64,000 nucleotides of DNA, taken from NCBI GenBank assembly GCA_017547175.1, contig JAFYQI010000003.1, positions 1-64,000 of the forward strand, in the 5' to 3' direction. The position numbers and the translations under genes were made by a program. The notes below the pieces were generated by a model. It saw only the letters and a list, made by a program, of their open reading frames with translations, searched no databases and was not told where the DNA came from. This DNA is from Alistipes sp. Its GTDB lineage: Bacteria > Bacteroidota > Bacteroidia > Bacteroidales > Rikenellaceae. Positions 1-64,000 of this stretch are shown here, one piece after another (position 1 is the first letter of the stretch; each line of letters begins with the position of its first letter).

Positions 1-237
1 CCCCTGGAGTGGGACTTGAAAAAAAGCACGTGATTTTCCGCAAACTGCAAAATTTTAACCCGTTTTCTTTACAGCATGTTGTGACACGCCTCGATGTGTA
101 ATAGCTTTCCAGACCTCCCCCTAAATCCCCCTCCCCTGGAGTGGGACTTGAAAAAAATTACGTGATTTTCCGCAAACTGCAAAATTTTAGCCCGTTTTCT
201 TTACAGCGTGTTGTGACACGCCTCGATGTGTAATAGC
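1..237. repeat. 132-bp tandem repeat, two copies
   Basis: Bases 1-105 recur almost unchanged at 133-237. Both copies start with cccctggagtgggacttg and end with cctcgatgtgtaatagc, and the period is 132 bp. Each copy ends in a small inverted repeat; in copy 2 it is a perfect 6-bp stem with a TGTG loop (208-223), and in copy 1 one base differs. Copy 1 starts at the window edge, so the array may extend to the left. I see no gene in 1-300. Confidence 0.9.
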
Positions 238-298
238 ATACCAAACCTCTCACCTCCCTAGAAGCATGCCCTCTCCTTTGCTCACTTTTTTCGGTAAA

Positions 299-331
299 TT
301 GTGCTAAAGTTCCGATTTTTTCGTATATTTG
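299..331 (+). promoter_or_regulatory. Bacteroidetes-type promoter of the DUF2147 gene
   Basis: A TATATTTG -7 box at 324-331 matches TAnnTTTG. A TTG at 299-301 lies 22 bases upstream, slightly wider than the usual spacing. The start codon follows at 356. Confidence 0.65.
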
Positions 332-355
332 CACCGTAAACAAATACTCAAAACT

Positions 356-808
356 ATGAAAAACATCTTCAAATTGGGCCTTTTTGCGCTCGTTATGTTG
401 TTCGCCACCAACTCGTTTGCCCAGACGGCTGCCGATCAGATCGTCGGTGTGTATCAGGTAGAGGAGGAGGGTCGTCAGTCGAAGGTTCGCTTCACGAAGT
501 GCGCCGATGGCTCGTACCAGGGTCAGATCATTTGGCTTTCGGAGCCCAACAACGCCGACGGTACGCGCAAGATGGACACGAAGAACCCCAACCCCGAGTT
601 GCGCAAGGTACCTGCCGATCAGGTTGTGATCGTCTATGGTATCCGCTACGACGCTGCCAAGAAGGCATGGAGCGGTGGTAAGGTCTACAAGCCCATCAAC
701 GGCAAGATCTACAAGGTAGAGTGCTCGTTCGACGACGAGAAGACACTGCGTGTCAAGGGCTCGCTCGGTCCCATTTCGCTCTCGCGTTACTGGAAAAAGA
801 TTGAGTAA
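356..808 (+). CDS. DUF2147 family secreted protein
   Basis: 150-residue exported protein. The first ~22 residues form a signal peptide ending in a typical Bacteroidetes SFA|Q junction. The mature part has the DUF2147 pattern: an opening VGVYQVEEEG strand, a conserved DTKNPNPELRK loop, WSGGKVYKPINGKIYK, and a closing GSLGPISLSRYW. The family is a small beta-rich periplasmic or surface domain with no known reaction. I chose the ATG at 356 over an in-frame ATG at 329, because 329 lies inside the promoter -7 box. It is a single gene with its own promoter, and a terminator follows 18 bases after the stop. Confidence 0.85.
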   Translation: MKNIFKLGLFALVMLFATNSFAQTAADQIVGVYQVEEEGRQSKVRFTKCADGSYQGQIIWLSEPNNADGTRKMDTKNPNPELRKVPADQVVIVYGIRYDAAKKAWSGGKVYKPINGKIYKVECSFDDEKTLRVKGSLGPISLSRYWKKIE

Positions 809-825
809 GATGGCGTTATGTCGCT

Positions 826-865
826 AAAAAAAGGTTGTCCGAGATCGCTTGGGCAACTTTTTTTT
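826..865 (+). terminator. Intrinsic terminator after the DUF2147 gene
   Basis: The stem AAAAAAAGGTTGTCC pairs with GGGCAACTTTTTTTT around a 10-base loop (two G-U pairs). It ends in a T-run that directly abuts the next gene's -7 box. Confidence 0.8.
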
Positions 866-866
866 A

Positions 867-874
867 TACCTTTG
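867..874 (+). promoter_or_regulatory. -7 box immediately upstream of an ATG
   Basis: TATACCTTTG contains TAccTTTG at 867-874. The ATG begins at 880, leaving five bases between box and start codon. A canonical -33 TTG at the usual spacing is not evident, because that position falls inside the terminator hairpin. Confidence 0.6.
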
Positions 875-879
875 CAACC

Positions 880-1857
880 ATGAACACATTTATCGAAATT
901 TTGCGTCGCTGGACGTTGCCGATTGCCATGGTGGCCGGTGCTGCGGCCTACTTCATCTTTACGGCCATTCCCTGGCCCGATGGCACCTATCGTCTAGCCG
1001 AAGAGGCGCTGGGCATCATTCAGCCTACGCTGCTCTTCTTCATGCTCTTCCTCTCGTTCTGCAAGATCCGCCTGAGCGATCTGAAGTTCAAACGCTGGTT
1101 TTGGTGGCCGCTGCTGATCCAGATCACGCTGTTTGCCTTTTTTGCGGGGCTGCTGGTGCTCCTGCCCGACCATCCGTCGCGTATTCTGGTCGAGTGTGCC
1201 ATGCTCTGCTTCCTCTGCCCTACGGCTGCGGCTGCGGTGGTATTCAGTGTCAAGCTGGGTGGTAATGCCGCTTCGGTGACGACCTACATCCTGCTGATCA
1301 ACTTCGTGGTGGCCATCCTGGCACCCCTCGTGCTGCCGTTGGTGCATCCCGTGGAGGGTGTCTCGTTCCTGCCCGCCTTCTGGATGATCAGCTCGCGCAT
1401 CTTCCCCGTGCTGATTCTGCCCCTCTTTGCCGCCGTGGCACTCAAGAAGGTGTGGCCCAAGCTGCACGCCATCTGTGCCTCGTCAAAGGATGCTGCCTTC
1501 TACCTCTGGGTCTGCACCCTCACGTCGGCCATTGTTGTGACGACGAAGAGTTTAGTACACGACACCTCGCCCGTCATCTACCAGGTGCTCATCGCCCTGA
1601 TTGCCCTTCTCACCTGCGTCGTGCAGTTCTGGATCGGTCGCAAGATTGGTGTACGCTACGGCGAGCAGGTGGTCGGAGGTCAGGCCCTCGGTCAGAAGAA
1701 CAACGTCTTTATCATCTGGCTCGGGTACACCTTCCTCTCGCCCATCACGGCCCTTTCAGGCGGTTTCTTTGCCATCTGGCAGAATGTAGTGAACAGCTAC
1801 CTCTTATATAAAAAGGAGCGCAACGAGGCGCAAACAGGGGCTGAAAATCAAAAATAA
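880..1857 (+). CDS. Putative BASS-family (bile acid:sodium symporter-like) membrane transporter
   Basis: 325 residues with about nine or ten hydrophobic segments, so an inner-membrane transporter. Two stretches resemble the BASS/SBF fold: a small-residue helix with the motif CPTAAAAVVFSVKLGGNAA near residue 110, and GGQALGQKNNVFIIW near residue 270, comparable to the second crossover helix of that fold. The substrate cannot be read from sequence; bile acid, other organic anions or arsenite-like ions are all possible for the superfamily. The in-frame start at 835 lies inside the upstream terminator hairpin, so I prefer the ATG at 880. A glycosyltransferase gene follows 30 bases downstream. Confidence 0.6.
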   Translation: MNTFIEILRRWTLPIAMVAGAAAYFIFTAIPWPDGTYRLAEEALGIIQPTLLFFMLFLSFCKIRLSDLKFKRWFWWPLLIQITLFAFFAGLLVLLPDHPSRILVECAMLCFLCPTAAAAVVFSVKLGGNAASVTTYILLINFVVAILAPLVLPLVHPVEGVSFLPAFWMISSRIFPVLILPLFAAVALKKVWPKLHAICASSKDAAFYLWVCTLTSAIVVTTKSLVHDTSPVIYQVLIALIALLTCVVQFWIGRKIGVRYGEQVVGGQALGQKNNVFIIWLGYTFLSPITALSGGFFAIWQNVVNSYLLYKKERNEAQTGAENQK

Positions 1858-1887
1858 TCGCTATCTTTAGCGAACAAATCAACCGCT

Positions 1888-2916
1888 ATGAACTACTTCC
1901 TCTCCCGCAACTACCGCACCCTGAACCAAGCCGGCAACAAGGCCAAGACCGACATCGAGGCGGCGCTCGGTGCACTCGGTTTCCGTTCGGCAGGGTTTGC
2001 GCAGGGCTCCTACAAGAACCCCGTGCTGCACTTCCTCTACAACATTGGCAGTGTGTTGAAGGTCCCCTTCACGCTCCGCAAGGGAGATACGTTGGTCATT
2101 CAATACCCGCTCAAGAAGTGGTTTGCATTGGCTTGTAAGCTGGCCCACCTGCGTGGGGCACGGGTGATCACGGTGATCCACGACCTGGGTAGCTTCCGTC
2201 GCAAGGCGCTCACCATTCCGCAGGAGATTGCCCGCCTGAGTAACGCCGACTACATCATTGCCCACAACGCCAAGATGCGCCAATGGCTCGAGGAGAACGG
2301 GCTGAAGCGTCCGGTGGGCGAGTTGGAGATCTTTGACTACCTCTCCACAACCGAGGCACAGCCCAAGACAGCGGCAAAGCGTCCCTACCGACTGCTCTAT
2401 GCCGGTGTGCTGGCACCGATCAAGAACGCCTTCCTCTACGAGATTGGCGAGCACATCCACCACTACCGCTTCAACCTCTACGGCAACGGATTCAAGATCG
2501 AGGCGGCAAAGGGGTCGGAGTACTTCAACTACATCGGCTTTGTCCCCTCGGATCAGTTCATTGCCACCGCACAGGGCGATTTCGGTCTGGTATGGGACGG
2601 TCACTCGCTGGATGGTTGCATGGGCGATCTGGGCGAGTACCTGAAATACAACAATCCCCACAAGACGTCGCTCTACCTGCGTTGCTCACTGCCGATCATC
2701 ATCTGGAAGCAGGCCGCTCTGGCTGCCTTTGTCGAAGAGCATCAGGTGGGTCTAACGATCGATTCGTTGCGCGAATTGGACGAACGTCTCAACACGCTCA
2801 CCGAGGAGGAGTATCGTCGGATGCAGGCCAATGTCGCCGCCATCTCGAAAAAAATCGCCTCGGGACACTACATCCAAAAGGCCGTTCAGAAGGCCATCGA
2901 GGTATTGGGCGTTTAG
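1888..2916 (+). CDS. Putative beta-1,6-galactofuranosyltransferase-like glycosyltransferase
   Basis: 342 residues, soluble or peripherally membrane-bound. The start MNYFLSRNYRTLNQAGNKAK, the central VITVIHDLGSFRR and the motif LVWDGHSLDGC match a Bacteroidetes family usually annotated as galactofuranosyltransferase, a two-domain GT-B enzyme that adds sugars to surface polysaccharide or O-antigen. The donor-binding half is probably residues ~160-330, including YAGVLAPIKNAFLYE and YNNPHKTSLYLRC. A weak -7 box (TATCTTTA, 1862-1869) lies in the 30-base gap after the transporter gene, so it may be transcribed both with that gene and alone. Donor and acceptor are inferred from family naming only. 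Confidence 0.7.
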   Translation: MNYFLSRNYRTLNQAGNKAKTDIEAALGALGFRSAGFAQGSYKNPVLHFLYNIGSVLKVPFTLRKGDTLVIQYPLKKWFALACKLAHLRGARVITVIHDLGSFRRKALTIPQEIARLSNADYIIAHNAKMRQWLEENGLKRPVGELEIFDYLSTTEAQPKTAAKRPYRLLYAGVLAPIKNAFLYEIGEHIHHYRFNLYGNGFKIEAAKGSEYFNYIGFVPSDQFIATAQGDFGLVWDGHSLDGCMGDLGEYLKYNNPHKTSLYLRCSLPIIIWKQAALAAFVEEHQVGLTIDSLRELDERLNTLTEEEYRRMQANVAAISKKIASGHYIQKAVQKAIEVLGV

Positions 2917-2962
2917 TATGAAACTTTGCGATTAAGGCGCATGCAGTGACTACGCCACACCT

Positions 2963-2993
2963 AAAAAAAGCCCCGAATCAACCTTCGGGGCTT
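2963..2993 (-). terminator. Intrinsic terminator of the tkt operon (minus strand)
   Basis: A perfect 10-bp stem AAGCCCCGAA/TTCGGGGCTT (2968-2993) has a 6-base loop. On the minus strand it is followed by a run of seven T (2963-2969). On the plus strand there is no T-run, so it mainly stops transcripts coming from tkt. Confidence 0.75.
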
Positions 2994-3067
2994 CATTGTA
3001 TAAAAGGGTCATCAGCACCTCAACCCGGATTTTGATTGTAGGGACGCAGCTATTGTCATACACACAA

Positions 3068-3111
3068 GAAGCCCCAAATGAGTAGCACAAAGTACCTCCC
3101 ATTCGGGGCTT
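3068..3111. repeat. Second hairpin between the GT gene and tkt
   Basis: AAGCCCCAAATG pairs with CATTCGGGGCTT (one mismatch) around a loop of about 20 bases. Its stem repeats that of the terminator at 2968-2993. It lacks a T-run on either strand, so its role is unclear. Confidence 0.5.
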
Positions 3112-3149
3112 ACAAGTGAAGGGCAAAAGGTGCCCTATAAATTCGAGAA

Positions 3150-5180
3150 CTACTTACCCAGCATCTTCTTTACCTCGGCAGCTACGGTCGTACCGTTGTA
3201 GCCGAACTTCTCATCCAGCACCTTGTAGGGGGCCGAATAACCGAAGTGGTCGAGGCCGTGGATATAACCATTCTCACCCACCAGACCCAGCAGGTTTACG
3301 GGCAGACCCGAGGTCATACCGTAGCGCATGATACCGGCAGGCAGGACGCTCTCCTGGTACGAACGGGGCTGATCGCGGAACAGACCCTCACTCGGTACAT
3401 TCACCACGCGGACAGCGATACCCTCCTCGGCCAGCTTCTCGGCACCCTCCACGAGGGTCGAAACCTCCGAACCGGTAGCCACCAGCACGGCAGCGGGCTT
3501 CGCCGCATCCATCACCACGTAACCACCCTTGGCAATCTGCAGGGCCTCCTCACGACGCTGCTTACCGAGCGTCGGCAGAGTCTTGATATTCTGACGCGAC
3601 AGAATCAGCGCTACGGGACGCTGCTCCTCGAGGGCGAGTTTCCAAGCCGTCACGGTCTCCTCACCGTCACCCGGACGCAGCACAACCATCGAACGCTCAC
3701 CGTGGTGGTTCTTCAGGTGCTCCATCAGGCGGATCTGAGCCTCGTGCTCGATGGGCTGGTGCGTAGGACCATCCTCACCGACACGGAACGAGTCGTGGGT
3801 CCAGATATAGATCACATGCAGGCGCATGAGGGCCGAGAGGCGCACAGCGGGCTTCATGTAGTCCGAGAATACGAAGAAAGTACCGCAAGCGGGGATCACA
3901 CCACCGTGCAGGGCCATACCGTTCATCACGCAGGCCATCGTCAGCTCCGATACACCGGCCTGGAAGAACTTACCCGTGAAGTCGCCCTTCGTGAAGGCCG
4001 TGGTCTTCTTCAGGTAGCCATCCGTCTTATCCGAGTTCGAGAGGTCGGCCGAAGCCACCACCAGGTTCTCCACCTTGTCGGCCAGTACGCTCAGCACGGT
4101 AGCCGAAGCGGCACGCGTAGCTACGTCAGCCTTCATCTCAATCGACTTGTAGTCGATCTCCGGCAGCTCGTTCTTGAGGAAGCGGTCGAGCTTCGCGGCG
4201 AGGGCCTTGTTCTCCTGACGCCAAGCCTTCTCCGTAGCGGCCATCTGCTCCGTCCAACCCTTCAGAGCCTCCTTGCGAGCAGCGAAGGCAGCCTCCGACT
4301 CCGTAAAGATCACAAACGGATTCTCGGGATCACCACCCAGGTTCTTGATCGTACCTGCAAAGTCGGCACCGGCAGCCGAGAGGGGCTGACCGTGGGTCGA
4401 AACCTTATCCTCGAACGACGAACCGTCGGCAGCAACAGCACCCTTACCCATGATCGTCTTACCCACGATGAGCGTCGGACGCTCGGTCTCGGCATTGGCA
4501 GCAACAAGCGCAGCACGCAACTCGTCGATATTGTGGCCATCGACCGTGATCACGTTCCAATTCCAAGCCTTGTACTTCATCTCCACATCCTCGGTATCAA
4601 CCTCGTCCACCTTGGTCGAGAGCTGGATGTTGTTCGAGTCGTAGTACATGATGAAGTTCGCCAGACCCAGGTGACCGGCAATACGGCCTACACCCTGCGA
4701 GATCTCCTCCTCAACAGCACCATCCGAAATGTAGGCATAGGTCTTGTGAGCCATCCACTCGCCAAAGCGAGCCACCATGAAGCGCTCGGCAATCGCAGCA
4801 CCGAGGGCAATGGCGTGACCCTGACCCAGCGGACCCGACGAGTTCTCCACACCGCGCATCACATCCACCTCGGGGTGACCGGGCGTTACGCTGCCCCACT
4901 GACGCAGATTCTCCAGATCCTCCATCGTGTAGTTACCGGCCAACGCCAACGTAGCATAGAGCATGGGCGACATGTGACCCGGATCGAGGAAGAAACGATC
5001 ACGGTAGGGGTGATCCATCTTCTGGGGATCGTAGTTCAGAAACTCGGTGAAGAGGACGGCCATGAAATCGGCACCGCCCATCGAACCGCCGGGATGACCC
5101 GACTTGGCCTTCTCGACCATGGCTGCCGACAGGACACGGATGTTGTCGGCAACGCGCTTCAATTCGGAATTAGTAGCCAT
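3150..5180 (-). CDS. tkt: Transketolase
   Basis: 676 residues, the usual length for a full transketolase. This cytoplasmic thiamine diphosphate enzyme transfers two-carbon ketol units in the non-oxidative pentose phosphate pathway. Visible features are the SGHPGGSMG substrate loop (His29), DPGHMSPMLYA near residue 67, the thiamine diphosphate/metal motif starting SDGAVEEE, the YYDSNNIQ strand, and in the second half GEDGPTHQPIEH. The metal motif has Ser where most transketolases have Gly (GDG). The C-terminal domain is complete (GHDHFG-like GLDHFGYSAP). The start lies 35 bases after the clpX stop, so co-transcription with clpX is likely. Strong codon bias suggests high expression. Confidence 0.97.
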   Translation of the reverse strand: MATNSELKRVADNIRVLSAAMVEKAKSGHPGGSMGGADFMAVLFTEFLNYDPQKMDHPYRDRFFLDPGHMSPMLYATLALAGNYTMEDLENLRQWGSVTPGHPEVDVMRGVENSSGPLGQGHAIALGAAIAERFMVARFGEWMAHKTYAYISDGAVEEEISQGVGRIAGHLGLANFIMYYDSNNIQLSTKVDEVDTEDVEMKYKAWNWNVITVDGHNIDELRAALVAANAETERPTLIVGKTIMGKGAVAADGSSFEDKVSTHGQPLSAAGADFAGTIKNLGGDPENPFVIFTESEAAFAARKEALKGWTEQMAATEKAWRQENKALAAKLDRFLKNELPEIDYKSIEMKADVATRAASATVLSVLADKVENLVVASADLSNSDKTDGYLKKTTAFTKGDFTGKFFQAGVSELTMACVMNGMALHGGVIPACGTFFVFSDYMKPAVRLSALMRLHVIYIWTHDSFRVGEDGPTHQPIEHEAQIRLMEHLKNHHGERSMVVLRPGDGEETVTAWKLALEEQRPVALILSRQNIKTLPTLGKQRREEALQIAKGGYVVMDAAKPAAVLVATGSEVSTLVEGAEKLAEEGIAVRVVNVPSEGLFRDQPRSYQESVLPAGIMRYGMTSGLPVNLLGLVGENGYIHGLDHFGYSAPYKVLDEKFGYNGTTVAAEVKKMLGK

Positions 5181-5215
5181 AAATGTTTAAAGTGTATAAT
5201 TGTTGTTATTTTCGG

Positions 5216-6490
5216 TTATCCCACCTGTTTAAGTTGCGAGAGGTTGGCACGCTCGAAGCGTTCGCGGGCGTAGTCGAGCGTCACCGTGAAGCGGCTCAAA
5301 TCGCTCGACGGCAGTTCAAACATCGCATCGGTCATGATCGCCTCGGCAATCGAGCGAAGGCCACGAGCACCGAGCTTGAACTCCACCGCCTTATCAACGA
5401 TGTACTCGAGCACCTCGGGCTCAAACTTCAGCTCCACACCATCCATCTCGAACAGACGCTCGTACTGGCGCACAATGGCATTCTTCGGCTCGGTGAGGAT
5501 ACGCAGCAGGGCCTCACGACCCAGCGGCTGCATGAAGGTCAGCACAGGCAGACGACCCACCAACTCGGGAATCAGACCAAACGAACGCAGATCCTGCGGC
5601 ATGACATACTTCATCAAATTGCTGCGATCGACCTGCTCGCGCTTCGCTTGGCCATAGCCCAAGGCGCGCGTATTCAGACGCTGGGCGATCTTCTTCTCGA
5701 TACCGTCGAAGGCACCACCGCAGATGAAGAGGATGTTGCGCGTATCGACCTGGATAAACTTCTGGTCGGGATGCTTGCGTCCCCCCTGAGGCGGCACATT
5801 GACCGTCGTACCCTCCAAAATCTTCAGCAGGGCCTGCTGTACACCCTCACCCGACACGTCGCGCGTGATCGAGGGGTTATCGCCCTTGCGGGCAATCTTG
5901 TCGATCTCGTCGATAAAGACGATACCGCGTTCGGCCTGCTTGACGTTGTAGTCGGCCACCTGCAACAGGCGCGAGAGGATACTCTCGACATCCTCACCCA
6001 CGTAGCCTGCCTCGGTGAGCACCGTGGCATCGACAATCGTGAAGGGGACCTTGAGCAGTTTGGCAATCGTGCGAGCAATGAGGGTCTTACCCGTACCCGT
6101 AGGGCCTACCAGCACGATGTTCGACTTGTCGATCTCCACCTCATTCTCTTTGGGGGTGGAGAGCAGTCGCTTGTAGTGGTTATATACGGCAACCGACATG
6201 GCACGTTTGGCCACATCCTGACCGATGACCCACTGATCGAGGAAGGCCTTGATCTGGGCCGGTTTCATCAGCTCCTCTCGTTTGAGGGGGCTCTCCGCCG
6301 ATTGGCCGCTCTCCGAAAACTCGTTGTCGAGCAGGATACGATGGCCGTTCTCGATGCATTTGTTGCAGATGTTGGCCCCATCCATACCCTGGAAGAGGAT
6401 CTCGACATCGGCACGCTTCGCACCGCAGAACGAGCAGCAATCGCCTCCGTGGTGACCGCCACGACGGTTGTTATTTTTTTGTTGCGTCAT
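5216..6490 (-). CDS. clpX: ATP-dependent Clp protease ATP-binding subunit ClpX
   Basis: 424 residues. ClpX is the AAA+ unfoldase that feeds substrates to ClpP. A zinc-binding domain opens the protein (Cys19, Cys22, Cys42, Cys45). Walker A is GPTGTGKT at ~129-136, Walker B is VFIDEIDKI at ~190, and the pore-loop region GYVGEDVES lies between them. The C-terminal small AAA domain ends in [13 protein letters not shown] and following helices. I set the start at the ATG at 6490 ([10 protein letters not shown]), since the longer reading frame to 6529 adds 13 residues unlike the family. It lies 105 bases downstream of clpP, and tkt follows. Confidence 0.97.
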
Positions 6491-6595
6491 TGACAGAAAT
6501 TTTACCGGGGTCGACCAAGGCCTTTCCAACCTATCGGACCCATGAGGCTATGGGGAATTTTTCCGATCTTACAACTCCCACAAGCCCCTAACTCT

Positions 6596-7267
6596 TTACT
6601 CTTTGCGGCGGCTCAGCACCTCATCAATCAGGCCGTAGCTCTTGGCCTCCTCGGCCGTGAGCCAGTAGTCTCGATCGGCATCGCGCTCGATCTTCTTGAT
6701 CGACACACCGCTATGCTGCGCCAGAATCTCATACAGTTCGCGCTTGGTCTTGAGTATCTCGCGGGCCGTGATCTCGATATCCGAGGCCTGACCCTGCGCA
6801 CCGCCCAGGGGCTGGTGGATCATCACACGCGCATGGGGCAACGCCGCACGCTTGCCCGCAGCACCCGCCGTCAGGAGCACGGCACCCATCGAGGCTGCCA
6901 AACCCGTACAGATCGTAGCCACGTCGCAGCTCACCAGCTGCATCGTGTCGTAGATACCCAGACCGGCCGTAACCGAGCCACCGGGCGAGTTGATGTAGAT
7001 CTGCACATCCTTCTCAGGATCAACCGACTCGAGGAAGAGCAGCTGGGCCTGGATGATGTTGGCCGCATCGTCGTAGATCGGAGCACCGAGGAAGATGATA
7101 CGATCCATCATCAGGCGCGAGAAGACATCCATCTGCGCCACGTTCAGGTGTCGCTCCTCGATAATCGTCGGCGACACATAGCCCGCCGTGATCGACTGAA
7201 AGTCATGCAGTTTCAACGAGCTGATCCCGCAATGCAGGCGGGCATATTTTTCAAATTCCGAAGCCAT
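6596..7267 (-). CDS. clpP: ATP-dependent Clp protease proteolytic subunit ClpP
   Basis: 223 residues. ClpP is the tetradecameric serine protease partnered with ClpX. The catalytic Ser126 sits in [11 protein letters not shown], His151 in [11 protein letters not shown], and the Asp lies in the ERDADRDYW stretch near 195-200. The [11 protein letters not shown] oxyanion region is at ~93-102. The N-terminal ~30 residues are longer than in E. coli but end in a normal core. The ATG at 7267 gives a sensible start; an upstream in-frame ATG at 7321 would lie in the -7 box of its own promoter. A terminator-like hairpin and a promoter overlap in the gap to tig. Confidence 0.97.
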
Positions 7268-7281
7268 ACTCAAGCTATTAC

Positions 7282-7326
7282 AAAAAAAGGACTTTGCAAA
7301 CATCACGCCTGCAAAGTCCAAAGATA
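7282..7326 (-). promoter_or_regulatory. Overlapping clpP promoter and tig terminator hairpin
   Basis: On the minus strand TATCTTTG (7326-7319) is a perfect -7 box. Its last G starts a 9-bp inverted repeat GGACTTTGC (7319-7311) / GCAAAGTCC (7297-7289), which is followed by seven T. Read-through RNA from tig contains both arms and a U-tract, as in an intrinsic terminator. RNA starting at this promoter would lack part of the first arm. A TTTG at 7353-7350 may serve as -33, but the spacing of 23 is long. Confidence 0.7.
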
Positions 7327-7346
7327 GGTTATTTTTTGGAAAAATC

Positions 7347-8672
7347 CTACAAACCGTTCGCTATTTTTGCAAACTCGTCGGCCGATACAGCCTTCTCGTT
7401 CACCTTGATCTTGGCCTTCACAGCCTCTACAACCTTCACCTCAAAGAGTTTCTCGTAGATCTTCTGTGCCTGCTCCTTATTCTCCAGGATCTGCTTGGCG
7501 TAACCCTCGAGCATATCGGCGGGAGCCGACGGCATGCCATACTGGGCAAACTGAGCTGCAGCCAGCGCCTTGGCCTCGTTCGTAGCGTCCTCTGCCGTTA
7601 CGGTGATCTTCTCCGACTCGATGAGCTGCTTCTGGATGAAGTTCCAGGTGAACATCTGCAGGAACTGATCGAAATCCTTCTCGATCTCCTCCATCGTGAA
7701 CTTACCCTCGTTGATCGTGTAGAGCCAACGCTTCAGGAAGGCCTCCGGCATCTTCAGACCGGCCTTCTCGAGGAGGTAGTTACGTACCTGGAGCGTGAAC
7801 ATGTAGTCGCTCTCACGACCCAGCTCGCGGGCGATCTCCTCGTCGAGCATCTTGTCGAGCTCGGCCTCGCTCGTTACGTTACCGGCGGGGAAGGCCATCT
7901 TGAAGAACTCCTCAGTGAGCTCGGGCTCCGAGAACTTGCGGATCTTCGTGATCTCCAGCTCGAACTCGGGCTTGATCTCAGCCAACTCCTCAGCCTTCAC
8001 CTGCAGGATGGCAGCGCGCTGAGCCTCCGTCTTGTAGAGCTCGTTCACGTTCACCTGCATCTTGTCGCCAACCTTCTTACCCAGGAAGGGTTTGCGCTCC
8101 TCCTCGGTCATCGAGATCAGACCTACATAGGCATCCTCGATCTGCATATCGCCGTTGTCGAGCGTTACGGTCAGAGCCTCGTCCGAAGCCACCTCCTCAA
8201 CATCTACCAGGCGACCGAAGCGGCGCAGGTAGTTCTCGCGGTAGTCGGCGTGCATCTTCTCGTCGATCTGGATCGTGTTGTAGGTCAGCTCGTCCTTCTC
8301 CGAGAGGTCGAGGTTGAGGGCGGGAGCCTCACCAATCTCGAACTTGAACTCGAACTCGGTACCGTTCTCGAAGTCGAAGTCACCCTGCTCCTCCGAGGGG
8401 ATTACATCGCCTACGTAGTCGATCTTCTCATTCTGCAGGTACTCGAACACGGCATTCGAAGCCATGCGGTACGACTGCTCGGCCAGGACACCCTTGCCGT
8501 ACATCTTCTTCACGATGCCCATGGGCACCATACCCGGACGGAAGCCCGGGATGTTGGCCTTGCGACGATACTCGCGCAGTGCCTTCTCTACCTCGGCAGC
8601 ATAATCTGCCTCGACAACCTTCACGCTCAGGATCGATACACCACCCTCGCGCTGATCACGTACAATGTTCAT
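7347..8672 (-). CDS. tig: Trigger factor
   Basis: 441 residues. Trigger factor is the ribosome-bound chaperone that meets nascent chains; this Bacteroidetes form is diverged. The N-terminal ribosome-binding domain holds the signature [19 protein letters not shown] around residues 39-57. A weakly conserved PPIase-like middle and a helical C-terminal arm follow ([20 protein letters not shown] and surrounding helices). The ATG at 8672 ([10 protein letters not shown]) is chosen because the longer frame starts inside the promoter. It heads the tig-clpP-clpX order common in bacteria. The start has no visible Shine-Dalgarno sequence. Confidence 0.93.
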
Positions 8673-8720
8673 AGTAAATGTGTTATATTCGTATTTTGAC
8701 TTTCGATCAGAATCGGACGG

Positions 8721-8751
8721 CAAAGATACAACTATTTAATGAGAAATTCAA
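8721..8751 (-). promoter_or_regulatory. Promoter of tig
   Basis: On the minus strand TATCTTTG (8728-8721) is a perfect -7 box, and a TTG (8751-8749) lies 20 bases upstream. The predicted leader is about 40 bases. Confidence 0.8.
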
Positions 8752-8811
8752 TACTTGGCAACTAAAATTGCCCGAATCGGTGCGCCGGTTAGCTGCTCGT
8801 CGGTCGGCCCA

Positions 8812-8867
8812 ATTACGGATTACACCGATTACAGGCTACACACCCCTGTAATCGTGTAATCTGTAAT
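8812..8867. repeat. ATTACA-type palindrome, copy A (inverted relative to B and C)
   Basis: Left arm 8812-8835 and right arm 8845-8867 form a long imperfect hairpin. Each arm is built from three TTACA-like words. The reverse complement of the whole unit closely matches copy B at 9336-9391. No T-run follows on either strand. Confidence 0.85.
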
Positions 8868-8925
8868 ATTGGGATCATAGGCCGCAGCAGCAAGGCGATA
8901 CCTATTCAATTATTTAACACCCGTA

Positions 8926-9250
8926 GGCGTCATCCACACCGCCAAAGGGTACTCGACCCGCTCTTCGCTACCCGGCGCTTACCCACTCCGTTTTGGTCGT
9001 ACGCAAGCGCCCTGGCGAGCGTTCGGCAACTACCGCTGTCGCTCATTATAGCCCCGTAGTGTCCAACAAGGGGTACAGACCCCCGGTAGCAAATTCTATA
9101 TATAAGTGTGTCTAACACATTATATAAAGGTATCTGCTACAAGCTTGCGGGGTCGTTAGCGCGTGGTGAAGCTGCACAGGCGGACGAATAGCTCCCGCGT
9201 GGGGTACGGCTGGCGGGTATGCTACGCACGAAAGTTGCTTCACATGTCCC
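8926..9250 (-). ncRNA. Candidate structured non-coding RNA of unrecognised family
   Basis: About 325 nt, almost wholly accounted for by seven adjacent stem domains. In plus coordinates they are 8926-8943 (GGCG/CGCC), 8947-8973 (GGGTA/TACCC), 8974-9011 (GGCGCTT/AAGCGCC), 9017-9044 (GAGCG/CGCTC with inner CGG/CCG), 9052-9073 (CCCC/GGGG), 9078-9154 (GACCCC/GGGGTC, then GTAGCA/TGCTAC, then TATATAA-TGTGT/ACACA-TTATATA), and 9166-9243 (GTGAAGC/GCTTCAC, then TAGC/GCTA, then CCCGC/GCGGG). A textbook promoter on the minus strand points into it. I looked for hallmarks of RNase P RNA, tmRNA, SRP RNA and a cobalamin riboswitch and found none. No convincing ORF is present. The 3' end is uncertain. Confidence 0.6.
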
Positions 9251-9254
9251 GCTA

Positions 9255-9285
9255 CAAAGATACAAAATTTAACCCCCGTTGTCAA
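9255..9285 (-). promoter_or_regulatory. Promoter of the candidate structured RNA
   Basis: On the minus strand TTGAC starts at 9285, exactly 20 bases separate the TTG from TATCTTTG (9262-9255), and the first stem of the folded region begins 12 bases downstream. This is among the best matches to the Bacteroidetes consensus in the window, and no protein gene lies behind it for ~580 bases. Confidence 0.75.
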
Positions 9286-9335
9286 GTATTTAGGGGTAAA
9301 TTTTTTAACTTTTCGCCTACTGCCTCACCCCGAAA

Positions 9336-9391
9336 ATTACAGATTACACGATTACAGGGGTGTGTAGCCTGTAATGCGTGTAATGCTGTAA
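9336..9391. repeat. ATTACA-type palindrome, copy B
   Basis: The arms ATTACAGATTACACGATTA+CAGG (9336-9358) and 9368-9391 fold into a ~23-bp imperfect stem with a GGTGTGTAG loop. Together with the inverted copy A it brackets the folded RNA region. Confidence 0.85.
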
Positions 9392-9702
9392 CAAACCCTT
9401 TCGGGGAGTACGCAGATCGAGGCCAGGAGGGTGAGCGAAATGTAAAACCGTGTATATCAATAGGTTTTGCAGACGCAACAACCGCAGCAGCCACCTCTAC
9501 CGACACGACCTACACGCAAAAATTACAGATTACACGATTACAGGGGCGTGTAGCCTGTAATGGGTGTAAGGTGAAAGGTGAAAGTTATTCGGTGGTTCTT
9601 GCAGCCACGCAACCAAATGGTGGGTGACGGCCTGGCCGGTGCTATGGCCCTTTTGTTACGCGATCTTTCAACGCGCAACCCTCAACTTTCAACTTTTTTT
9701 TC
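9392..9702. other. Gene-free stretch before the glutaminyl cyclase gene
   Basis: Apart from palindrome copy C I see no gene, RNA or promoter until the -7 box at 9703. A 154-codon open frame across 9163-9627 is made of the palindromes and is not credible as a gene. Confidence 0.6.
9522..9569. repeat. ATTACA-type palindrome, copy C (shortened)
   Basis: The left arm (9522-9544) is identical to copy B, and the loop differs by one base. The right arm stops after CCTGTAATGGGTGTAA (9554-9569), so the third word is missing. It is in direct orientation to copy B. Confidence 0.85.
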
Positions 9703-9710
9703 TATCTTTG
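9703..9710 (+). promoter_or_regulatory. -7 box four bases before an ATG
   Basis: TATCTTTG at 9703-9710 follows a T-run. The ATG starts at 9715, so the expected transcription start is at or next to the start codon. No -33 TTG is seen at the usual distance. Confidence 0.6.
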
Positions 9711-9714
9711 TAAG

Positions 9715-10512
9715 ATGAAACATCTTAAACTGCTATTTTTACTGGTTTTGGTGCTGCCGATCGCCTGCGCGTGCGGGCGCAAGGGGCGCACCAAAACCCC
9801 CGTCGAGCCGACCGAGCCGACCCACTATACCTTCCGCATCGTCAAGGAGTACCCCCACTCGCGTGAAGCCTACACGCAGGGGTTGCAGTATGCCGACGGA
9901 TTGCTCTGGGAGGGTACGGGCGAGTATGGCCGCTCCGTCCTCAAGACCACCGACCTGGCAAGCGGCAAGGAGGAGATCCTGCATCGCCTCCCCGACTCGG
10001 AGTTTGGCGAGGGTATCACCCTCCTCGGCGATCAGATCTACCAGCTCACCTGGACCGAGAACACCTGCCACGTTTACGACCGCAAGAGCCTCCGCAAGCT
10101 GCGCGACATCCGCTATGCGGGTGAGGGCTGGGGCCTTACGACCGATGGCCAGTGGCTCTACTTCTCGAACGGCTCGGCCTCGATCTATCGGCTCAACGCC
10201 GAGACCTTCCGCCGCGAAGGGTCGATCGTCGTGACCTACAAGGGAGTTCCGGTCGACTACATCAACGAATTGGAGTGGATCGAGGGCAAACTCTGGGCCA
10301 ACGTCTATCTCACGGAGCAGATCGCCATCATCGACCCCGCGACGGGCGTCATTGAGGGGATCGTCGAGCTCAAGGGGATCCTCCCCGAGCGTGAGAAGGA
10401 GCTCACGACCGACGTGCTGAACGGCATCGCCTACGACGCCGCCACGAAGCGCATCTTCATCACGGGCAAAAAGTGGCCCAAAATCTACGAAATAGAACTC
10501 ATCCAGCAATGA
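9715..10512 (+). CDS. Glutaminyl-peptide cyclotransferase, putative lipoprotein
   Basis: 265 residues. The family (glutamine cyclotransferase, Glu_cyclase_2) converts N-terminal Gln of peptides to pyroglutamate and folds as a beta-propeller. Family features seen are the opening [56 protein letters not shown] and [15 protein letters not shown] hydrophobic N-terminus ending in PIACAC looks like a lipoprotein signal, implying an envelope location. Its stop codon overlaps the metH start in ATGA, so the two are translationally coupled although their functions look unrelated. Confidence 0.85.
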
Positions 10513-13500
10513 CAAACAGACTCTATACGGCGCTCGCGGAGCGCATCCTGCTGCTCGACGGTGGCTTTGGCACCATGATGCAGCAAAACCACTTCACCGA
10601 GGCCGACTACCGTGGGGCCCGCTTTGCGCACCACCCCACCCCCCTGAAGGGTTGCAACGACCTGCTCTCGCTGACCCAGCCCGAGGCGGTGGGCGAGATC
10701 CACGAGAAGTACCTGCGTGCAGGTGCCGACATCATCACCTGCAACTCGTTCAATGCCAACGCCATCTCCCTCTCCGACTACTCCCTTTCGGACTATGCCC
10801 GCGAGATCGCTGCTGCATCGGCCCGTTTGGCACGCGGTTGTGCCGACCGCTTCACGCAGCAAAACCCCTCGAAGCCCCGCTTCGTCGCAGGCTCGGTAGG
10901 CCCGACGAACCGCACCGCTTCGCTCTCGGCCGATGTGCAGAACCCCGCCGCCCGTGAGGTGACCTTCATGGAGCTGGTAGCCGCCTACCGTGCCCAGATT
11001 GAGGGGCTCGTGGAGGGTGGTGTCGATCTGATCCTCATCGAGACGGTCTTCGATACGCTCAACTGCAAGGCGGCCCTCTACGCCATCGAGGAGGCGGGCG
11101 TGAAGCTCCCCGTGATGGTTTCGGGTACGCTGGCCGACAAGAGCGGCCGCACCCTCTCGGGTCAGACGGTCGAGGCCTTTGCCGCCTCGGTCAGCCATGC
11201 CAACCTGCTGTCGGTGGGTCTGAACTGCGCCTTTGGTGCGCGTGAGCTGCTGCCCTACATCGAACGCCTGGCCAAGGTGGCCCCGTGCCGCATCTCGGCA
11301 CACCCCAACGCGGGCCTTCCGAACCTGATGGGTGGCTACGACGAGACCCCGGCGATGTTTGCCGAGGATATCCGTCACTACCTGGAGCGTGGACTGCTGA
11401 ACATCGTGGGTGGTTGCTGCGGCACCACTCCGCAACATATCTTCGAGCTGCAAAAGATCGTGGGACAGTACACTCCGCGTGAGCTCCCCGCAACGAATCC
11501 CGTGACCCGTCTGAGTGGCTTGGAGCCGCTGGAGATTACGCCCGAGAAGAACTTTATCAACGTGGGCGAGCGCACCAACGTTGCCGGCTCGGCCAAGTTT
11601 GCCCGCCTGATCCGCGAGAAACGCTACGAGGAGGCCCTCTCGGTGGCTCGTGCCCAGGTGGAGGCCGGCGCACAAGTGATCGACGTCTGCATGGACGACG
11701 GCATGATCGACGGTGTGGAGGCGATGCGTACCTTCCTCAGCTTAGCAGCCTCGGAGCCCGAGATTGCCCGCGTGCCGGTGATGATCGACTCGTCGCGCTG
11801 GGAGGTGATCGAGGCCGGACTGCAACTCACGCAGGGACGCTCGGTCGTGAACTCTATCTCGCTCAAGGAGGGTGAGGAGGCCTTCCTCGAAAAGGCCCGC
11901 AAGATTCGCCGCTATGGGGCTGCCGTGGTGGTGATGCTCTTCGACGAGGAGGGACAGGCCGAGCGCTACGAGCGCAAGGTCGCCGTGGCCGAGCGCGCCT
12001 ACAAGCTCCTCACCGAGGATGGATTCCCTGCCGAAGCGATCATCTTCGACCCCAACATCCTGGCCGTAGCTACGGGTATGCCCGAGCATGACGGCTATGC
12101 CAAGGCCTTCATCGACGCCACACGCACGATCAAGGAGCGCTGTCCGCATGTGAAGATCTCGGGGGGTGTGTCGAACCTCTCGTTCTCGTTCCGTGGCAAC
12201 AACACCGTCCGCGAAGCGATGCACGCCGTATTCCTCTACCACGCCATCCGGGCGGGTATGGAGATGGGTATTGTCAACCCCGAGCTGCTGCGCATCTACG
12301 ACGACATCCCGCAGGAGCTCCTTGAGCGAGTGGAGGATGTGATCCTCTGCCGCCGTGCCGATGCCGCCGAGCGACTGACCGACTACGCCCAACAACTCAA
12401 AGCGACCACCACGGAGCGTCAAACCGTCACCGATGCGTGGCGCAACGAATCGCTGGAGCGACGACTCGAATATGCCCTTCTGAAGGGTATCACCGACTAT
12501 ATTGAGGCCGACACGGAGGAGGCCTACCAACAGCTCAACAGCCCGATCGGGGTGATCGACGGGATGCTAATGCCCGCCATGGAGCAGGTGGGACGCCTCT
12601 TTGGTGAGGGTAAGATGTTCCTGCCGCAGGTCGTGAAGAGTGCCCGCGTGATGAAGCGTGCCGTGGCTGTGCTGACCCCCTACATCGAGCAGGGCAGCGC
12701 CCGTCCGCAACGTGCAGGACGCATCGTCATCGCCACGGTCAAGGGCGATGTGCACGACATCGGCAAAAACATCGTTTCGGTCGTTATGGCCTGCAACGGA
12801 TTCGAGATCAAGGATCTGGGTGTGATGGTCGAGGCGGAGGCCATTGTCAACGAGGCGGTCGCCTTTGAGGCCGACGCCATCTGCCTGAGTGGTCTGATTA
12901 CCCCCTCGCTCGACGAGATGATCACCGTCTGCCGTGCCCTCGAGGAGCGTGGATTGACTATTCCCGTCGTGGTGGGTGGAGCTACCACTTCGCCGCTGCA
13001 TACGGCCGTAAAGATGGCCCCCCACTATCGGGGTATCGTGGCCCACTCGGCCAATGCCAGCCAGAACAGCCGCATCCTGCAACGCCTATTGGGCGAGGAG
13101 GGTGAAGCCTATGCTGCCGAGATCCGTGCCGAGCAGGAGGCCCTGCGCGAAGCACACCGCGCCGCCGAACAACGTCGCCAACTCCTGCCGTTGGAGGAGG
13201 CCCGCACGCTGGGCCGACAGACCGTACACCATACCCCCATTGAGCCGCTGCACACGGGTCGCCTGATGTTCCATGACGTGGCGATCGAGGAGGTGGAGCC
13301 GCTCATCAATTGGAGCTTCTTCTTTGCCGCCTGGGGGCTGAAGGGGCGCTACCCCGAACTGCTCGACCACCCCGAAAAGGGGGAGGAGGCCCGCAAGCTC
13401 TTCGCCGATGCCCAAGCGCTGCTGAGCGAGATCAAGGCCAAGAAGTCGCTCACGCTGCAGGGCGTAGCTGCCATCTACCCCGCCCGATCGGAAGGGGACG

Positions 13501-14105
13501 ATATCGTCGTGCAGGGCAAGCGCCGCGAGGTGCGCCTAGCCATGCTACGCAACCAAACCCGAGGCGAGGATAACCGCTCGCTGGCCGACTACATCGCCAC
13601 GGAGGGTGACCACATCGGCTGCTTTGCCGTGACGGCCGGTCTGGGCTTAAAGGAGCTCACCGAGCAGTTCCGCGAAGCGGGTGACGACTACCGCGCCATG
13701 CTCGCCAAACTCCTGACAGATCGCCTCACAGAGGCCTTTATGGAGCACGTACACCGCTTTATCCGCCGCGATATGTGGGGCTACGAGCAGGGGGAACACC
13801 TGACGCCCGAAGCGTTGATCAGCGAGCAATACCAGGGTCGTCGCATGGCCCTCGGCTACCCCGCCACCCCCGACCATTCGCTCAAACGCGAACTCTTTGA
13901 CCTGCTTTCGGTCGAGGTGCTGACCCGCATGCGTCTGACAGAGAATTGGATGATCGACCCCGCCGAGGCGTTGTGTGGCCTGTTAATTCCCGATGGTGAG
14001 TACTTCTCGATCGGCACGATCGATGCGGAGCAGCTCGCCGACTATGCTCGCCGTCGCGGATTGGACGCCGAGACCGTTAAAAAGCTTATTCCCAACAACC
14101 TATGA
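10509..14105 (+). CDS. metH: Cobalamin-dependent methionine synthase
   Basis: 1198 residues, the full four-module enzyme that transfers the methyl group of 5-methyltetrahydrofolate to homocysteine through cobalamin. Modules in order: homocysteine-binding barrel with zinc cysteines ([10 protein letters not shown] and [11 protein letters not shown]); pterin-binding barrel starting at [11 protein letters not shown] (~residue 355); cap and cobalamin domain with the cobalt-ligand His in GDVHDIGKN (~residue 750); C-terminal SAM-dependent reactivation domain with [16 protein letters not shown]. The latter usually reads CPDH; here the Cys is Thr. I chose the ATG at 10509 because it overlaps the preceding stop (ATGA) and fits the family start. 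Activity requires B12. The next gene, metF, makes its substrate. Confidence 0.97.
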
Positions 14106-15067
14106 ATGTTGTAGAACGCATACACGAAGCCCAGCGCACCCACACGACGCGCTTTGCCTTCGAGCTACTTCCGCCCCTGAAGGGTGACGGCATGGAGGGC
14201 ATTGCGGCCACGATCGACCGCCTGATGCCCTACAACCCGGCCTACATCAACGTCACTTTCCACCGCGAGGTGTTGAAGCAGGTGACCCTACCCGATGGCA
14301 CGATCAAGAGTCATGTCGTGCGTCGTCGTCCGGGCACGGTGGGTATTGCCACGGCCATCCGTGAACGCTACGGCGTGGAGGTGGTCCCGCACCTGATCTG
14401 TGGCGGTCACTCGCGCTACGATATCGAGGACGCCCTGATCGACCTCGACTTTTTGGGGCTGCACAATGTCCTCGCCCTGCGTGGTGACGCCTTCACAGGC
14501 GAAAAGCAGTTCAAAGCCCACCCCGAAGGGTATGCCCATGCGGTGGATCTGGTACGCCAGATTGCCGCCATGAACCGCGGTGAGTTTGTCGATGGTGAGG
14601 TGGAGCTCACCCACCGTTCGAGCTTTACGATCGGCGTGGCGGGTTACCCCGAAAAACACGGCGACGCCCTCACGCTGGAGGAGGATCTCCGACACCTCAA
14701 AGCCAAGGTCGATGCCGGAGCCGACTACATCGTCACGCAGCTCTTCTTCGACAACAGCCGCTTCTTCGACTTTGTACGTCGCTGCCGCGAGCTCGGTATC
14801 ACGGTCCCCATCATCCCGGGACTGAAACCCCTCTCGACTCTCAAGCACCTCACGCTGCTGCCCGCCACCTTCGGGTGTCACATTCCAGACGAGCTGGCTC
14901 GCGAGGTACGTGCCCATGCCGAGGACAAGGCCGCCATCCGACAAATCGGTACGGAGTGGGCCATCCGACAGAGCCGTGAGCTGATCGAGGCGGGTGTTCC
15001 CGTGCTGCATTACTACTCGATGGGCAAAGCTGAAAACATCGAGCAGATTGCCAAAACGATTTTTTAA
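14102..15067 (+). CDS. metF: 5,10-methylenetetrahydrofolate reductase
   Basis: 321 residues. MetF reduces methylene-THF to methyl-THF with a flavin cofactor and supplies metH. Family features are the N-terminal [11 protein letters not shown], the barrel strand [27 protein letters not shown], the NVLALRGD motif, GVAGYPEKH, and [14 protein letters not shown]. The canonical FEFFPPK opening is altered to FELLPPLK. Its ATG overlaps the metH TGA (ATGA), so the pair is coupled. A 6-bp perfect hairpin TTGAGC/GCTCAA follows at 15068-15083 without a T-run. Confidence 0.96.
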
Positions 15068-15102
15068 TTGAGCCGACGCTCAACTCCAAACTCTCAACTC
15101 GC

Positions 15103-16218
15103 ATGAACGTCATCGACTTCCGTCGCCACCTGCACCGCCATCCCGAACTCTCGTTCGAGGAGCACCAAACGGCTGCCTTTATCCGCAAGGCGCTCACCGA
15201 GGCGGGTATCGAACACCGCCCGATCGCCACGACAGGTACGTTGGCCATCATTCGTGGCCGACACACCGACGCTGCAACCGAGCGCCGAGCCGTCATTCTG
15301 CGTGCCGACATCGACGCCCTGCCCGTCGAGGAGCAGACTACTCTTCCCTTCGCCTCCGAAAATCGGGGTGTGATGCACGCCTGTGGCCACGATATGCACG
15401 CCGCCACTCTCTATGGTGCGCTGTGTGCCCTGAACCAAAACCCCGACTTTGCTGGTACGATCTTCGGCATCTTTCAACCGGGTGAGGAGTGCAACCCGGG
15501 AGGAGCTTCGCTGGTACTGAAAGAGGAGCCCTTCGCCGACTATGAGATCCTTGCCTGCATCGGCGAACATGTCGAGTGGCAGCTGGAGGTGGGCGAGATC
15601 GGCCTCAAAGCGGGCAAATACATGGCTTCGAGCGACGAGTTGCGCTTCACGGTCGCAGGTGTGGGCGGACATGGTGCAATGCGCCACCTGCTGAAAGACC
15701 CCATTGCCGCCTCGGCGACGCTCATCACGCGCCTTTTGGCCCTCAACGGCGAGGAGCAGGTGCTCTCGATCGGCCACGTCGAGGCCCTTGGCGCCACGAA
15801 CGTCATCCCCGACAAGGTTCGTCTGGAGGGTACGCTCCGCACCTTTGACGAAAAGAATCGCCGCGCTCTGCACCGCCAGATCGGCGACCTGATGGCTGCC
15901 AACGATGCCGAACACGGTGTACAGACCTCGTTCGACCTGAGTGAGGGTTACCCCTGCGTGGTCAATAACGAAGAGCTGGTCACATTGGCCGAGGAGATTG
16001 CCCACCAAGCGGGACTTCGTGTCGAGCACCTCGGTCTGCGCTTCACGGCCGAAGATTTCGGCTTCTACACCCTGCGCTTCCCCTCGCTCTTCTTCCGCCT
16101 GGGAGTCGGCAAAGCGGCCGGCCGATCGCATACGGCACACTTCGCCCCCGATGAAGCAGCCCTGCAACACGGCGTTCAACTGATGCAAGAACTCGCATAT
16201 AGCCTGCTGAAACGATGA
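15103..16218 (+). CDS. M20 family amidohydrolase (N-acyl-amino-acid or peptide deacylase)
   Basis: 371 residues, a two-metal amidohydrolase of the M20D group, probably cytoplasmic. Metal-binding and catalytic features are HLHRHPELSFEE at the start, RADIDALPVEE, the HACGHDMHAA metal site, and the QPGEECNPGG carboxylate motif. A lid/dimerisation domain is inserted around 170-290 (VGGHGAMRHL), and a late metal His lies in SHTAHFAPDE. The family removes acyl groups from N-acyl amino acids, hippurate or diaminopimelate derivatives; which one is not resolvable here. Its stop overlaps the start of rnr in ATGA. Confidence 0.9.
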   Translation: MNVIDFRRHLHRHPELSFEEHQTAAFIRKALTEAGIEHRPIATTGTLAIIRGRHTDAATERRAVILRADIDALPVEEQTTLPFASENRGVMHACGHDMHAATLYGALCALNQNPDFAGTIFGIFQPGEECNPGGASLVLKEEPFADYEILACIGEHVEWQLEVGEIGLKAGKYMASSDELRFTVAGVGGHGAMRHLLKDPIAASATLITRLLALNGEEQVLSIGHVEALGATNVIPDKVRLEGTLRTFDEKNRRALHRQIGDLMAANDAEHGVQTSFDLSEGYPCVVNNEELVTLAEEIAHQAGLRVEHLGLRFTAEDFGFYTLRFPSLFFRLGVGKAAGRSHTAHFAPDEAALQHGVQLMQELAYSLLKR

Positions 16219-18371
16219 AAAAAGAGAAACGCAAAGGCCGTCGCCACGATCGCGCCTCGGTCATCATCAACCTCTTTCGGGAGTTCCCGAACAACAAATT
16301 CTCCTTAAAGCACCTGGCTGCCGCCTCGGGCGGTGCCGGCCGTGACGGCATGCGCGAAACCCTCGCCATCCTCGACCAACTCTACGACGAGGGGGTCATC
16401 GAGGAGTGTGCCCGCCACAAATATCGCCTCACGAATCGCCACCTGCCCCACTACGAGGGTGTGTGCGACATGATCGCAAGCGGCTCGATCTACGTCAAGG
16501 TCGAGGAGTTGGAGAACGATATCTTTGTCAATCAACGCAATACCTACGGAGCTCTGGAGGGTGATCGTGTCGAGGTGGTGGTCATGCACCGCAGCCGCGA
16601 CGGCAAACTCGAGGGCGAGATCACTCGCATCCTCGAACGCAGCACGAAACCCTATGTGGGTGTTGCCGAGGTGGGGGCACACCAGATCTTTGTCCGTCCC
16701 GACTCGCGCCGTCTGCCCTGCGACATCTACCTGCCGAAGAAGCGCTACCCCGAGGTGCGCGATGGCGAGAAGGTGGTAGTCCGCATTGTGGAGTGGACGC
16801 CTGGTGCGAAGAGTCCCCTGGGCGAACTGGTTGAGCGTCTGGGTATGGCCGGCAACAACGACACGGAGATGCACGCCATCCTGGCCGAGTACGACCTGCC
16901 GTACCGCTTCGAGGAGGAGGTCGAGGAGGCTGCCCGCAAGATGCGTGGCGAGATCACCCAAAAGGAGATCGACGCGCGCCGTGACTTCCGCGGTGTGACC
17001 ACCCTGACGATCGACCCTGCCGATGCCAAAGATTTTGACGATGCCCTCTCGCTCCGCAAGCTCCGTGACGGGGTTTGGGAGGTGGGTGTCCACATTGCCG
17101 ATGTGACGCACTACGTCCGCCCCCACTCGATCATCGACGAGGAGGCCCAGGCACGCGGCACGTCGGTCTATCTGGTCGATCGCACCATCCCGATGCTACC
17201 CGAGAGGCTCTGCAACGAGCTCTGCTCGCTCCGTCCGAACGAGGCAAGCCTCTGCTTTTCGGCCGTCTTTACCCTCAACGAAGAGGGCGAGGTACTCGAA
17301 GAGTGGTTTGGTCGCACGGTGATCTACTCCGATCGCCGCTTTGCCTACCAGGAGGCGCAACAGATCATCGAGACGGGCCAAGGCGACTATGCCGAGGAGA
17401 TTCTGACGCTCCACCGCCTGGCTCAGAAGATGCGTACCCAGCGCTTCAAGAGCGGCGCCATTGCCTTCGAGGGCGAGGAGATGAAGTTCCGCCTCGACGA
17501 GTCGGGCAAGCCCATCGAGGTCTATTTCAAGGTGCAGCAGGAGGCCAACCAACTGATCGAGGAGTTCATGCTCCTGGCCAACCGCCGTGTCGCCGAATTC
17601 TGTGCCCACCGCATCTCGGAGAAGGGGCGCAAGACTCCGCGCACGATGATCTACCGTGTCCACGACGTGCCGAGTGACGAGAAGCTCGACCGCTTCCGCG
17701 AATTTGCCCTGCGCTTCGGCCATTTGTTCCGTGCCTCGAAGGGTCGTGCCATTGCCAAGGAGATGAACAAACTGCTCGACAAGGTCAAAGGGTCGGCCGA
17801 ATCGAATGCCCTCTCGACGATGGCTATTCGTTCGATGGCCAAGGCGGTCTATTCGACCGATAACGTGGGTCACTACGGCCTCGCCTTCCCCTATTATACG
17901 CACTTCACGTCGCCCATTCGTCGCTACCCCGATATGCTCGTCCATCGCCTGCTGGCGCACTACCTCGACGGTGGTAAGTCGGCCGACAAAGCCTCGCTGG
18001 AGGCCCTCTGCGAACACGCTTCGGAGCGTGAGGTGGTAGCTGCCGATGCCGAACGCGCCTCGATCAAATACAAGATGGTCGAATTCATGAAGGAGCATCT
18101 GGGCGAGGAGTTCACGGGCCACATCTCGGGCATGAGCGAATGGGGTGTCTATATCGAATTGGAGGATACCCACATCGAGGGTATGTCCTACCTACGCGAC
18201 ATCCAAAGCGACTATTTCCGCTTCGACGCCGAACGCTACGAACTGCAAGGCCAACGCTCGGGCGTGCGCCTCACGCTGGGCGATGAGATGCGTGTGCGTG
18301 TCGTCCGTGCCGACCTCGAAAAACGCCAACTCGACTTTGAGGTACTCTCCTACCGTAAAATCCGCAATTAA
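16215..18371 (+). CDS. rnr: Ribonuclease R
   Basis: 718 residues. RNase R is the processive 3'-to-5' exoribonuclease that can degrade structured RNA. A basic N-terminus and a winged-helix segment (residues ~15-75) precede two cold-shock-like OB domains. The RNB catalytic domain carries the TIDPADAKDFDDALS acidic cluster near 265-280 and the YTHFTSPIRRYPDMLVHR motif near 565. A C-terminal S1 domain (~635-715; GHISGMSEWGVYIEL) ends the protein. Translation is probably coupled to the amidohydrolase through ATGA. The next gene begins 6 bases downstream. Confidence 0.97.
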   Translation: MKKEKRKGRRHDRASVIINLFREFPNNKFSLKHLAAASGGAGRDGMRETLAILDQLYDEGVIEECARHKYRLTNRHLPHYEGVCDMIASGSIYVKVEELENDIFVNQRNTYGALEGDRVEVVVMHRSRDGKLEGEITRILERSTKPYVGVAEVGAHQIFVRPDSRRLPCDIYLPKKRYPEVRDGEKVVVRIVEWTPGAKSPLGELVERLGMAGNNDTEMHAILAEYDLPYRFEEEVEEAARKMRGEITQKEIDARRDFRGVTTLTIDPADAKDFDDALSLRKLRDGVWEVGVHIADVTHYVRPHSIIDEEAQARGTSVYLVDRTIPMLPERLCNELCSLRPNEASLCFSAVFTLNEEGEVLEEWFGRTVIYSDRRFAYQEAQQIIETGQGDYAEEILTLHRLAQKMRTQRFKSGAIAFEGEEMKFRLDESGKPIEVYFKVQQEANQLIEEFMLLANRRVAEFCAHRISEKGRKTPRTMIYRVHDVPSDEKLDRFREFALRFGHLFRASKGRAIAKEMNKLLDKVKGSAESNALSTMAIRSMAKAVYSTDNVGHYGLAFPYYTHFTSPIRRYPDMLVHRLLAHYLDGGKSADKASLEALCEHASEREVVAADAERASIKYKMVEFMKEHLGEEFTGHISGMSEWGVYIELEDTHIEGMSYLRDIQSDYFRFDAERYELQGQRSGVRLTLGDEMRVRVVRADLEKRQLDFEVLSYRKIRN

Positions 18372-18377
18372 ACACCC

Positions 18378-19268
18378 ATGTACCGACTGACGCTCGTTAT
18401 CCCGACCTACAACCGCTCGCAGGAGTTGGTGCATGCCCTGCACTCGGTGGCCGCGCAAACACTCGACCCCGCGTTGTGGGAGTGTCTGATTATCGACAAC
18501 GCCTCGACGGATGACACGGCCGAAGCGGTGGCCCGCTTTGCCGAAGAGCACCCTACGCTCCACATACGTCGTGTCGTGGAGCCCCACGCAGGCGTCTCGC
18601 ACGCCCGCAATCGCGGCTTGCTGGAGGCAACGACCGACCTGATCGTCTCGATTGACGACGACGAGCGCATCAACCCCGAATTCCTCGGTGCCTACCTCGA
18701 CTTCTTCGACAGCCACCCCGAGGCCAACATTGCCGGTGGTCGCATCATTGCCGAGTACCCCTCGGGCCGTCCCTTGTGGATGAGTCGCTGGCTCGAACGC
18801 CCCATTGCCAACCCCATGGACCACGGACAGGAGGTGCGTCCCTTCCCCAAAGGTTCACTCCCCGGTGGTGGAAATATGGGCTTTCGCCGAGAGGTCGCCC
18901 TGCGCTACGGCTTTGATACGCAGTTGGGCCGTGTGGGCGGCAAACTGATTGGCGGCGAGGAGAACGATTTCTTCCTGCGCCTCAAAGAGGCCGGCGAAGT
19001 GCTCTGGTACCTCCCCCAAGCGATCATGTGGCACATCATCCCCCCTGCGAAGCTCACCACGGCCTACATAGACCGCCTGAGCTACCACATCGGCATCAGC
19101 CAACGTCGTCGTGCCCTCCGTCGCGGAGAGCTGACCATGGCCTGCACCAAGGAGCTGATGAAGTGGGTGGCCACGATGCTGCTCGTTGTCACGATGCACC
19201 CACGCCAATGGCTGCGCGTGGTTCGCATGCGCCGCGAGATCAGCCGCGGACTCTTCACCCGCGAGTAA
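18378..19268 (+). CDS. Family 2 glycosyltransferase
   Basis: 296 residues with a GT-A fold. The N-terminus LVIPTYNRSQELVHAL, the nucleotide-sugar Asp region IIDNASTDDT, and a metal-binding SIDDDERINPE near residue 95 are characteristic of GT2. GGGNMGFRREV and GGEENDFFLRL follow as the acceptor-side motifs. A C-terminal hydrophobic stretch (MLLVVTMHPRQW) may anchor it to the membrane. The sugar and acceptor are unknown; a role in surface glycan synthesis is an inference from the family. It is the last gene of the run started by the glutaminyl cyclase gene. Confidence 0.9.
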   Translation: MYRLTLVIPTYNRSQELVHALHSVAAQTLDPALWECLIIDNASTDDTAEAVARFAEEHPTLHIRRVVEPHAGVSHARNRGLLEATTDLIVSIDDDERINPEFLGAYLDFFDSHPEANIAGGRIIAEYPSGRPLWMSRWLERPIANPMDHGQEVRPFPKGSLPGGGNMGFRREVALRYGFDTQLGRVGGKLIGGEENDFFLRLKEAGEVLWYLPQAIMWHIIPPAKLTTAYIDRLSYHIGISQRRRALRRGELTMACTKELMKWVATMLLVVTMHPRQWLRVVRMRREISRGLFTRE

Positions 19269-19339
19269 AAGCTACGCTTTTGCCCCGCGCAAAGCACAAT
19301 TTAAGTATAAACGCGTATCCTCGAAGCAGGAAAAGTTAC

Positions 19340-19347
19340 TATCTTTG
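19340..19347 (+). promoter_or_regulatory. -7 box of the alpha-oxoamine synthase gene
   Basis: TATCTTTG at 19340-19347 is a perfect -7 match. The predicted leader to the ATG at 19420 is ~65 bases. No -33 TTG is evident at the right distance. Confidence 0.6.
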
Positions 19348-19419
19348 ATTGATGTATTGCCACCCATCATAGAGATGGCACAAAAAGAGCCGAAAACAAA
19401 CACTTAATACACAACAACT

Positions 19420-20691
19420 ATGGTAGATATTTTTGATCGCCTGGAAAAGAATGCCGGTGGCCCGATTGGCCAATATATGGGTATGGCACACGGTTACTAC
19501 GCCTTCCCGAAGCTGGAGGGTGAGATTGGTCCCCGCATGATATTCCGCGGCAAGGAGGTTCTCAACTGGAGTTTGAACAACTATCTGGGTCTGGCCAACC
19601 ACCCCGAGGTGCGCAAGGCCGATGCCGAAGGTGCTGCCAAATTTGGTATGGCAGCCCCGATGGGTGCCCGTATGATGAGCGGTCAAACGGTATATCATGA
19701 GCAGCTCGAGCGCGAGCTCTGCGCTTTTGTCGGTAAGGAGGATGCCTTCCTGCTGAACTTCGGCTACCAGGGTATGATCTCGATCATCGACTGCCTCCTC
19801 ACGCCGCGTGACGTGGTGGTGTACGATGCCGAGGCACACGCCTGCATCATCGACGGTCTGCGCATGCACAAGGGCAAGCGCTTCGTCTATGGCCACAACG
19901 ATATGGATTCGCTGCGTCTGCAGCTCAAGCACGCCACGGACCTCGCCGAGGAGCAGCGTGGTGGTGTGCTGGTGATCACCGAGGGTGTCTTTGGCATGAA
20001 GGGTGACCTGGGTAAGCTCGATGAGATCGTGGCGCTGAAGCAGGAGTTCCAGTTCCGTCTGCTGGTGGACGATGCTCACGGCTTCGGCACGATGGGTCCG
20101 AAGGGTCGCGGTACGGCTGCCCACTTCGGTGTCGTGGATGGTGTGGATGTACTCTTCAACACCTTTGCCAAGTCGATGGCCGGTATCGGTGCCTTCGTAG
20201 CCGGTCCGCGTTGGCTGATCAACCTCTTCCGTTACAACATGCGTTCGCAACTCTATGCCAAGTCGCTCCCGATGCCGATGGTAATCGGTGCACTGAAGCG
20301 TATGGACCTGATCCGCGAGCATCCCGAGTATCAGGAGAAATTGTGGGAGATCGTACGCGCCATGCAGTCGAAGCTCGTCGAGAACGGCTTCAATATCGGT
20401 GTGACAAATTCGCCCGTAACGCCCGTATTCCTCAAGGGTGGCGTACAGGAGGCTACGAACCTCGTGGTCGATCTGCGCGAAAACCATGGCATCTTCTGCT
20501 CGATGGTGATCTACCCCGTGATTCCGAAGGGCGAGATTATCCTGCGCATCATCCCCACGGCAGCTCACACGCTCGAGGATGTGGACTACACCATCAACGC
20601 CTTCAAGCTGGTACGCGAGAAGCTCGAGAACGGCACCTATGCTTCGATGCCGATTCCGATGCGTGCCGACGAGGGTTTCAAAGTGCGCTAA
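19420..20691 (+). CDS. Alpha-oxoamine synthase (serine palmitoyltransferase or cysteate acyltransferase type)
   Basis: 423 residues, PLP-dependent, cytoplasmic. It has the alpha-oxoamine synthase layout: NNYLGLANHPEV near 53, GARMMSGQT at 82-90, the PLP-stacking His140 in DAEAH, DDAHGFGTMG at 217-226, and the internal-aldimine Lys251 in NTFAKSMAGIGAF. The family joins an acyl thioester to an amino acid with loss of CO2. Bacteroidetes members make 3-ketosphinganine from serine; in Alistipes a homologue uses cysteate to start sulfonolipid synthesis. 2-amino-3-ketobutyrate ligase is a less likely alternative. It is a single gene with its own promoter and a strong terminator. The first ~45 residues are an extension typical of the Bacteroidetes form. 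Confidence 0.8.
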   Translation: MVDIFDRLEKNAGGPIGQYMGMAHGYYAFPKLEGEIGPRMIFRGKEVLNWSLNNYLGLANHPEVRKADAEGAAKFGMAAPMGARMMSGQTVYHEQLERELCAFVGKEDAFLLNFGYQGMISIIDCLLTPRDVVVYDAEAHACIIDGLRMHKGKRFVYGHNDMDSLRLQLKHATDLAEEQRGGVLVITEGVFGMKGDLGKLDEIVALKQEFQFRLLVDDAHGFGTMGPKGRGTAAHFGVVDGVDVLFNTFAKSMAGIGAFVAGPRWLINLFRYNMRSQLYAKSLPMPMVIGALKRMDLIREHPEYQEKLWEIVRAMQSKLVENGFNIGVTNSPVTPVFLKGGVQEATNLVVDLRENHGIFCSMVIYPVIPKGEIILRIIPTAAHTLEDVDYTINAFKLVREKLENGTYASMPIPMRADEGFKVR

Positions 20692-20720
20692 CCCGCTGAG
20701 CCGAGTGCTCACAACAGATA

Positions 20721-20766
20721 AGGAGGCTGTCCGATATGCAATCGTGACAGCCTCCTCGCTTTATTT
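20721..20766 (+). terminator. Intrinsic terminator of the alpha-oxoamine synthase gene
   Basis: A perfect 11-bp stem AGGAGGCTGTC (20721-20731) / GACAGCCTCCT (20746-20756) is followed by a T-rich tail. Confidence 0.85.
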
Positions 20767-20803
20767 TCCCTCACTACTCACACACCCTTTTTAGGGCCAT
20801 GCC

Positions 20804-20834
20804 ACAAAAAAAGGCATCCAACATGGGATGCCTT
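20804..20834 (-). terminator. Intrinsic terminator of rpsT (minus strand)
   Basis: AAGGCATCC (20811-20819) pairs with GGATGCCTT (20826-20834); on the minus strand a run of T follows (20804-20812). It lies 26 bases after the rpsT stop. Confidence 0.85.
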
Positions 20835-20859
20835 TAATTTTGCTCGAATGTCAACTCGA

Positions 20860-21111
20860 TTAGAGCGAGTTTACGTGGAGCTGAGCAGCGCTCTTCAGGT
20901 TACCTGCCTTGTTCTTGTGGATAATGTTGAGCTTAGCAATCTTATCCAACAGAGCGGTTACCTTCGGGAGCAGAGCCTCAGCGGCGCTCTTATCGGTCGT
21001 GTTGCGCAGAGCCTTCACGGCGTTGCGGGTCGTCTTGTGGAACAGACGGTTGTGTGCGCGCTTCGTAGCGGTCTGGCGAATGCGCTTCTTCGAAGACTTA
21101 TGGTTTGCCAT
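20860..21111 (-). CDS. rpsT: 30S ribosomal protein S20
   Basis: 83 residues, highly basic and helical, the normal length of S20. The family start MANHKSSKKRIRQTATKRAH and the central NRLFHKTTRNAVKAL are recognisable, as is the NIIHKNKAGNLKSA segment. S20 binds 16S rRNA near helix 44 during small-subunit assembly. tRNA-Glu lies 166 bases upstream on the same strand, and I see no separate TAnnTTTG box in that gap, so the two may share a transcript. A terminator follows. Confidence 0.97.
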   Translation of the reverse strand: MANHKSSKKRIRQTATKRAHNRLFHKTTRNAVKALRNTTDKSAAEALLPKVTALLDKIAKLNIIHKNKAGNLKSAAQLHVNSL

Positions 21112-21277
21112 AATCTGATTAAATGTTTTTTATTTTTAACTTTTGTAGTTTACCTGTTTGTTGCGAAGAGCTTTGTTGCAGTAGTGCGCTCCCTGGCGCC
21201 CTCTCCCGACTACCATCACGGCCTTGACCGCGTTTGGATAGGCTTTTGGCCCGCTCCGTAGTGATATCTCACCCGTG

Positions 21278-21349
21278 TAGCCCATAGGAGAGTCGAACTC
21301 CTCTTTCAAGAATGAAAATCTTGCGTCCTAACCGATAGACGAATGGGCC
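21278..21349 (-). tRNA. tRNA-Glu (anticodon UUC)
   Basis: The minus strand gives a full cloverleaf beginning GGCCCATTCGTCTATC. The anticodon stem is CAAGA/TCTTG with the loop TTTTCAT (anticodon TTC). The T arm contains GTTCGACTC, and the acceptor closes with TGGGCT and discriminator A. CCA is not encoded. The first acceptor pair is G-U. Confidence 0.95.
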
Positions 21350-21388
21350 TTACCGCTATTTGGCGCATAATGCGCTACTTTAGCGGTG

Positions 21389-21418
21389 CAAAGGTAAACA
21401 AAAAAAGGAGTTTGACAA
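21389..21418 (-). promoter_or_regulatory. Promoter of tRNA-Glu
   Basis: On the minus strand TACCTTTG (21396-21389) is preceded by TTG (21418-21416) at a spacing of 19. The predicted start lies about 35 bases before the tRNA. Confidence 0.8.
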
Positions 21419-21602
21419 AAAAAACCGAGGAAAAATGTGCGAATAAGTGCGAAAAGGGACTCTACATCCCCCTGACCTGCTTGCAGATTGCTATTCAGGG
21501 GATCGCCGTTTGGTCGGCGTGCGGCTTTTCGTCTTCACAGCCACGCCACAGCCCGCGCTACTTCGGCTCCCGCCAACGACATTGGGGACTAGCGGACACA
21601 AA
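21419..21602. other. Gene-free stretch upstream of tRNA-Glu
   Basis: It contains a 7-bp hairpin CCCCTGA/TCAGGGG (about 21470-21502) and a small GCCG/CGGC hairpin. I see no gene, promoter or known RNA here. Confidence 0.5.
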
Positions 21603-21632
21603 AGAGGAGCAATTCGTCCGAATCACCCCTCT
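21603..21632 (-). terminator. Terminator behind the sigma factor and 47-residue ORF
   Basis: A 14-bp stem with three G-U pairs on the minus strand (arms 21632-21619 and 21616-21603) has a 2-base apex and is followed by TTTTGTG. It lies 18 bases after the small ORF's stop. Confidence 0.7.
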
Positions 21633-21650
21633 CATCAAAAAATTAACCCT

Positions 21651-21794
21651 TTATATATCCCCTTCGCGTAGAACATCCGTAAGGTAGTGATGCAGCAAAA
21701 AGAGCTCGTGATCACCTTGAAAAACCTCACGCATTAAGAGTTCGTCGTCCTCAGAGATGGCATGTAACAATTTGTCGTGGTCGAAATCCTCCAT
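21651..21794 (-). CDS. Small acidic protein downstream of the ECF sigma factor
   Basis: 47 residues, starting MEDFDHDKLLHAIS and ending DVLREGDI. It is acidic, with 15 Asp/Glu against 4 Lys/Arg, and probably helical, with leucines spaced as in an amphipathic helix. It lies 67 bases after the sigma factor stop on the same strand, and the shared terminator comes just after it; both support its being real. I do not recognise the family. Sigma operons often carry a small regulator, so an anti-sigma or accessory role is a guess from position only. It has no zinc-binding Cys/His motif and no membrane segment, so it is not a classical anti-sigma factor. Confidence 0.55.
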   Translation of the reverse strand: MEDFDHDKLLHAISEDDELLMREVFQGDHELFLLHHYLTDVLREGDI

Positions 21795-21861
21795 AGGCAG
21801 ATGCGTTTTAAGTTCTTTACACCTCTATAACGCATCCGATGGTTGAGTTATTGTGCAGACA

Positions 21862-22446
21862 CTAACTCAAAACCATCTTTTTTTCCTGAATCAGACGACG
21901 CAGGTTGATCAACGCATAACGCATGCGTCCCAAGGCAGTGTTGACGCTCACATCGGTCTGCTCGGCAATCTCCTTGAAGGTCAGGTTGGCGTAATAGCGC
22001 ATCTTGACCACCTCACGTTGCTCGGCGGGAAGCTCCTCGACAAGGGCACGCAGATCGGCGGCAATCTGCTCGCTTACCATACGATCCTCGATGGTCGGCT
22101 CGGCAAAGCGCAACGTTCCCAACACATCGTAGCCGGCATCGGCTTCGGTGATCTGCTTCTGTTGTTTCTGCTGACGGAAATAGTCGATGACCTGATTGTG
22201 TGCAATGCGCAACACCCACGAGAGGAACTTGCCGCTATCGACATAGCGTCCCTCGTCAATGACGCGGACAACTTTAATAAAGGTCTCCTGGAGAATGTCG
22301 TCGGCCAAATCACGATCTTTCACCATCATACGGATATAATCACGTACACGGCGGCTGTGACGGTCGATAAGCTGCGAAATGGCACTCTGATCACCTGCAA
22401 GGTACTGACCGAGCAATGCGCGGTCACTCTGTACTTGAGCGTTCAT
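21862..22446 (-). CDS. ECF-type RNA polymerase sigma-70 factor
   Basis: 194 residues, with sigma region 2 (residues ~20-95; DRDLADDILQETFIKV and SWVLRIAHNQVIDYFR) and region 4 (~130-185; LPAEQREVVKMRYYANLTFKEIAE and a helix-turn-helix VSVNTALGRMRYALINL). It directs core RNA polymerase to its own promoter class. Between regions 2 and 4 is a Gln/Lys-rich linker. No FecR-type anti-sigma or TonB receptor is adjacent, unlike most Bacteroidetes ECF loci, so it is likely a stand-alone regulator, perhaps of general stress or envelope functions (inference). Only the 47-residue ORF shares its operon. Confidence 0.92.
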   Translation of the reverse strand: MNAQVQSDRALLGQYLAGDQSAISQLIDRHSRRVRDYIRMMVKDRDLADDILQETFIKVVRVIDEGRYVDSGKFLSWVLRIAHNQVIDYFRQQKQQKQITEADAGYDVLGTLRFAEPTIEDRMVSEQIAADLRALVEELPAEQREVVKMRYYANLTFKEIAEQTDVSVNTALGRMRYALINLRRLIQEKKMVLS

Positions 22447-22790
22447 ACTCTTTTCTATTTAAGGGTTAAAAGAGTAGAGTTTTCTCGATAGGCAATCTTT
22501 TTTAGTGCGTAAAGCGGTGAATAAATTGGTTTTCGCAAGCCCTTTTGGCTTTGATTTCGATTGCAAGATACGGATTCTTTTTCGATTCTCCAAATTTGCG
22601 TCATCGGCTCCACGGTTGGTTTGTACTCCATAAACAGCCTCTACAAGGGGCAAATACCGTGCCACAGCGGGCTGTAAGGGCGTTTTGGGGTAATAACGGA
22701 GTAGAACCTCCTCGTCGGGTGAATCGCCCAAAGAGGCGGGTGAAAATTTCGGTTTTTAGCCTATGTTTTCGTAAAAATGACAAAAAAAAA
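22447..22790. other. Gene-free stretch upstream of the sigma factor gene
   Basis: A possible but imperfect promoter for the sigma gene is TATCTTGC (minus strand, 22570-22563) with a TTG 20 bases upstream. A 90-codon minus-strand frame at 22459-22731 has no recognisable features and is probably chance. Confidence 0.4.
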
Positions 22791-22814
22791 CGGACACCCA
22801 TTTATGGATGTCCG
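22782..22814 (-). terminator. Intrinsic terminator behind the SGNH hydrolase gene
   Basis: CGGACACCCAT (22791-22801) pairs with ATGGATGTCCG (22804-22814) with one mismatch. On the minus strand nine T follow. It lies 164 bases after the SGNH stop. Confidence 0.75.
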
Positions 22815-22839
22815 CCTTATTCATTTGTGAGTTTATCAC

Positions 22840-22960
22840 CAAAACCCGAGGCGCTTAGAAGGCGAGGGATTTTTAGGCTTGTGAAGCCTGAGAAACCGCA
22901 GCATACTTGGGCGTATGTGAGGATTTCGAAGGCGAGCGTAACGCCAAAATCACCGCGTTA
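22840..22960 (-). repeat. Structured intergenic element in the 3' UTR of the SGNH gene
   Basis: Three short hairpins stand in a row: AGGCTT-gtg-AAGCCT (22875-22889), CATAC/GTATG (22902-22917) and GGCG/CGCC (22931-22945). They are separated by GA-rich linkers, with a repeated ggcgag word. The sequence style resembles dispersed intergenic repeats that I recall from Bacteroidales genomes, but I cannot verify this here. Confidence 0.5.
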
Positions 22961-22977
22961 TATGCGCCGCATCAGTG

Positions 22978-23817
22978 CTACTCAAAATCTGCGGGATGTG
23001 CCAGGAGCTGATACATCAGCGCCTTGGCCATACGATACTGACCCTCGCTGTTGGGGTGCAGGCGATCCGTCTCCGCATCGCGGAAGTAGGGAGCATGCTC
23101 GTCCATCACGGGCATCAGGCCGCAGATCGAGTTCAGATCAATCACGGGAACGGCCCAGACGTTGGCAATCTCCTGGTAGATCTTCAGGTACTCCGAGAAG
23201 TAGATGCCGATCTTGTTCGAATAGCGATCATCGGGCTGACGACGGCCATTCGACTGGCTGACGAAGATGGCTCGGTGGATGGGCGTAAGGACGATGATCT
23301 GCTTGGTCGGGTAGTTCTTCTTGAGGAACTCCATCGCCTTATTGATGCGGCCGCAGACAGTCGCGTCGTCCATCACGGGGGTACGCTTCCAGCGGAACTC
23401 CTTCGTGCCATCGGGCATCACCTGGAGGTTTTCGGGCTCCTCAGTGTACCACTCACCGATCGGCACACCGGCATTGAAGTCGTTCGTACCGATAAAGATC
23501 AGGATGGCATCCACCTCCTGGCCCTGCTTGGCGATCATACGCTCGGCCTGGGGAATGATCTGGTGCCACTGGTTGCCGCTGATGCCATAGACCGTAGGCA
23601 CAATACCCAGCAACTCCTCCAGATATTGCCAATAGACCTGCTGTGTCTTGGTCTGACGCTCGTCGGTGATCGAGTCACCGAGGTAGGCAACACGCTTGCC
23701 GTACCACTGGTTCTGAATCGTGAGCTGCTTCGGCTCCTCCGTTTTCTTCTTGGCCTCGGCCGTGAGGGGCATCAAAAGCCCCAGAGCCAACACAAGGCAG
23801 ATCAGTTTGCGCATCAT
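22978..23817 (-). CDS. SGNH/GDSL-family hydrolase, secreted
   Basis: 279 residues. A signal peptide (residues 1-22, ending TAEA) is followed by an SGNH esterase fold: block I AYLGDSITD, block II Gly in YGISGNQWH, block III FIGTNDFNAG, and block V DRLHPNSEG with the catalytic Asp/His. The family deacylates carbohydrates, lipids or peptidoglycan; the long insert around residues 120-160 and polar surface residues fit carbohydrate esterases, but the substrate is unknown. The gene starts 32 bases after proS on the same strand and probably shares its transcript. A second, different SGNH enzyme lies at 60745. Confidence 0.87.
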   Translation of the reverse strand: MMRKLICLVLALGLLMPLTAEAKKKTEEPKQLTIQNQWYGKRVAYLGDSITDERQTKTQQVYWQYLEELLGIVPTVYGISGNQWHQIIPQAERMIAKQGQEVDAILIFIGTNDFNAGVPIGEWYTEEPENLQVMPDGTKEFRWKRTPVMDDATVCGRINKAMEFLKKNYPTKQIIVLTPIHRAIFVSQSNGRRQPDDRYSNKIGIYFSEYLKIYQEIANVWAVPVIDLNSICGLMPVMDEHAPYFRDAETDRLHPNSEGQYRMAKALMYQLLAHPADFE

Positions 23818-23849
23818 CGTTGTCAGGTTAGTTGGTTGTGAATTGCGGT

Positions 23850-25334
23850 TTAGTAGCTACGTGCAAAGAGTACGCGGCGGTGCGACGGCTTGCCCGAGAA
23901 GATGCAGACACCCTCCTCCTCAACCGCGTCGAGCGGGATACAGCGGATCGTCGCCTTCGTAGCCTCCTTGATGGCCACCTCAGTCTCTACCGTACCATCC
24001 CAGTGGGCCGAAATGAATCCGCCCTTCTCATCGAGCACGCGCTTGAAGTCCTCCCACGTGTCGACCTTCGTGATCATCGAGTTGCGGTAATCGAGCGCCT
24101 TCTGGAAGATACCCTGCTGGATATCGGTCATCAGCTGCTCAACGAGATCCTCCAGACCCTCCTGCGAAACGGTCTGCTTCTCAAGCGTATCGCGACGCAC
24201 GAGCTCAATCGTGCCGTTCTCCATATCGCGGCCACCCATTGCCAGACGCACGGGCACACCCTTCAACTCATACTCGGCGAACTTGAAGCCCGGACGTACG
24301 TTGTCGCGGTCGTCGATCTTAACGCTGATACCGCGCTTCTTGAGCTCGGCAGCGATCGTATCGAAACGCTCGCAAATGGCAGCTAGCTGCTCGGCCGACT
24401 TGTAGATGGGCACCATCACCACCTGGATCGGGGCAAGCTTCGGAGGCAGCACCAGACCGTTGTTGTCCGAGTGAGCCATGATCAGGGCACCCATCAGACG
24501 GGTCGAAACACCCCACGAGGTGGCCCATACATACTCCTGCTTACCCTCCTTGTTGACATACTGCACATCGAAAGCCTTGGCAAAGTTCTGACCCAGGAAG
24601 TGCGACGTACCGCTCTGCAGCGCCTTACCGTCCTGCATCAGTGCCTCGATCGTCAACGTATCCTCGGCACCGGCGAAACGCTCGTTGGGTGACTTGTGAC
24701 CCACCACTACGGGCAGAGCCATCCAGTCCTGCGCAAACGTCTCGTAAACGTGTACCATCTTCTCAGCCTCCTCGATCGCCTCCTCGCGCGTAGCGTGTGC
24801 CGTGTGGCCCTCCTGCCAGAGGAACTCGGCCGTACGCAGGAACAGACGCGTACGCATCTCCCAGCGTACTACGTTGGCCCACTGGTTGCACAGAATCGGC
24901 AGGTCGCGGTACGACTGGATCCAGTTCTTGTAGGTATTCCAGATGATGGTCTCCGACGTCGGACGCACGATGAGCTCCTCCTCGAGCTTGGCGGCGGGAT
25001 CAACCACCACACCCTTGCCCTCGGGATCGTTCTTCAGACGGTAGTGGGTCACCACCGCACACTCCTTGGCGAAGCCCTCCACGTGGTTGGCCTCACGCGA
25101 GAAGAACAACTTGGGGATAAAGAGGGGGAAGTAGGCGTTCTGGTGGCCCGTCTCCTTGAACATCTTGTCCAGAGCCTCGTGCATCTTCTCCCAGATGGCG
25201 TAGCCGTAGGGCTTGATCACCATACAACCGCGCACGGCGGAGTTCTCGGCCAGACCGGCCTTCATCACCAGATCGTTATACCATTGCGAATAGTTCTCGT
25301 CCGACTTGGTCAGATCTTTCAGTTCTTTTGCCAT
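23850..25334 (-). CDS. proS: Prolyl-tRNA synthetase
   Basis: 494 residues, class II aminoacyl-tRNA synthetase of the archaeal/eukaryotic-like ProS type without the bacterial editing insertion. Class II motif 2 ([20 protein letters not shown]) and [16 protein letters not shown] are clear, as are the GHTAHAT loop and the C-terminal anticodon-binding and zinc-type domain ending VLFARSY. It charges tRNA-Pro with proline in the cytoplasm. The C-terminal Cys pattern typical of this type is reduced to one Cys (VCIFSGKPS), so zinc may be absent. It has its own promoter ~50 bases upstream. Confidence 0.97.
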
Positions 25335-25378
25335 AGTGTATGTTGTTATTTTTTTGAATTAGCTTCTATTTCAACTTA

Positions 25379-25407
25379 CAAAGATACGAAAACGAATGAA
25401 GAATCAA
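25379..25407 (-). promoter_or_regulatory. Promoter of proS
   Basis: On the minus strand TATCTTTG (25386-25379) has a TTG (25407-25405) 18 bases upstream. Confidence 0.75.
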
Positions 25408-25554
25408 AAAATAATCCTTAAAAATCAGGAACTATGGGGCCTTTAAGACCTATAAGCAAGGTCGAGACCCCATAGGCCGTATAGCTCTCATAGGTCATCT
25501 AGGACACTGCATCGCATCGCGCCACACACCCCTCGCGCCGTAACACTCCACCAT

Positions 25555-25587
25555 AAAAACGGGGTCATAGCCGAAGCTACAACCCCT
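25555..25587 (-). terminator. Terminator of the lipoprotein/OmpP1 operon
   Basis: GGGGT and TAGC (25561-25571) pair with GCTA and ACCCC around CGAA. On the minus strand the hairpin is followed by GTTTTTATGG. It lies 26 bases after the OmpP1-like gene. Confidence 0.7.
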
Positions 25588-25613
25588 ATTCTTAATTGTC
25601 AATGCTTAATTCA

Positions 25614-27332
25614 CTAAAATCTTACGCCAAAGGTCAAGGCAAAATTATGGCGTGTCACCGTGGTTTGGAAACGGGTGCTCTCGTAGATCTCGGCCACCTC
25701 GCCCGAGGTTGCGGCGGGATAGCGGCAGCCGTAGAAGAGCATATACTCCGTACTCGTATAGTCGGCATGGCAGTAAGCCAGATCGACGAAGCACGAACGT
25801 CCGAGGTTGCAACCCACACCGGCCGTAAAGTAGTTGATCTGCTGCGTAGCAGGCTGCGACAAAATGGTATCACCCTGCTTGAGCATCGAACCGCTGTAGC
25901 CGTAACCGGCACGCAGCGCCACCATCGGAATCGGACGCACCTCCACACCGACACGCAGGTTATTCGACCCCTGGAAGTAGTGCTTGAAGTCCTGCTTGAA
26001 ATCGGCCTTACCCGGGCCATACGGCAGATAGGGCATATTCTGCACCCGCACGCCGTTAAACCAATCGCGCTCGTAATCAACCGAGAGAATCGCCCACGAG
26101 CCAAAGGTGTAGGAGGCACCCACCATCAGGCGCGCCGGCGAGGCAAACTCCCACGTATTAGGACCGTCATCTTCCAAAATCTCCGACACAACATCTGAGG
26201 TATATTGGTGGGTCGTCTGATCCGTTGCGCTCGTCGGACCGAGTGCCACGGTCGACATAGCCACCTCGTAACGACGCTCCAGGCTGTAGAGGGTCGGCGT
26301 GTGGAAAGCCACACCCAGACGCAGGGCAGGAATTGGGCGATAGACCAAACCTAGTTTGAAATTCACACCCGTACCATCAACCACTATGCGCTGCTGCATA
26401 CCCATCGACTGCATCACCTCGTCGAGCATCACTCCGTCGGCATCCATGGCATAATCGCCCGAATCATAGCCGTTGCCACCTCCATAGGTGTAGGCCTCGC
26501 CGTAATAGATACTCTTCTTCTGGTAGATGCTTTGGATGCCGGCCGCCAAACCGAAATAGAGTTTGTTGTCGATATTTCCACCCATCGAAATGGTAAATTC
26601 ACCGGCCGAGCCACGGCTCGAAACGGCCGTTCCGCTCTCGATCGCAGCATTGGCACCAATCTCGGCGGGGTACCACACCCCGTAGTCGTTCATATCGACC
26701 AGGTAACTCTTGTAAGCCGCCACGGCAGGCCAAAAAGCGGGATCGATGCCCCAATTGGTCAGGCCGTTTTGCGTAATCGTACCATCACTCGTCAGACCCA
26801 CATTTCCGGCCTCGAGCATTACGCTCATCGCATCGGCAATCGATGCCGTCGTGCAGGCGGGCGTACGGAACGAGTAGTCGTAATTGTAGTCGGCCAGACG
26901 CGTATAACCCAAGCCGATATTCACACTGAGCAGGCGACCTGCCCCCTCATGCACATTAAACACGCCACCGAAGTTACCCACCGAAAAACGGCTCTTCGAG
27001 TTGCTCTCATAGGCCTCAGTACCGGGTGTCGCAGCCTGAGAAACCGTCACCAGCGGCGTAAGAGCAAACTCACCACGACGATACATACCCAAACCGGCCG
27101 GGTTAATCACCATCGAGGCCATATCGGCACCGAGCGAGGTGAAGGCTCCCGCCATACCCATCGAGCGAGCTGTACCGAAGATAAACTGTTGCTGCGAGAA
27201 ATTGGCCAAATCGCCCGTCGAAAGAGCATCGTTCGAAAGGGTCAATCCGCCAAACTCATAAGTTGCTTGTTGAGCCGTTGCCGATCCAGCGATCAGCAAC
27301 GCGCCCAACAGCATATAGATCATGCGCTTCAT
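25614..27332 (-). CDS. OmpP1/FadL-like outer membrane protein
   Basis: 572 residues. A signal peptide ends at GSATA|QQ. The next ~60 residues carry the FadL/OmpP1 start pattern: FGTARSMGMAGAFTSLGADMASMVINPAGLGMYRRGEFALTP-like, with the NPAGL motif seen in long-chain fatty acid and aromatic transporters. The rest alternates as beta strands and ends with Phe (FALTFGVRF), as expected of an outer-membrane barrel. Family members let hydrophobic compounds across the outer membrane; Bacteroidetes homologues are sometimes called hemin receptors without good evidence. The gene lies 44 bases after the Trp/Tyr-rich lipoprotein gene and likely shares its operon. Confidence 0.8.
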   Translation of the reverse strand: MKRMIYMLLGALLIAGSATAQQATYEFGGLTLSNDALSTGDLANFSQQQFIFGTARSMGMAGAFTSLGADMASMVINPAGLGMYRRGEFALTPLVTVSQAATPGTEAYESNSKSRFSVGNFGGVFNVHEGAGRLLSVNIGLGYTRLADYNYDYSFRTPACTTASIADAMSVMLEAGNVGLTSDGTITQNGLTNWGIDPAFWPAVAAYKSYLVDMNDYGVWYPAEIGANAAIESGTAVSSRGSAGEFTISMGGNIDNKLYFGLAAGIQSIYQKKSIYYGEAYTYGGGNGYDSGDYAMDADGVMLDEVMQSMGMQQRIVVDGTGVNFKLGLVYRPIPALRLGVAFHTPTLYSLERRYEVAMSTVALGPTSATDQTTHQYTSDVVSEILEDDGPNTWEFASPARLMVGASYTFGSWAILSVDYERDWFNGVRVQNMPYLPYGPGKADFKQDFKHYFQGSNNLRVGVEVRPIPMVALRAGYGYSGSMLKQGDTILSQPATQQINYFTAGVGCNLGRSCFVDLAYCHADYTSTEYMLFYGCRYPAATSGEVAEIYESTRFQTTVTRHNFALTFGVRF

Positions 27333-27376
27333 AGTTCAAATCATATAAAGGGTTTCGATACGTTTTTAGGCCGGTG

Positions 27377-28558
27377 TTAGCGGCTGCGCGACGAGCTGCC
27401 CGATGAGCCGCCACGCGACGAGCCACCACTGTAACCACCGCCACCGCTATAACCACCTCCGCGCGACGTCGTGCTCGAGGAGCCCCAATTGCTGTTCGAG
27501 GAGTTATTCGAACCCCAATTGCTATTCGTGGGGCGACTGCTTGTCGAGCTGCTGCCAGTCGAACGACTGCGACGCGACGACGAGCCGGAGTTGTTGTAGC
27601 TCGGCTTGTTCTGCGAGCTGCTCGGCGTACGACTCACGGTGCCCTGCGAGCTCTGCGGACGACTGCTGCCACCACCTTGATAGACGCCCGAGCTCCAGTT
27701 ACGGTTACCGGCCGTGCTGCGGTTGATCGTCGAGCCTTGATAGGGCTTCGTATAGCGGTTGTGCGTAGGACGATGCACGATGCCGGGACGATCATGTCCG
27801 GGGTGATGACCGGGATAATAGCCGGGATAATACCCACCTCCGCCGTTCCAATACGGGCCATGGCCGTGCCAATAGGGGTTATACCACCCGTAGTAATACC
27901 CACCCCACGGACGATACCAGGGGCTGTACCAATCATAGAACCAAGGATCGTACCACGAGAGGCCGATGTTCCATCCCCAACTGCCAAAGCCAAGCGAGAA
28001 GGAGGGCGACCACCAGGGCGACATCCAGCTATTCCAATACCAGGCACTGCTATAGGTCGGCAGTCCCCACGTACCGAACATGGCCGTTACATACTTCGGC
28101 TCCACCCAAATTTCGTCACCCATCACCATCACGTTGTAGAAGGCCGGATCGTAGGCCGACACATAGTGGAACGTGGTGCTGTAACGGGCATTCATATAGC
28201 TCGAGGGCATGCGATAGGTGGGTGAATCCATACCACGCAGACGACGCGCATAGGCACTTTCGTAGTCGTCGGCCAATACGCTTTGGAAATTCTCACGGGT
28301 CGAGCTACCCAGATAGCGGCTCTCGGTCAAGGTCGCCGAACGCTCGGCAATCATCGCCTCCAGCTCGGCCTTACGTGCTTCAGCTTCAGCTTTTCGCGCC
28401 TCGGCTTCAGCCTGTTGGCGACGAGCTATCTCCGTACGATTGTGGATCGCATAGAGATCGTTATCGGCGCTCGACGAAGCGGCATAGAAGGCCGACGAAC
28501 AACCGCTCAGCCACCACATCGCCAACACACCGATCAGGATATTCAACTTCATCTTCAT
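27377..28558 (-). CDS. Trp/Tyr/Gly-rich lipoprotein with low-complexity Ser/Gly/Arg tail
   Basis: 393 residues. The N-terminus MKMKLNILIGVLAMWWLSGC carries a lipobox (Cys20). Residues ~45-75 are an Ala/Glu/Arg coiled-coil-like repeat (AEAEARKAEAEARKAELEA). A conserved-looking region (~80-170) is followed by an aromatic stretch extremely rich in Trp, Tyr, Gly and Pro (~170-255; for example SWYDPWFYDWYSPWYRPWGG). The last ~140 residues are almost only Ser, Gly, Asn, Arg and Thr, with repeated SNWGS and GGGYSGG words. I know similar unnamed Bacteroidales proteins but no function. Surface exposure or adhesion is possible. The OmpP1-like gene follows. Confidence 0.75.
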   Translation of the reverse strand: MKMKLNILIGVLAMWWLSGCSSAFYAASSSADNDLYAIHNRTEIARRQQAEAEARKAEAEARKAELEAMIAERSATLTESRYLGSSTRENFQSVLADDYESAYARRLRGMDSPTYRMPSSYMNARYSTTFHYVSAYDPAFYNVMVMGDEIWVEPKYVTAMFGTWGLPTYSSAWYWNSWMSPWWSPSFSLGFGSWGWNIGLSWYDPWFYDWYSPWYRPWGGYYYGWYNPYWHGHGPYWNGGGGYYPGYYPGHHPGHDRPGIVHRPTHNRYTKPYQGSTINRSTAGNRNWSSGVYQGGGSSRPQSSQGTVSRTPSSSQNKPSYNNSGSSSRRSRSTGSSSTSSRPTNSNWGSNNSSNSNWGSSSTTSRGGGYSGGGGYSGGSSRGGSSGSSSRSR

Positions 28559-28933
28559 CGTCTGTCTGTTTTTTTAAGGTTTGACATCCATCGAGGCAAT
28601 CCGCGCATCCGGAGGCTGCGAGCTTCATTTTCAACCCGATCGCCATTGAGGTTTACTCCTTCGATGCACCATCCCCTCTTGCCTAATGAACGAAAATCAT
28701 ACCCCTTTTCGTATATATCGGTCCGTTTTCGGGCTATGTTTGTTCTACACGTGCCGATGAAAAGCCGAATCAGCTTACGATTTTCGCCTACCGAGGCATT
28801 TACAAAGGTAACAAATATTTTCAAAAATCGAGAATCGAAGCTGCAAAACCTCCTTTTTCGCCGTTCAAACGCCCTTCAAGAGTCCTCATGGAGCAACAAA
28901 AAAAGATTTTTTATATTTTTTTCTCGATTTTTA
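28559..28933. other. Gene-free stretch between the lipoprotein gene and tRNA-Ser
   Basis: A minus-strand TACCTTTG (28810-28803) may be the lipoprotein promoter, giving a long leader of ~240 bases, but no well-placed -33 element is seen. I see no other feature until the tRNA-Ser promoter. Confidence 0.4.
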
Positions 28934-28963
28934 TTGCGTTTTCAAAAATTATCTCTACATTTG
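28934..28963 (+). promoter_or_regulatory. Promoter of tRNA-Ser
   Basis: TTG (28934-28936), 19 bases, then TACATTTG (28956-28963); the tRNA begins at 28999. Confidence 0.8.
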
Positions 28964-28998
28964 CAATCCCGAAACGCAAGTAACGGGAGATCGACAAA

Positions 28999-29086
<88 letters not shown>

Positions 29087-29090
29087 AAGA

Positions 29091-29127
29091 AAGTGGCTTA
29101 CAGATAACTGTAGGCCACTTTTCTTTT
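29091..29127 (+). terminator. Intrinsic terminator of tRNA-Ser
   Basis: AAGTGGCTTACAG pairs with CTGTAGGCCACTT (one G-U pair) around ATAA, then TTTCTTTT. Confidence 0.9.
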
Positions 29128-29146
29128 AGGGTTATGACCGAATCAC

Positions 29147-29182
29147 AAAAAACTCAGCTACACACTGCAGCTGAGTTTTTTT
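29147..29182. terminator. Bidirectional terminator
   Basis: AAAAAACTCAGCT (29147-29159) pairs with AGCTGAGTTTTTT (29169-29181), with A- and T-runs on both sides. It lies 40 bases after the stop of the minus-strand DUF1648 gene. Confidence 0.85.
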
Positions 29183-29222
29183 ATGCTTTCAAACTTGGGT
29201 GCGACCCAATTCCACTTCGCGG

Positions 29223-29621
29223 TCAACGGTTGTTTTTTCGAGCTTTAACGATACAACGCAGAAAAGCGATCACGGCAAGTAGCAAGATGACCGGCTCGGC
29301 AAGCATGAAAATCGGCATGGTGCCCAACGTGAGCGACACCAGCGTAGATGACAGCAGGACCAGACAGATTCCCGATGCCAAAATGATCAGGCCGGTTTGC
29401 AACTTCGGCTTTCTACGTGCAAACACATAAGCAATCAGGCAAACCGCAGCCCCCGCCAACGGATAGAGGATCAACATATTACGCGACATCGAACCGCCGG
29501 CATTGCCTTGGAGATCAAAGTGAGCCGGAAGAAGCTCCGCCAAGGAGCTCCATCGCACCAGAATGGCCAATGCATGGATAGCCACAATCAGAACAGGAAT
29601 CAACCAGCCTCGTTTATGCAT
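29223..29621 (-). CDS. DUF1648 domain membrane protein
   Basis: 132 residues with four hydrophobic segments. The first loop has LLPAHFDLQGNAGGSMSR, matching the DUF1648 motif (HFN..G..dgwgsk) of small membrane proteins often found with or inside SdpI-like immunity proteins. Only the DUF1648 half and two further helices are present, so it is shorter than SdpI. I chose the ATG at 29621 (MHKRGWLIPV) because the frame upstream crosses the likely promoter: TATATTTG on the minus strand at 29648-29641. A single-gene unit; function unknown. Confidence 0.75.
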   Translation of the reverse strand: MHKRGWLIPVLIVAIHALAILVRWSSLAELLPAHFDLQGNAGGSMSRNMLILYPLAGAAVCLIAYVFARRKPKLQTGLIILASGICLVLLSSTLVSLTLGTMPIFMLAEPVILLLAVIAFLRCIVKARKNNR

Positions 29622-29640
29622 AGCAGGATTTTTAAGTCTA

Positions 29641-29648
29641 CAAATATA
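29641..29648 (-). promoter_or_regulatory. -7 box of the DUF1648 gene
   Basis: Minus-strand TATATTTG at 29648-29641; the expected leader to the ATG at 29621 is under 20 bases. Confidence 0.55.
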
Positions 29649-29784
29649 CTGATTTCTGCCGTTTTTTACGCCACTATTTGTCGTTTCCCCGCGCTTTTTT
29701 TCGTGTAAAACTTCCATCATTTGCTAAAAATTGATTATCTTTACAACAGTTAAATGCATACAACAAACCAACTCGCATAAAAAC

Positions 29785-30381
29785 ATGAAAAAGTTACTTC
29801 TTGCCGCCCTCATCCTGATGGGCATCTCATTCGCAGCTTCGGCGCAGGTTCAGGTAATCTATATAGAGGATATCTCGGATGGCAGCACGGTATACAGCCC
29901 CCTATACTATATCGACCGCGCAGCGAAGAAAGTATATTTTTACGATCCGGAAGACCCCGATGTGAAGGAGAATCCGAATGATTATATACCTTATGATATC
30001 AAATCGTGCAAAAAAGAGGGTATAAAAGAGACGATCGTCTTCACGCAGGCAAACTACCCTGTCGAATATAAGCTCGTCCTGGTGATTAATCCGAAACTTA
30101 CCAGCAAGGACGACCTCTCGGGACAGTCGGCAACCCTCTCTATGAGCCATATGGACGAAAAAACGGTCTACAAGGCACTTATCGAGGAGCAGCTTCCGGA
30201 CGAGTACAAACAGGCTTTGGAGAGTAATCGCAAATTCGAAGAGCAGGAGGCAACTCGCAAGAGTGGAACTGTCGGCAGCAACAACTCCCACCCCAAGACC
30301 CCCGCAGAGCTGCTCAATAAGGGTAAGGACGGCGTAAAGAACCTGTTCAACAAAGGCAAGGACCTCATTAAGAAGAAATAG
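29785..30381 (+). CDS. Secreted protein of unknown function
   Basis: 198 residues. A signal peptide (MKKLLLAALILMGISFAASA|Q) is followed by a mixed alpha/beta part with many Tyr and acidic residues (IYIEDISDGSTVYSPLYYID). The C-terminus is lysine-rich with a near-repeat: LLNKGKDGVKN then LFNKGKDLIKKK, which would form amphipathic helices. I do not recognise a family. Base composition is more AT-rich than neighbouring genes, which may indicate recent acquisition. A weak -7 box TATCTTTA lies at 29736-29743; I chose the ATG at 29785 because it starts a good signal peptide. Confidence 0.75.
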   Translation: MKKLLLAALILMGISFAASAQVQVIYIEDISDGSTVYSPLYYIDRAAKKVYFYDPEDPDVKENPNDYIPYDIKSCKKEGIKETIVFTQANYPVEYKLVLVINPKLTSKDDLSGQSATLSMSHMDEKTVYKALIEEQLPDEYKQALESNRKFEEQEATRKSGTVGSNNSHPKTPAELLNKGKDGVKNLFNKGKDLIKKK

Positions 30382-30400
30382 CCACACATAACCCATAAAC

Positions 30401-30438
30401 AAAACAAGAAGATGCCGCAAGACATCTTCTTGTTTTTT
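30401..30438 (+). terminator. Intrinsic terminator of the secreted protein gene
   Basis: AAAACAAGAAGATG (30401-30414) pairs with CATCTTCTTGTTTT (30423-30436), a perfect 14-bp stem followed by T. Confidence 0.9.
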
Positions 30439-30494
30439 ATCCTCATCATAGGCGACACTTGGTTGGAATGATCGCCCTCTTTTCGCAAACCGCG

Positions 30495-31064
30495 CTATTC
30501 TTTTAAGGTAATCGTACAATCATCCAGGCTTTCGATAATGGCCAACGATTCGACGTGAATACCCCGCTCGCGCAACTTCTGCCCACCCCCTTGGAAGCTC
30601 TTCTCGATCAAGAAGCCCATGCCCTCCAAGGTGGCACCGGCCTGCTCTATCAAATCGAGCATACCGATAGCGGCATGTCCATTGGCCAAGAAATCGTCCA
30701 CAAACAACACGCGATCGTTCGCTCCCAAATAATCACTGCTTACGCAGACCGTATAGGAGCGCTCCTTGGTAAAGGAGAAGATCTCGGTCGTCAGCATACG
30801 TTCCAGCGTGCTGGGCACCCGCTTCTTGGCAAAAAGCACGGGGACCTTCAGGCACTCACCCACCAGGATCGCAGGGGCTATACCACTGGCTTCGATCGTG
30901 AGAATTTTCGTAATCGAGTGCCCCACAAATCGTCGGGCAAGCTCCTCGGCCATGGCACGCATCAGCATCGGATCCATCTGGTGATTGATGAAGTTATCCA
31001 CCTTCAGGATACCGCCCGGAAGGCATTTGCCGTCGTGCAAGATACGCTCGCTAAGTTGTTGCAT
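30495..31064 (-). CDS. xpt: Xanthine phosphoribosyltransferase
   Basis: 189 residues, the usual length. The type I phosphoribosyltransferase PRPP-binding motif is [14 protein letters not shown] near residue 125. The start [23 protein letters not shown] and the [13 protein letters not shown] loop are typical of Xpt. It converts xanthine plus PRPP to XMP for purine salvage. The ATG at 31064 is chosen because the longer frame runs through the promoter. I see no purine riboswitch in the ~20-base leader, unlike in Firmicutes. Confidence 0.95.
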
Positions 31065-31090
31065 AAAAAAGTAATTCCTATTTTGATATG

Positions 31091-31120
31091 CAAAATTAGC
31101 ATAAACGAGGATGAATGCAA
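31091..31120 (-). promoter_or_regulatory. Promoter of xpt
   Basis: Minus strand: TTG (31120-31118), 19 bases, TAATTTTG (31098-31091). Confidence 0.8.
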
Positions 31121-31212
31121 GGTTTGTTGCCCCTTGATCGCACAAAAATTGCGTTTCAGGGAAAAACAGCGTTCCTGCATCTTGCGTCTGACATCCGCAG
31201 CTCAGCCGAAAC

Positions 31213-33516
31213 TTAGAAACGGATCTTCACACCCAAGAACCAACTACGAGGGATCAACGGGCCATAGAGATAACCCGAATCGCGCTCGGCACCCGTATCA
31301 AAGTCCTCCTGATAGGCATCGAAGAGATTCTTCACACCCCCATACAGATCCATCTCAACATCACGAAATAGGTTGCAGGTATACTGCAGACGTAAATTCA
31401 CGTCGAGGAAGCGGGGCGTCTCGACCGCCACATCGACCTCCGTACCCGAACCGGCATAGTGCTGCACCAGCATCTTACCCGTATAGTTACCCGTCAGATC
31501 GACGCTCCAGCGCTTGGACGGCTTGAGCAACAGCGTAAAATAGCCGTAGGCATCGGGGTTGCGGAACATCCGCTTCGAGGGGGCAACCTGCGCATCCTCG
31601 CTCCAATATTCGGGCTCTGCATAACGACTCATCTGTCGGGTGAAGCCTGCCTGCAACTCCAGCCACTCGGCATAGGAGAGGCGACCCTCCAGATGCACGC
31701 CACCCACCGTGGCACCCGAGCCGTTATAACGCTCTTGAATCGTGGCGCCATCGGCATCCGAGCCCACCTCGCGCAGGGCAAAGACATCGTCGAGCGTCGT
31801 ATAAAAGCCCTCGACGATCAGATTGGTAACCACCTTGCCAAAGCTATGATGCCACTCGGCAGAGGCACTCCACGAACCCGAGCGCTCCTCGCGCAGATTC
31901 TCGGCCAGACGGATGCGGGTACGATCACCACCGACAATGGCGATATGGAGATCCTCGTCATAGGCCTGCGGAGCACGATAGCCACCCGCATAGCTCACAC
32001 GCAGGCTCAAATCCTCGTTCGGGTTGAAGCGCAGATTTGCACGGGGCGAGAAGATCACGCGATCAACCAAATTGTGCTTATCGACACGACCTCCCAGCAG
32101 GATCGACCACCGTTTATTCTTCCACTCGTTTTGGAAATAACCACCCACCAGATGCACTGCCTGTTTCGTGTTGATCTGGTAACCCACCGACTCATCGTGC
32201 AGGTCGTTGTGGCTATACTCCGAACCGATTGTCAATTCGGCAGGCAGAAAGAGCAATTTTGCAAATTCATGCACATACTGCACACCACCGGCCGCTGTCA
32301 GATCATGCGTACGACCATAAGCATTGGGGTCTTGGAAAGCACCATAATAGCTCGAGCGTGCCGTATTTTGAAACGAAGCATAGGCGTTGAAGCGATTCGT
32401 ACGGTCATCCGACGACCAATCAAACGAGAGACTTCCACCATCAATCGTATGGTTGGCCTGCTCACAAGTCATCGCCTCGTGGGGCGGTAAATCGAGCCGA
32501 TCACCGCCTCGGCGATAATCCTGAATACGGTGATACTGAGCCGTTAAGCGCGAATAGGCTCCCGTGCGGAAGTAGCCTCGCATACCGAGCGCCTCGGAGT
32601 TCTGTTCGAGCAACTCTGTAAAGCCATCGCCGTTATCGTCATAGCCATCGGCCGTGCGACTTTGGGCAAAGACCGCCAGAGCCGCCTTACCGCTATCCGA
32701 CACAATCGAGGCATTCAGCATCGTCGTATTATCGAACGAACCGCTACAACCGAGCGACGTGATCGTATGCGCCATCTCGGCCATGCTGCGCAGCGGCTCC
32801 TTGGTGATGACGTTGATCGTACCGCCAATAGCCGACGAGCCATACAGTGCCGAACCGCCACCGCGCAACACCTCAACACGCTCGATCATGTTGGCCGGAA
32901 TCTGCTCCAGACCATAGACACCCGTCAGGGCCGAAAAGAGCGGATGCGAATCGATCAGAATCTGCGAATAGCGACCATCGAGGCCGTTGATACGCACCTG
33001 CGGAAAGCCGCAATTTTGGCAAGTATTCTCCACACGAACGCCCGGTTGATAGGATAAGCCACCACCTAACGAAGCGGTCGAAACGCGATCAAAAATTTCC
33101 GAATCGAGCACGCTGATCAACGAAGGTGCCTCGCGCTTCAAGCGTTCGGTACGGCTGGCCGATACGACCACCTGATCAACCGCCACCACCTCCTCTTCGA
33201 CCTCGCAACGCAAATCGACCGTCTCGCGACCATGCAGGCAAACCTCCTGACGCTTCGCCGAATAGCCTACGGCGCGCACCTCGACCGTATAGTCGCCCAA
33301 AGGGAGGTTTTTCAGCAAAAAGTGTCCCGTCGCATCGGGCGTCGTACCGATCGTAGTACCCAACAGCACCACTGTTGCGTAAGCAATATGCTCTTGGGTG
33401 CGCGCATCCACCACATCACCAAAAATATGGGCATCGGTCGGATGGTCAACACGCTGTGCCTCAACCTGCGAAATCGTTGTCAGCAACAACAACACACCCA
33501 GTATCAATCTCTTCAT
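31213..33516 (-). CDS. TonB-dependent outer membrane receptor
   Basis: 767 residues. Signal peptide ([20 protein letters not shown]), an N-terminal carboxypeptidase-regulatory-like domain (~25-105; [20 protein letters not shown]), a TonB-box region ([18 protein letters not shown]), and a plug domain with the motif [19 protein letters not shown] and [21 protein letters not shown] 22-strand barrel follows, ending in Phe (FLGVKIRF). The CxxC pair in the plug is a feature of a Bacteroidetes subfamily whose ligand I do not know; metal or cofactor uptake is an inference. It has no SusD partner. The ATG at 33516 starts the signal peptide; its promoter is at 33559-33589. Confidence 0.9.
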
Positions 33517-33558
33517 CGTACATCTATTTATTTGTTTACAATCTGCTAATTTCGGGCA

Positions 33559-33589
33559 CAAAAATAGGCCGAAATAGATGCATTGACAA
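33559..33589 (-). promoter_or_regulatory. Promoter of the TonB receptor gene
   Basis: Minus strand: TTG (33589-33587), 20 bases, TATTTTTG (33566-33559). Confidence 0.8.
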
Positions 33590-33626
33590 TACCCAAAAAG
33601 GGGGAATTCACCCCCCCTGCAACCAC

Positions 33627-33656
33627 AAAAAAAAGGATGCCCATTGGGCATCCTTT
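33627..33656 (-). terminator. Intrinsic terminator of the rng-to-ppiD cluster
   Basis: AAAGGATGCCC (33632-33642) pairs with GGGCATCCTTT (33646-33656) around ATT; a T-run follows on the minus strand. It lies 22 bases after the stop of the ppiD-like gene. Confidence 0.9.
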
Positions 33657-33677
33657 CTAACTATTTGTGGGTATCTG

Positions 33678-35702
33678 TTAGAAGTACAGACCGCGCTCGT
33701 CCTTGATCTCGGCCATCTCCTGAACAGCCTGCATAACGCTCTGCGTTACAGTTGCCTCCTGAATAGCCTGAGCACGAACACGCTCAGCCTCCTCGCTCTG
33801 CGTTGCAGCATCAGCGATCTCCTCTACAGTGAATACATAGACACCGTTCAGACCCTTCACGGGGGTCGAAACTACGCCCTTGTCGTTCGTCGAGGCGATA
33901 GCACCGATCAACTGCGGCTCCAGACCCGGACCCTGCAGGTAATAAGCACCGAAGGCAGCACCCTCATACTCGTTTACCTCCGCATTGACAGCCTGAGCAA
34001 CCTCCTCGATCGAAGCACCCGTCATCTGACCCTGCAGCGACTCGAACTTCTTGTCACGCATGATCTGTACGCGGATCTGCGAAGCAACCTTCTCAACCGG
34101 CGTGTACTCCTCGTTGTCGATAGCCGTCAACGTAGCAACTACATAGTCATCACCAACGGTGAAGATCTCCGAAACATCACCTACCTTGGCACCATAAGCC
34201 CAACGAGCCACCTCACGCGAGTCGAGCAGACCACGAACCGTGCGATCGCCCTGAACGAGCGTAGCTACACGGGGCGTTACAGCAGCCGTAGCAGCAGCCT
34301 CCGAGAAGCCCTCCTTGGCATTTACCGTAAAGGTACCAGCGGTCGAGTGAGCCGTACGACGCGTTGCGCTCGAAGCCAACACGGGATAGGTAATCGAAGC
34401 TACACGGATGTGCTTCGTGGGCTTGTCGGCACGGTATACCTGCATCAACTGGATGGCATCACCCGAAACGACCTTCACAATGTCGCCCTTCTTGGCCGTA
34501 GCCAACTGCTCGGCGAACTCACCCGTGAAGGCTGCGAAAGGCATTACACCCACCTCGCCACCGACCTGAGCCGTCTGCGTGAATACCGAATACTGGGCAG
34601 CCGTCTCAGCGAAATCGGCACCACCCTTCAGCACCGTCAGCAGGCTGTCAGCCAACTCCATCTCGGTGTAAGGCAGTACAATGTGGCGGATACCGAGCGA
34701 ATCGGCAGCCATCTTCGTATCGAGTACGCGAGCCATCGTCCACTCGTTGTTCTTCAACACCGGACCATAGGTCTTACCGGCCATCAAGGCGGCAGCCTCC
34801 TCGGCGGTCAGCTGTGCAGCGTTTACATAAGCATCGGCGATCGAGCCGTTGCGGTTCTCACGCGTAAAGGCCTTTACATCCTCAGCAGCAGCAAACGCCT
34901 CACCTACCTGCATTACCTCCTGCTCGAGGGCAGCCAGGTCCTCCTCGGTGGGGGTTACCTCAAATACAACGTACGACAACTGACGGTTCGGGAGCTGCTT
35001 GTAAGCGTTCTTGTGAGCGGCGTAGTAAGCCTTGATCTCGCTCGACGAAACCTCGAACAACGAATCGGCTACATCAGCATAACGCTTTACAACCCACTTA
35101 CCCGAGCGAGTCTCGTTCTGTGCCTTCTGACCCTGAGCAACCTCAAGCGCATTGACATAAACGCCACCCTTTACCAGACCATAGTACTTCTGCATCGAGC
35201 TCTCAAGCTGCAACTGCTCAATGAGCTGAGCCCAAGCAGCTGCGGCCTCAGGATTCGACTCCGATGCAGCCAGGAACTGGCTCACTGCAGTTACGTCATA
35301 CTCACCCGTAGCGGGGTTTGCAAAGGCGCTGTAGAGCGTCTGCGAGAACTGCTCACCGCTCAACAAAGCGATACGCTCAGCATCGGTGAAGGTCAAACCC
35401 ATCTGCTCGAAAGCGGGCTCGATGGCATGCTTGGCAATCAGCGACTGCCATACGGCGTTGGCCAACATGGCCGACTGCTGCTCGTCGGTCTCCTGAATAC
35501 CCGACTGCGCCTTAATCTGCTCATACTCGTTGTAATACTCCGAGTAATTGATTTTCTCGCCGGCGATCTCACCGACCTTAGGATCCTGACCCGTGAAACC
35601 CATCTCGGTTTTCAACGAAAGGATGAATGCCAAGAGGGCCACGCCGATTACCACCGACAGAATCACGCCAAACTTGGTACGAAGTGTGTTTAAGCTAATC
35701 AT
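33678..35702 (-). CDS. SurA/PpiD-type periplasmic folding factor
   Basis: 674 residues. One N-terminal transmembrane helix (FGVILSVVIGVALLAFIL) anchors it in the inner membrane, followed by a SurA-N-like helical region (GEIAGEKINYSEYYNEYEQIK). A parvulin-type domain lies around 340-440 (IRHIVLPYTEMELADSLLTVL and GGEVGVMPFAAFTGEFAEQL). A second, more diverged repeat ends the protein. It is probably a chaperone or prolyl isomerase for exported and outer-membrane proteins. It is the last gene of the cluster with lptC and two envelope proteins, which fits. It also has a possible promoter of its own (TACCTTTG, minus 35754-35747). Confidence 0.88.
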   Translation of the reverse strand: MISLNTLRTKFGVILSVVIGVALLAFILSLKTEMGFTGQDPKVGEIAGEKINYSEYYNEYEQIKAQSGIQETDEQQSAMLANAVWQSLIAKHAIEPAFEQMGLTFTDAERIALLSGEQFSQTLYSAFANPATGEYDVTAVSQFLAASESNPEAAAAWAQLIEQLQLESSMQKYYGLVKGGVYVNALEVAQGQKAQNETRSGKWVVKRYADVADSLFEVSSSEIKAYYAAHKNAYKQLPNRQLSYVVFEVTPTEEDLAALEQEVMQVGEAFAAAEDVKAFTRENRNGSIADAYVNAAQLTAEEAAALMAGKTYGPVLKNNEWTMARVLDTKMAADSLGIRHIVLPYTEMELADSLLTVLKGGADFAETAAQYSVFTQTAQVGGEVGVMPFAAFTGEFAEQLATAKKGDIVKVVSGDAIQLMQVYRADKPTKHIRVASITYPVLASSATRRTAHSTAGTFTVNAKEGFSEAAATAAVTPRVATLVQGDRTVRGLLDSREVARWAYGAKVGDVSEIFTVGDDYVVATLTAIDNEEYTPVEKVASQIRVQIMRDKKFESLQGQMTGASIEEVAQAVNAEVNEYEGAAFGAYYLQGPGLEPQLIGAIASTNDKGVVSTPVKGLNGVYVFTVEEIADAATQSEEAERVRAQAIQEATVTQSVMQAVQEMAEIKDERGLYF

Positions 35703-35746
35703 ATTGTTTATTTTAAATTTTTTGTTGCTTTTGCACTTTTAAGCCT

Positions 35747-35774
35747 CAAAGGTAATAAAATTTATCCGAATCAA
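35747..35774 (-). promoter_or_regulatory. Possible internal promoter of the ppiD-like gene
   Basis: Minus strand TTG (35774-35772), 17 bases, TACCTTTG (35754-35747). The spacing is short. Confidence 0.5.
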
Positions 35775-35781
35775 CGAAACA

Positions 35782-37041
35782 CTACCCTATTTTTTTCACT
35801 CGAGCCAACTCCAGGCGCGAACGCGTAGTTCTCAAAATACGGATTTGGAGTTTCCCGATCACCAGCGTTTGTCCGGCTGTCGGGATGCCTTCGTAGTGAT
35901 AGATGATCAATCCGGCCAACGTATCGTACTCCTTACTCTCCTCTATATCAAGCCCATACTTCTCGTTCAGATACTCCACTTCCAAACGACACGAAAGGAC
36001 AAATTCCGCCTCACCGACCTGCTTTTCGATCTCTTCGGCCTCGTCGTGTTCATCTTCGATCTCGCCAAAAATTTCTTCCAGCACATCTTCCAACGAGATG
36101 ATGCCGGCCGTACCACCGAACTCGTCAATCACCACGGCGATGTTCGAGTGTTTTTTTATAAAGGTCTGCAACAGGGCCTGCAAAGGCATCGTCTCGGGGA
36201 CAAAATGGACCTTCATGATCACCTCATCGAGCGTCTTGGGAGCCGTAAAAAGGCTCTTCAGATTGACATAACCGATGATGTTATCCAGGTTGTTCTGATA
36301 GACAAACAGGCGCGAATATTTCGACTCAACAAAGCGGTCGGTCAACTCCTCGATGGTCGTCTCGTCATCAACCGCCTCCACATCGACACGAGGCACCATG
36401 CAGTCGCGCACGCGCAGATCGGCAAAGTCGAGTGCATTTTGAAACAGCTTCAACTCATTATCCGGATCATCCTGCGGCTCACTAGTGGTGCTGAGTAGTG
36501 CAGCCAGATCGTCGTGGTTGAAGTGTGCTATCGCCACATCGGGCTTACTCTTATGTCCCAATAGGTGCAAAATACCCTGCGAAAGGAGCGTCGTCAGACG
36601 TGCAATCGGGAACAACAGCGCATAGATCAACCAAATAAGGGGTGCAAAGATTCGATAGTAGAAGTTCGGATTGTTCTTAAAGATCGATTTGGGCAGAAAC
36701 TCGCCGACAAAGATGATGAGCAAGGTCGAGACACCCGTTTCGATCAGGATCGAGCCCGATTCGGCCAATTCGCCCCAGCCGGCCAGACGAAACAGACCAC
36801 GCATAAGGAGCGACATGTAGAGCGAATAGAGAACCAGTGCAATGTTGTTACCCACCAGAATTGTGGTGAGGTATTGCCCCGGATGGCGCTCAAATATCGC
36901 CGCAATGCGGTCAAAGAGCCGGTTTTGCTTACGATCAAGCTCCAACTTAAGTCGGTTTTTGCTCGTAAAGGCGATCTCCATGCCCGAAAAAAAGGCAGAG
37001 AAGAGCAGCGTCAGCAGAATCAACAATACGGAGGTCAACAT
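35782..37041 (-). CDS. CNNM/CorC (HlyC) family membrane protein, GldE-like
   Basis: 419 residues. An N-terminal CNNM domain with four membrane segments (LTSVLLILLTLLFSAFFSGM, and FVGEFLPKSIFKNNP) is followed by two CBS domains (~200-330; MVPRVDVEAVDDE and DEFGGTAGIISLEDVLEEIFG). A CorC-HlyC domain with the ending ILRTTRSRLELARVKK closes the protein. Members are linked to Mg2+ efflux. In gliding Bacteroidetes the GldE protein has this architecture. It lies 12 bases after lptC in the same transcript. Confidence 0.9.
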   Translation of the reverse strand: MLTSVLLILLTLLFSAFFSGMEIAFTSKNRLKLELDRKQNRLFDRIAAIFERHPGQYLTTILVGNNIALVLYSLYMSLLMRGLFRLAGWGELAESGSILIETGVSTLLIIFVGEFLPKSIFKNNPNFYYRIFAPLIWLIYALLFPIARLTTLLSQGILHLLGHKSKPDVAIAHFNHDDLAALLSTTSEPQDDPDNELKLFQNALDFADLRVRDCMVPRVDVEAVDDETTIEELTDRFVESKYSRLFVYQNNLDNIIGYVNLKSLFTAPKTLDEVIMKVHFVPETMPLQALLQTFIKKHSNIAVVIDEFGGTAGIISLEDVLEEIFGEIEDEHDEAEEIEKQVGEAEFVLSCRLEVEYLNEKYGLDIEESKEYDTLAGLIIYHYEGIPTAGQTLVIGKLQIRILRTTRSRLELARVKKIG

Positions 37042-37053
37042 CTTATCATGCGT

Positions 37054-37902
37054 TTATCGAACCATGGTATTGCTCACTTGCAACTCTGCACGTTCCGCCG
37101 ACGGGACGGCAGGCGTTTCGAGACGGTCTTTCGACACTTGCAACTGACGTTGCAACTGCTGCGGGGCGGGACGCGCATCCAAGGCAGGACGGTCCTGGAT
37201 GACGGGTACAGGTTTCGAGCGCGACGCACCGCGTTGCTCTCGTTGGATGGGACGTACTACCGGCTCCACCGCCTCCTCCGTACGCGATCGAGGCTCGGGA
37301 CGAGTGGTCTTTGCTGTTGAATCGCTCTCGGCACCGGGTGTAAACTCCACCTCGATACGGCTCTTCTGATAACGGAAGCGCCAATCCGAGAGGTCCTCAT
37401 TGGCCTCAAAACTCTCACCCACCGAGACGTTGTTACCCTGCACAAGTTTCGTATCTACATTCGAGTAGATCTTCTGCGTACGCGCATCCCAAAAGAGCTG
37501 CTGCGTATAGAGCTGCTTGCCGTCAAACTTACGTCCCACGACATCACCCTTGGCCTCCCACAACTCACGGTTCTCGTAGTAAATTGCGTAGTTGGCCGTC
37601 AATACAAGATCGACCTGCGAAAGCGAATCGTCTTGATAGGTGGTGATTTTAATACCTTTTCTAAATTCGCGATAGGGCTCCGCGCCAAGCGTATAACCCT
37701 CCAAAAGCGGAGCTTCGAAGAAGTAGGAACGTCGTCCGTTCTGCGACATCACGATCGAGAGATCTTCACTCAACTCGGTCATCATCAGACTCTCGCTCTT
37801 ATGAATCACCTCCTCGCGCTTGTTCTCGCACGAAAACAGCAAGATAGCACTCCCCAAAACGAGGAGTGCTACCATCCATTTTCGTGTGGTCAAAATAGAC
37901 AT
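37054..37902 (-). CDS. lptC: LPS export protein LptC with long C-terminal tail
   Basis: 282 residues. A lipoprotein-like signal (VLGSAILLFSC, Cys25) replaces the usual membrane anchor, followed by an LptC beta-jellyroll (~60-195; GYTLGAEPYREFRKGIKI, LTANYAIYYENRELWEAKGDV, GKQLYTQQLFWDARTQKIYSN). LptC links LptBFG to LptA in moving lipopolysaccharide across the periplasm. The last ~85 residues are a disordered-looking tail rich in Arg, Pro, Gln and Glu that ordinary LptC lacks. It lies between the TPR protein and the CNNM gene, with gaps of 24 and 12 bases. Confidence 0.85.
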   Translation of the reverse strand: MSILTTRKWMVALLVLGSAILLFSCENKREEVIHKSESLMMTELSEDLSIVMSQNGRRSYFFEAPLLEGYTLGAEPYREFRKGIKITTYQDDSLSQVDLVLTANYAIYYENRELWEAKGDVVGRKFDGKQLYTQQLFWDARTQKIYSNVDTKLVQGNNVSVGESFEANEDLSDWRFRYQKSRIEVEFTPGAESDSTAKTTRPEPRSRTEEAVEPVVRPIQREQRGASRSKPVPVIQDRPALDARPAPQQLQRQLQVSKDRLETPAVPSAERAELQVSNTMVR

Positions 37903-37926
37903 TACCTATCGTTGACGACCCATGAA

Positions 37927-39264
37927 TTAGCGGGGACGAACCGTCGTCATCGTACCGGCGGCCAAACCGCAATCTACACGGTACGAGCTACCTGCCTGAA
38001 GGTCGCGCATGAAGCACTCCTCCTGGCTGGGGAAACGGTTGCGGAAAGCCGACTGTGCGGTGCGAGCGGCATCGATATACTCCGAGTCGTCGCCCAGCAA
38101 CTTGATGGCCTCACCCATCTTGTCGTAAGCAGCCCAGCAGGCAGCCTGACGCGAGAACTGCTCACCGCAGTTCGAAGCCGAAATACCGTAGCACTGAGCC
38201 AGCACGAATACGGGTACACCATCCTCGGCATTGAGCTCGATAGCCTCACGAGCAGCCTGAGCGGCAGCCGAAATGTTGTTGGCAACCAACTCAACAACAG
38301 CGATCTGGGTCAGCAGCTTCTGACGCTCGGCGGGATCCTCCTCCGTAGCGAGCGAAGCATTCAGATACTTCGAAGCCTTCTCGTAATCACCCTTATTCTT
38401 AAACGCCTGAGCCAGGTAAATGGCCATGGCAGCCGAAGGCGAAACGGCATACGAACGCTCAGCAACCTCGAAATAGAAGTCGCTCGAGCACTGTGCACGC
38501 GTCATGAGCGATACGGCCTGCTTCAGCACCTCAGCATCGTCGGGGTTCGCAGCGAGCTTGGTACGGAACAACGTCTCGAGGTTCTCGCAGCTGGCAGCAC
38601 CACTCTGACCGAAGGCGTTGTCAATCTGCTTCTTGAACTCGGCATTGGCCTCCGTATCTACATACGGCGTCAGGCGATCGTACTCGGCGATGATCTCCTC
38701 GGGCATCACCTGGTCCGTGTTCTTATATACATCGCACAACTTCACGAAGTAAGCCACGATCAACTCGGGATCGGTAGCCTCACCACCTGCCTCCAAAGCG
38801 GCATAGAAGGTGTCACGAATAGCACCCATATCGTCGCGCTTGTACTTCATCACGTCGCGCGTCTTGGCATCCAAGATATAGGCAGCACCCTCCTTGGCAG
38901 CATCGCCAAAGTACTGCAGACGCAGGTCATAGACCATCAGCAGCGAATCGACCATCATATTCTTCTCGGCGATCGACTGCGCACGATTGATCTTGTTACG
39001 ATAGATAATCGCACCATACTTGTAGATGTTCACCGATGCATCGGGACGATTGGCAACAAGCTGCTGGAAATAGTAAGCTGCAGCGTTGTAGCTCTTGCTC
39101 GTAACCTGCTCCTTGAGGAAGTTACTGAACTCGATGTTACGCTGACGCTGCTCGGGCGTATCACCCCAGCGAGCAAAGGACGGACTGCTGAAATCCTGCT
39201 GTGCCATCGATGCTACTGCCAGCATCATAAAGGCGACCGAAAAAAGGAATTTAATGTTTTTCAT
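37927..39264 (-). CDS. Secreted TPR-repeat protein
   Basis: 445 residues. A signal peptide (MKNIKFLFSVAFMMLAVASMA|Q) precedes helical TPR-like repeats; one is clear at PSAAMAIYLAQAFKNKGDYEKASKYLNASLA near residue 278, and others surround it. Five or so Cys in the C-terminal half (CYGISASNCGEQF, QEECFMRDL) could form disulfides. The protein is periplasmic. Its position between an outer-membrane barrel and lptC suggests a role in envelope assembly (inference). I do not know a named homologue. Confidence 0.8.
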   Translation of the reverse strand: MKNIKFLFSVAFMMLAVASMAQQDFSSPSFARWGDTPEQRQRNIEFSNFLKEQVTSKSYNAAAYYFQQLVANRPDASVNIYKYGAIIYRNKINRAQSIAEKNMMVDSLLMVYDLRLQYFGDAAKEGAAYILDAKTRDVMKYKRDDMGAIRDTFYAALEAGGEATDPELIVAYFVKLCDVYKNTDQVMPEEIIAEYDRLTPYVDTEANAEFKKQIDNAFGQSGAASCENLETLFRTKLAANPDDAEVLKQAVSLMTRAQCSSDFYFEVAERSYAVSPSAAMAIYLAQAFKNKGDYEKASKYLNASLATEEDPAERQKLLTQIAVVELVANNISAAAQAAREAIELNAEDGVPVFVLAQCYGISASNCGEQFSRQAACWAAYDKMGEAIKLLGDDSEYIDAARTAQSAFRNRFPSQEECFMRDLQAGSSYRVDCGLAAGTMTTVRPR

Positions 39265-39312
39265 GGTGATTTATTTGTTTGGTTTTTTATTTACTTAAGC
39301 ATAGGTTGATCA

Positions 39313-40698
39313 TTAGTCATACTTCGGACGCATGAACCAATATTCATTATTCTCGGTACCCGAGGCAAAGAGGCGGAACGCGACTGCAAACTTAAAGTAT
39401 TGTTGACGGACCAAACCAACCTGCTTGTCGACATTGAAACCGCGCAAACCATACTCAAGACCTACATCGACCGCCGATACGCCCAGGAATTTGAAAGGAA
39501 TTCCCACACCACACGTCAAAGCCATCTCCTGCAGATCGTGGTTATCAAAACGCTGCTGGAACGATCCGTAGCGCACACCGGCGCGATAAGACCAACGTTT
39601 CCAGAAACGGCGCACATCGTAACGTGCCGGCGTGTATTCGATACCCGCCTTGAAGGTGTGCGTATCGCGATAGGCCACTTTGAAAGCCGTTCCCGTAGCG
39701 GCATTGACACCCGTCATCTCGCTACGCGAATTGCTACCGGCCCACTGCTGATAGTCGTAATCAAAACCCAAAGCCCACTTGACCGTCTGGTAGTGGACAC
39801 CCACCGTGAACTTACGCGGAATCGAGAGCGCCAAATGGGTTGTATCGCCCTTCACGGTTGTCGTATAGAGGTCGTCACCAACGATCGACTCGGTCACCTT
39901 CGGCTGCAGATCGCCGCCAAAATCGTAGGTTGCACCGAAGGTCAGGATACGCTTCTCGGTCAGAATGGCATTCCACTGCATACCGACCTGGGCTCTGAAG
40001 CGCGAAACGCTATACTTGCTTTGACCCACAATCTCACCAAAAGAACCGCCACCAGTAATGGCCACCGGCACCATGACAAAGCTGCGGTCGATGTCGCCCC
40101 AATAATACTGGGCCGCTGCACCGATCGAAAAGTTCTTGAAGAGCTCATAGCCCAGACCGAACTTCACCTCCGTCACATCGCCTTCGCCCTGATATTGGTA
40201 GTTGACGCGACCCACATTACCCCACACCGGATCGTTCTCGTCGAATGCGTGGTCATACATCATGCGATAACCCACCGAGCTGTACGGAGTGACACTTACC
40301 GAGAAACCGAGGCTCTTGTACAACGGAATCAGAATTGCAATATCGCGAATACTGAAACTGTTGTGAGCCGACGTCTTATCGACACCGCCGAGCGTCTGAT
40401 AGTTGTAATAGTTCTGACCCTCGCCGCCAAAGTGCAGCAGGAAGCTCTTACGTGAAACCATGCTCAAACCGGCCGGATTCAACAGATTGATCATACCCGT
40501 CTGACGAGCCGCTACACCGACACCGCCCATCGAGCGCTGTGCCAGCGTTCCAGGCGTATTGATCTCGCCGAGGCCGTACATCGTATAGGGCGAGAAGGCA
40601 TTGATACTACCCGACTGCGCCACGGCCGAAACGGCTGTAAAGAGAAGCAGACAAACCACCCAAAGGGTGTTCTTCACGCTATTTTTCAGTTGTTGCAT
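39313..40698 (-). CDS. Outer membrane beta-barrel protein (FadL/OmpP1-like)
   Basis: 461 residues. Signal peptide ending AVSAVA|Q, then SINAFSPYTMYGLGEINTPGT and the RSMGGVGVAARQTGMINLLNPAGL pattern of the OmpP1/FadL-like group. The body alternates polar and hydrophobic residues as barrel strands; the end YWFMRPKYD is not the usual terminal Phe, so the last strand may end earlier. It overlaps the coaX 3' end by 20 bases. Substrate unknown. The gene order coaX, barrel, TPR, lptC, CNNM, ppiD is, as I recall, conserved in Bacteroidales. Confidence 0.8.
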   Translation of the reverse strand: MQQLKNSVKNTLWVVCLLLFTAVSAVAQSGSINAFSPYTMYGLGEINTPGTLAQRSMGGVGVAARQTGMINLLNPAGLSMVSRKSFLLHFGGEGQNYYNYQTLGGVDKTSAHNSFSIRDIAILIPLYKSLGFSVSVTPYSSVGYRMMYDHAFDENDPVWGNVGRVNYQYQGEGDVTEVKFGLGYELFKNFSIGAAAQYYWGDIDRSFVMVPVAITGGGSFGEIVGQSKYSVSRFRAQVGMQWNAILTEKRILTFGATYDFGGDLQPKVTESIVGDDLYTTTVKGDTTHLALSIPRKFTVGVHYQTVKWALGFDYDYQQWAGSNSRSEMTGVNAATGTAFKVAYRDTHTFKAGIEYTPARYDVRRFWKRWSYRAGVRYGSFQQRFDNHDLQEMALTCGVGIPFKFLGVSAVDVGLEYGLRGFNVDKQVGLVRQQYFKFAVAFRLFASGTENNEYWFMRPKYD

Positions 40699-41440
40699 TC
40701 TGTGCTAAATTGTACTCTAAAATTCGGTTTAAACCAGTTAACACCAAATTACGTTCTGCAAATATCGCATTTTTAATTTGTTTCTCAAAATATTTCGCCT
40801 CTCCACCCGTAACAATTACGCGTAAATCGGCAAAATTGGCCTCCAAACGACCTCTGTAGCCCTCGATTTCGAAGAGAATCGAGTGAAAAACGCCCCATTC
40901 GATCGCCTCACACGTAGTGTGACCCTGCAAGGATAAAGGCTCTGTTTCGCCCATGATCGGCGCACACAAAGGCAACGTTGCCGTATATTCGTGCAACGCT
41001 CGGAGGCGATTCGAATAGCCCAACGAAATGGCCCCGCCGCGAAATACCCCATCCGCCGTCACCAGATCGAGCGTCAAGGCCGTCCCCAAATCCACCACCA
41101 GGCAGTTCGAAGCAGGATACTGCTCCGCCACAGCCACTGCGGCGGCAATACGGTCACGACCCAACGTTTCGGGAGTTCGGTAATCGATGCCGATCGGCAG
41201 CGGTGTTGCAGCCGAGAGGACCAGGGTCGAAACGCCTGCCTCGCGCAAAATCTGCTCCTCGGCCGCCGTTGAACCTCGCGTTGACGAGAGAATGGCCGCT
41301 CGAAACTCAAAACGAGCCATCAGGCTATCCAACAACGACTTATCGAACACCTCAACAGTACCTGAAGCCTGCTCTTGTTGCTCGAAATCGACCACGGCAT
41401 ATTTTGCACGGGTATTCCCTATGTCGATCAAAAGTTTCAC
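40679..41440 (-). CDS. coaX: Type III pantothenate kinase
   Basis: 253 residues. CoaX phosphorylates pantothenate, the first committed step to CoA, and unlike type I and II kinases is not feedback inhibited. The ASKHA phosphate motifs are visible: LLIDIGNTRAKYAV at the start, VVDLGTALTLDLV near 115, and GGAISLGYSNRLRAL near 133. The start codon is GTG (41440-41438) and overlaps the mfd stop (GTGA), so it depends on coupled translation. Its 3' end overlaps the next gene by 20 bases. Confidence 0.94.
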   Translation of the reverse strand: MKLLIDIGNTRAKYAVVDFEQQEQASGTVEVFDKSLLDSLMARFEFRAAILSSTRGSTAAEEQILREAGVSTLVLSAATPLPIGIDYRTPETLGRDRIAAAVAVAEQYPASNCLVVDLGTALTLDLVTADGVFRGGAISLGYSNRLRALHEYTATLPLCAPIMGETEPLSLQGHTTCEAIEWGVFHSILFEIEGYRGRLEANFADLRVIVTGGEAKYFEKQIKNAIFAERNLVLTGLNRILEYNLAQNATTEK

Positions 41441-44400
41441 AATTGTTGCAGGATTTTATAACCGTCCTCCACATCTTTCACCCCTCTAACGGTCAGTCCG
41501 AGGCGATTATTGTGTTGTTTGAGGACAAATCGGTCGGGCTTCTGCATGATCTTCTGCAACAGCGTGCGGAAAATCTCACTCTTATAATAGGGCGATGACT
41601 CGTCGCCCACAAAGTGGATGATCATCAGGCCGTTCTTCACCTTGACACGCTCCATGCCGAGACGCACCGCCTCACGACGCAGACGCACCACATTCAGCAA
41701 CTCCTCCGTAGCGCGCGGCAGACGTCCGAAGCGGTCCTCGAGGCGCGCGGCAAAGGCCTGCAATGCCGTCTCGTCTTTGATCGAGTCCAACTCGCGGTAG
41801 AGTTTCAGACGCTCGGCCTGCTGTTGCACATAACTATCGGGGAACGAGGCCTCAACCTGAATATCGATATGGGCATCGTCGATAAAGCTCAACTGGTTGA
41901 CCACCTCGCGCTCCTGATCGCCCAACTGCGACACATCGAGCCCCTCGTTGCGCAGCTCGGCAATCGCCTCATTGAGGATCTTCTGGTAGGTCTCGAAACC
42001 GATATCGGCAATAAAGCCGCTCTGCTCGGCACCCAGCAGGTTACCCGCACCGCGGATATCCAAATCCTGCATAGCGATATTGAAGCCCGAGCCCAACTCC
42101 GAGAACTCCTCGATGGCTCGCAAACGACGTCGGGCATCCGACGAGAGCAACTCGTCCGGCGGTGAGAGCAGGTAGCAAAAGCCACGCTTGTCGGAACGGC
42201 CTACACGACCGCGCAACTGATGCAGATCGCTCAAGCCGAAATTCTGCGCATTGTTGATAATGATCGTATTGGCATTGGCTATATCGATACCGTTCTCGAC
42301 AATGGTCGTCGAAAGCAACACATCAAATTCGCCATAGATAAAGTCCATGATCAGCTTCTCGAGCTTCTCAGCGGGCATCTTTCCGTGACCCACACCGACA
42401 CGTGCCTTCGGACAGAGGCGCGTAATCAGCCCCTGAATGGTCATCAGATCCTCCACACGGTTGTGCACAAAATAGACCTGACCATCCCGCGAAAGCTCCT
42501 GTTCGATCGCATCGCGAATAATCTCTTCGGAAAAGACGTGCGACTCGGTCTGAATCGGACGACGGTTGGGGGGCGGCGTCGAAATCACCGACAAATCGCG
42601 CGATCCCATGAGCGAAAATTGCAACGTACGCGGGATGGGGGTTGCCGTCAGGGTCAGCGTATCGACCGACACGGCGAGTTCGGTCAGCTTCTCCTTGGCT
42701 GCCACACCAAACTTCTGCTCCTCGTCAATAATCAGCAGGCCCAAATCGCGGAACTCAATCTGCTTACCCAGAATCTTGTGCGTACCGATCAGGATATCAA
42801 TCTTTCCCGAGAGCAGATCTTCACGAATCTGGCGCACCTCCTTGGCAGTCTTCGTGCGGTTCAGATATTCGATGGTCACCGGAAGGCCTCTCAAACGCTC
42901 CGAGAAGGAGCGATAGTGTTGCAGGGCCAAAATCGTTGTCGGCACCAGCACCGCTGTCTGCTTCCCATCCACCGCAGCCTTGAAGGCGGCACGAATTGCC
43001 ACCTCTGTCTTGCCGAATCCCACATCGCCGCAAACCAGGCGATCCATCGGCTCCGAAGACTCCATATCGCGCTTTACAGCCTCCACCGCTGCGTGCTGAT
43101 CGGGCGTATCCTCGTATTGGAACGAAGCCTCCAACTCGTGTTGCAGATAACTGTCGGGCGAGAAGGCAAAACCCTTTGAGGCCTTACGACGAGCATAGAG
43201 GGCTATGAGCTGGCGCGAAATATCCTTTACAGCCTTCTTCGTGGCCGCCTTGAGCTTCTGCCATGCACCCGAGCCAAGTTTGTGGATCTTGGGGGGTTCG
43301 CTATCACCCGCCTTGTAGCGCGATATACGGTGCAACGAATGGACATTCACAAAGAGCACATCGCCATCGCGATAGACCAACTTGATCGCCTCATGCACCT
43401 TACCGTTTTCGGCAATCTTGACCAAACCGTCAAAACGACCTACGCCGTGGTCAAGGTGGACCACATAATCACCCGGACGCAGCTGGTTCAGCTCGGCCAC
43501 GGTCATCTGCTCATCGCGCTTGATCTCGCCGTTGATGCGGTAACGACGGTAACGATCAAAGATCTGATGGTCTGTATAGAGACAGAGTCGCAAATCGTTA
43601 TCGACAAAGCCCTCGTGCAACGTCGTGGAGATCGCCTTCACCTCCGCGGCACCACGTCCCACCTGGTGGAATATATTCTCCAGACGCTCCACCTGCACCT
43701 TGTTTTCCGAGAGGATAAAGGTACGATAACCGCGTTGGCGATTACGGATCATATCATCGGCCAGGAGTTCGAAATTCTTATTAAAGGCCGGTTGCGGAAG
43801 GGTTGAGAAGGGGATCGTATCGGTCACCGCACGCTCCGGAAGATTCGCACGCAACATCACCATTGAGGCCGACTCCAGATCAGTCAGTAACCCGACCCTC
43901 GACGTCAACAGGCGATCGATCGATGTCGGATCCTCCAGATCGGTCAACGTGCGACGTCGCACATCGTTCACCTTGCGCAAGAGTTGATCGGCATCGTAGA
44001 ACCACCAGGTGGCATCCGCCCCGACGAATCGCGCCAACGAGACTCGCGACTCACCCCCTGCGCGGTTTTGCAGGTCGGGAACGATGGCTACACGCTCCAG
44101 GCGGTCGGCCGAGAGCTGACTCGAGATCTCGAAACGGCGAATCGAGTCGACCTCATCACCAAAAAAGTCGATGCGATATGGTTTATTCTCGGCATAAGAG
44201 AATACATCGACCAGACCTCCGCGCACCGAGTATTGACCAGGCTCATAAACAAAATCAACCCGCGTAAAACCCACCTCCACAAGTGCTTGCTCCAGCGCAT
44301 CGATCGAGAGTTCATCCCCCACGGCCACCTTCAGCGTACTCTGCTCCAGATTCACGCTATCGGTCACCCGCTCGCTCAACGCCTCGGGATAGGTGCAAAG

Positions 44401-44769
44401 AATACAATAGCCGTTGCCACTGAAATTTTTCAGTGCCGTCAAAGCAGCCGTACGCTGCACCACCCCCTGCGGATCCTCGGCTCCATAGGCGGCCGATCGT
44501 TTGTAGGAGGATGGGAAGAAGTAGACCTGCGTTTCGTCGAGCAGGTTGTAGAGGTCGTTCATCAGATAGGCTGCCGCATCGCGATCGTCGGCCACAAAGA
44601 CATGAACGCCGCCCAGGCGATTAATCGCCCCGGCCGCATAGAACGAAAGAGCCCCACCGACCAACTCATTGAGATGGACGGTAGAACCCTTTGTCTTAAG
44701 CGTGCGACACAACTTGGCCAGGGGTTTGGACTCGGCCACCAGTTGTGCCATCTGTTCGCGTGCAGTCAC
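41437..44769 (-). CDS. mfd: Transcription-repair coupling factor Mfd
   Basis: 1110 residues. Mfd displaces RNA polymerase stalled at DNA lesions and recruits UvrA. N-terminal UvrB-like domains (to ~350), the RNA-polymerase-interacting domain with LRPGDYVVHLDHGVGRF (~435-450), and the helicase modules follow: Walker A CGDVGFGKTEVAIR (~595), DEEQ box IDEEQKFGV, motif VI HQLRGRVGRSDKRGFCY. A C-terminal TRCF domain binds and masks the UvrA site. The likely start is GTG at 44769; an ATG at 44751 is an alternative. It lies 21 bases after rng. Confidence 0.97.
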   Translation of the reverse strand: MTAREQMAQLVAESKPLAKLCRTLKTKGSTVHLNELVGGALSFYAAGAINRLGGVHVFVADDRDAAAYLMNDLYNLLDETQVYFFPSSYKRSAAYGAEDPQGVVQRTAALTALKNFSGNGYCILCTYPEALSERVTDSVNLEQSTLKVAVGDELSIDALEQALVEVGFTRVDFVYEPGQYSVRGGLVDVFSYAENKPYRIDFFGDEVDSIRRFEISSQLSADRLERVAIVPDLQNRAGGESRVSLARFVGADATWWFYDADQLLRKVNDVRRRTLTDLEDPTSIDRLLTSRVGLLTDLESASMVMLRANLPERAVTDTIPFSTLPQPAFNKNFELLADDMIRNRQRGYRTFILSENKVQVERLENIFHQVGRGAAEVKAISTTLHEGFVDNDLRLCLYTDHQIFDRYRRYRINGEIKRDEQMTVAELNQLRPGDYVVHLDHGVGRFDGLVKIAENGKVHEAIKLVYRDGDVLFVNVHSLHRISRYKAGDSEPPKIHKLGSGAWQKLKAATKKAVKDISRQLIALYARRKASKGFAFSPDSYLQHELEASFQYEDTPDQHAAVEAVKRDMESSEPMDRLVCGDVGFGKTEVAIRAAFKAAVDGKQTAVLVPTTILALQHYRSFSERLRGLPVTIEYLNRTKTAKEVRQIREDLLSGKIDILIGTHKILGKQIEFRDLGLLIIDEEQKFGVAAKEKLTELAVSVDTLTLTATPIPRTLQFSLMGSRDLSVISTPPPNRRPIQTESHVFSEEIIRDAIEQELSRDGQVYFVHNRVEDLMTIQGLITRLCPKARVGVGHGKMPAEKLEKLIMDFIYGEFDVLLSTTIVENGIDIANANTIIINNAQNFGLSDLHQLRGRVGRSDKRGFCYLLSPPDELLSSDARRRLRAIEEFSELGSGFNIAMQDLDIRGAGNLLGAEQSGFIADIGFETYQKILNEAIAELRNEGLDVSQLGDQEREVVNQLSFIDDAHIDIQVEASFPDSYVQQQAERLKLYRELDSIKDETALQAFAARLEDRFGRLPRATEELLNVVRLRREAVRLGMERVKVKNGLMIIHFVGDESSPYYKSEIFRTLLQKIMQKPDRFVLKQHNNRLGLTVRGVKDVEDGYKILQQL

Positions 44770-44790
44770 CTTCTTGAAATGATGCTTCGA

Positions 44791-46347
44791 CTATTTTTTA
44801 ATCAGTTCGTTGTCGCGTTTGTCGTGGTAATGGATCTCGATCATACCCATCGACTGATCCTCCACCACCTCAATCTTGGCACGGTATTTCCACTGCCAAC
44901 GCATGCGCAACGAAATCAAACCTCGCTTGAGGAAGGCCGCCACATAGGGGCTGACCACCAACTTAATGTACTTATGGCCACGATCGAGCGTCAGGAGTGA
45001 GAGCTGATTCTCAATCTTCTTGTCCAACAGCACCGTCGGCTCCACCTTGCCGCTACCCTGACACGTCGGGCAGACATCCGAGACATCCTCGATGGCCAAC
45101 GGACGCACACGCTGACGCGTAATCTGCATCAGGCCAAATTTCGTCAGCGGCAGAATCGTATGTTTAGCCTTATCGGTAGCCATCAGGCGGGTCATCTCAT
45201 CGTAGAGCGCCGTCTTGTTGGCCGTCTTATGCAGGTCGATAAAATCGACGATGACAATGCCACCCATATCGCGCAAACGCAACTGACGGGCAATCTCCTT
45301 GGCAGCTGCCAGGTTTACCTCCATGGCAGTCTGCTCCTGATTATCCTCGGCCTTCGTGCGGTTACCCGAATTGACATCGATCACATTCATCGCCTCCGTA
45401 CGCTCGATAATGAGGTAGGCACCACGCTTCAGCGACACATACTTGGCAAAGAGCGACTTGATCTGCTTCGAGATATCGAAGTTATCGAAGATGGGCACCT
45501 GACCCTTGTAGAGCTTCACGATCTTCTCCATTGAGGGGTCGATCTCATGCACATAGCCCTTAATCTCCTTGAACAGCTCCTCATCATTGACGGCAATCTG
45601 CGAGAAGGAGCCGTTGAGCGAGTCGCGGATAATGGTATTGGCACGACTCATCTCATTCATCAGTTGACCAGGGGCGGTGGGTGACTTCTTGCGAATCATA
45701 CCGCAGGTCTTCCACCAACGGTCCAACTGCTGGCGCAGATCGCGTTCGATCTCCTCGTCGGTAGCCTCTACAGCCGCCGTACGGATGATGACACCGAAAT
45801 TTTTAGGCAACACGTTCTGTGCAATACGCTTCAGACGACGCTTCTCCTCCGTCGAGCGAATCTTCTGCGAGAGGAACACCTTCTGCGAGAAGGGGACCAG
45901 CACCACGTTGCGACCGGCCAACGAGACCTCAGCCGTCAGGCGCGGGCCCTTGGTCGAGATGGCCTCCTTGGCCACCTGAACCATCACCAACTGACCCACC
46001 TGCAGGTAGGAGGCAATCTTGCCACCCTTCTCGACAGGCTCTTCGAGCTTCATCGTATCGACACGCAGGCCACGCTTACCGGGCTGAAACGACGATACGA
46101 GCTTCTGCAACGAGGGGAAGTGGTTTCCGAGGTCGGAGTAGTGGATAAAGGCATCCTTTTCATGCCCTATATTGACAAATGCCGCGTTCAGGCCCGGCAT
46201 AATTTTACGCACTTTGCCCAGATAGATATCTCCAACGGCGAAACCGGTCTGGCACTGCTCCTTATTGAGCTCGACCAGCACCTTGTCTTCGCACAGCGCA
46301 ATCTGGATCTCGGCAGGCGTGACATTAACAATTAATTCACGATTCAT
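44791..46347 (-). CDS. rng: Ribonuclease G/E
   Basis: 518 residues, an RNase G-type endonuclease. An S1 domain (~35-130; GDIYLGKVRKIMPGLNAAFVNIG, DAFIHYSD) precedes the catalytic DNase-I-like core with acidic metal ligands in MNVIDVNSGNRTK and GGIVIVDFIDL. A zinc-link CPTCQGSGKV lies near residue 425. There is no long RNase E scaffold tail. It cuts single-stranded RNA in rRNA maturation and mRNA decay. The ATG at 46347 (MNRELIVNVT) matches the family start; the frame from 46404 adds 19 unlike residues. It heads the cluster leading to mfd and coaX. Confidence 0.95.
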   Translation of the reverse strand: MNRELIVNVTPAEIQIALCEDKVLVELNKEQCQTGFAVGDIYLGKVRKIMPGLNAAFVNIGHEKDAFIHYSDLGNHFPSLQKLVSSFQPGKRGLRVDTMKLEEPVEKGGKIASYLQVGQLVMVQVAKEAISTKGPRLTAEVSLAGRNVVLVPFSQKVFLSQKIRSTEEKRRLKRIAQNVLPKNFGVIIRTAAVEATDEEIERDLRQQLDRWWKTCGMIRKKSPTAPGQLMNEMSRANTIIRDSLNGSFSQIAVNDEELFKEIKGYVHEIDPSMEKIVKLYKGQVPIFDNFDISKQIKSLFAKYVSLKRGAYLIIERTEAMNVIDVNSGNRTKAEDNQEQTAMEVNLAAAKEIARQLRLRDMGGIVIVDFIDLHKTANKTALYDEMTRLMATDKAKHTILPLTKFGLMQITRQRVRPLAIEDVSDVCPTCQGSGKVEPTVLLDKKIENQLSLLTLDRGHKYIKLVVSPYVAAFLKRGLISLRMRWQWKYRAKIEVVEDQSMGMIEIHYHDKRDNELIKK

Positions 46348-46629
46348 AGGTAGGTGGGGCAAAGCCCCTATATTGAGGATCGGTATCAAAAGCACACCGA
46401 TCAAAAAAAATATATACGACCGTTTTTGAGCAAACGAAAGTATCGGTCAAACTTTCAAGGCTTCATCCGTCACCTCTTCAAAGAGGCAGCCGACGGCGTT
46501 AATTTTCACCACGCGCGGACTTCTCAACCACCTGAAGCAGAACGCACTGCATCTCAGCGCACGCGCCTACGGGCCATCAGGCTACATGGGCAAAAGAACT
46601 ATCTTCCGCATTATGGATCTTAAATAGGT
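46348..46629. other. Gene-free stretch between rng and the COX24-like gene
   Basis: The start of the rng transcript must lie here, but no convincing TAnnTTTG is seen. A plus-strand 89-codon frame (46354-46623) has no recognisable family; I treat it as chance or a relic. Confidence 0.4.
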
Positions 46630-46660
46630 AAAGGTAAAGGACTTGAAGCCCTTTACCTTT
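46630..46660 (-). terminator. Hairpin after the COX24-like gene
   Basis: AAAGGTAAAGG (46630-46640) pairs with CCTTTACCTTT (46650-46660). It lies 25 bases after the stop; the T-run is weak. Confidence 0.6.
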
Positions 46661-46685
46661 ATCCTTTGCAAGGCATGCTACCCTA

Positions 46686-46778
46686 CTACTTGTTCTTCTT
46701 GTGACGATTCTTGCGAAGACGCTTCTTACGCTTGTGGGTAGCCATCTTATGACGCTTATGCTTCTTTCCGTTGGGCAT
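46686..46778 (-). CDS. COX24/AURKAIP1-like 30-residue basic ribosomal protein
   Basis: 30 residues, starting MPNGKKHKRHKMATHKRKKR and continuing with Lys/Arg/His/Asn to the TAG stop. Nearly every residue is Lys, Arg or His. The sequence matches the tiny Bacteroidetes proteins annotated as AURKAIP1/COX24 domain proteins, related to mitochondrial mS38, so a small-subunit ribosome role is likely. It is too short for most gene callers. It starts 27 bases after the HU gene and shares its transcript. A hairpin follows. Confidence 0.85.
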   Translation of the reverse strand: MPNGKKHKRHKMATHKRKKRLRKNRHKKNK

Positions 46779-46805
46779 AGTCTTGATGTTTTAATGGTTA
46801 GACAA

Positions 46806-47078
46806 TTATTTTACCTTGGCTGCGAAGCTCTTAGCGGGCTTGAAAGCCGGAATGTTGTGTTCGGGAATCGTAATGGTCGTATTCTTCGAAATGTTACGAG
46901 CCACCTTCGTAGCACGCTTCTTGATGATGAAGCTACCAAAGCCGCGGAGATAAACATTGTTACCGCTCTCCATCGAGTTCTTTACGCTCTCCATGAAAGC
47001 CTCAACGATGGCCATAACCTGCACCTTCTCTACGCCGGTGTTCTTAGCGATTTCGCTAACGATATCTGCCTTTGTCAT
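46806..47078 (-). CDS. HU-family DNA-binding protein
   Basis: 90 residues, normal HU/IHF length. MTKADIVSEIAKNTGVEKVQV forms the helical N-terminus. The beta-arm region contains VYLRGFGSFIIKKRATKVARN, matching the HU signature, and the proline-bearing arm tip is IPEHNIPAFKPAKSF. It bends and compacts DNA. Its own promoter lies ~45 bases upstream (TTG-N20-TATATTTG). The COX24-like gene follows in the same direction. Confidence 0.96.
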   Translation of the reverse strand: MTKADIVSEIAKNTGVEKVQVMAIVEAFMESVKNSMESGNNVYLRGFGSFIIKKRATKVARNISKNTTITIPEHNIPAFKPAKSFAAKVK

Positions 47079-47124
47079 ATCTTTATTGTATATTAAATTA
47101 AGTATTTAGCTCTTTTTGAGTTTG

Positions 47125-47155
47125 CAAATATACACTTAATTTGCATATCCGCCAA
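47125..47155 (-). promoter_or_regulatory. Promoter of the HU gene
   Basis: Minus strand: TTG (47155-47153), 20 bases, TATATTTG (47132-47125). Confidence 0.8.
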
Positions 47156-47164
47156 CTTTCCATC

Positions 47165-47217
47165 AAAAAAAATTGCACGCTAATTTTCACCCACTTATCG
47201 TCGAAGGGTAAAATTAG
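47165..47217 (-). terminator. Terminator of the porX-tsaE-SRPBCC operon
   Basis: CTAATTTT(c)ACCC (47180-47192) pairs with GGGTAAAATTAG (47206-47217). On the minus strand a long T-run begins a few bases later. It lies 30 bases after the SRPBCC stop. Confidence 0.7.
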
Positions 47218-47247
47218 AGTCTTCGTTTGCACTTTGGCAACGAAAGG

Positions 47248-47643
47248 CTATCGCATGGCACCTGCGATGCCGTCAGCAATCTGATCAAGCGCACCTTGGA
47301 GCTTCGACCCGATAAGCATCTTCATCATCATATTCAGCTCGGCGTGCAACACCAGGCGCAGGCGCGTATCGAACGCATCCACCTTATGGATCTGAATCCA
47401 GAAGGCAAAATCCATCGGCACACCGTCACCGATGATCTTCACATGTTTCGGCTCTACACGCTCATCCATCAACAGACGCACCGTAAAGCCTTTTGCCTTG
47501 AACGAACAGGTCAGCTCCGTGGCCTCCCAATCCTCCACGCGCCCCTGAAGCGCCGGAGTCAAATTATCGAAACGGCTGATTACCTGGTAAATCTGCTCGG
47601 CAGGACGCAGGATCTGCACCTGTTTTGATACATATTCTTGCAT
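47248..47643 (-). CDS. SRPBCC-fold protein
   Basis: 131 residues. MQEYVSKQVQILRPAEQIYQVISRFDNL is the typical opening strand and helix of the START/SRPBCC fold, and the end (LHAELNMMMKMLIGSKLQGALDQIADGIA) gives the long C-terminal helix that closes the ligand cavity. These proteins bind small hydrophobic ligands or act as cyclases or chaperones; no catalytic residue is evident. It is the last gene of the porX-tsaE operon, 39 bases after tsaE. Function unknown. Confidence 0.8.
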   Translation of the reverse strand: MQEYVSKQVQILRPAEQIYQVISRFDNLTPALQGRVEDWEATELTCSFKAKGFTVRLLMDERVEPKHVKIIGDGVPMDFAFWIQIHKVDAFDTRLRLVLHAELNMMMKMLIGSKLQGALDQIADGIAGAMR

Positions 47644-47682
47644 GGTATTCCTCTTTATTTTATAATAAGGTATGTGTGTTCG

Positions 47683-48099
47683 TTAAGCGATCGTAAAGGT
47701 ACGCTCCTCGGGGCCATCGACCGTGATACGCACCTCGACCAGCTCCTCGGGAAGCAGCCCCTCGATCTTTTCGGGCCACTCGACAAAGCACAAATCGCCC
47801 GAATAGAAGTACTCCTCGTAACCCAAATCAAAGGCCTCGCGTTCATCCTCGATGCGGTAGAAATCGAAGTGGAATATGCGCTCACCGGCACCCCCTTCGT
47901 ACTGATTCACCAGCGCAAAGGTGGGACTCGTCACCTGATCACAAGCACCGAGCACTTCGGCAACCGAACGGATGAGGGTTGTCTTTCCGGCTCCCATCTC
48001 ACCACGCAGCGCAACTACCGTGCGCCCGTCGAGCGACGAAAGCAACTCTTCGGCCACTTCGCGCAACTCGTTTTCGCTATTTATATGAATGGTTTTCAT
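47683..48099 (-). CDS. tsaE: tRNA threonylcarbamoyladenosine synthesis ATPase TsaE
   Basis: 138 residues. TsaE is the small ATPase that, with TsaB and TsaD, makes t6A37 on ANN-decoding tRNAs. Walker A is LRGEMGAGKTTLIRS near 33, followed by VTSPTFALVNQYEGG and FHFDFYRIEDEREAFDLGYEEYF. The conserved Trp of the family is in CFVEWPEKIEGLLP. The ATG at 48099 gives the normal length and starts four bases after the porX stop. Confidence 0.95.
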   Translation of the reverse strand: MKTIHINSENELREVAEELLSSLDGRTVVALRGEMGAGKTTLIRSVAEVLGACDQVTSPTFALVNQYEGGAGERIFHFDFYRIEDEREAFDLGYEEYFYSGDLCFVEWPEKIEGLLPEELVEVRITVDGPEERTFTIA

Positions 48100-48103
48100 C
48101 TTT

Positions 48104-49660
48104 TTATCGTTGCTGTTTGGGTTTGAGAACAATATAAGGCACGATCATTTCCTCCATCGAGATACCGCCGTGCTGGAACGTATTGCGATAGTAACGCACA
48201 AAGCGATTGGCGTCGTTGTTGTAGACAAAGAAATCGCTGTTGTAGGCAAAGATATAGCTCGACGAGATGTTTCCGGCGGGCAACTGAATATCTTCGGGAC
48301 GTTGCACCTCGTAGACTTCGCGCGCATTGTATTGCAGGTTGCGACCCGTCTTGTAGCGCAGGTTGGCCGAGGTTTCACGGTCGCCCGTCACGCGTACGGG
48401 GTTATCGACACGGATCGTACCGTGGTCCGAAGTAATGATGACCGTGTGTCCCTTCTCGGCAAGCAGTTTGAGGATCGTGTAGAGATCCGAATGTTCGAAC
48501 CACGAACGGGTCAGCGAGCGGAAGGCAGCCTCGTTCTCAGTCAATTCGCGCACCACGTCGGTCTCTGTACGGGCATGCGAAAGGATATCGAGGAAGTTAT
48601 AGACGATGACCGAGAAGTCGGCCTCATAGATCCGACGGATATTTTCGACCAGCTTGCGGCCCTGCTCGGGACGCACCAACTTATCGAAAGTCATCTTCCA
48701 CGTCTTTCCACTCTGGGCCATCAGGCGACGCAGGAACTCCTCCTCGTATTGGTTTTTACCCCCCTCTTCATTATCATTGAGCCACTTATTGGGCATCAGG
48801 CGATCGATAGCCAGCGGCATCAGACCGGCGAAAAGGGCATTACGGGCATATTGGGTAGCCGTGGGCAGAATGGCGCAATAGAAATCATCGACCGACACAT
48901 CGTAGTAGCCGCGCAACATCGACGAGATGGCGCGCCACTGGTCGTAACGGAAGTTGTCGATCAACAACAACGTCGTCTTTTCGTGCTCCTCCACGACAGG
49001 AAAGATCGTCGAACGCATCAGCGTATGCGACATGGCAGGGGTATCGTCCGCACGATGGTTGATCCACTGGTAGTAGTTGCGGCGGACAAATTTCGAAAAG
49101 GCTTGATTGGCCTCATTCTTTTGGTACGCAAGAATCTCTTTGACACTTTGGTCAGACGAACCCTCCAATTCGATCTCCCACCCCGTCAGGCGGCGGTAGA
49201 GCGCGCACCAATCCTGGAACGTATCGGCCATCTGCAACGATGTGGCGAGTCGGCCAAACTCCGACCGATAGTCAGCCGTTGTCTGCTCGGTAACAAGCTG
49301 TTGCTGGTGCACATTCTTCTTGATCGAGAGCAGCACCTGATTCGGATTGACAGGTTTGATGAGGTAGTCGGCAATCTTTGAGCCAATGGCTTTATTCATG
49401 ATATTCTCTTCCTCGCTCTTCGTGACCATAATCACGGGGGTCGTCGGACGGATCTCTTTGATCTTGGGCAGCGTCTCCAACCCCGTCATGCCGGGCATCA
49501 TCTCATCCAGGATAATCAGATCATACGCCTCCTCGGCGGCCATGTCGATTGCATCATAGCCGTTGTTGCAGGTATCCACCTCGTAACCCTTCTGTTTGAG
49601 GAACAAAAGATGGGGTTTGAGGAGTTCGACCTCGTCATCTACCCAAAGAATCTTCACCAT
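48104..49660 (-). CDS. porX: PorX-type response regulator with PglZ/alkaline phosphatase domain
   Basis: 518 residues, the length of Porphyromonas PorX. A CheY-like receiver comes first (residues 1-~120; acidic pair Asp8/Asp9, phospho-acceptor Asp52 in LIILDEMMPG, Lys in VTKSEEE). A helical linker leads to a PglZ alkaline-phosphatase-superfamily domain (~200-515) with zinc-site motifs LLLIDNFRYDQWR, LPTATQYARNALF and ITSDHGTIRV. PorX controls the type IX secretion system where present and has phosphodiesterase activity on cyclic oligonucleotides. No PorY-type sensor or T9SS gene is in this window. It heads the tsaE operon. The ATG at 49660 starts MVKILWVDDE. Confidence 0.93.
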   Translation of the reverse strand: MVKILWVDDEVELLKPHLLFLKQKGYEVDTCNNGYDAIDMAAEEAYDLIILDEMMPGMTGLETLPKIKEIRPTTPVIMVTKSEEENIMNKAIGSKIADYLIKPVNPNQVLLSIKKNVHQQQLVTEQTTADYRSEFGRLATSLQMADTFQDWCALYRRLTGWEIELEGSSDQSVKEILAYQKNEANQAFSKFVRRNYYQWINHRADDTPAMSHTLMRSTIFPVVEEHEKTTLLLIDNFRYDQWRAISSMLRGYYDVSVDDFYCAILPTATQYARNALFAGLMPLAIDRLMPNKWLNDNEEGGKNQYEEEFLRRLMAQSGKTWKMTFDKLVRPEQGRKLVENIRRIYEADFSVIVYNFLDILSHARTETDVVRELTENEAAFRSLTRSWFEHSDLYTILKLLAEKGHTVIITSDHGTIRVDNPVRVTGDRETSANLRYKTGRNLQYNAREVYEVQRPEDIQLPAGNISSSYIFAYNSDFFVYNNDANRFVRYYRNTFQHGGISMEEMIVPYIVLKPKQQR

Positions 49661-49681
49661 ATCGCACTCAAATTTCAAATA

Positions 49682-49711
49682 CAAAAGTAGTTATTTTTCT
49701 TTCAAACGCAA
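49682..49711 (-). promoter_or_regulatory. Promoter of porX
   Basis: Minus strand: TTG (49711-49709), 19 bases, TACTTTTG (49689-49682). Confidence 0.75.
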
Positions 49712-49832
49712 AATAGAGGCCGTTTATTGAGTGAAGCGCATGGTTCCGCCTCCGAAAGTTGGTGCCGATGGGTAGCACCAATCATCTGTTGCGATAGTTT
49801 GGAGCACGATTTACACCTGCTCGCCCTCCTCT

Positions 49833-51056
49833 CTACGCCTGCCAAGGCATCGAAAGTCGATTGAGCTGCTCCGAGAGGCGATTCATCTCCCGATCGAGGT
49901 GCGCACGTGTGACGGTTGCATAGATCTGCGTGGTGCGGATCGAAGTGTGGCCCAAGAGCTTCGAGATGGTCTCGATCGGCATGCCGTTCGAGAGGGTGAC
50001 AGTCGTGGCAAAGGTGTGGCGCGCACAATGGAAGGTGACCGATTTGTGAATCTGCGCCGCTTGCATGAGGCGCGCCAAACAACGGTTGCACCAGCTATTG
50101 CTCGGCAGCGGAAAGATCACCTCGTCGAGCCCCTCAGGGGTATACTTCTGCAAAATGGCATGCGCCACATCGAGCAGGCGGACCTGCACCTGTGAGCCGG
50201 TTTTTCGGCGCGTTGTCTCGATCCAACGATGGTCGCCAAATCGGGTAATCTGCCGGCGTGTCAACTGTTTCAGATCGACAAACGAAAGTCCCGTAAAACA
50301 GCTAAAGAGGAAGGCGTCGCGCACAAGGGTGAGCGAAGGGGTGCAAGGGGTGAGTTCCATAAAGCGCCTGATCTCCGACTCAGTCAGACAGGTGCGATGC
50401 ACATGCTCGTTGCGCAACCGATAGTCGGCAAAGGGGTTGTGTGCAAGGGCTCCCTGGCGGTGAGCGTGACTCAACAGGTGTTTCAACGCCGTAAGATAGA
50501 CCCATGCCGTATTTTTTCGGCGGCCCGACTCACGCAGCAGGTAGGCATGAAACTCGACCACAAAGGGGCGGTTGACCTCGTAGAGCTGGATTTCGGAGCG
50601 TTGATAGCGGTGTGCGAGAAAATGCTCGAGATGGTGGAGCACGCTTTGGTACTTGTAGAGGGTCGAGCGCGAACGTGTAACCCCCACTTGGCGGCTAAAC
50701 TGCTCGTTGTGGCGACGAAAGAGGGCAATTAATCCCTCGCGCCGCATGTGGGTACACATAAAATGATCGCGCACCTCGGAGGCTGTTGCCACACCACGAC
50801 TTGTGATCAGTTCGCGATAGCTCTTCTCGAGCCCGAGTCGTATGCCATCAAGTTCGCGATTGATGCGCACATACTCGAGCGAACGCCCGACGACGCGGTT
50901 CTGATCCACATCCCACGCAGACGGAGGGATGGCAAGACGTGTGGAGAATTGGCACCTTCGGCCATTGACCGTTACACGACCCATGATTGCAGCTGTTCCA
51001 TCGCGCAGCAAGGCACTACGCTTGATGTAAAACAACACTTTACAGGTGTTTTTCAT
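49833..51056 (-). CDS. Tyrosine recombinase (site-specific integrase), IntDOT-like
   Basis: 407 residues. An arm-binding-like N-terminus (VLFYIKRSALLRDGTAAI), a SAM-like core-binding domain (~105-210) and a catalytic domain (~220-400). Catalytic residues visible are Lys285 (TTRRKTG), His343 and Arg346 (FHCARHTF), His370 (LLGHTSI) and the nucleophile Tyr379 (TQIYATV). The first catalytic Arg (box I, TGLR) is Ser258 here (FTGLSFVDL), as I recall for CTnDOT integrase. No excisionase, mobilisation or phage gene is adjacent, and no att site is evident. It lies between porX and the SusCD operon and is read away from the latter. Confidence 0.93.
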   Translation of the reverse strand: MKNTCKVLFYIKRSALLRDGTAAIMGRVTVNGRRCQFSTRLAIPPSAWDVDQNRVVGRSLEYVRINRELDGIRLGLEKSYRELITSRGVATASEVRDHFMCTHMRREGLIALFRRHNEQFSRQVGVTRSRSTLYKYQSVLHHLEHFLAHRYQRSEIQLYEVNRPFVVEFHAYLLRESGRRKNTAWVYLTALKHLLSHAHRQGALAHNPFADYRLRNEHVHRTCLTESEIRRFMELTPCTPSLTLVRDAFLFSCFTGLSFVDLKQLTRRQITRFGDHRWIETTRRKTGSQVQVRLLDVAHAILQKYTPEGLDEVIFPLPSNSWCNRCLARLMQAAQIHKSVTFHCARHTFATTVTLSNGMPIETISKLLGHTSIRTTQIYATVTRAHLDREMNRLSEQLNRLSMPWQA

Positions 51057-51190
51057 GATTGAAGTGGGTTTTTACGGGGTGCGACATTGCACCACCTCTA
51101 CGAAGTTACCCATATAAATTGAGAGTTGAAAGTGATAACACAACCCTTTATCGCTTTTATCGCCCTTCCCCTCGCTCTACCCACAAAAAA

Positions 51191-51216
51191 AACCGCTCCC
51201 CCGAAGGGAAGCGGTC
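51191..51216 (-). terminator. Terminator of the SusCD operon
   Basis: On the minus strand a GACCGCTTCCC stem pairs with the GGGGAGCGGT arm around a short loop, followed by eight T. It lies 26 bases after the operon's last stop. Confidence 0.85.
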
Positions 51217-51241
51217 TTGAAAAAGTAGAATAATCTAAAGA

Positions 51242-52117
51242 TTACTTCGGCATCACAATCTTGAAGAGACCCGACTGGTTACCATAGTAACCGAGAGCGG
51301 TACCCGTCATCTCGGGCATACCGATTGCAAGACCTTTCACCGGCCAGGTAATAACACCATTAACCAAGGTTCCGTTCTTCAACTGACCAAAGAAGAACTC
51401 ACCGTAACCCCAATCGAAGCCCATATACTGCGTCTCCATAACAACTGCATTGGGATCAGCAATATTGATGTACCACCAGTGAGTCTCCTCCTGATAGTCA
51501 CCCGGTTCATTATACGGATAGGTCGACGTATAGGCATTCTTAATGCAGAGGTAACCGGGCATCGACGAACGCGTCCACATTTCAACCTCCCACGTTACGC
51601 TGGGTGCGCCAAACAAACCAGTCATGAAATCATCCGTAATCTGACCCATACCGAGGTTCACCCACGACTCTACGTTCAGATCTAACGTATAGTAAACATG
51701 GCCGTTCAGCTGCGTATAGGGATCAAGATACTCATCACCCTCAAAAGTAATGGTCAGTTGGCGTGCGCCCTCGGGCTGACCCTCGTTGAACGTAATAGGC
51801 AACGTAGTCGTCGCAGCACCCTCAGCGAACTCGATCGTCTCAGGTACGTTGAAAATATCGTCCGTAGCTATTACCTTTACGGGAATCGAAGCTGCATCCG
51901 TACCATAAACACGGGCAACCTTCACATTAACCGTAGTCGTAGGAATCTCATTCGAAGCAAGCTCCAGCTCCGAGACATTCGACGCAACGAAATAAACCTG
52001 CTGGCAATCCTCCGCAGCGGGCTGTGCGGGCTGATACTCATCCTCCGAGCAAGCGGCAAAGCCGAATGCCACAGCGACCATCATCAACAAATAGGCATAT
52101 TTTTTCAGCATATTCAT
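51242..52117 (-). CDS. SusCD-associated surface lipoprotein
   Basis: 291 residues from the ATG at 52117 (MNMLKKYAYLLMM); the open frame can be extended three codons to a TTG. The lipobox is GFAACSED. The N-terminal domain (~30-125) has a Calx-beta-like or Ig-like strand pattern (VKVARVYGTDAASIPVKVIA, LTITFEGDEYL). The C-terminal half is rich in Trp, Tyr and Gly (THWWYINIADPNAVVME, QYMGFDWGYGEFFFG) and may bind a ligand. It lies 25 bases after susD, the usual place of SusE/SusF-type surface glycan-binding proteins. The sequence gives no further identity. Confidence 0.75.
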   Translation of the reverse strand: MNMLKKYAYLLMMVAVAFGFAACSEDEYQPAQPAAEDCQQVYFVASNVSELELASNEIPTTTVNVKVARVYGTDAASIPVKVIATDDIFNVPETIEFAEGAATTTLPITFNEGQPEGARQLTITFEGDEYLDPYTQLNGHVYYTLDLNVESWVNLGMGQITDDFMTGLFGAPSVTWEVEMWTRSSMPGYLCIKNAYTSTYPYNEPGDYQEETHWWYINIADPNAVVMETQYMGFDWGYGEFFFGQLKNGTLVNGVITWPVKGLAIGMPEMTGTALGYYGNQSGLFKIVMPK

Positions 52118-52142
52118 AATAGTCAATTTTATTAATTGTTAA

Positions 52143-53795
52143 CTACTTAATACGGTCAACCGTATTCATCGGGTTGGGGTTATTCATACCCTCCAAAGCC
52201 GGATTGCTACGAGCCTCCGTATAGGGAATTACAAGGTTCCACCAAGGAGCTACGCCGTCCAGCTCATAACGAGCATCATCAATATAGCAGTTCGTGTTAG
52301 CCTTGTGGATACCCAGGCCCAGACGCTTGCAATACCAGAAGGGAATACCCTCGCCCCAGAACTCGATACGAGCCTGCTTTGCAACCTCCTTCTGGAAGAA
52401 CTCAAATGAAAGTGCCGTGTAATCATATGAAGGCTGACGATACGAGGTCATGAACGACTTCAGAGCCTGAGTACCGCTCGAGAGGTCTGCAGCACCAAGT
52501 GCCTCAGCCTCAATCAAGTACATCTCCTCCACACGCATCATGGGAACATCCACAGCATTTGCCGTTGCGAAGTCTGCGATCTCACCATTTCTCGGACGGA
52601 ACTTCAGCGAACCGTACTCCTTCGTCTTCGACGTACCTTTATAGGTAGCCGTCAACCACTCTTTACCATCTGCACGGCAGCTCTTATAGTTATAGTAATC
52701 AAAGAAGGCGGGATCAAGCCACGAGTGCTTACGGAAGTCGTCATCAGCAATCTGATTGTAGAGGTTCGAAACAATCGAACGACCCGCTGCATTACCATAA
52801 ACTGCGTAGTTCTGCTCAATCGACATGTGTGCGATGAACGATACAATGTTCGAAACCTGGTCAGCCGTCTGGCTCAAGCCCCACATCCAAGCATTGTTCG
52901 ACGTAGCCGAGTTAAAACCGTTCAGAGGATCCTCCCACTGATCCTGCGTCAGCGGCGTGCAACCCGAAGCCGTGATAGCCTTGCGAGCATAGATGGCAGC
53001 CTGTGCGTATGCACCCTCAACACCTGCCGTACCACGCTCCAGATAAGCACGAGCCTTGATACCGTAAACTACAGCCTGCGAAGGCATAGCGATCGTCGTC
53101 GGGGTGTAACCCTCCAAGAGAACCTCAGCACGATCCAGATCAGCAAAAATTACCTGATCATAAATATCGGCAACCGTAGCGCGGGGGTTCGAAGCTGCCT
53201 GCTCGGGCGTCGTAGCCTCCGTAACGATTACGTTACCCAAGCCCACAATCTTCTCGGGAATCTCATAATCGTGGACGCGCGAATCGGTCGTCTTCTTAGC
53301 CTCAAACAGACGAACCAAATCAAGGTAGTACTGCGCACGATAGGTCAGCGCAATACCCAAGAAGGCACGCTGATCAGCCGACAGATCCTCCTCAGCGGTC
53401 GAGGCCAGCGACGAAATCACATCGTTACAGGTCTTGATCCAACCATAATAGTTGTACCAGAACTGATATACAGGAACATAATCTTCCGACATCGAATATA
53501 CCTGATCCCAGAAATAGAACCAGTTATAGCCATCCTCGCCACCAATTACCAAGTCACCCGAAAGGTGCGTAAGCGAAATCAGAACCGAAGGATAACCGAA
53601 ATCCCAGTGCTGGCTATAGTTAGCCATGACCTGAATCATACCGGTCGGGATCGAGTTTACCATAGCCTCCAAAGCGACTGAAGACTGAGCGACCTGATCA
53701 GAGGTAGCAATGTTGGTCGGGAAGGTCTCCTCGATACAGCTGTTCAGCATCAAAGGTGCAGCAACAGCCAAAATTGCTTTATATAATGTTTTCAT
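52143..53795 (-). CDS. SusD/RagB-family nutrient-binding lipoprotein
   Basis: 550 residues. The signal ends in a lipobox (LMLNSC, Cys20). The N-terminal SusD-like domain and TPR-like helices (YRAQYYLDLVRLFEAKK, QAVVYGIKARAYLERG) are typical, as is the C-terminal RagB/SusD part with MMRVEEMYLIEAEAL and the end IPYTEARSNPALEGMNNPNPM. SusD forms the surface lid on the SusC barrel and binds the substrate. The substrate is unknown; no glycoside hydrolase, sulfatase or peptidase gene is adjacent. It starts 27 bases after susC. Confidence 0.96.
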   Translation of the reverse strand: MKTLYKAILAVAAPLMLNSCIEETFPTNIATSDQVAQSSVALEAMVNSIPTGMIQVMANYSQHWDFGYPSVLISLTHLSGDLVIGGEDGYNWFYFWDQVYSMSEDYVPVYQFWYNYYGWIKTCNDVISSLASTAEEDLSADQRAFLGIALTYRAQYYLDLVRLFEAKKTTDSRVHDYEIPEKIVGLGNVIVTEATTPEQAASNPRATVADIYDQVIFADLDRAEVLLEGYTPTTIAMPSQAVVYGIKARAYLERGTAGVEGAYAQAAIYARKAITASGCTPLTQDQWEDPLNGFNSATSNNAWMWGLSQTADQVSNIVSFIAHMSIEQNYAVYGNAAGRSIVSNLYNQIADDDFRKHSWLDPAFFDYYNYKSCRADGKEWLTATYKGTSKTKEYGSLKFRPRNGEIADFATANAVDVPMMRVEEMYLIEAEALGAADLSSGTQALKSFMTSYRQPSYDYTALSFEFFQKEVAKQARIEFWGEGIPFWYCKRLGLGIHKANTNCYIDDARYELDGVAPWWNLVIPYTEARSNPALEGMNNPNPMNTVDRIK

Positions 53796-53822
53796 GTTGT
53801 TGTACTCCTTACGTGTTAAACA

Positions 53823-56800
53823 TTAGAACTGGAGATTGACACCACCCGAGATGGTGCGGATCGGCGAATAGTTCGTGTAGTTCGTCGAACCAGCCACATC
53901 ATAACGAGGATCAAAACCCTTACGCTTCGACCAGTAGCCTACGTTATCGCATGCAAGATAGATGCGCATACGGCTAACACCGATCTTCGACATCCACTTC
54001 TTGGGCAACGTATAACCTACCGTGATATTCGATACGCTGAGGTACGAAGCATCTACGAGGAAGCGATCCGACGTGGCAGCCGTGTAGCTATCACCATGCT
54101 GCAGACGCGGAATGTTCGAATCAGGATTCTCCGGCGTCCATGCATTCAAAATATCGCGGTGATAAGCCGAACCGGTCATCGAACCCGTCGTCGAGCCCAT
54201 ACCAGAAGCATAACCCGAGTCATACGACTTACCGCCGATCTGATAAGCGAAGGCAGCCGACAGATCTACACCATAGAAGCTAAGCGACGTCGTAAAACCA
54301 CCGAAGAGGTCGGGGAGCGAAGTCTCGCCGAGGTAGTCCGTAGCCTTCTGGTAGTCCTTCGTAGCCTCGCGCTCGATATGGGTCTCATAGATCGGAGCAC
54401 CGCTCTCATCTACAGCAGGCTTACCATCATCGCCAACTTTCTGGATCGGATTTCCTTCAACGTCCAACGTCGGCTTCTCAACATCCATCCACCACATCGA
54501 CTCACCAGTCTCCTTATCTACACCGGCAAACTGGGGCATATACCACGTATAGTACGAAAGGCCCTCACCAACGAAACGGCTACCGTTGATATAACCCTCG
54601 TAACCCTCTACAGTCGTGGTCTTCTTCGTAGGATCAAGATAGGTAATCTTATTCTTGTAGTGCGACATATTCAGCGTCACATCCCAACGGAAGTTCTTCG
54701 TCGCGATCGGCGTAGCGTGCAGATCAATCTCAAAACCTGCATTACGCATATCACCAACGTTAGCATAGTAACCGGTGTAACCCGACGAAGGTGCTACCGA
54801 GAACCAGAACAACATATCCGTAGTCGTACGGTTGAAGTACTCTACCGTACCACCGAGACGACCTTTGAAGAACTCGAAATCAGCACCAATGTTAACATTC
54901 GTGTTGGTCTCCCAGGTGATATCCTTGTTACCCTTTGCGCCGAACACTACAGCCAACTGACCGCTCGAGCTCTGCACCGAATACTGGTCTACATAGAGGT
55001 AGCTATCAATACCGTCGTTACCCTGCTGACCGTACGAAGCCTTAACCTTCAGCATATCAACCCAATCAGCATTGAACCACGACTCACGGTTCAATACCCA
55101 TGCAGCCGAAGCCGACCAGAAGTTACCCCAGCGGTTATCGGGGTGGAACTTCGACGAAGCGTCACGACGGAACGAACCCGACACATAGACACGCTCATCA
55201 AAGTTATACTCGGCACGCGAGAAGTAACCCTCGTTGTTGTAGCGCGAATCCGACGAAGCCGAGCTCTGACCATCTACAACAGCACCATTCAGCTCAGGGT
55301 TAGAAGACGAGAAGAGGTTCGTCTTGCTACCCGACAGCGAGTAACCAAAGCGCTTGTAGAACTCGTGACCAACCATTACGCTCAGATTGTGAACGTCATC
55401 GAAGGTATGCGTGTAGTTCAACAGCTGCTGCGAGTTGATCTCAAACTTGCGGCCGTGATTTACATACACATAACCACCACTCTCAGCCCACTGACCATAG
55501 TAGGGGTTAAGCATACGGTTCGTACGATACTCGTCGAGCGTTGCACCGAAGTTTACCGTAGCCTTCAAATCCTTATAGATCTGGAAGTCAGCGAAAGCCG
55601 TACCCGTGAACGAGTTACCGTTGATGCGGTTCTGGTCGAGCTGAACAGCAGCCAATGCATTCGAGTTCGAGAAGTTCGGACGACCCAGGTTAGCATTCAC
55701 ACCGTTACCATAGTCATACATCTTGAGACCATTCTGGTCATACATGATGTTACCCTCACCGTCACGTACATAAACGGGATAAATCGGGGCCATGGTGTTA
55801 GCGAAAGCGAAGACATTAGCCGTACCGTTCGAAGCCGACTCATCCGACAAGTACGAGGTCTCATAGTGCGAGAAAGCGGCGTTCATACCAACCTTCATCC
55901 ACTTCTTAGCCTGATAGTCAGCCTTCAGACGAGCCGAGTAGCGCTGGAAACGCGAGTTTTCTACGATACCGCTGTTGTCCAAATAACCCATCGAAGCGTA
56001 GAAGTTAGCCTGATCGTTCGAAGCAGCAACATTCACGTTGTACTCCTGACGCAGCGTCGTCTTGTAAGCCTCATCAATCCAGTTGTCGGGCTGCAACCAA
56101 TAGTCCTGACCCTTGTAGGTTACCTTACGACCCTCGGTAGCGTTGGGGTTGAACTTACCGTTCGTACCAATCAGATACTGACCCTCGGGCACGGTGTAAG
56201 TGATATAACCCAGACCACCAGAGCCCGTTACACCCAGCTGATTGTTAGCTCGAACGTGAGCAGCAGCAGCAGACTCGCCATTATCCACATACGAACGATA
56301 GAGCGAACCATACTGTACCTCATAGTACTCACGCGGATCCTCAATGTAATCATAGAGCTTCGTAGCGCGACTATTCACACCCCACTTAGCATCAAACGAA
56401 ACCGTAGCCTCACCAACCTTGGCCTTCTTGGTCGTAACCATAATCACACCGTTAGCACCACGCGCACCATACAGAGCCGTCGAAGCAGCATCCTTCAATA
56501 CGGTCAGCGACGCGATATCTGCGGGATTAATCAGATTCAGGTCACCATCGTAAGGAACACCATCCACGACATAGAGAGGCTCCGTACCTGCCGAAATCGA
56601 CGAGATACCACGGATCGTAATCGTAGGAGTAGCCGTCGGGTTACCCGAAGCGCTCGTCACCTGCACACCGGCAGCTGCACCGGCCAAAGCCTGCGCTACG
56701 TTCGAAACCTGACGCTTGGCAATATCCTCCGATTTAACCACCGAAGCCGAACCCGTGAAAGCATCCTTCTTCGAAGTACCGAATGCCACAACGATTACGT

Positions 56801-57107
56801 CGTCGATCGCGTGCGTATCCTCATGCAGCGTGATCGAAACGTTCGTCTTACCGGCAACAGCAACCGTCTCGGTTACATAACCGATGAACGAAACCTGCAG
56901 CGAAGCATTGGCCGGAGCTGAGATCACGAACTCACCGCCCGCGCCCGTCGTCGTACCCACCGACGTACCGGCTACGATTACCGTAGCACCCGCGATCGGC
57001 TGGCCTTCGCCGTCAACAACTGTACCAGAAACCTGCTTGTTTTGAGCAATCGCCATTGCGAATACACTCAAAACAGCCACTAACGATAGTACAAGTTTTC
57101 TTACCAT
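53823..57107 (-). CDS. SusC/RagA-family TonB-linked outer membrane protein
   Basis: 1094 residues. Signal peptide (VLSLVAVLSVFAMAIA|Q), carboxypeptidase-regulatory-like domain (~25-95; VSGTVVDGEGQPIAGATVIV), TonB box in AIDDVIVVAFGTSKKDAF, and a plug with TITIRGISSISAGTEPLYVV, DGVPYDGDL and LKDAASTALYGARGANGVIM, all standard for SusC. A long barrel ends in GGVNLQF with a terminal Phe. It imports SusD-bound ligands using TonB energy. Codon use is strongly biased, suggesting high expression. It is the first gene of the three-gene operon, with its promoter at 57149-57179. Confidence 0.97.
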   Translation of the reverse strand: MVRKLVLSLVAVLSVFAMAIAQNKQVSGTVVDGEGQPIAGATVIVAGTSVGTTTGAGGEFVISAPANASLQVSFIGYVTETVAVAGKTNVSITLHEDTHAIDDVIVVAFGTSKKDAFTGSASVVKSEDIAKRQVSNVAQALAGAAAGVQVTSASGNPTATPTITIRGISSISAGTEPLYVVDGVPYDGDLNLINPADIASLTVLKDAASTALYGARGANGVIMVTTKKAKVGEATVSFDAKWGVNSRATKLYDYIEDPREYYEVQYGSLYRSYVDNGESAAAAHVRANNQLGVTGSGGLGYITYTVPEGQYLIGTNGKFNPNATEGRKVTYKGQDYWLQPDNWIDEAYKTTLRQEYNVNVAASNDQANFYASMGYLDNSGIVENSRFQRYSARLKADYQAKKWMKVGMNAAFSHYETSYLSDESASNGTANVFAFANTMAPIYPVYVRDGEGNIMYDQNGLKMYDYGNGVNANLGRPNFSNSNALAAVQLDQNRINGNSFTGTAFADFQIYKDLKATVNFGATLDEYRTNRMLNPYYGQWAESGGYVYVNHGRKFEINSQQLLNYTHTFDDVHNLSVMVGHEFYKRFGYSLSGSKTNLFSSSNPELNGAVVDGQSSASSDSRYNNEGYFSRAEYNFDERVYVSGSFRRDASSKFHPDNRWGNFWSASAAWVLNRESWFNADWVDMLKVKASYGQQGNDGIDSYLYVDQYSVQSSSGQLAVVFGAKGNKDITWETNTNVNIGADFEFFKGRLGGTVEYFNRTTTDMLFWFSVAPSSGYTGYYANVGDMRNAGFEIDLHATPIATKNFRWDVTLNMSHYKNKITYLDPTKKTTTVEGYEGYINGSRFVGEGLSYYTWYMPQFAGVDKETGESMWWMDVEKPTLDVEGNPIQKVGDDGKPAVDESGAPIYETHIEREATKDYQKATDYLGETSLPDLFGGFTTSLSFYGVDLSAAFAYQIGGKSYDSGYASGMGSTTGSMTGSAYHRDILNAWTPENPDSNIPRLQHGDSYTAATSDRFLVDASYLSVSNITVGYTLPKKWMSKIGVSRMRIYLACDNVGYWSKRKGFDPRYDVAGSTNYTNYSPIRTISGGVNLQF

Positions 57108-57148
57108 AAGCGTTAATTTTAAAGTGTTTTTATAAAAATGTTCACCGA

Positions 57149-57179
57149 CAAAGGTAGGTAATAAAAAAATAATTTACAA
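57149..57179 (-). promoter_or_regulatory. Promoter of the SusCD operon
   Basis: Minus strand: TTG (57179-57177), 20 bases, TACCTTTG (57156-57149). The leader is about 40 bases. Confidence 0.8.
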
Positions 57180-57705
57180 AATGATTTCTAAAAAAATTAA
57201 CTAATATGACATTATAAGGCGAAAAGGGTGTCATTTCATATCGTTTTAATGCTTTCAAGAGCAACGAACTTACAATTTAAAAGTGTTATTTTCTCATCTA
57301 TTCGGTCCATTTTAGGGTTAAAGACAGGTTCAAACCCTACAAAACAGAGGAATTCTGACGATTTACATATATATAATATGGAAAATCGACAAAATCACAC
57401 CTTTTATCCTGATTTCAGGCTCGTATCGGCTTTTAAACGATAGCCTGATTGTTCAAAAAAAGGAGATTGCACATAAAAAAGTAAGCAAAAATCGAAAAAT
57501 TTGCAAACAAATATATTATCACAAAATTGAATATCAGTAATTTATAACACCGTTGACCAATCACAAAAATCGTCATTTACCGAATACACTTTAAATTCTT
57601 AATTTTTCACACAACTTATTACCAAGTTAGAGCTATACTGACTCGCAATCCTCTGCGGCCATACAACCACATCACAAAGGCATAAAATATGCATTAGCTC
57701 CGTAC
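57180..57705. other. AT-rich gene-free stretch upstream of the SusCD operon
   Basis: About 525 AT-rich bases, clearly unlike the coding DNA around it. A hairpin at about 57417-57448 has CAGGC/GCCTG and ATCG/CGAT stems. I see no sigma/anti-sigma or hybrid two-component gene here. A promoter for the small gene at 57706 is not evident. Confidence 0.5.
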
Positions 57706-58101
57706 ATGAAGCATCTCTTTGCATTATTTTACACGCTGATTCTGTGCCAATTAGCCATTTCTCAAGAGGAGCGGATCAAGTATACACCCACACCCTTCGA
57801 TTCTTTGCGCCCCATGGAGTGGCACATTCGCTATGACTCGATCCATAGCCTACACCTACCACTCTTTATCCCACCGGCCGCACATCCGACTGTCGGCCAT
57901 ATTCGGCTACAACCTATCGTCCCCGGATCATCGATCGTTCGCATCTCCGTAAAGGGGATTCAGACTCGTATCTATGTAATAAACAACTCGATACTACAAA
58001 TAGGGAGCCGTATCAGCATCACCAATGGACAAGCCTGGATATTCGCTCCCTATCCCGCAGGTTATCAAGACGCCCGTACCCTCTCGATGCCTTTACCATA
58101 A
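57706..58101 (+). CDS. Small secreted protein of unknown function
   Basis: 131 residues. A signal peptide (MKHLFALFYTLILCQLAIS|Q) is followed by a short beta-rich, Pro- and Ile-rich domain (LHLPLFIPPAAHPTVGHIR, IVPGSSIVRISVKGIQTRIY). No family is recognised and there is no Cys in the mature part. AT-rich DNA precedes it and no clear promoter is seen, so expression is uncertain, but the signal peptide and full-length frame argue for a real gene. It is separated by 126 bases from the porin gene. Confidence 0.6.
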   Translation: MKHLFALFYTLILCQLAISQEERIKYTPTPFDSLRPMEWHIRYDSIHSLHLPLFIPPAAHPTVGHIRLQPIVPGSSIVRISVKGIQTRIYVINNSILQIGSRISITNGQAWIFAPYPAGYQDARTLSMPLP

Positions 58102-58227
58102 TAAATCGCTTGGACTTTTTCCGAGCCATTTTGGTCTTTTCATCCACCATCTCTCGTTTTAGGTATTTTCGCGTATTGCGATCCGCAGAAAAATTGCGAC
58201 CTTTGTGTATCGATATTTTCTCAAAAG

Positions 58228-59304
58228 ATGCATGTTATGAAGAAATTTTTACTCGCACTGTTTCTATTCGGTACCTTTGGTGTACAGGCTCAAAACCTCA
58301 CCCAAGAGGAGATGCAGGCGCAGATCGCCTCGCTAACCGAAGAGGTAAATACCCTCCAGCAAAAGAGCAACACGTGGGACAAATTCACGCAGGCCATGCC
58401 CAAGATTTCGGGCTATGTGATGGGGCGCTATATGTATAATGGCGATGAGTCGACCTTCCGTCTGCGCCGTGTGCGTGTCTCGGTAGCGGGCGACCTCACG
58501 CCGAAGCTCGACTACAAGTTCCAGGCCGAGCTCTCGAGTTTCAAACTGCTGGACGCTTACTTCAACTACAAGCCCTTCGACCAGCTGAAGATCAAGGCGG
58601 GCCAGTTCAAGGTCCCCTTCACGATCGAGAATACGGACTACACCCCCACCAAGATGATCTTGATGGACCACCCGATGGTGCTGGATCGTCTGGTAGGCAC
58701 ATCGGAAGAGATTGGCGACACAATGCTTAAAACTGCAGGTCGCGAACTGGGTATCGACCTGCACGGCGCCTTCTTCGAGGGGATGCTGAAGTACGATGTG
58801 GCCGTTTTCAACGGTGCCGGCCTCAACGTGACCGACAACAACAAGTCGAAAGACGTGGTAGCCCGCCTGATGCTGACCCCCGTGAAGGGACTGACTATCT
58901 CGGGATCGTACTATTGGGGCGAATTTGGCGATATGTATTATGCGCGTGAGCGCTTCGCCGTGGGTGCAGTCTATGACTGCAAGCACTTCCTCGTACGTGC
59001 CGAGTACATCGGTGCCAAGACCGGATTGGAGGGTCAATATGACGTAATCAATGTAGACCAGGAGGGTTGGTATGCCCTGGCCGGTTGGCGCATCAACGAG
59101 AAGTGGATGATGGCAGCCCGTTACGACACTTTCACGGAGGATACCGAAGCCCGTTCGGCCACCGAGCAGGTCAACTACACCTTTGGTGTGGCCTGGAAGC
59201 CCTACAAGTTCATCCGTCTGCAGGCCAACTACGTACACGAAGACCGCATGCAGGGCTTCGGCCACCGCAACGTAGGTATGGTACAGGCAACGCTGTCGTT
59301 CTAA
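58228..59304 (+). CDS. OprO/OprP-like anion-selective porin
   Basis: 358 residues. Signal peptide (FLLALFLFGTFGVQA|Q), then a short coiled coil typical of this family (LTQEEMQAQIASLTEEVNTL). The porin barrel begins with KISGYVMGRYMYNGDEST, FRLRRVRVSVAGDL and YKFQAELSSFKLLDAYFNY, and a GQFKVPF motif follows, as in phosphate-selective porins O and P. The barrel ends VQATLSF with terminal Phe. An ATG three codons in (58237) is an equally good start. YeiH-family gene follows 32 bases later, so this pair may move an anion across both membranes (inference). Confidence 0.87.
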   Translation: MHVMKKFLLALFLFGTFGVQAQNLTQEEMQAQIASLTEEVNTLQQKSNTWDKFTQAMPKISGYVMGRYMYNGDESTFRLRRVRVSVAGDLTPKLDYKFQAELSSFKLLDAYFNYKPFDQLKIKAGQFKVPFTIENTDYTPTKMILMDHPMVLDRLVGTSEEIGDTMLKTAGRELGIDLHGAFFEGMLKYDVAVFNGAGLNVTDNNKSKDVVARLMLTPVKGLTISGSYYWGEFGDMYYARERFAVGAVYDCKHFLVRAEYIGAKTGLEGQYDVINVDQEGWYALAGWRINEKWMMAARYDTFTEDTEARSATEQVNYTFGVAWKPYKFIRLQANYVHEDRMQGFGHRNVGMVQATLSF

Positions 59305-59336
59305 TCCAAGAAGAAAAACAAAAAAACGAATAACCC

Positions 59337-60635
59337 ATGAAAAGCTTTTGGAATAAACTCCTTGTTGAGGATTGGGTAGTGGTCATACTCTCGATTCCGC
59401 TGTTGCTCCTCTGCATCCTGGGCCAATATCTACCCACCATTTCGATCCCCTCGAATCTGCTCGAGGCCGATGCGTGGGGTAAGATGGCTATGCTCTTTGC
59501 CATCGCCCTCGTAACGCTCTTTGTCGGCAATAAACTCCTAAGCCGTCCGATGAAGGGAATGCTGCTTTCGTTTATCGTGGTCTTCGCCATTGCTGCCATG
59601 GCCATGTGGATCGGCTCGAACAAGTATATCAAGAGCGAGCTGGGTCTGGAGCCGGTATTCTTCTCGGTAATTTTCGGTTTGATTATTCGCAACGTATTCC
59701 GTGTGCCCGATTGGATGAAGCCCGCCATTCAGGGCGAGTTCTACATCAAGATCGGTGTAGTTTGCCTCGGTGCCACGATTCTCATTAGCGATGTCATGAA
59801 GTCGGGCGTGGCCGGTCTGCTGCAGGCCTGCATCATTGTAACGGTGGTGTGGCTCTTTGCCTACAACCTCGCCCGTCGCGTCTTCAAAGTGGAGCGTGCT
59901 ACGGCAATGACCATGTCGAGTGGATTGACCATCTGCGGAGCCTCGGCTGCCATTGCTACGGCCGGTGTAGCGGGTGCCGACAAGAAGAGCCTCTCGTACA
60001 TCGTATCGGTAGTGCTCATCATCGCCGTTCCGATGATCTACCTGATGCCCTGGTTGGCCAATATGATTGTTCCGCTGCTGACCGACAACGTAGAGATCCA
60101 GCAGGAGATTACGGGAGCCTGGATTGGCGGTACGGTCGATACGACCAGCGGTGTGGCCGCATCGTCGGAGATGGCCGGCGAGTTGGCCAACAGCACGGCT
60201 ATCGTTGTAAAAGCGACGCAGAACGTACTGATCGGCGTCGTAGCCTTCTTCATTGCCCTCTACCTCTCGACGAAGGGTGAGGACGGCAAGGAACAGCGCC
60301 CGTCGCTCAAGGTCGTTTGGGATAAGTTCCCGAAGTTCGTGCTGATGTTTGTCGTGGCTTCACTGGTATTCTCGCTGCTGAAGGAGGCCGACCTCTTGAC
60401 GCTCAACGCCAAGGGTAAGATCATCGAGACCTCGCTCGCCAAGACCCTCTCGACCCTCTTCTTCTCGCTGTCGTTTGTCTGCATTGGTCTGGATACGCGC
60501 CTCAAGGATATCGTCTCGAAAGAGAATCGCAACGTGCTCTTTGCCTTCCTGACAGCACAGTGTTTCAACATCGTGGCTACATTCCTCGTGGCATGGCTCA
60601 TGTTCGGCATCGTGAAACCAATGTTGTGGGCTTAA
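59337..60635 (+). CDS. YeiH/UPF0324-family putative sulfate/sulfonate exporter
   Basis: 432 residues with about ten to twelve membrane segments. The family motif GLTICGASAAIATA is at ~198-211, with WIGGTVDTTSGVAASSE near 263 and SFVCIGLDTRLKD near 382. UPF0324/PSE proteins are suggested to export sulfate, sulfite or related anions; evidence comes from organosulfonate degradation operons. Here the only partner is the porin gene upstream. The pair ends at a strong terminator. If the host makes sulfonolipids, an anion exporter of this type would fit, but this is speculation. Confidence 0.88.
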   Translation: MKSFWNKLLVEDWVVVILSIPLLLLCILGQYLPTISIPSNLLEADAWGKMAMLFAIALVTLFVGNKLLSRPMKGMLLSFIVVFAIAAMAMWIGSNKYIKSELGLEPVFFSVIFGLIIRNVFRVPDWMKPAIQGEFYIKIGVVCLGATILISDVMKSGVAGLLQACIIVTVVWLFAYNLARRVFKVERATAMTMSSGLTICGASAAIATAGVAGADKKSLSYIVSVVLIIAVPMIYLMPWLANMIVPLLTDNVEIQQEITGAWIGGTVDTTSGVAASSEMAGELANSTAIVVKATQNVLIGVVAFFIALYLSTKGEDGKEQRPSLKVVWDKFPKFVLMFVVASLVFSLLKEADLLTLNAKGKIIETSLAKTLSTLFFSLSFVCIGLDTRLKDIVSKENRNVLFAFLTAQCFNIVATFLVAWLMFGIVKPMLWA

Positions 60636-60652
60636 GCAACAATAAATCTCTC

Positions 60653-60697
60653 AAACGAGGACTGGCACACCCTATCGGGAGGTCAGTCCTCGTTTTG
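60653..60697 (+). terminator. Intrinsic terminator of the porin-YeiH operon
   Basis: AAACGAGGACTG (60653-60664) pairs with CAGTCCTCGTTTT (60684-60696). Confidence 0.85.
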
Positions 60698-60712
60698 TAG
60701 GGAGAAAATTGT

Positions 60713-60720
60713 TATTTTTG
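60713..60720 (+). promoter_or_regulatory. -7 box of the second SGNH gene
   Basis: TATTTTTG at 60713-60720 matches TAnnTTTG. The nearest TTG (60695-60697) sits in the terminator's T-run at a short spacing of 15. Confidence 0.5.
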
Positions 60721-60744
60721 TGGTTAGTATCTACCTCACTGATT

Positions 60745-61518
60745 ATGCGACGCACGATTCTCCTTATTTTACTACTGTTCCCGATGCTCGGTCTGTGCCA
60801 AAGCATACGCATTGTCTGGATCGGCGACTCGATCACCGATGGCGGTTGGGGACGCAGCGGAGGCTCAATGGCCCCTGCCGAAGAGCGTAACGACCGCGAC
60901 CAAAACCACCGCTACGGCCACAGCTACATGTTTTTATGCGCCTCCGCGTTGCAAAGCGACCATCCCGAACGAGGTTATAGCTGTTTCAACCGAGGGATCA
61001 GCGGCTACACGCTACAAGAGCTACACACGCGCTGGAAGCAAGACATCGAGGCGTTGCAGCCCGACGTAATCTCTATCCTGATCGGCACCAACGATGTGCA
61101 TCGCTTCCTGCACCATGCAGATGCGGGATCGACATTCGATCTGATCGCCTGGGAGCAAAGTTACCGAGAGTATCTCCGCCGCACCCGTGAGGCGCTTCCC
61201 GAGGTACACCTGATCCTCTGTACCCCCTTTGTCATGCAGGCAGGCCGATTAGCCGCGACCCCCGACTACCCGCAACGAGCCGCAACCATTGCGGCTTGCG
61301 CCGAGTGCATACGTCACTTGGCAGACGAATTTCAAGCCGAGTTGGTCGATTTCCACGCCCTCTTCTCCCAATTGGAGCAGCAACAAGCGGTGCCGGCCGA
61401 ATATTGGATCTGGGACGGCATCCACCCCACCCCTGCAGCTCACCACCGCATGGCCCGCATGTGGCTCCACCAGACCAAACGACAATTGCGCAAATTGTCA
61501 CGCGAATCTCGCCAATAG
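60745..61518 (+). CDS. SGNH/GDSL-family hydrolase, secreted
   Basis: 257 residues. Signal peptide (ILLILLLFPMLGLC|Q), then SGNH blocks: RIVWIGDSITDGGWG (Ser), NRGISGYTL (Gly), ISILIGTNDVHRF (Asn), and WDGIHPTPAAHHRMA (Asp/His). The block order and the DGIHP ending resemble rhamnogalacturonan acetylesterase and sialate O-acetylesterase groups, which remove acetyl groups from glycans; the substrate is not established. The ATG at 60745 is chosen over 60709, since the upstream frame crosses the -7 box. A single gene, with a terminator shared convergently with the symporter gene. Confidence 0.87.
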   Translation: MRRTILLILLLFPMLGLCQSIRIVWIGDSITDGGWGRSGGSMAPAEERNDRDQNHRYGHSYMFLCASALQSDHPERGYSCFNRGISGYTLQELHTRWKQDIEALQPDVISILIGTNDVHRFLHHADAGSTFDLIAWEQSYREYLRRTREALPEVHLILCTPFVMQAGRLAATPDYPQRAATIAACAECIRHLADEFQAELVDFHALFSQLEQQQAVPAEYWIWDGIHPTPAAHHRMARMWLHQTKRQLRKLSRESRQ

Positions 61519-61549
61519 CCTCGACTGCTACACAACGGCAACAAAAACA

Positions 61550-61587
61550 AAGGTGGCCAAAGGAGTTTTCATCTCCTTGGCCACCTT
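61550..61587. terminator. Bidirectional terminator
   Basis: AAGGTGGCCAA and GGAG (61550-61565) pair with CTCC and TTGGCCACCTT (61573-61587), with A- and T-rich flanks. It serves the converging SGNH and symporter genes. Confidence 0.85.
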
Positions 61588-61622
61588 ATATTATATATAT
61601 AGGTATTTCGACGTGCACTCGG

Positions 61623-62966
61623 TTACAGCAGCCCGAGGTTGTTCACAAAGATCAACAACAGCGTGATCGGGCAGATGACCTTCACCAAGAATCGCAGTAC
61701 GGCATACTCACCCTTGCGACAACAGTCGGGATAGAGTTGCTGCTCGAAGAGCTTTTTATCGAATCGATAACCGACAAAGATACAGGTTAGGAGTGCGCCC
61801 AACGGCAACATAATGTTGGCTGTCAGGTAGTCAAGCGAGTCGAAGAAGGTCAGACCAAAGATCATACACTCCTTACCCATGCCGAGCGAGAGCGAAGCCA
61901 ACACCGCGAGCAAACAGGTGATGAGTGTAACCATTCGAGCAGCCACACAGCGCGAAAGGTTCCACTCCTCTTCCAGGTAGGCCGTAGCCGACTCGTGCAT
62001 CGAGATGGTCGAGGTGAGGGCCGCTAACACCAGCAGCAGGAAGAAGATCGTGGACCACAAGGCACTGAGCGAGATATTGCTGAAGATCGACGGCAGGGTG
62101 ATAAAGACGAGCGAAGGACCCGATCCGGGTTCAATACCGGCGCTAAAGACTGCAGGGAAGATGACCAAACCGGCCATGACAGCCACCAACGTATCGAGCA
62201 GGGTTACCTGCAGAGCGGTAGCACGCACTGAAGTACCCTTCTTGAAGTAGGAGGCGTAGGTAATCATCGTACCCAGACCGATCGAGAGTGAGAAAAAGGC
62301 CTGACCGACTGCCATAAGGAAGGTTGCAGGCGTCACCTTCGAGAAATCGGGTTTGAGGAAGAACTTCAAACCCTCCATGCCACCCGGCATCAGAATCGAG
62401 TTAACAGCCAGCACAACCAATGCCACAAACAGCAGCGGCATCATCCACTTGGCGGCTCGCTCGATACCCTTCTGTACGCCCAGGGCAATAATTAAATGGG
62501 TAGCAAGGCCGAAACCAACGGCATACAACACCGGCTTCCAGGGATTTGCAACAAAGTTTTCGAAGGCCAATACATGGCTTTGCGGATCGGGATTGGTTAC
62601 CTGGCTACTGAAGGGCGAGTGGATCATATACTCCGCCGTCCAACCAGCAACAACCAGGTAAAAACCCAAGATCAGCACCGACGAAAGTACGCCCATGTAA
62701 CCCAGGGGCACCCAACGCTTATCCAAGGCACGGAAAGCACCCACGGCATTGCGATGCGTAGCCGTACCGATGGCAAATTCGCTCAACATGAGCGGAAGAC
62801 CAATCAGCAGGATCGCCACCAGATAGATCACCAAAAAGGCGCCACCACCATTTTCACCGGCCAAATAGGGGAATCGCCAAATATTACCCAAGCCGACAGC
62901 GCTGCCTGCAGCTACAAGTACAGCGCTGATGCGACCTGCAAAGGTCGCTCTTGTTTCTCCATTCAT
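61623..62966 (-). CDS. Neurotransmitter:sodium symporter (NSS/SNF) family transporter
   Basis: 447 residues with about 11 to 12 membrane helices. The first helix has the NSS sodium-site motif LVAAGSAVGLGNIWRFPYLAGENGGGAF. GQAFFSLSIGLGTMITYASY corresponds to TM6, and ALTSTISMHESATAYLEEEW to TM8. Members co-transport amino acids or related amines with sodium. The substrate is unknown; bacterial homologues carry tryptophan, tyrosine or leucine. The gene is on the folB/tyrS strand, 77 bases after folB, so may be transcribed with them. Confidence 0.92.
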   Translation of the reverse strand: MNGETRATFAGRISAVLVAAGSAVGLGNIWRFPYLAGENGGGAFLVIYLVAILLIGLPLMLSEFAIGTATHRNAVGAFRALDKRWVPLGYMGVLSSVLILGFYLVVAGWTAEYMIHSPFSSQVTNPDPQSHVLAFENFVANPWKPVLYAVGFGLATHLIIALGVQKGIERAAKWMMPLLFVALVVLAVNSILMPGGMEGLKFFLKPDFSKVTPATFLMAVGQAFFSLSIGLGTMITYASYFKKGTSVRATALQVTLLDTLVAVMAGLVIFPAVFSAGIEPGSGPSLVFITLPSIFSNISLSALWSTIFFLLLVLAALTSTISMHESATAYLEEEWNLSRCVAARMVTLITCLLAVLASLSLGMGKECMIFGLTFFDSLDYLTANIMLPLGALLTCIFVGYRFDKKLFEQQLYPDCCRKGEYAVLRFLVKVICPITLLLIFVNNLGLL

Positions 62967-63043
62967 CTACTAAAAACCTAACCTTAAAAAGCCAAGGGGC
63001 GACTCACCTCATTGAGTTGATGTCCCCCCTCTCTCTTAACTCA

Positions 63044-63397
63044 TTACGCTTCGAGCGTTACCGATACACTACGCAACTTGCCTCCCAACGGCGGAGCCAT
63101 CTTCGCCACCGTACAGCTCACCGACTCTACCTGCGGAAAACGGCTCTTCACCCTTTCGATGATATTCATTGCCACGCGCTCGATGGTGCGTTGCGTATGG
63201 GTCATCACCTCACGTACCACCTCATAGACTTCGAGGTAGTTGACGGCAATCTCCACACGGTCCAACTCCGCCACCTGTCCCAACTCGGTTACCAGCTGAA
63301 GATCGACCTGAAAACGGTTGCCGACCTTTTGTTCCAGCTCATAACAGCCATGATAGGCTCGGAACTCCATGCTGTCGAGCGTAATGCGGTATTTCAT
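63044..63397 (-). CDS. folB: Dihydroneopterin aldolase
   Basis: 117 residues from the ATG at 63397 (MKYRITLDSMEF). FolB cleaves dihydroneopterin to 6-hydroxymethyl-dihydropterin and glycolaldehyde in folate synthesis. The family pattern FRAYHGCYELEQKVGNRFQVDL (catalytic Glu and Lys regions) is clear, with NYLEVYEVVREVM, TIERVAMNIIERV and the late Lys in TVAKMAPPLGG. It starts four bases after the tyrS stop and is likely co-transcribed with it. Confidence 0.94.
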   Translation of the reverse strand: MKYRITLDSMEFRAYHGCYELEQKVGNRFQVDLQLVTELGQVAELDRVEIAVNYLEVYEVVREVMTHTQRTIERVAMNIIERVKSRFPQVESVSCTVAKMAPPLGGKLRSVSVTLEA

Positions 63398-63401
63398 GTG
63401 T

Positions 63402-64000
63402 TTACTCGACAATTACGAGGTAGTAGTTTTTCTTGCCGCGCTGCACCAAGAGATACTTGCCGGCAATGAGATCCTCCTCGGTCGTCGGACGCTGCGGATC
63501 GGCCACCTTCTCCTTGTTGAGCGAAACACCGCCACCCTGCACCATCTTGCGGCACTCACCCTTCGAGGGGAAGATCTGCGTCAGACCGGCAGCCAACTCA
63601 ATAAAGGGCAACTCAGCCAGCGCAGCACGCTCGATGCGGAACTGGGGCACACCCTCGAAGACCTGCAACAGGGTCTGCTCGTCCAACTTCTTCAGCGCCT
63701 CCGACGTAGCACCGCCAAAGAGGATCTGCGAAGCCTCAACAGCCTTCTCGTACTCCTCGCGCGAGTGAATCATCGTCGTAATCTCCTCGGCCAAACGCTT
63801 CTGCAGAATACGCAGGTGGGGAGCCTCGTCATGCTCCTTGGTCAGCTGATCGATCGTCTCGCGGTCGAGCAGCGTAAAGATCTTGATATAGCGCTTCGCA
63901 TCCTCGTCGCTTACGTTGAGCCAGAACTGGTAGAACTTATAGGGCGAAGTGTAGCGGGGCGAGAGCCATACGTTACCGCTCTCGGTCTTACCAAACTTCG
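63402..64000 (-). CDS. tyrS: Tyrosyl-tRNA synthetase, C-terminal part (cut by the window edge)
   Basis: The open frame runs off the window at 64000; the visible 199 codons are the C-terminal half. The class I KMSKS-equivalent signature is at the edge ([12 protein letters not shown]), followed by [19 protein letters not shown] and a C-terminal S4 RNA-binding domain ending KNYYLVIVE. TyrRS charges tRNA-Tyr. The start and the HIGH motif lie beyond the window. folB follows after a 4-base gap. Confidence 0.95.

Follow-up and report, generated by a model that had tools for sequence, protein, structure and literature searches.

A densely folded intergenic stretch in an Alistipes genome is most likely the leader of an iteron-bounded ATPase unit that here lacks its gene

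The window, a stretch of 64,000 nucleotides from an Alistipes sp. contig, contains a non-coding region at the junction between tig and a glutaminyl cyclase gene. A promoter, TTGACAACGGGGGTTAAATTTTGTATCTTTG, is located on the minus strand at 9255-9285 and fits the Bacteroidetes pattern, in which TAnnTTTG stands at -7, preceded by a TTTG-type motif around -33 (PMC7366714). The original prediction had placed a TTG-N20-TATCTTTG promoter at 9285-9255 on this strand, and it was confirmed as the top promoter-like match of the region. Downstream of it lies a predicted leader transcript with dense hairpins (8926-9254, minus strand), in which folding places the strongest hairpin at 9140-9086 (GTAGCAGATACC...GCTAC). 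As had been proposed, no protein gene follows the promoter: neither an ATPase nor any Pfam-recognisable protein was found between it and the start of tig. The stretch itself encodes no ATPase relic, with tblastn scores no better than chance, and no Pfam family.

This region is enclosed by a 55-bp inverted repeat that had not been noted previously, the arms of which, at 8819-8873 and 9330-9384, are 93% complementary. Each arm is a palindrome of 8-bp iterons. The downstream array (8819-8873) consists of three copies of ATTACANN together with GGGGTGTGTAGCC and TGTAATNN, and is inverted relative to upstream array 1 (9330-9388). A second upstream array (9519-9572) is 96% identical to the first, and a further copy of the inverted-repeat arm lies within it at 9519-9569. 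The 3' end of the unit, AGTTAAATNANTGAATAG... (8837-8918, minus strand), runs into the downstream array.

The folding of the stretch is real yet modest (z about -2.5), and only its energy exceeds chance. For the 330 nt of minus strand downstream of the promoter, z was -2.9 when pairing was limited to a 100-nt span, an energy reached by 1 of 400 shuffles, and -2.4 with no span limit (4 of 400); equally low energies were also rare in further shuffle sets (2 of 150 and 1 of 100). The plus strand gave a z of -1.6, and two coding controls and one intergenic control gave values of about 0. The seven hairpin domains with little unpaired sequence that had been described do appear on the minus strand at an 80-nt pairing span, where they cover 309 of 337 nt. 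Dinucleotide-shuffled sequence at the same span, however, yields 7.0 ± 1.2 domains covering 311 ± 11 of 337 nt, so that the domain count and the dense coverage correspond to chance expectation. Rfam searches of the window locus returned no match at the gathering threshold, and relaxing the filters did not change this. The original prediction had noted no RNase P, tmRNA, SRP or cobalamin-riboswitch hallmark; the tmRNA was located elsewhere in the genome. Across 15 related unit loci, only tRNAs scored above the Rfam threshold; apart from these, the Rfam searches gave chance matches of the eukaryotic microRNA type. The RNA body, promoter excluded, has no homolog in 180 genomes of the genus, and the stretch has no DNA match in plasmid or phage collections.

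Searching this genome for the promoter returned three matches, in the window (contig C2) and on contigs C5 and C7, and none in the reversed control. On C7, a 270-nt leader separates the promoter from the gene for a 376-aa protein belonging to Pfam AAA_25 (PF13481, E 8.6e-12). This RepA-like ATPase gene is the only one that the promoter and arrays enclose there, with two arrays again lying upstream, and the C7 unit is the sole intact copy of the genome. The two other promoter copies, in the window and on C5, have no ATPase, and tblastn for an ATPase relic at C5 was also no better than chance. Close matches to the array palindrome of the window occur at the window locus (three) and on C7 (three) and nowhere else in this genome, while C5 carries a diverged array pair that was recognised by direct reading. 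When the window leader was aligned with the leaders of C5, C7 and a unit of genome G026, the promoter, the arrays and the 3' end aligned, and nothing else. The leader has no sequence similarity to that of the C7 ATPase, and its resemblance to the C5 unit is confined to the final 82 nt (74% identity); descent by gene loss therefore rests on the promoter, the arrays and what is seen in other genomes.

In the 180 genus genomes examined for promoter matches, the promoter recurs 5' of ATPase genes. It is not exclusive to ATPase and gene-less units, as it precedes other gene families too. One of these, seen at L181, L189, L201 and other loci, comprises proteins of about 320 aa that start with MKF..IP.NGASW; the genes have leaders of about 245 nt, parts of which are conserved between members. 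In another (L183, L218, L228), the proteins begin with M..LIEQLRxDTQxL.

Homologs of the ATPase (E below 1e-15) were found in 59 of 151 genus genomes, and the loci returned with organism names belong to Alistipes and Rikenellaceae metagenome assemblies. Among the ATPase loci listed, the same kind of promoter is located upstream and mirrored iteron arrays are present on both sides, with a locus-specific array sequence (GTAACA, GTCACA, GAACA and others). The AlphaFold model, based on 22 sequences, has a pLDDT of 85 and a disordered N-terminus of 39 residues, and is read as a RecA fold with a predicted C-terminal winged helix. Foldseek retrieved RadA, RSF1010 RepA and many RecA-fold proteins, RSF1010 RepA being the best target-normalised PDB match (TM 0.68-0.69), and the matching PHROGs profiles were primase/helicase and DnaB-like helicase. 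Plasmid and phage collections contained remote relatives only (<60% identity, <80% coverage). A PADLOC match to mads_8 (E 6e-4) was rejected as a generic ATPase match.

In all ten units tested, including that of the window, the upstream and downstream flanks are mutually inverted, with local scores of 26-131 versus shuffled maxima of 11-13.5. Judged by motif counts, array types are tied to particular genomes: GTAACA arrays gave 39 matches in G026, 30 in G124, 3 in G023, 1 in G033 and none in G000 or G008, and ATTACA arrays were found in G000 only. One gene-less unit of G011 has different arrays at its two ends (L251, 1310-1420 and 1880-1990), one made of GAACA-type and the other of GTAAC-type iterons. 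Arrays can thus be exchanged, and they do not always form a single package with the unit. A solitary iteron palindrome was also observed where an ABC-transporter gene ends, directly behind its stop codon (L163, about 1303-1375; L157, about 1500-1585), at the same position in G023 and G026, where it possibly serves as a terminator. At L047, L188 and L192, intergenic regions are rich in short tandem motifs, such as GGGAGTTTAGGGAATTTAGGG, that recur inverted nearby.

Similar ATPase-type units are present in many relatives, and six or more other genomes contain gene-less ones. The promoter matches placed them in G124, G063, G011, G105, G187, G074 and G181, and probably in G183. Two copies in G124 are 96% identical, two in G063 are 91% identical, and G105 and G187 hold five between them; gene-less derivatives are multi-copy in G187 and G124. 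Three families of gene-less leaders, those of G105/G187, G074 and G181, are homologous to ATPase mRNA leaders. The G105 ATPase leader shares 65-67% identity over about 160-195 nt with the gene-less copies of G105 and G187, and the corresponding identities are 74% in G074 and 73% in G181. Read by eye, the G181 copy contains MLEYELIEEPLRPYVVDMTKPLISIDT, which matches the N-terminus of the ATPase and runs into a stop; a scrap of the ATPase start also survives in the copies of G105 and G187. These copies are leader-plus-relic derivatives of ATPase units, and in three genomes the gene-less leader is demonstrably that of the ATPase mRNA.

The tig-cyclase junction, which holds a gene-less unit here, is occupied by an ATPase unit in G026 and probably also in G124, where the unit adjoins the cyclase gene and tig lies on another contig. 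The orientation of this ATPase unit, seen in G026 and deduced across contigs in G124, is opposite to that of the window unit. In G023 the junction is empty, measuring about 216 bp, and the whole window stretch is absent. At the TPR-sufB junction, a gene-less unit is present in this genome, and the site is empty in G026 and G033. Such occupied and empty sites, together with genome-specific arrays, are what units that spread would be expected to produce. Neither a transposase nor an excision or insertion event was observed. No target duplication was recognised either, the flanks of occupied and empty sites having been read but being too diverged to align. Many of the sequences are metagenome assemblies, which break at such repeats, and several contigs end within repeats.

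Positions 8819 to about 9572 are thus probably occupied by a gene-less, non-autonomous, MITE-like copy of an iteron-bounded ATPase unit that has kept its promoter and structured leader, and the folded stretch is most likely the leader transcript of this copy rather than a free-standing RNA gene. The observations behind this reading are promoter sharing, the inverted arrays, the absence of the gene, homology of gene-less and ATPase leaders in other genomes, and the empty sites. A complete unit would begin with inverted arrays whose iterons measure 8-10 bp and a strong Bacteroidetes promoter; a structured leader, about 80-400 nt long, would lead into a single gene for a RecA-fold, RepA/DnaB-like ATPase, and a mirrored array would close the unit. 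The window copy keeps the arrays, promoter and leader and would have lost the ATPase gene. We infer that the ATPase, with its RecA core and predicted C-terminal winged helix, works on the iteron arrays in trans, in which case gene-less copies could spread with its help, much as MITEs depend on their parent transposon. The window leader is probably transcribed and moderately structured, and such a hairpin-rich leader may be kept as a cis-acting part or transcript stabiliser. A bolder proposal, which we regard as rather unlikely, is that these are a new type of transposase-free mobile or self-maintaining bacterial unit, in which the RepA-like ATPase would work in trans on its own iterons and the structured RNA of the gene-less copies would participate.

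MITEs are non-autonomous derivatives of insertion sequences, such as the IS982-derived MITE of Cardinium (PMC9769881). The window unit resembles them in having no coding capacity, in carrying inverted repeats at both ends and in sharing these ends with the putatively autonomous C7 unit. Units of this type are likewise short and gene-less, bounded by inverted repeats that also flank a gene-bearing parent elsewhere in the genome, and present in several near-identical copies in some genomes. In contrast to MITEs, the gene of the parent is AAA_25/RepA-like, with no transposase seen in the unit, the ends are 8-bp iteron arrays, and the promoter and structured leader are kept. REP palindromes carry a GTAG or CGTC tag (PMC3733652), located at the foot of a 20-40-bp stem and linked to a RAYT. 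The iteron arrays are similarly intergenic, and some are solitary and lie right after genes; by inspection, however, they are longer, at 50-90 bp, consist of repeated 8-mers, occur in few copies per genome and are linked to an ATPase gene. The unit also recalls plasmid iteron/helicase modules (RSF1010 RepA fold), in which a RecA-fold ATPase of the hexameric-helicase type lies beside iterons. Unlike these modules, it is chromosomal and has a single gene, mirror-image arrays at both ends and no visible initiator or primase.

A possible though more doubtful explanation is that the window unit is an inert, decaying remnant of an ATPase-type unit, whose promoter may fire but whose transcript is idle, the hairpins having arisen through the accumulation of inverted repeats at the DNA level. 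Such decay would fit an RNA body unique in the genus beside a kept promoter and arrays, and a fold that is mildly unusual at most. Most gene-less units of other genomes fold with z of -4 to -9 relative to shuffles, those of G074 and G181 and that of C5 showing no comparable excess. In most of these other units folding is about equally significant on the antisense and sense strands, as DNA-level palindromes would show; RNA-level and DNA-level palindromes are therefore not separated. Nevertheless, the sense strand folds better in G183 and in several ATPase leaders, and the promoter of the window unit is near consensus and well kept. Strand asymmetry was rejected as proof of RNA-level selection because the results are mixed. 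The gene-less RNAs of G063 and G011, which are about 91% identical despite their differing arrays, also speak against an inert remnant, and show a few compensatory changes. At L206, L210 and L251, the first 60 nt of these RNAs are variable and the body is about 91% conserved. The G063 RNA has 2-3 compensated pairs, which is within shuffled expectation; the G063 pair shows two double changes, a number reached by 111 of 500 shuffles, so this covariation is not evidence on its own. Since the window body has no homolog, the strands are not separated and the G063/G011 compensation is within shuffled expectation, we give a functional RNA no better than an even chance.

It is improbable that the stretch is a free-standing structured RNA gene of a new family, acting as a regulator or ribozyme, with the adjacent repeats being incidental. 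The earlier description of a promoter-driven, densely folded, non-coding stretch of no known family is fair, and the lack of coding potential, the strong promoter and the fold z of about -2.5 would suit such a gene. The further step to a self-standing structured RNA gene of ~320 nt is not supported, as the body lacks homologs in the genus, plasmid and phage searches, the syntenic G023 site is empty, and the promoter and arrays belong to ATPase-type units. A diverged housekeeping RNA (6S, RNase P, tmRNA or SRP) missed by Rfam models is highly improbable: the 6S model found nothing in this genome and five relatives, which leaves one housekeeping RNA unaccounted for, but it also misses relatives that include other genera, the tmRNA is accounted for, and the window locus is unconserved even in the closest genomes.

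If the gene-less ATPase-unit copy is the correct reading, an apparent orphan RNA belongs to a recurring class of ATPase units that are bounded by repeats and accompanied by gene-less satellites. This class is apparently undescribed, as no description of such a unit was found in the open-access literature on repeats, MITEs and AAA ATPases. Its host is a common gut genus, with units at scattered sites in gut Alistipes genomes, and this raises the question of how units in which no transposase can be recognised reach differing sites in close relatives. Densely folded intergenic RNA in such genomes should be viewed with caution, as it can be leader debris of repeat elements. Elsewhere in the window, a tandem direct repeat was observed at positions 1-249, the two copies of which (1-117 and 133-249) are 94% identical.
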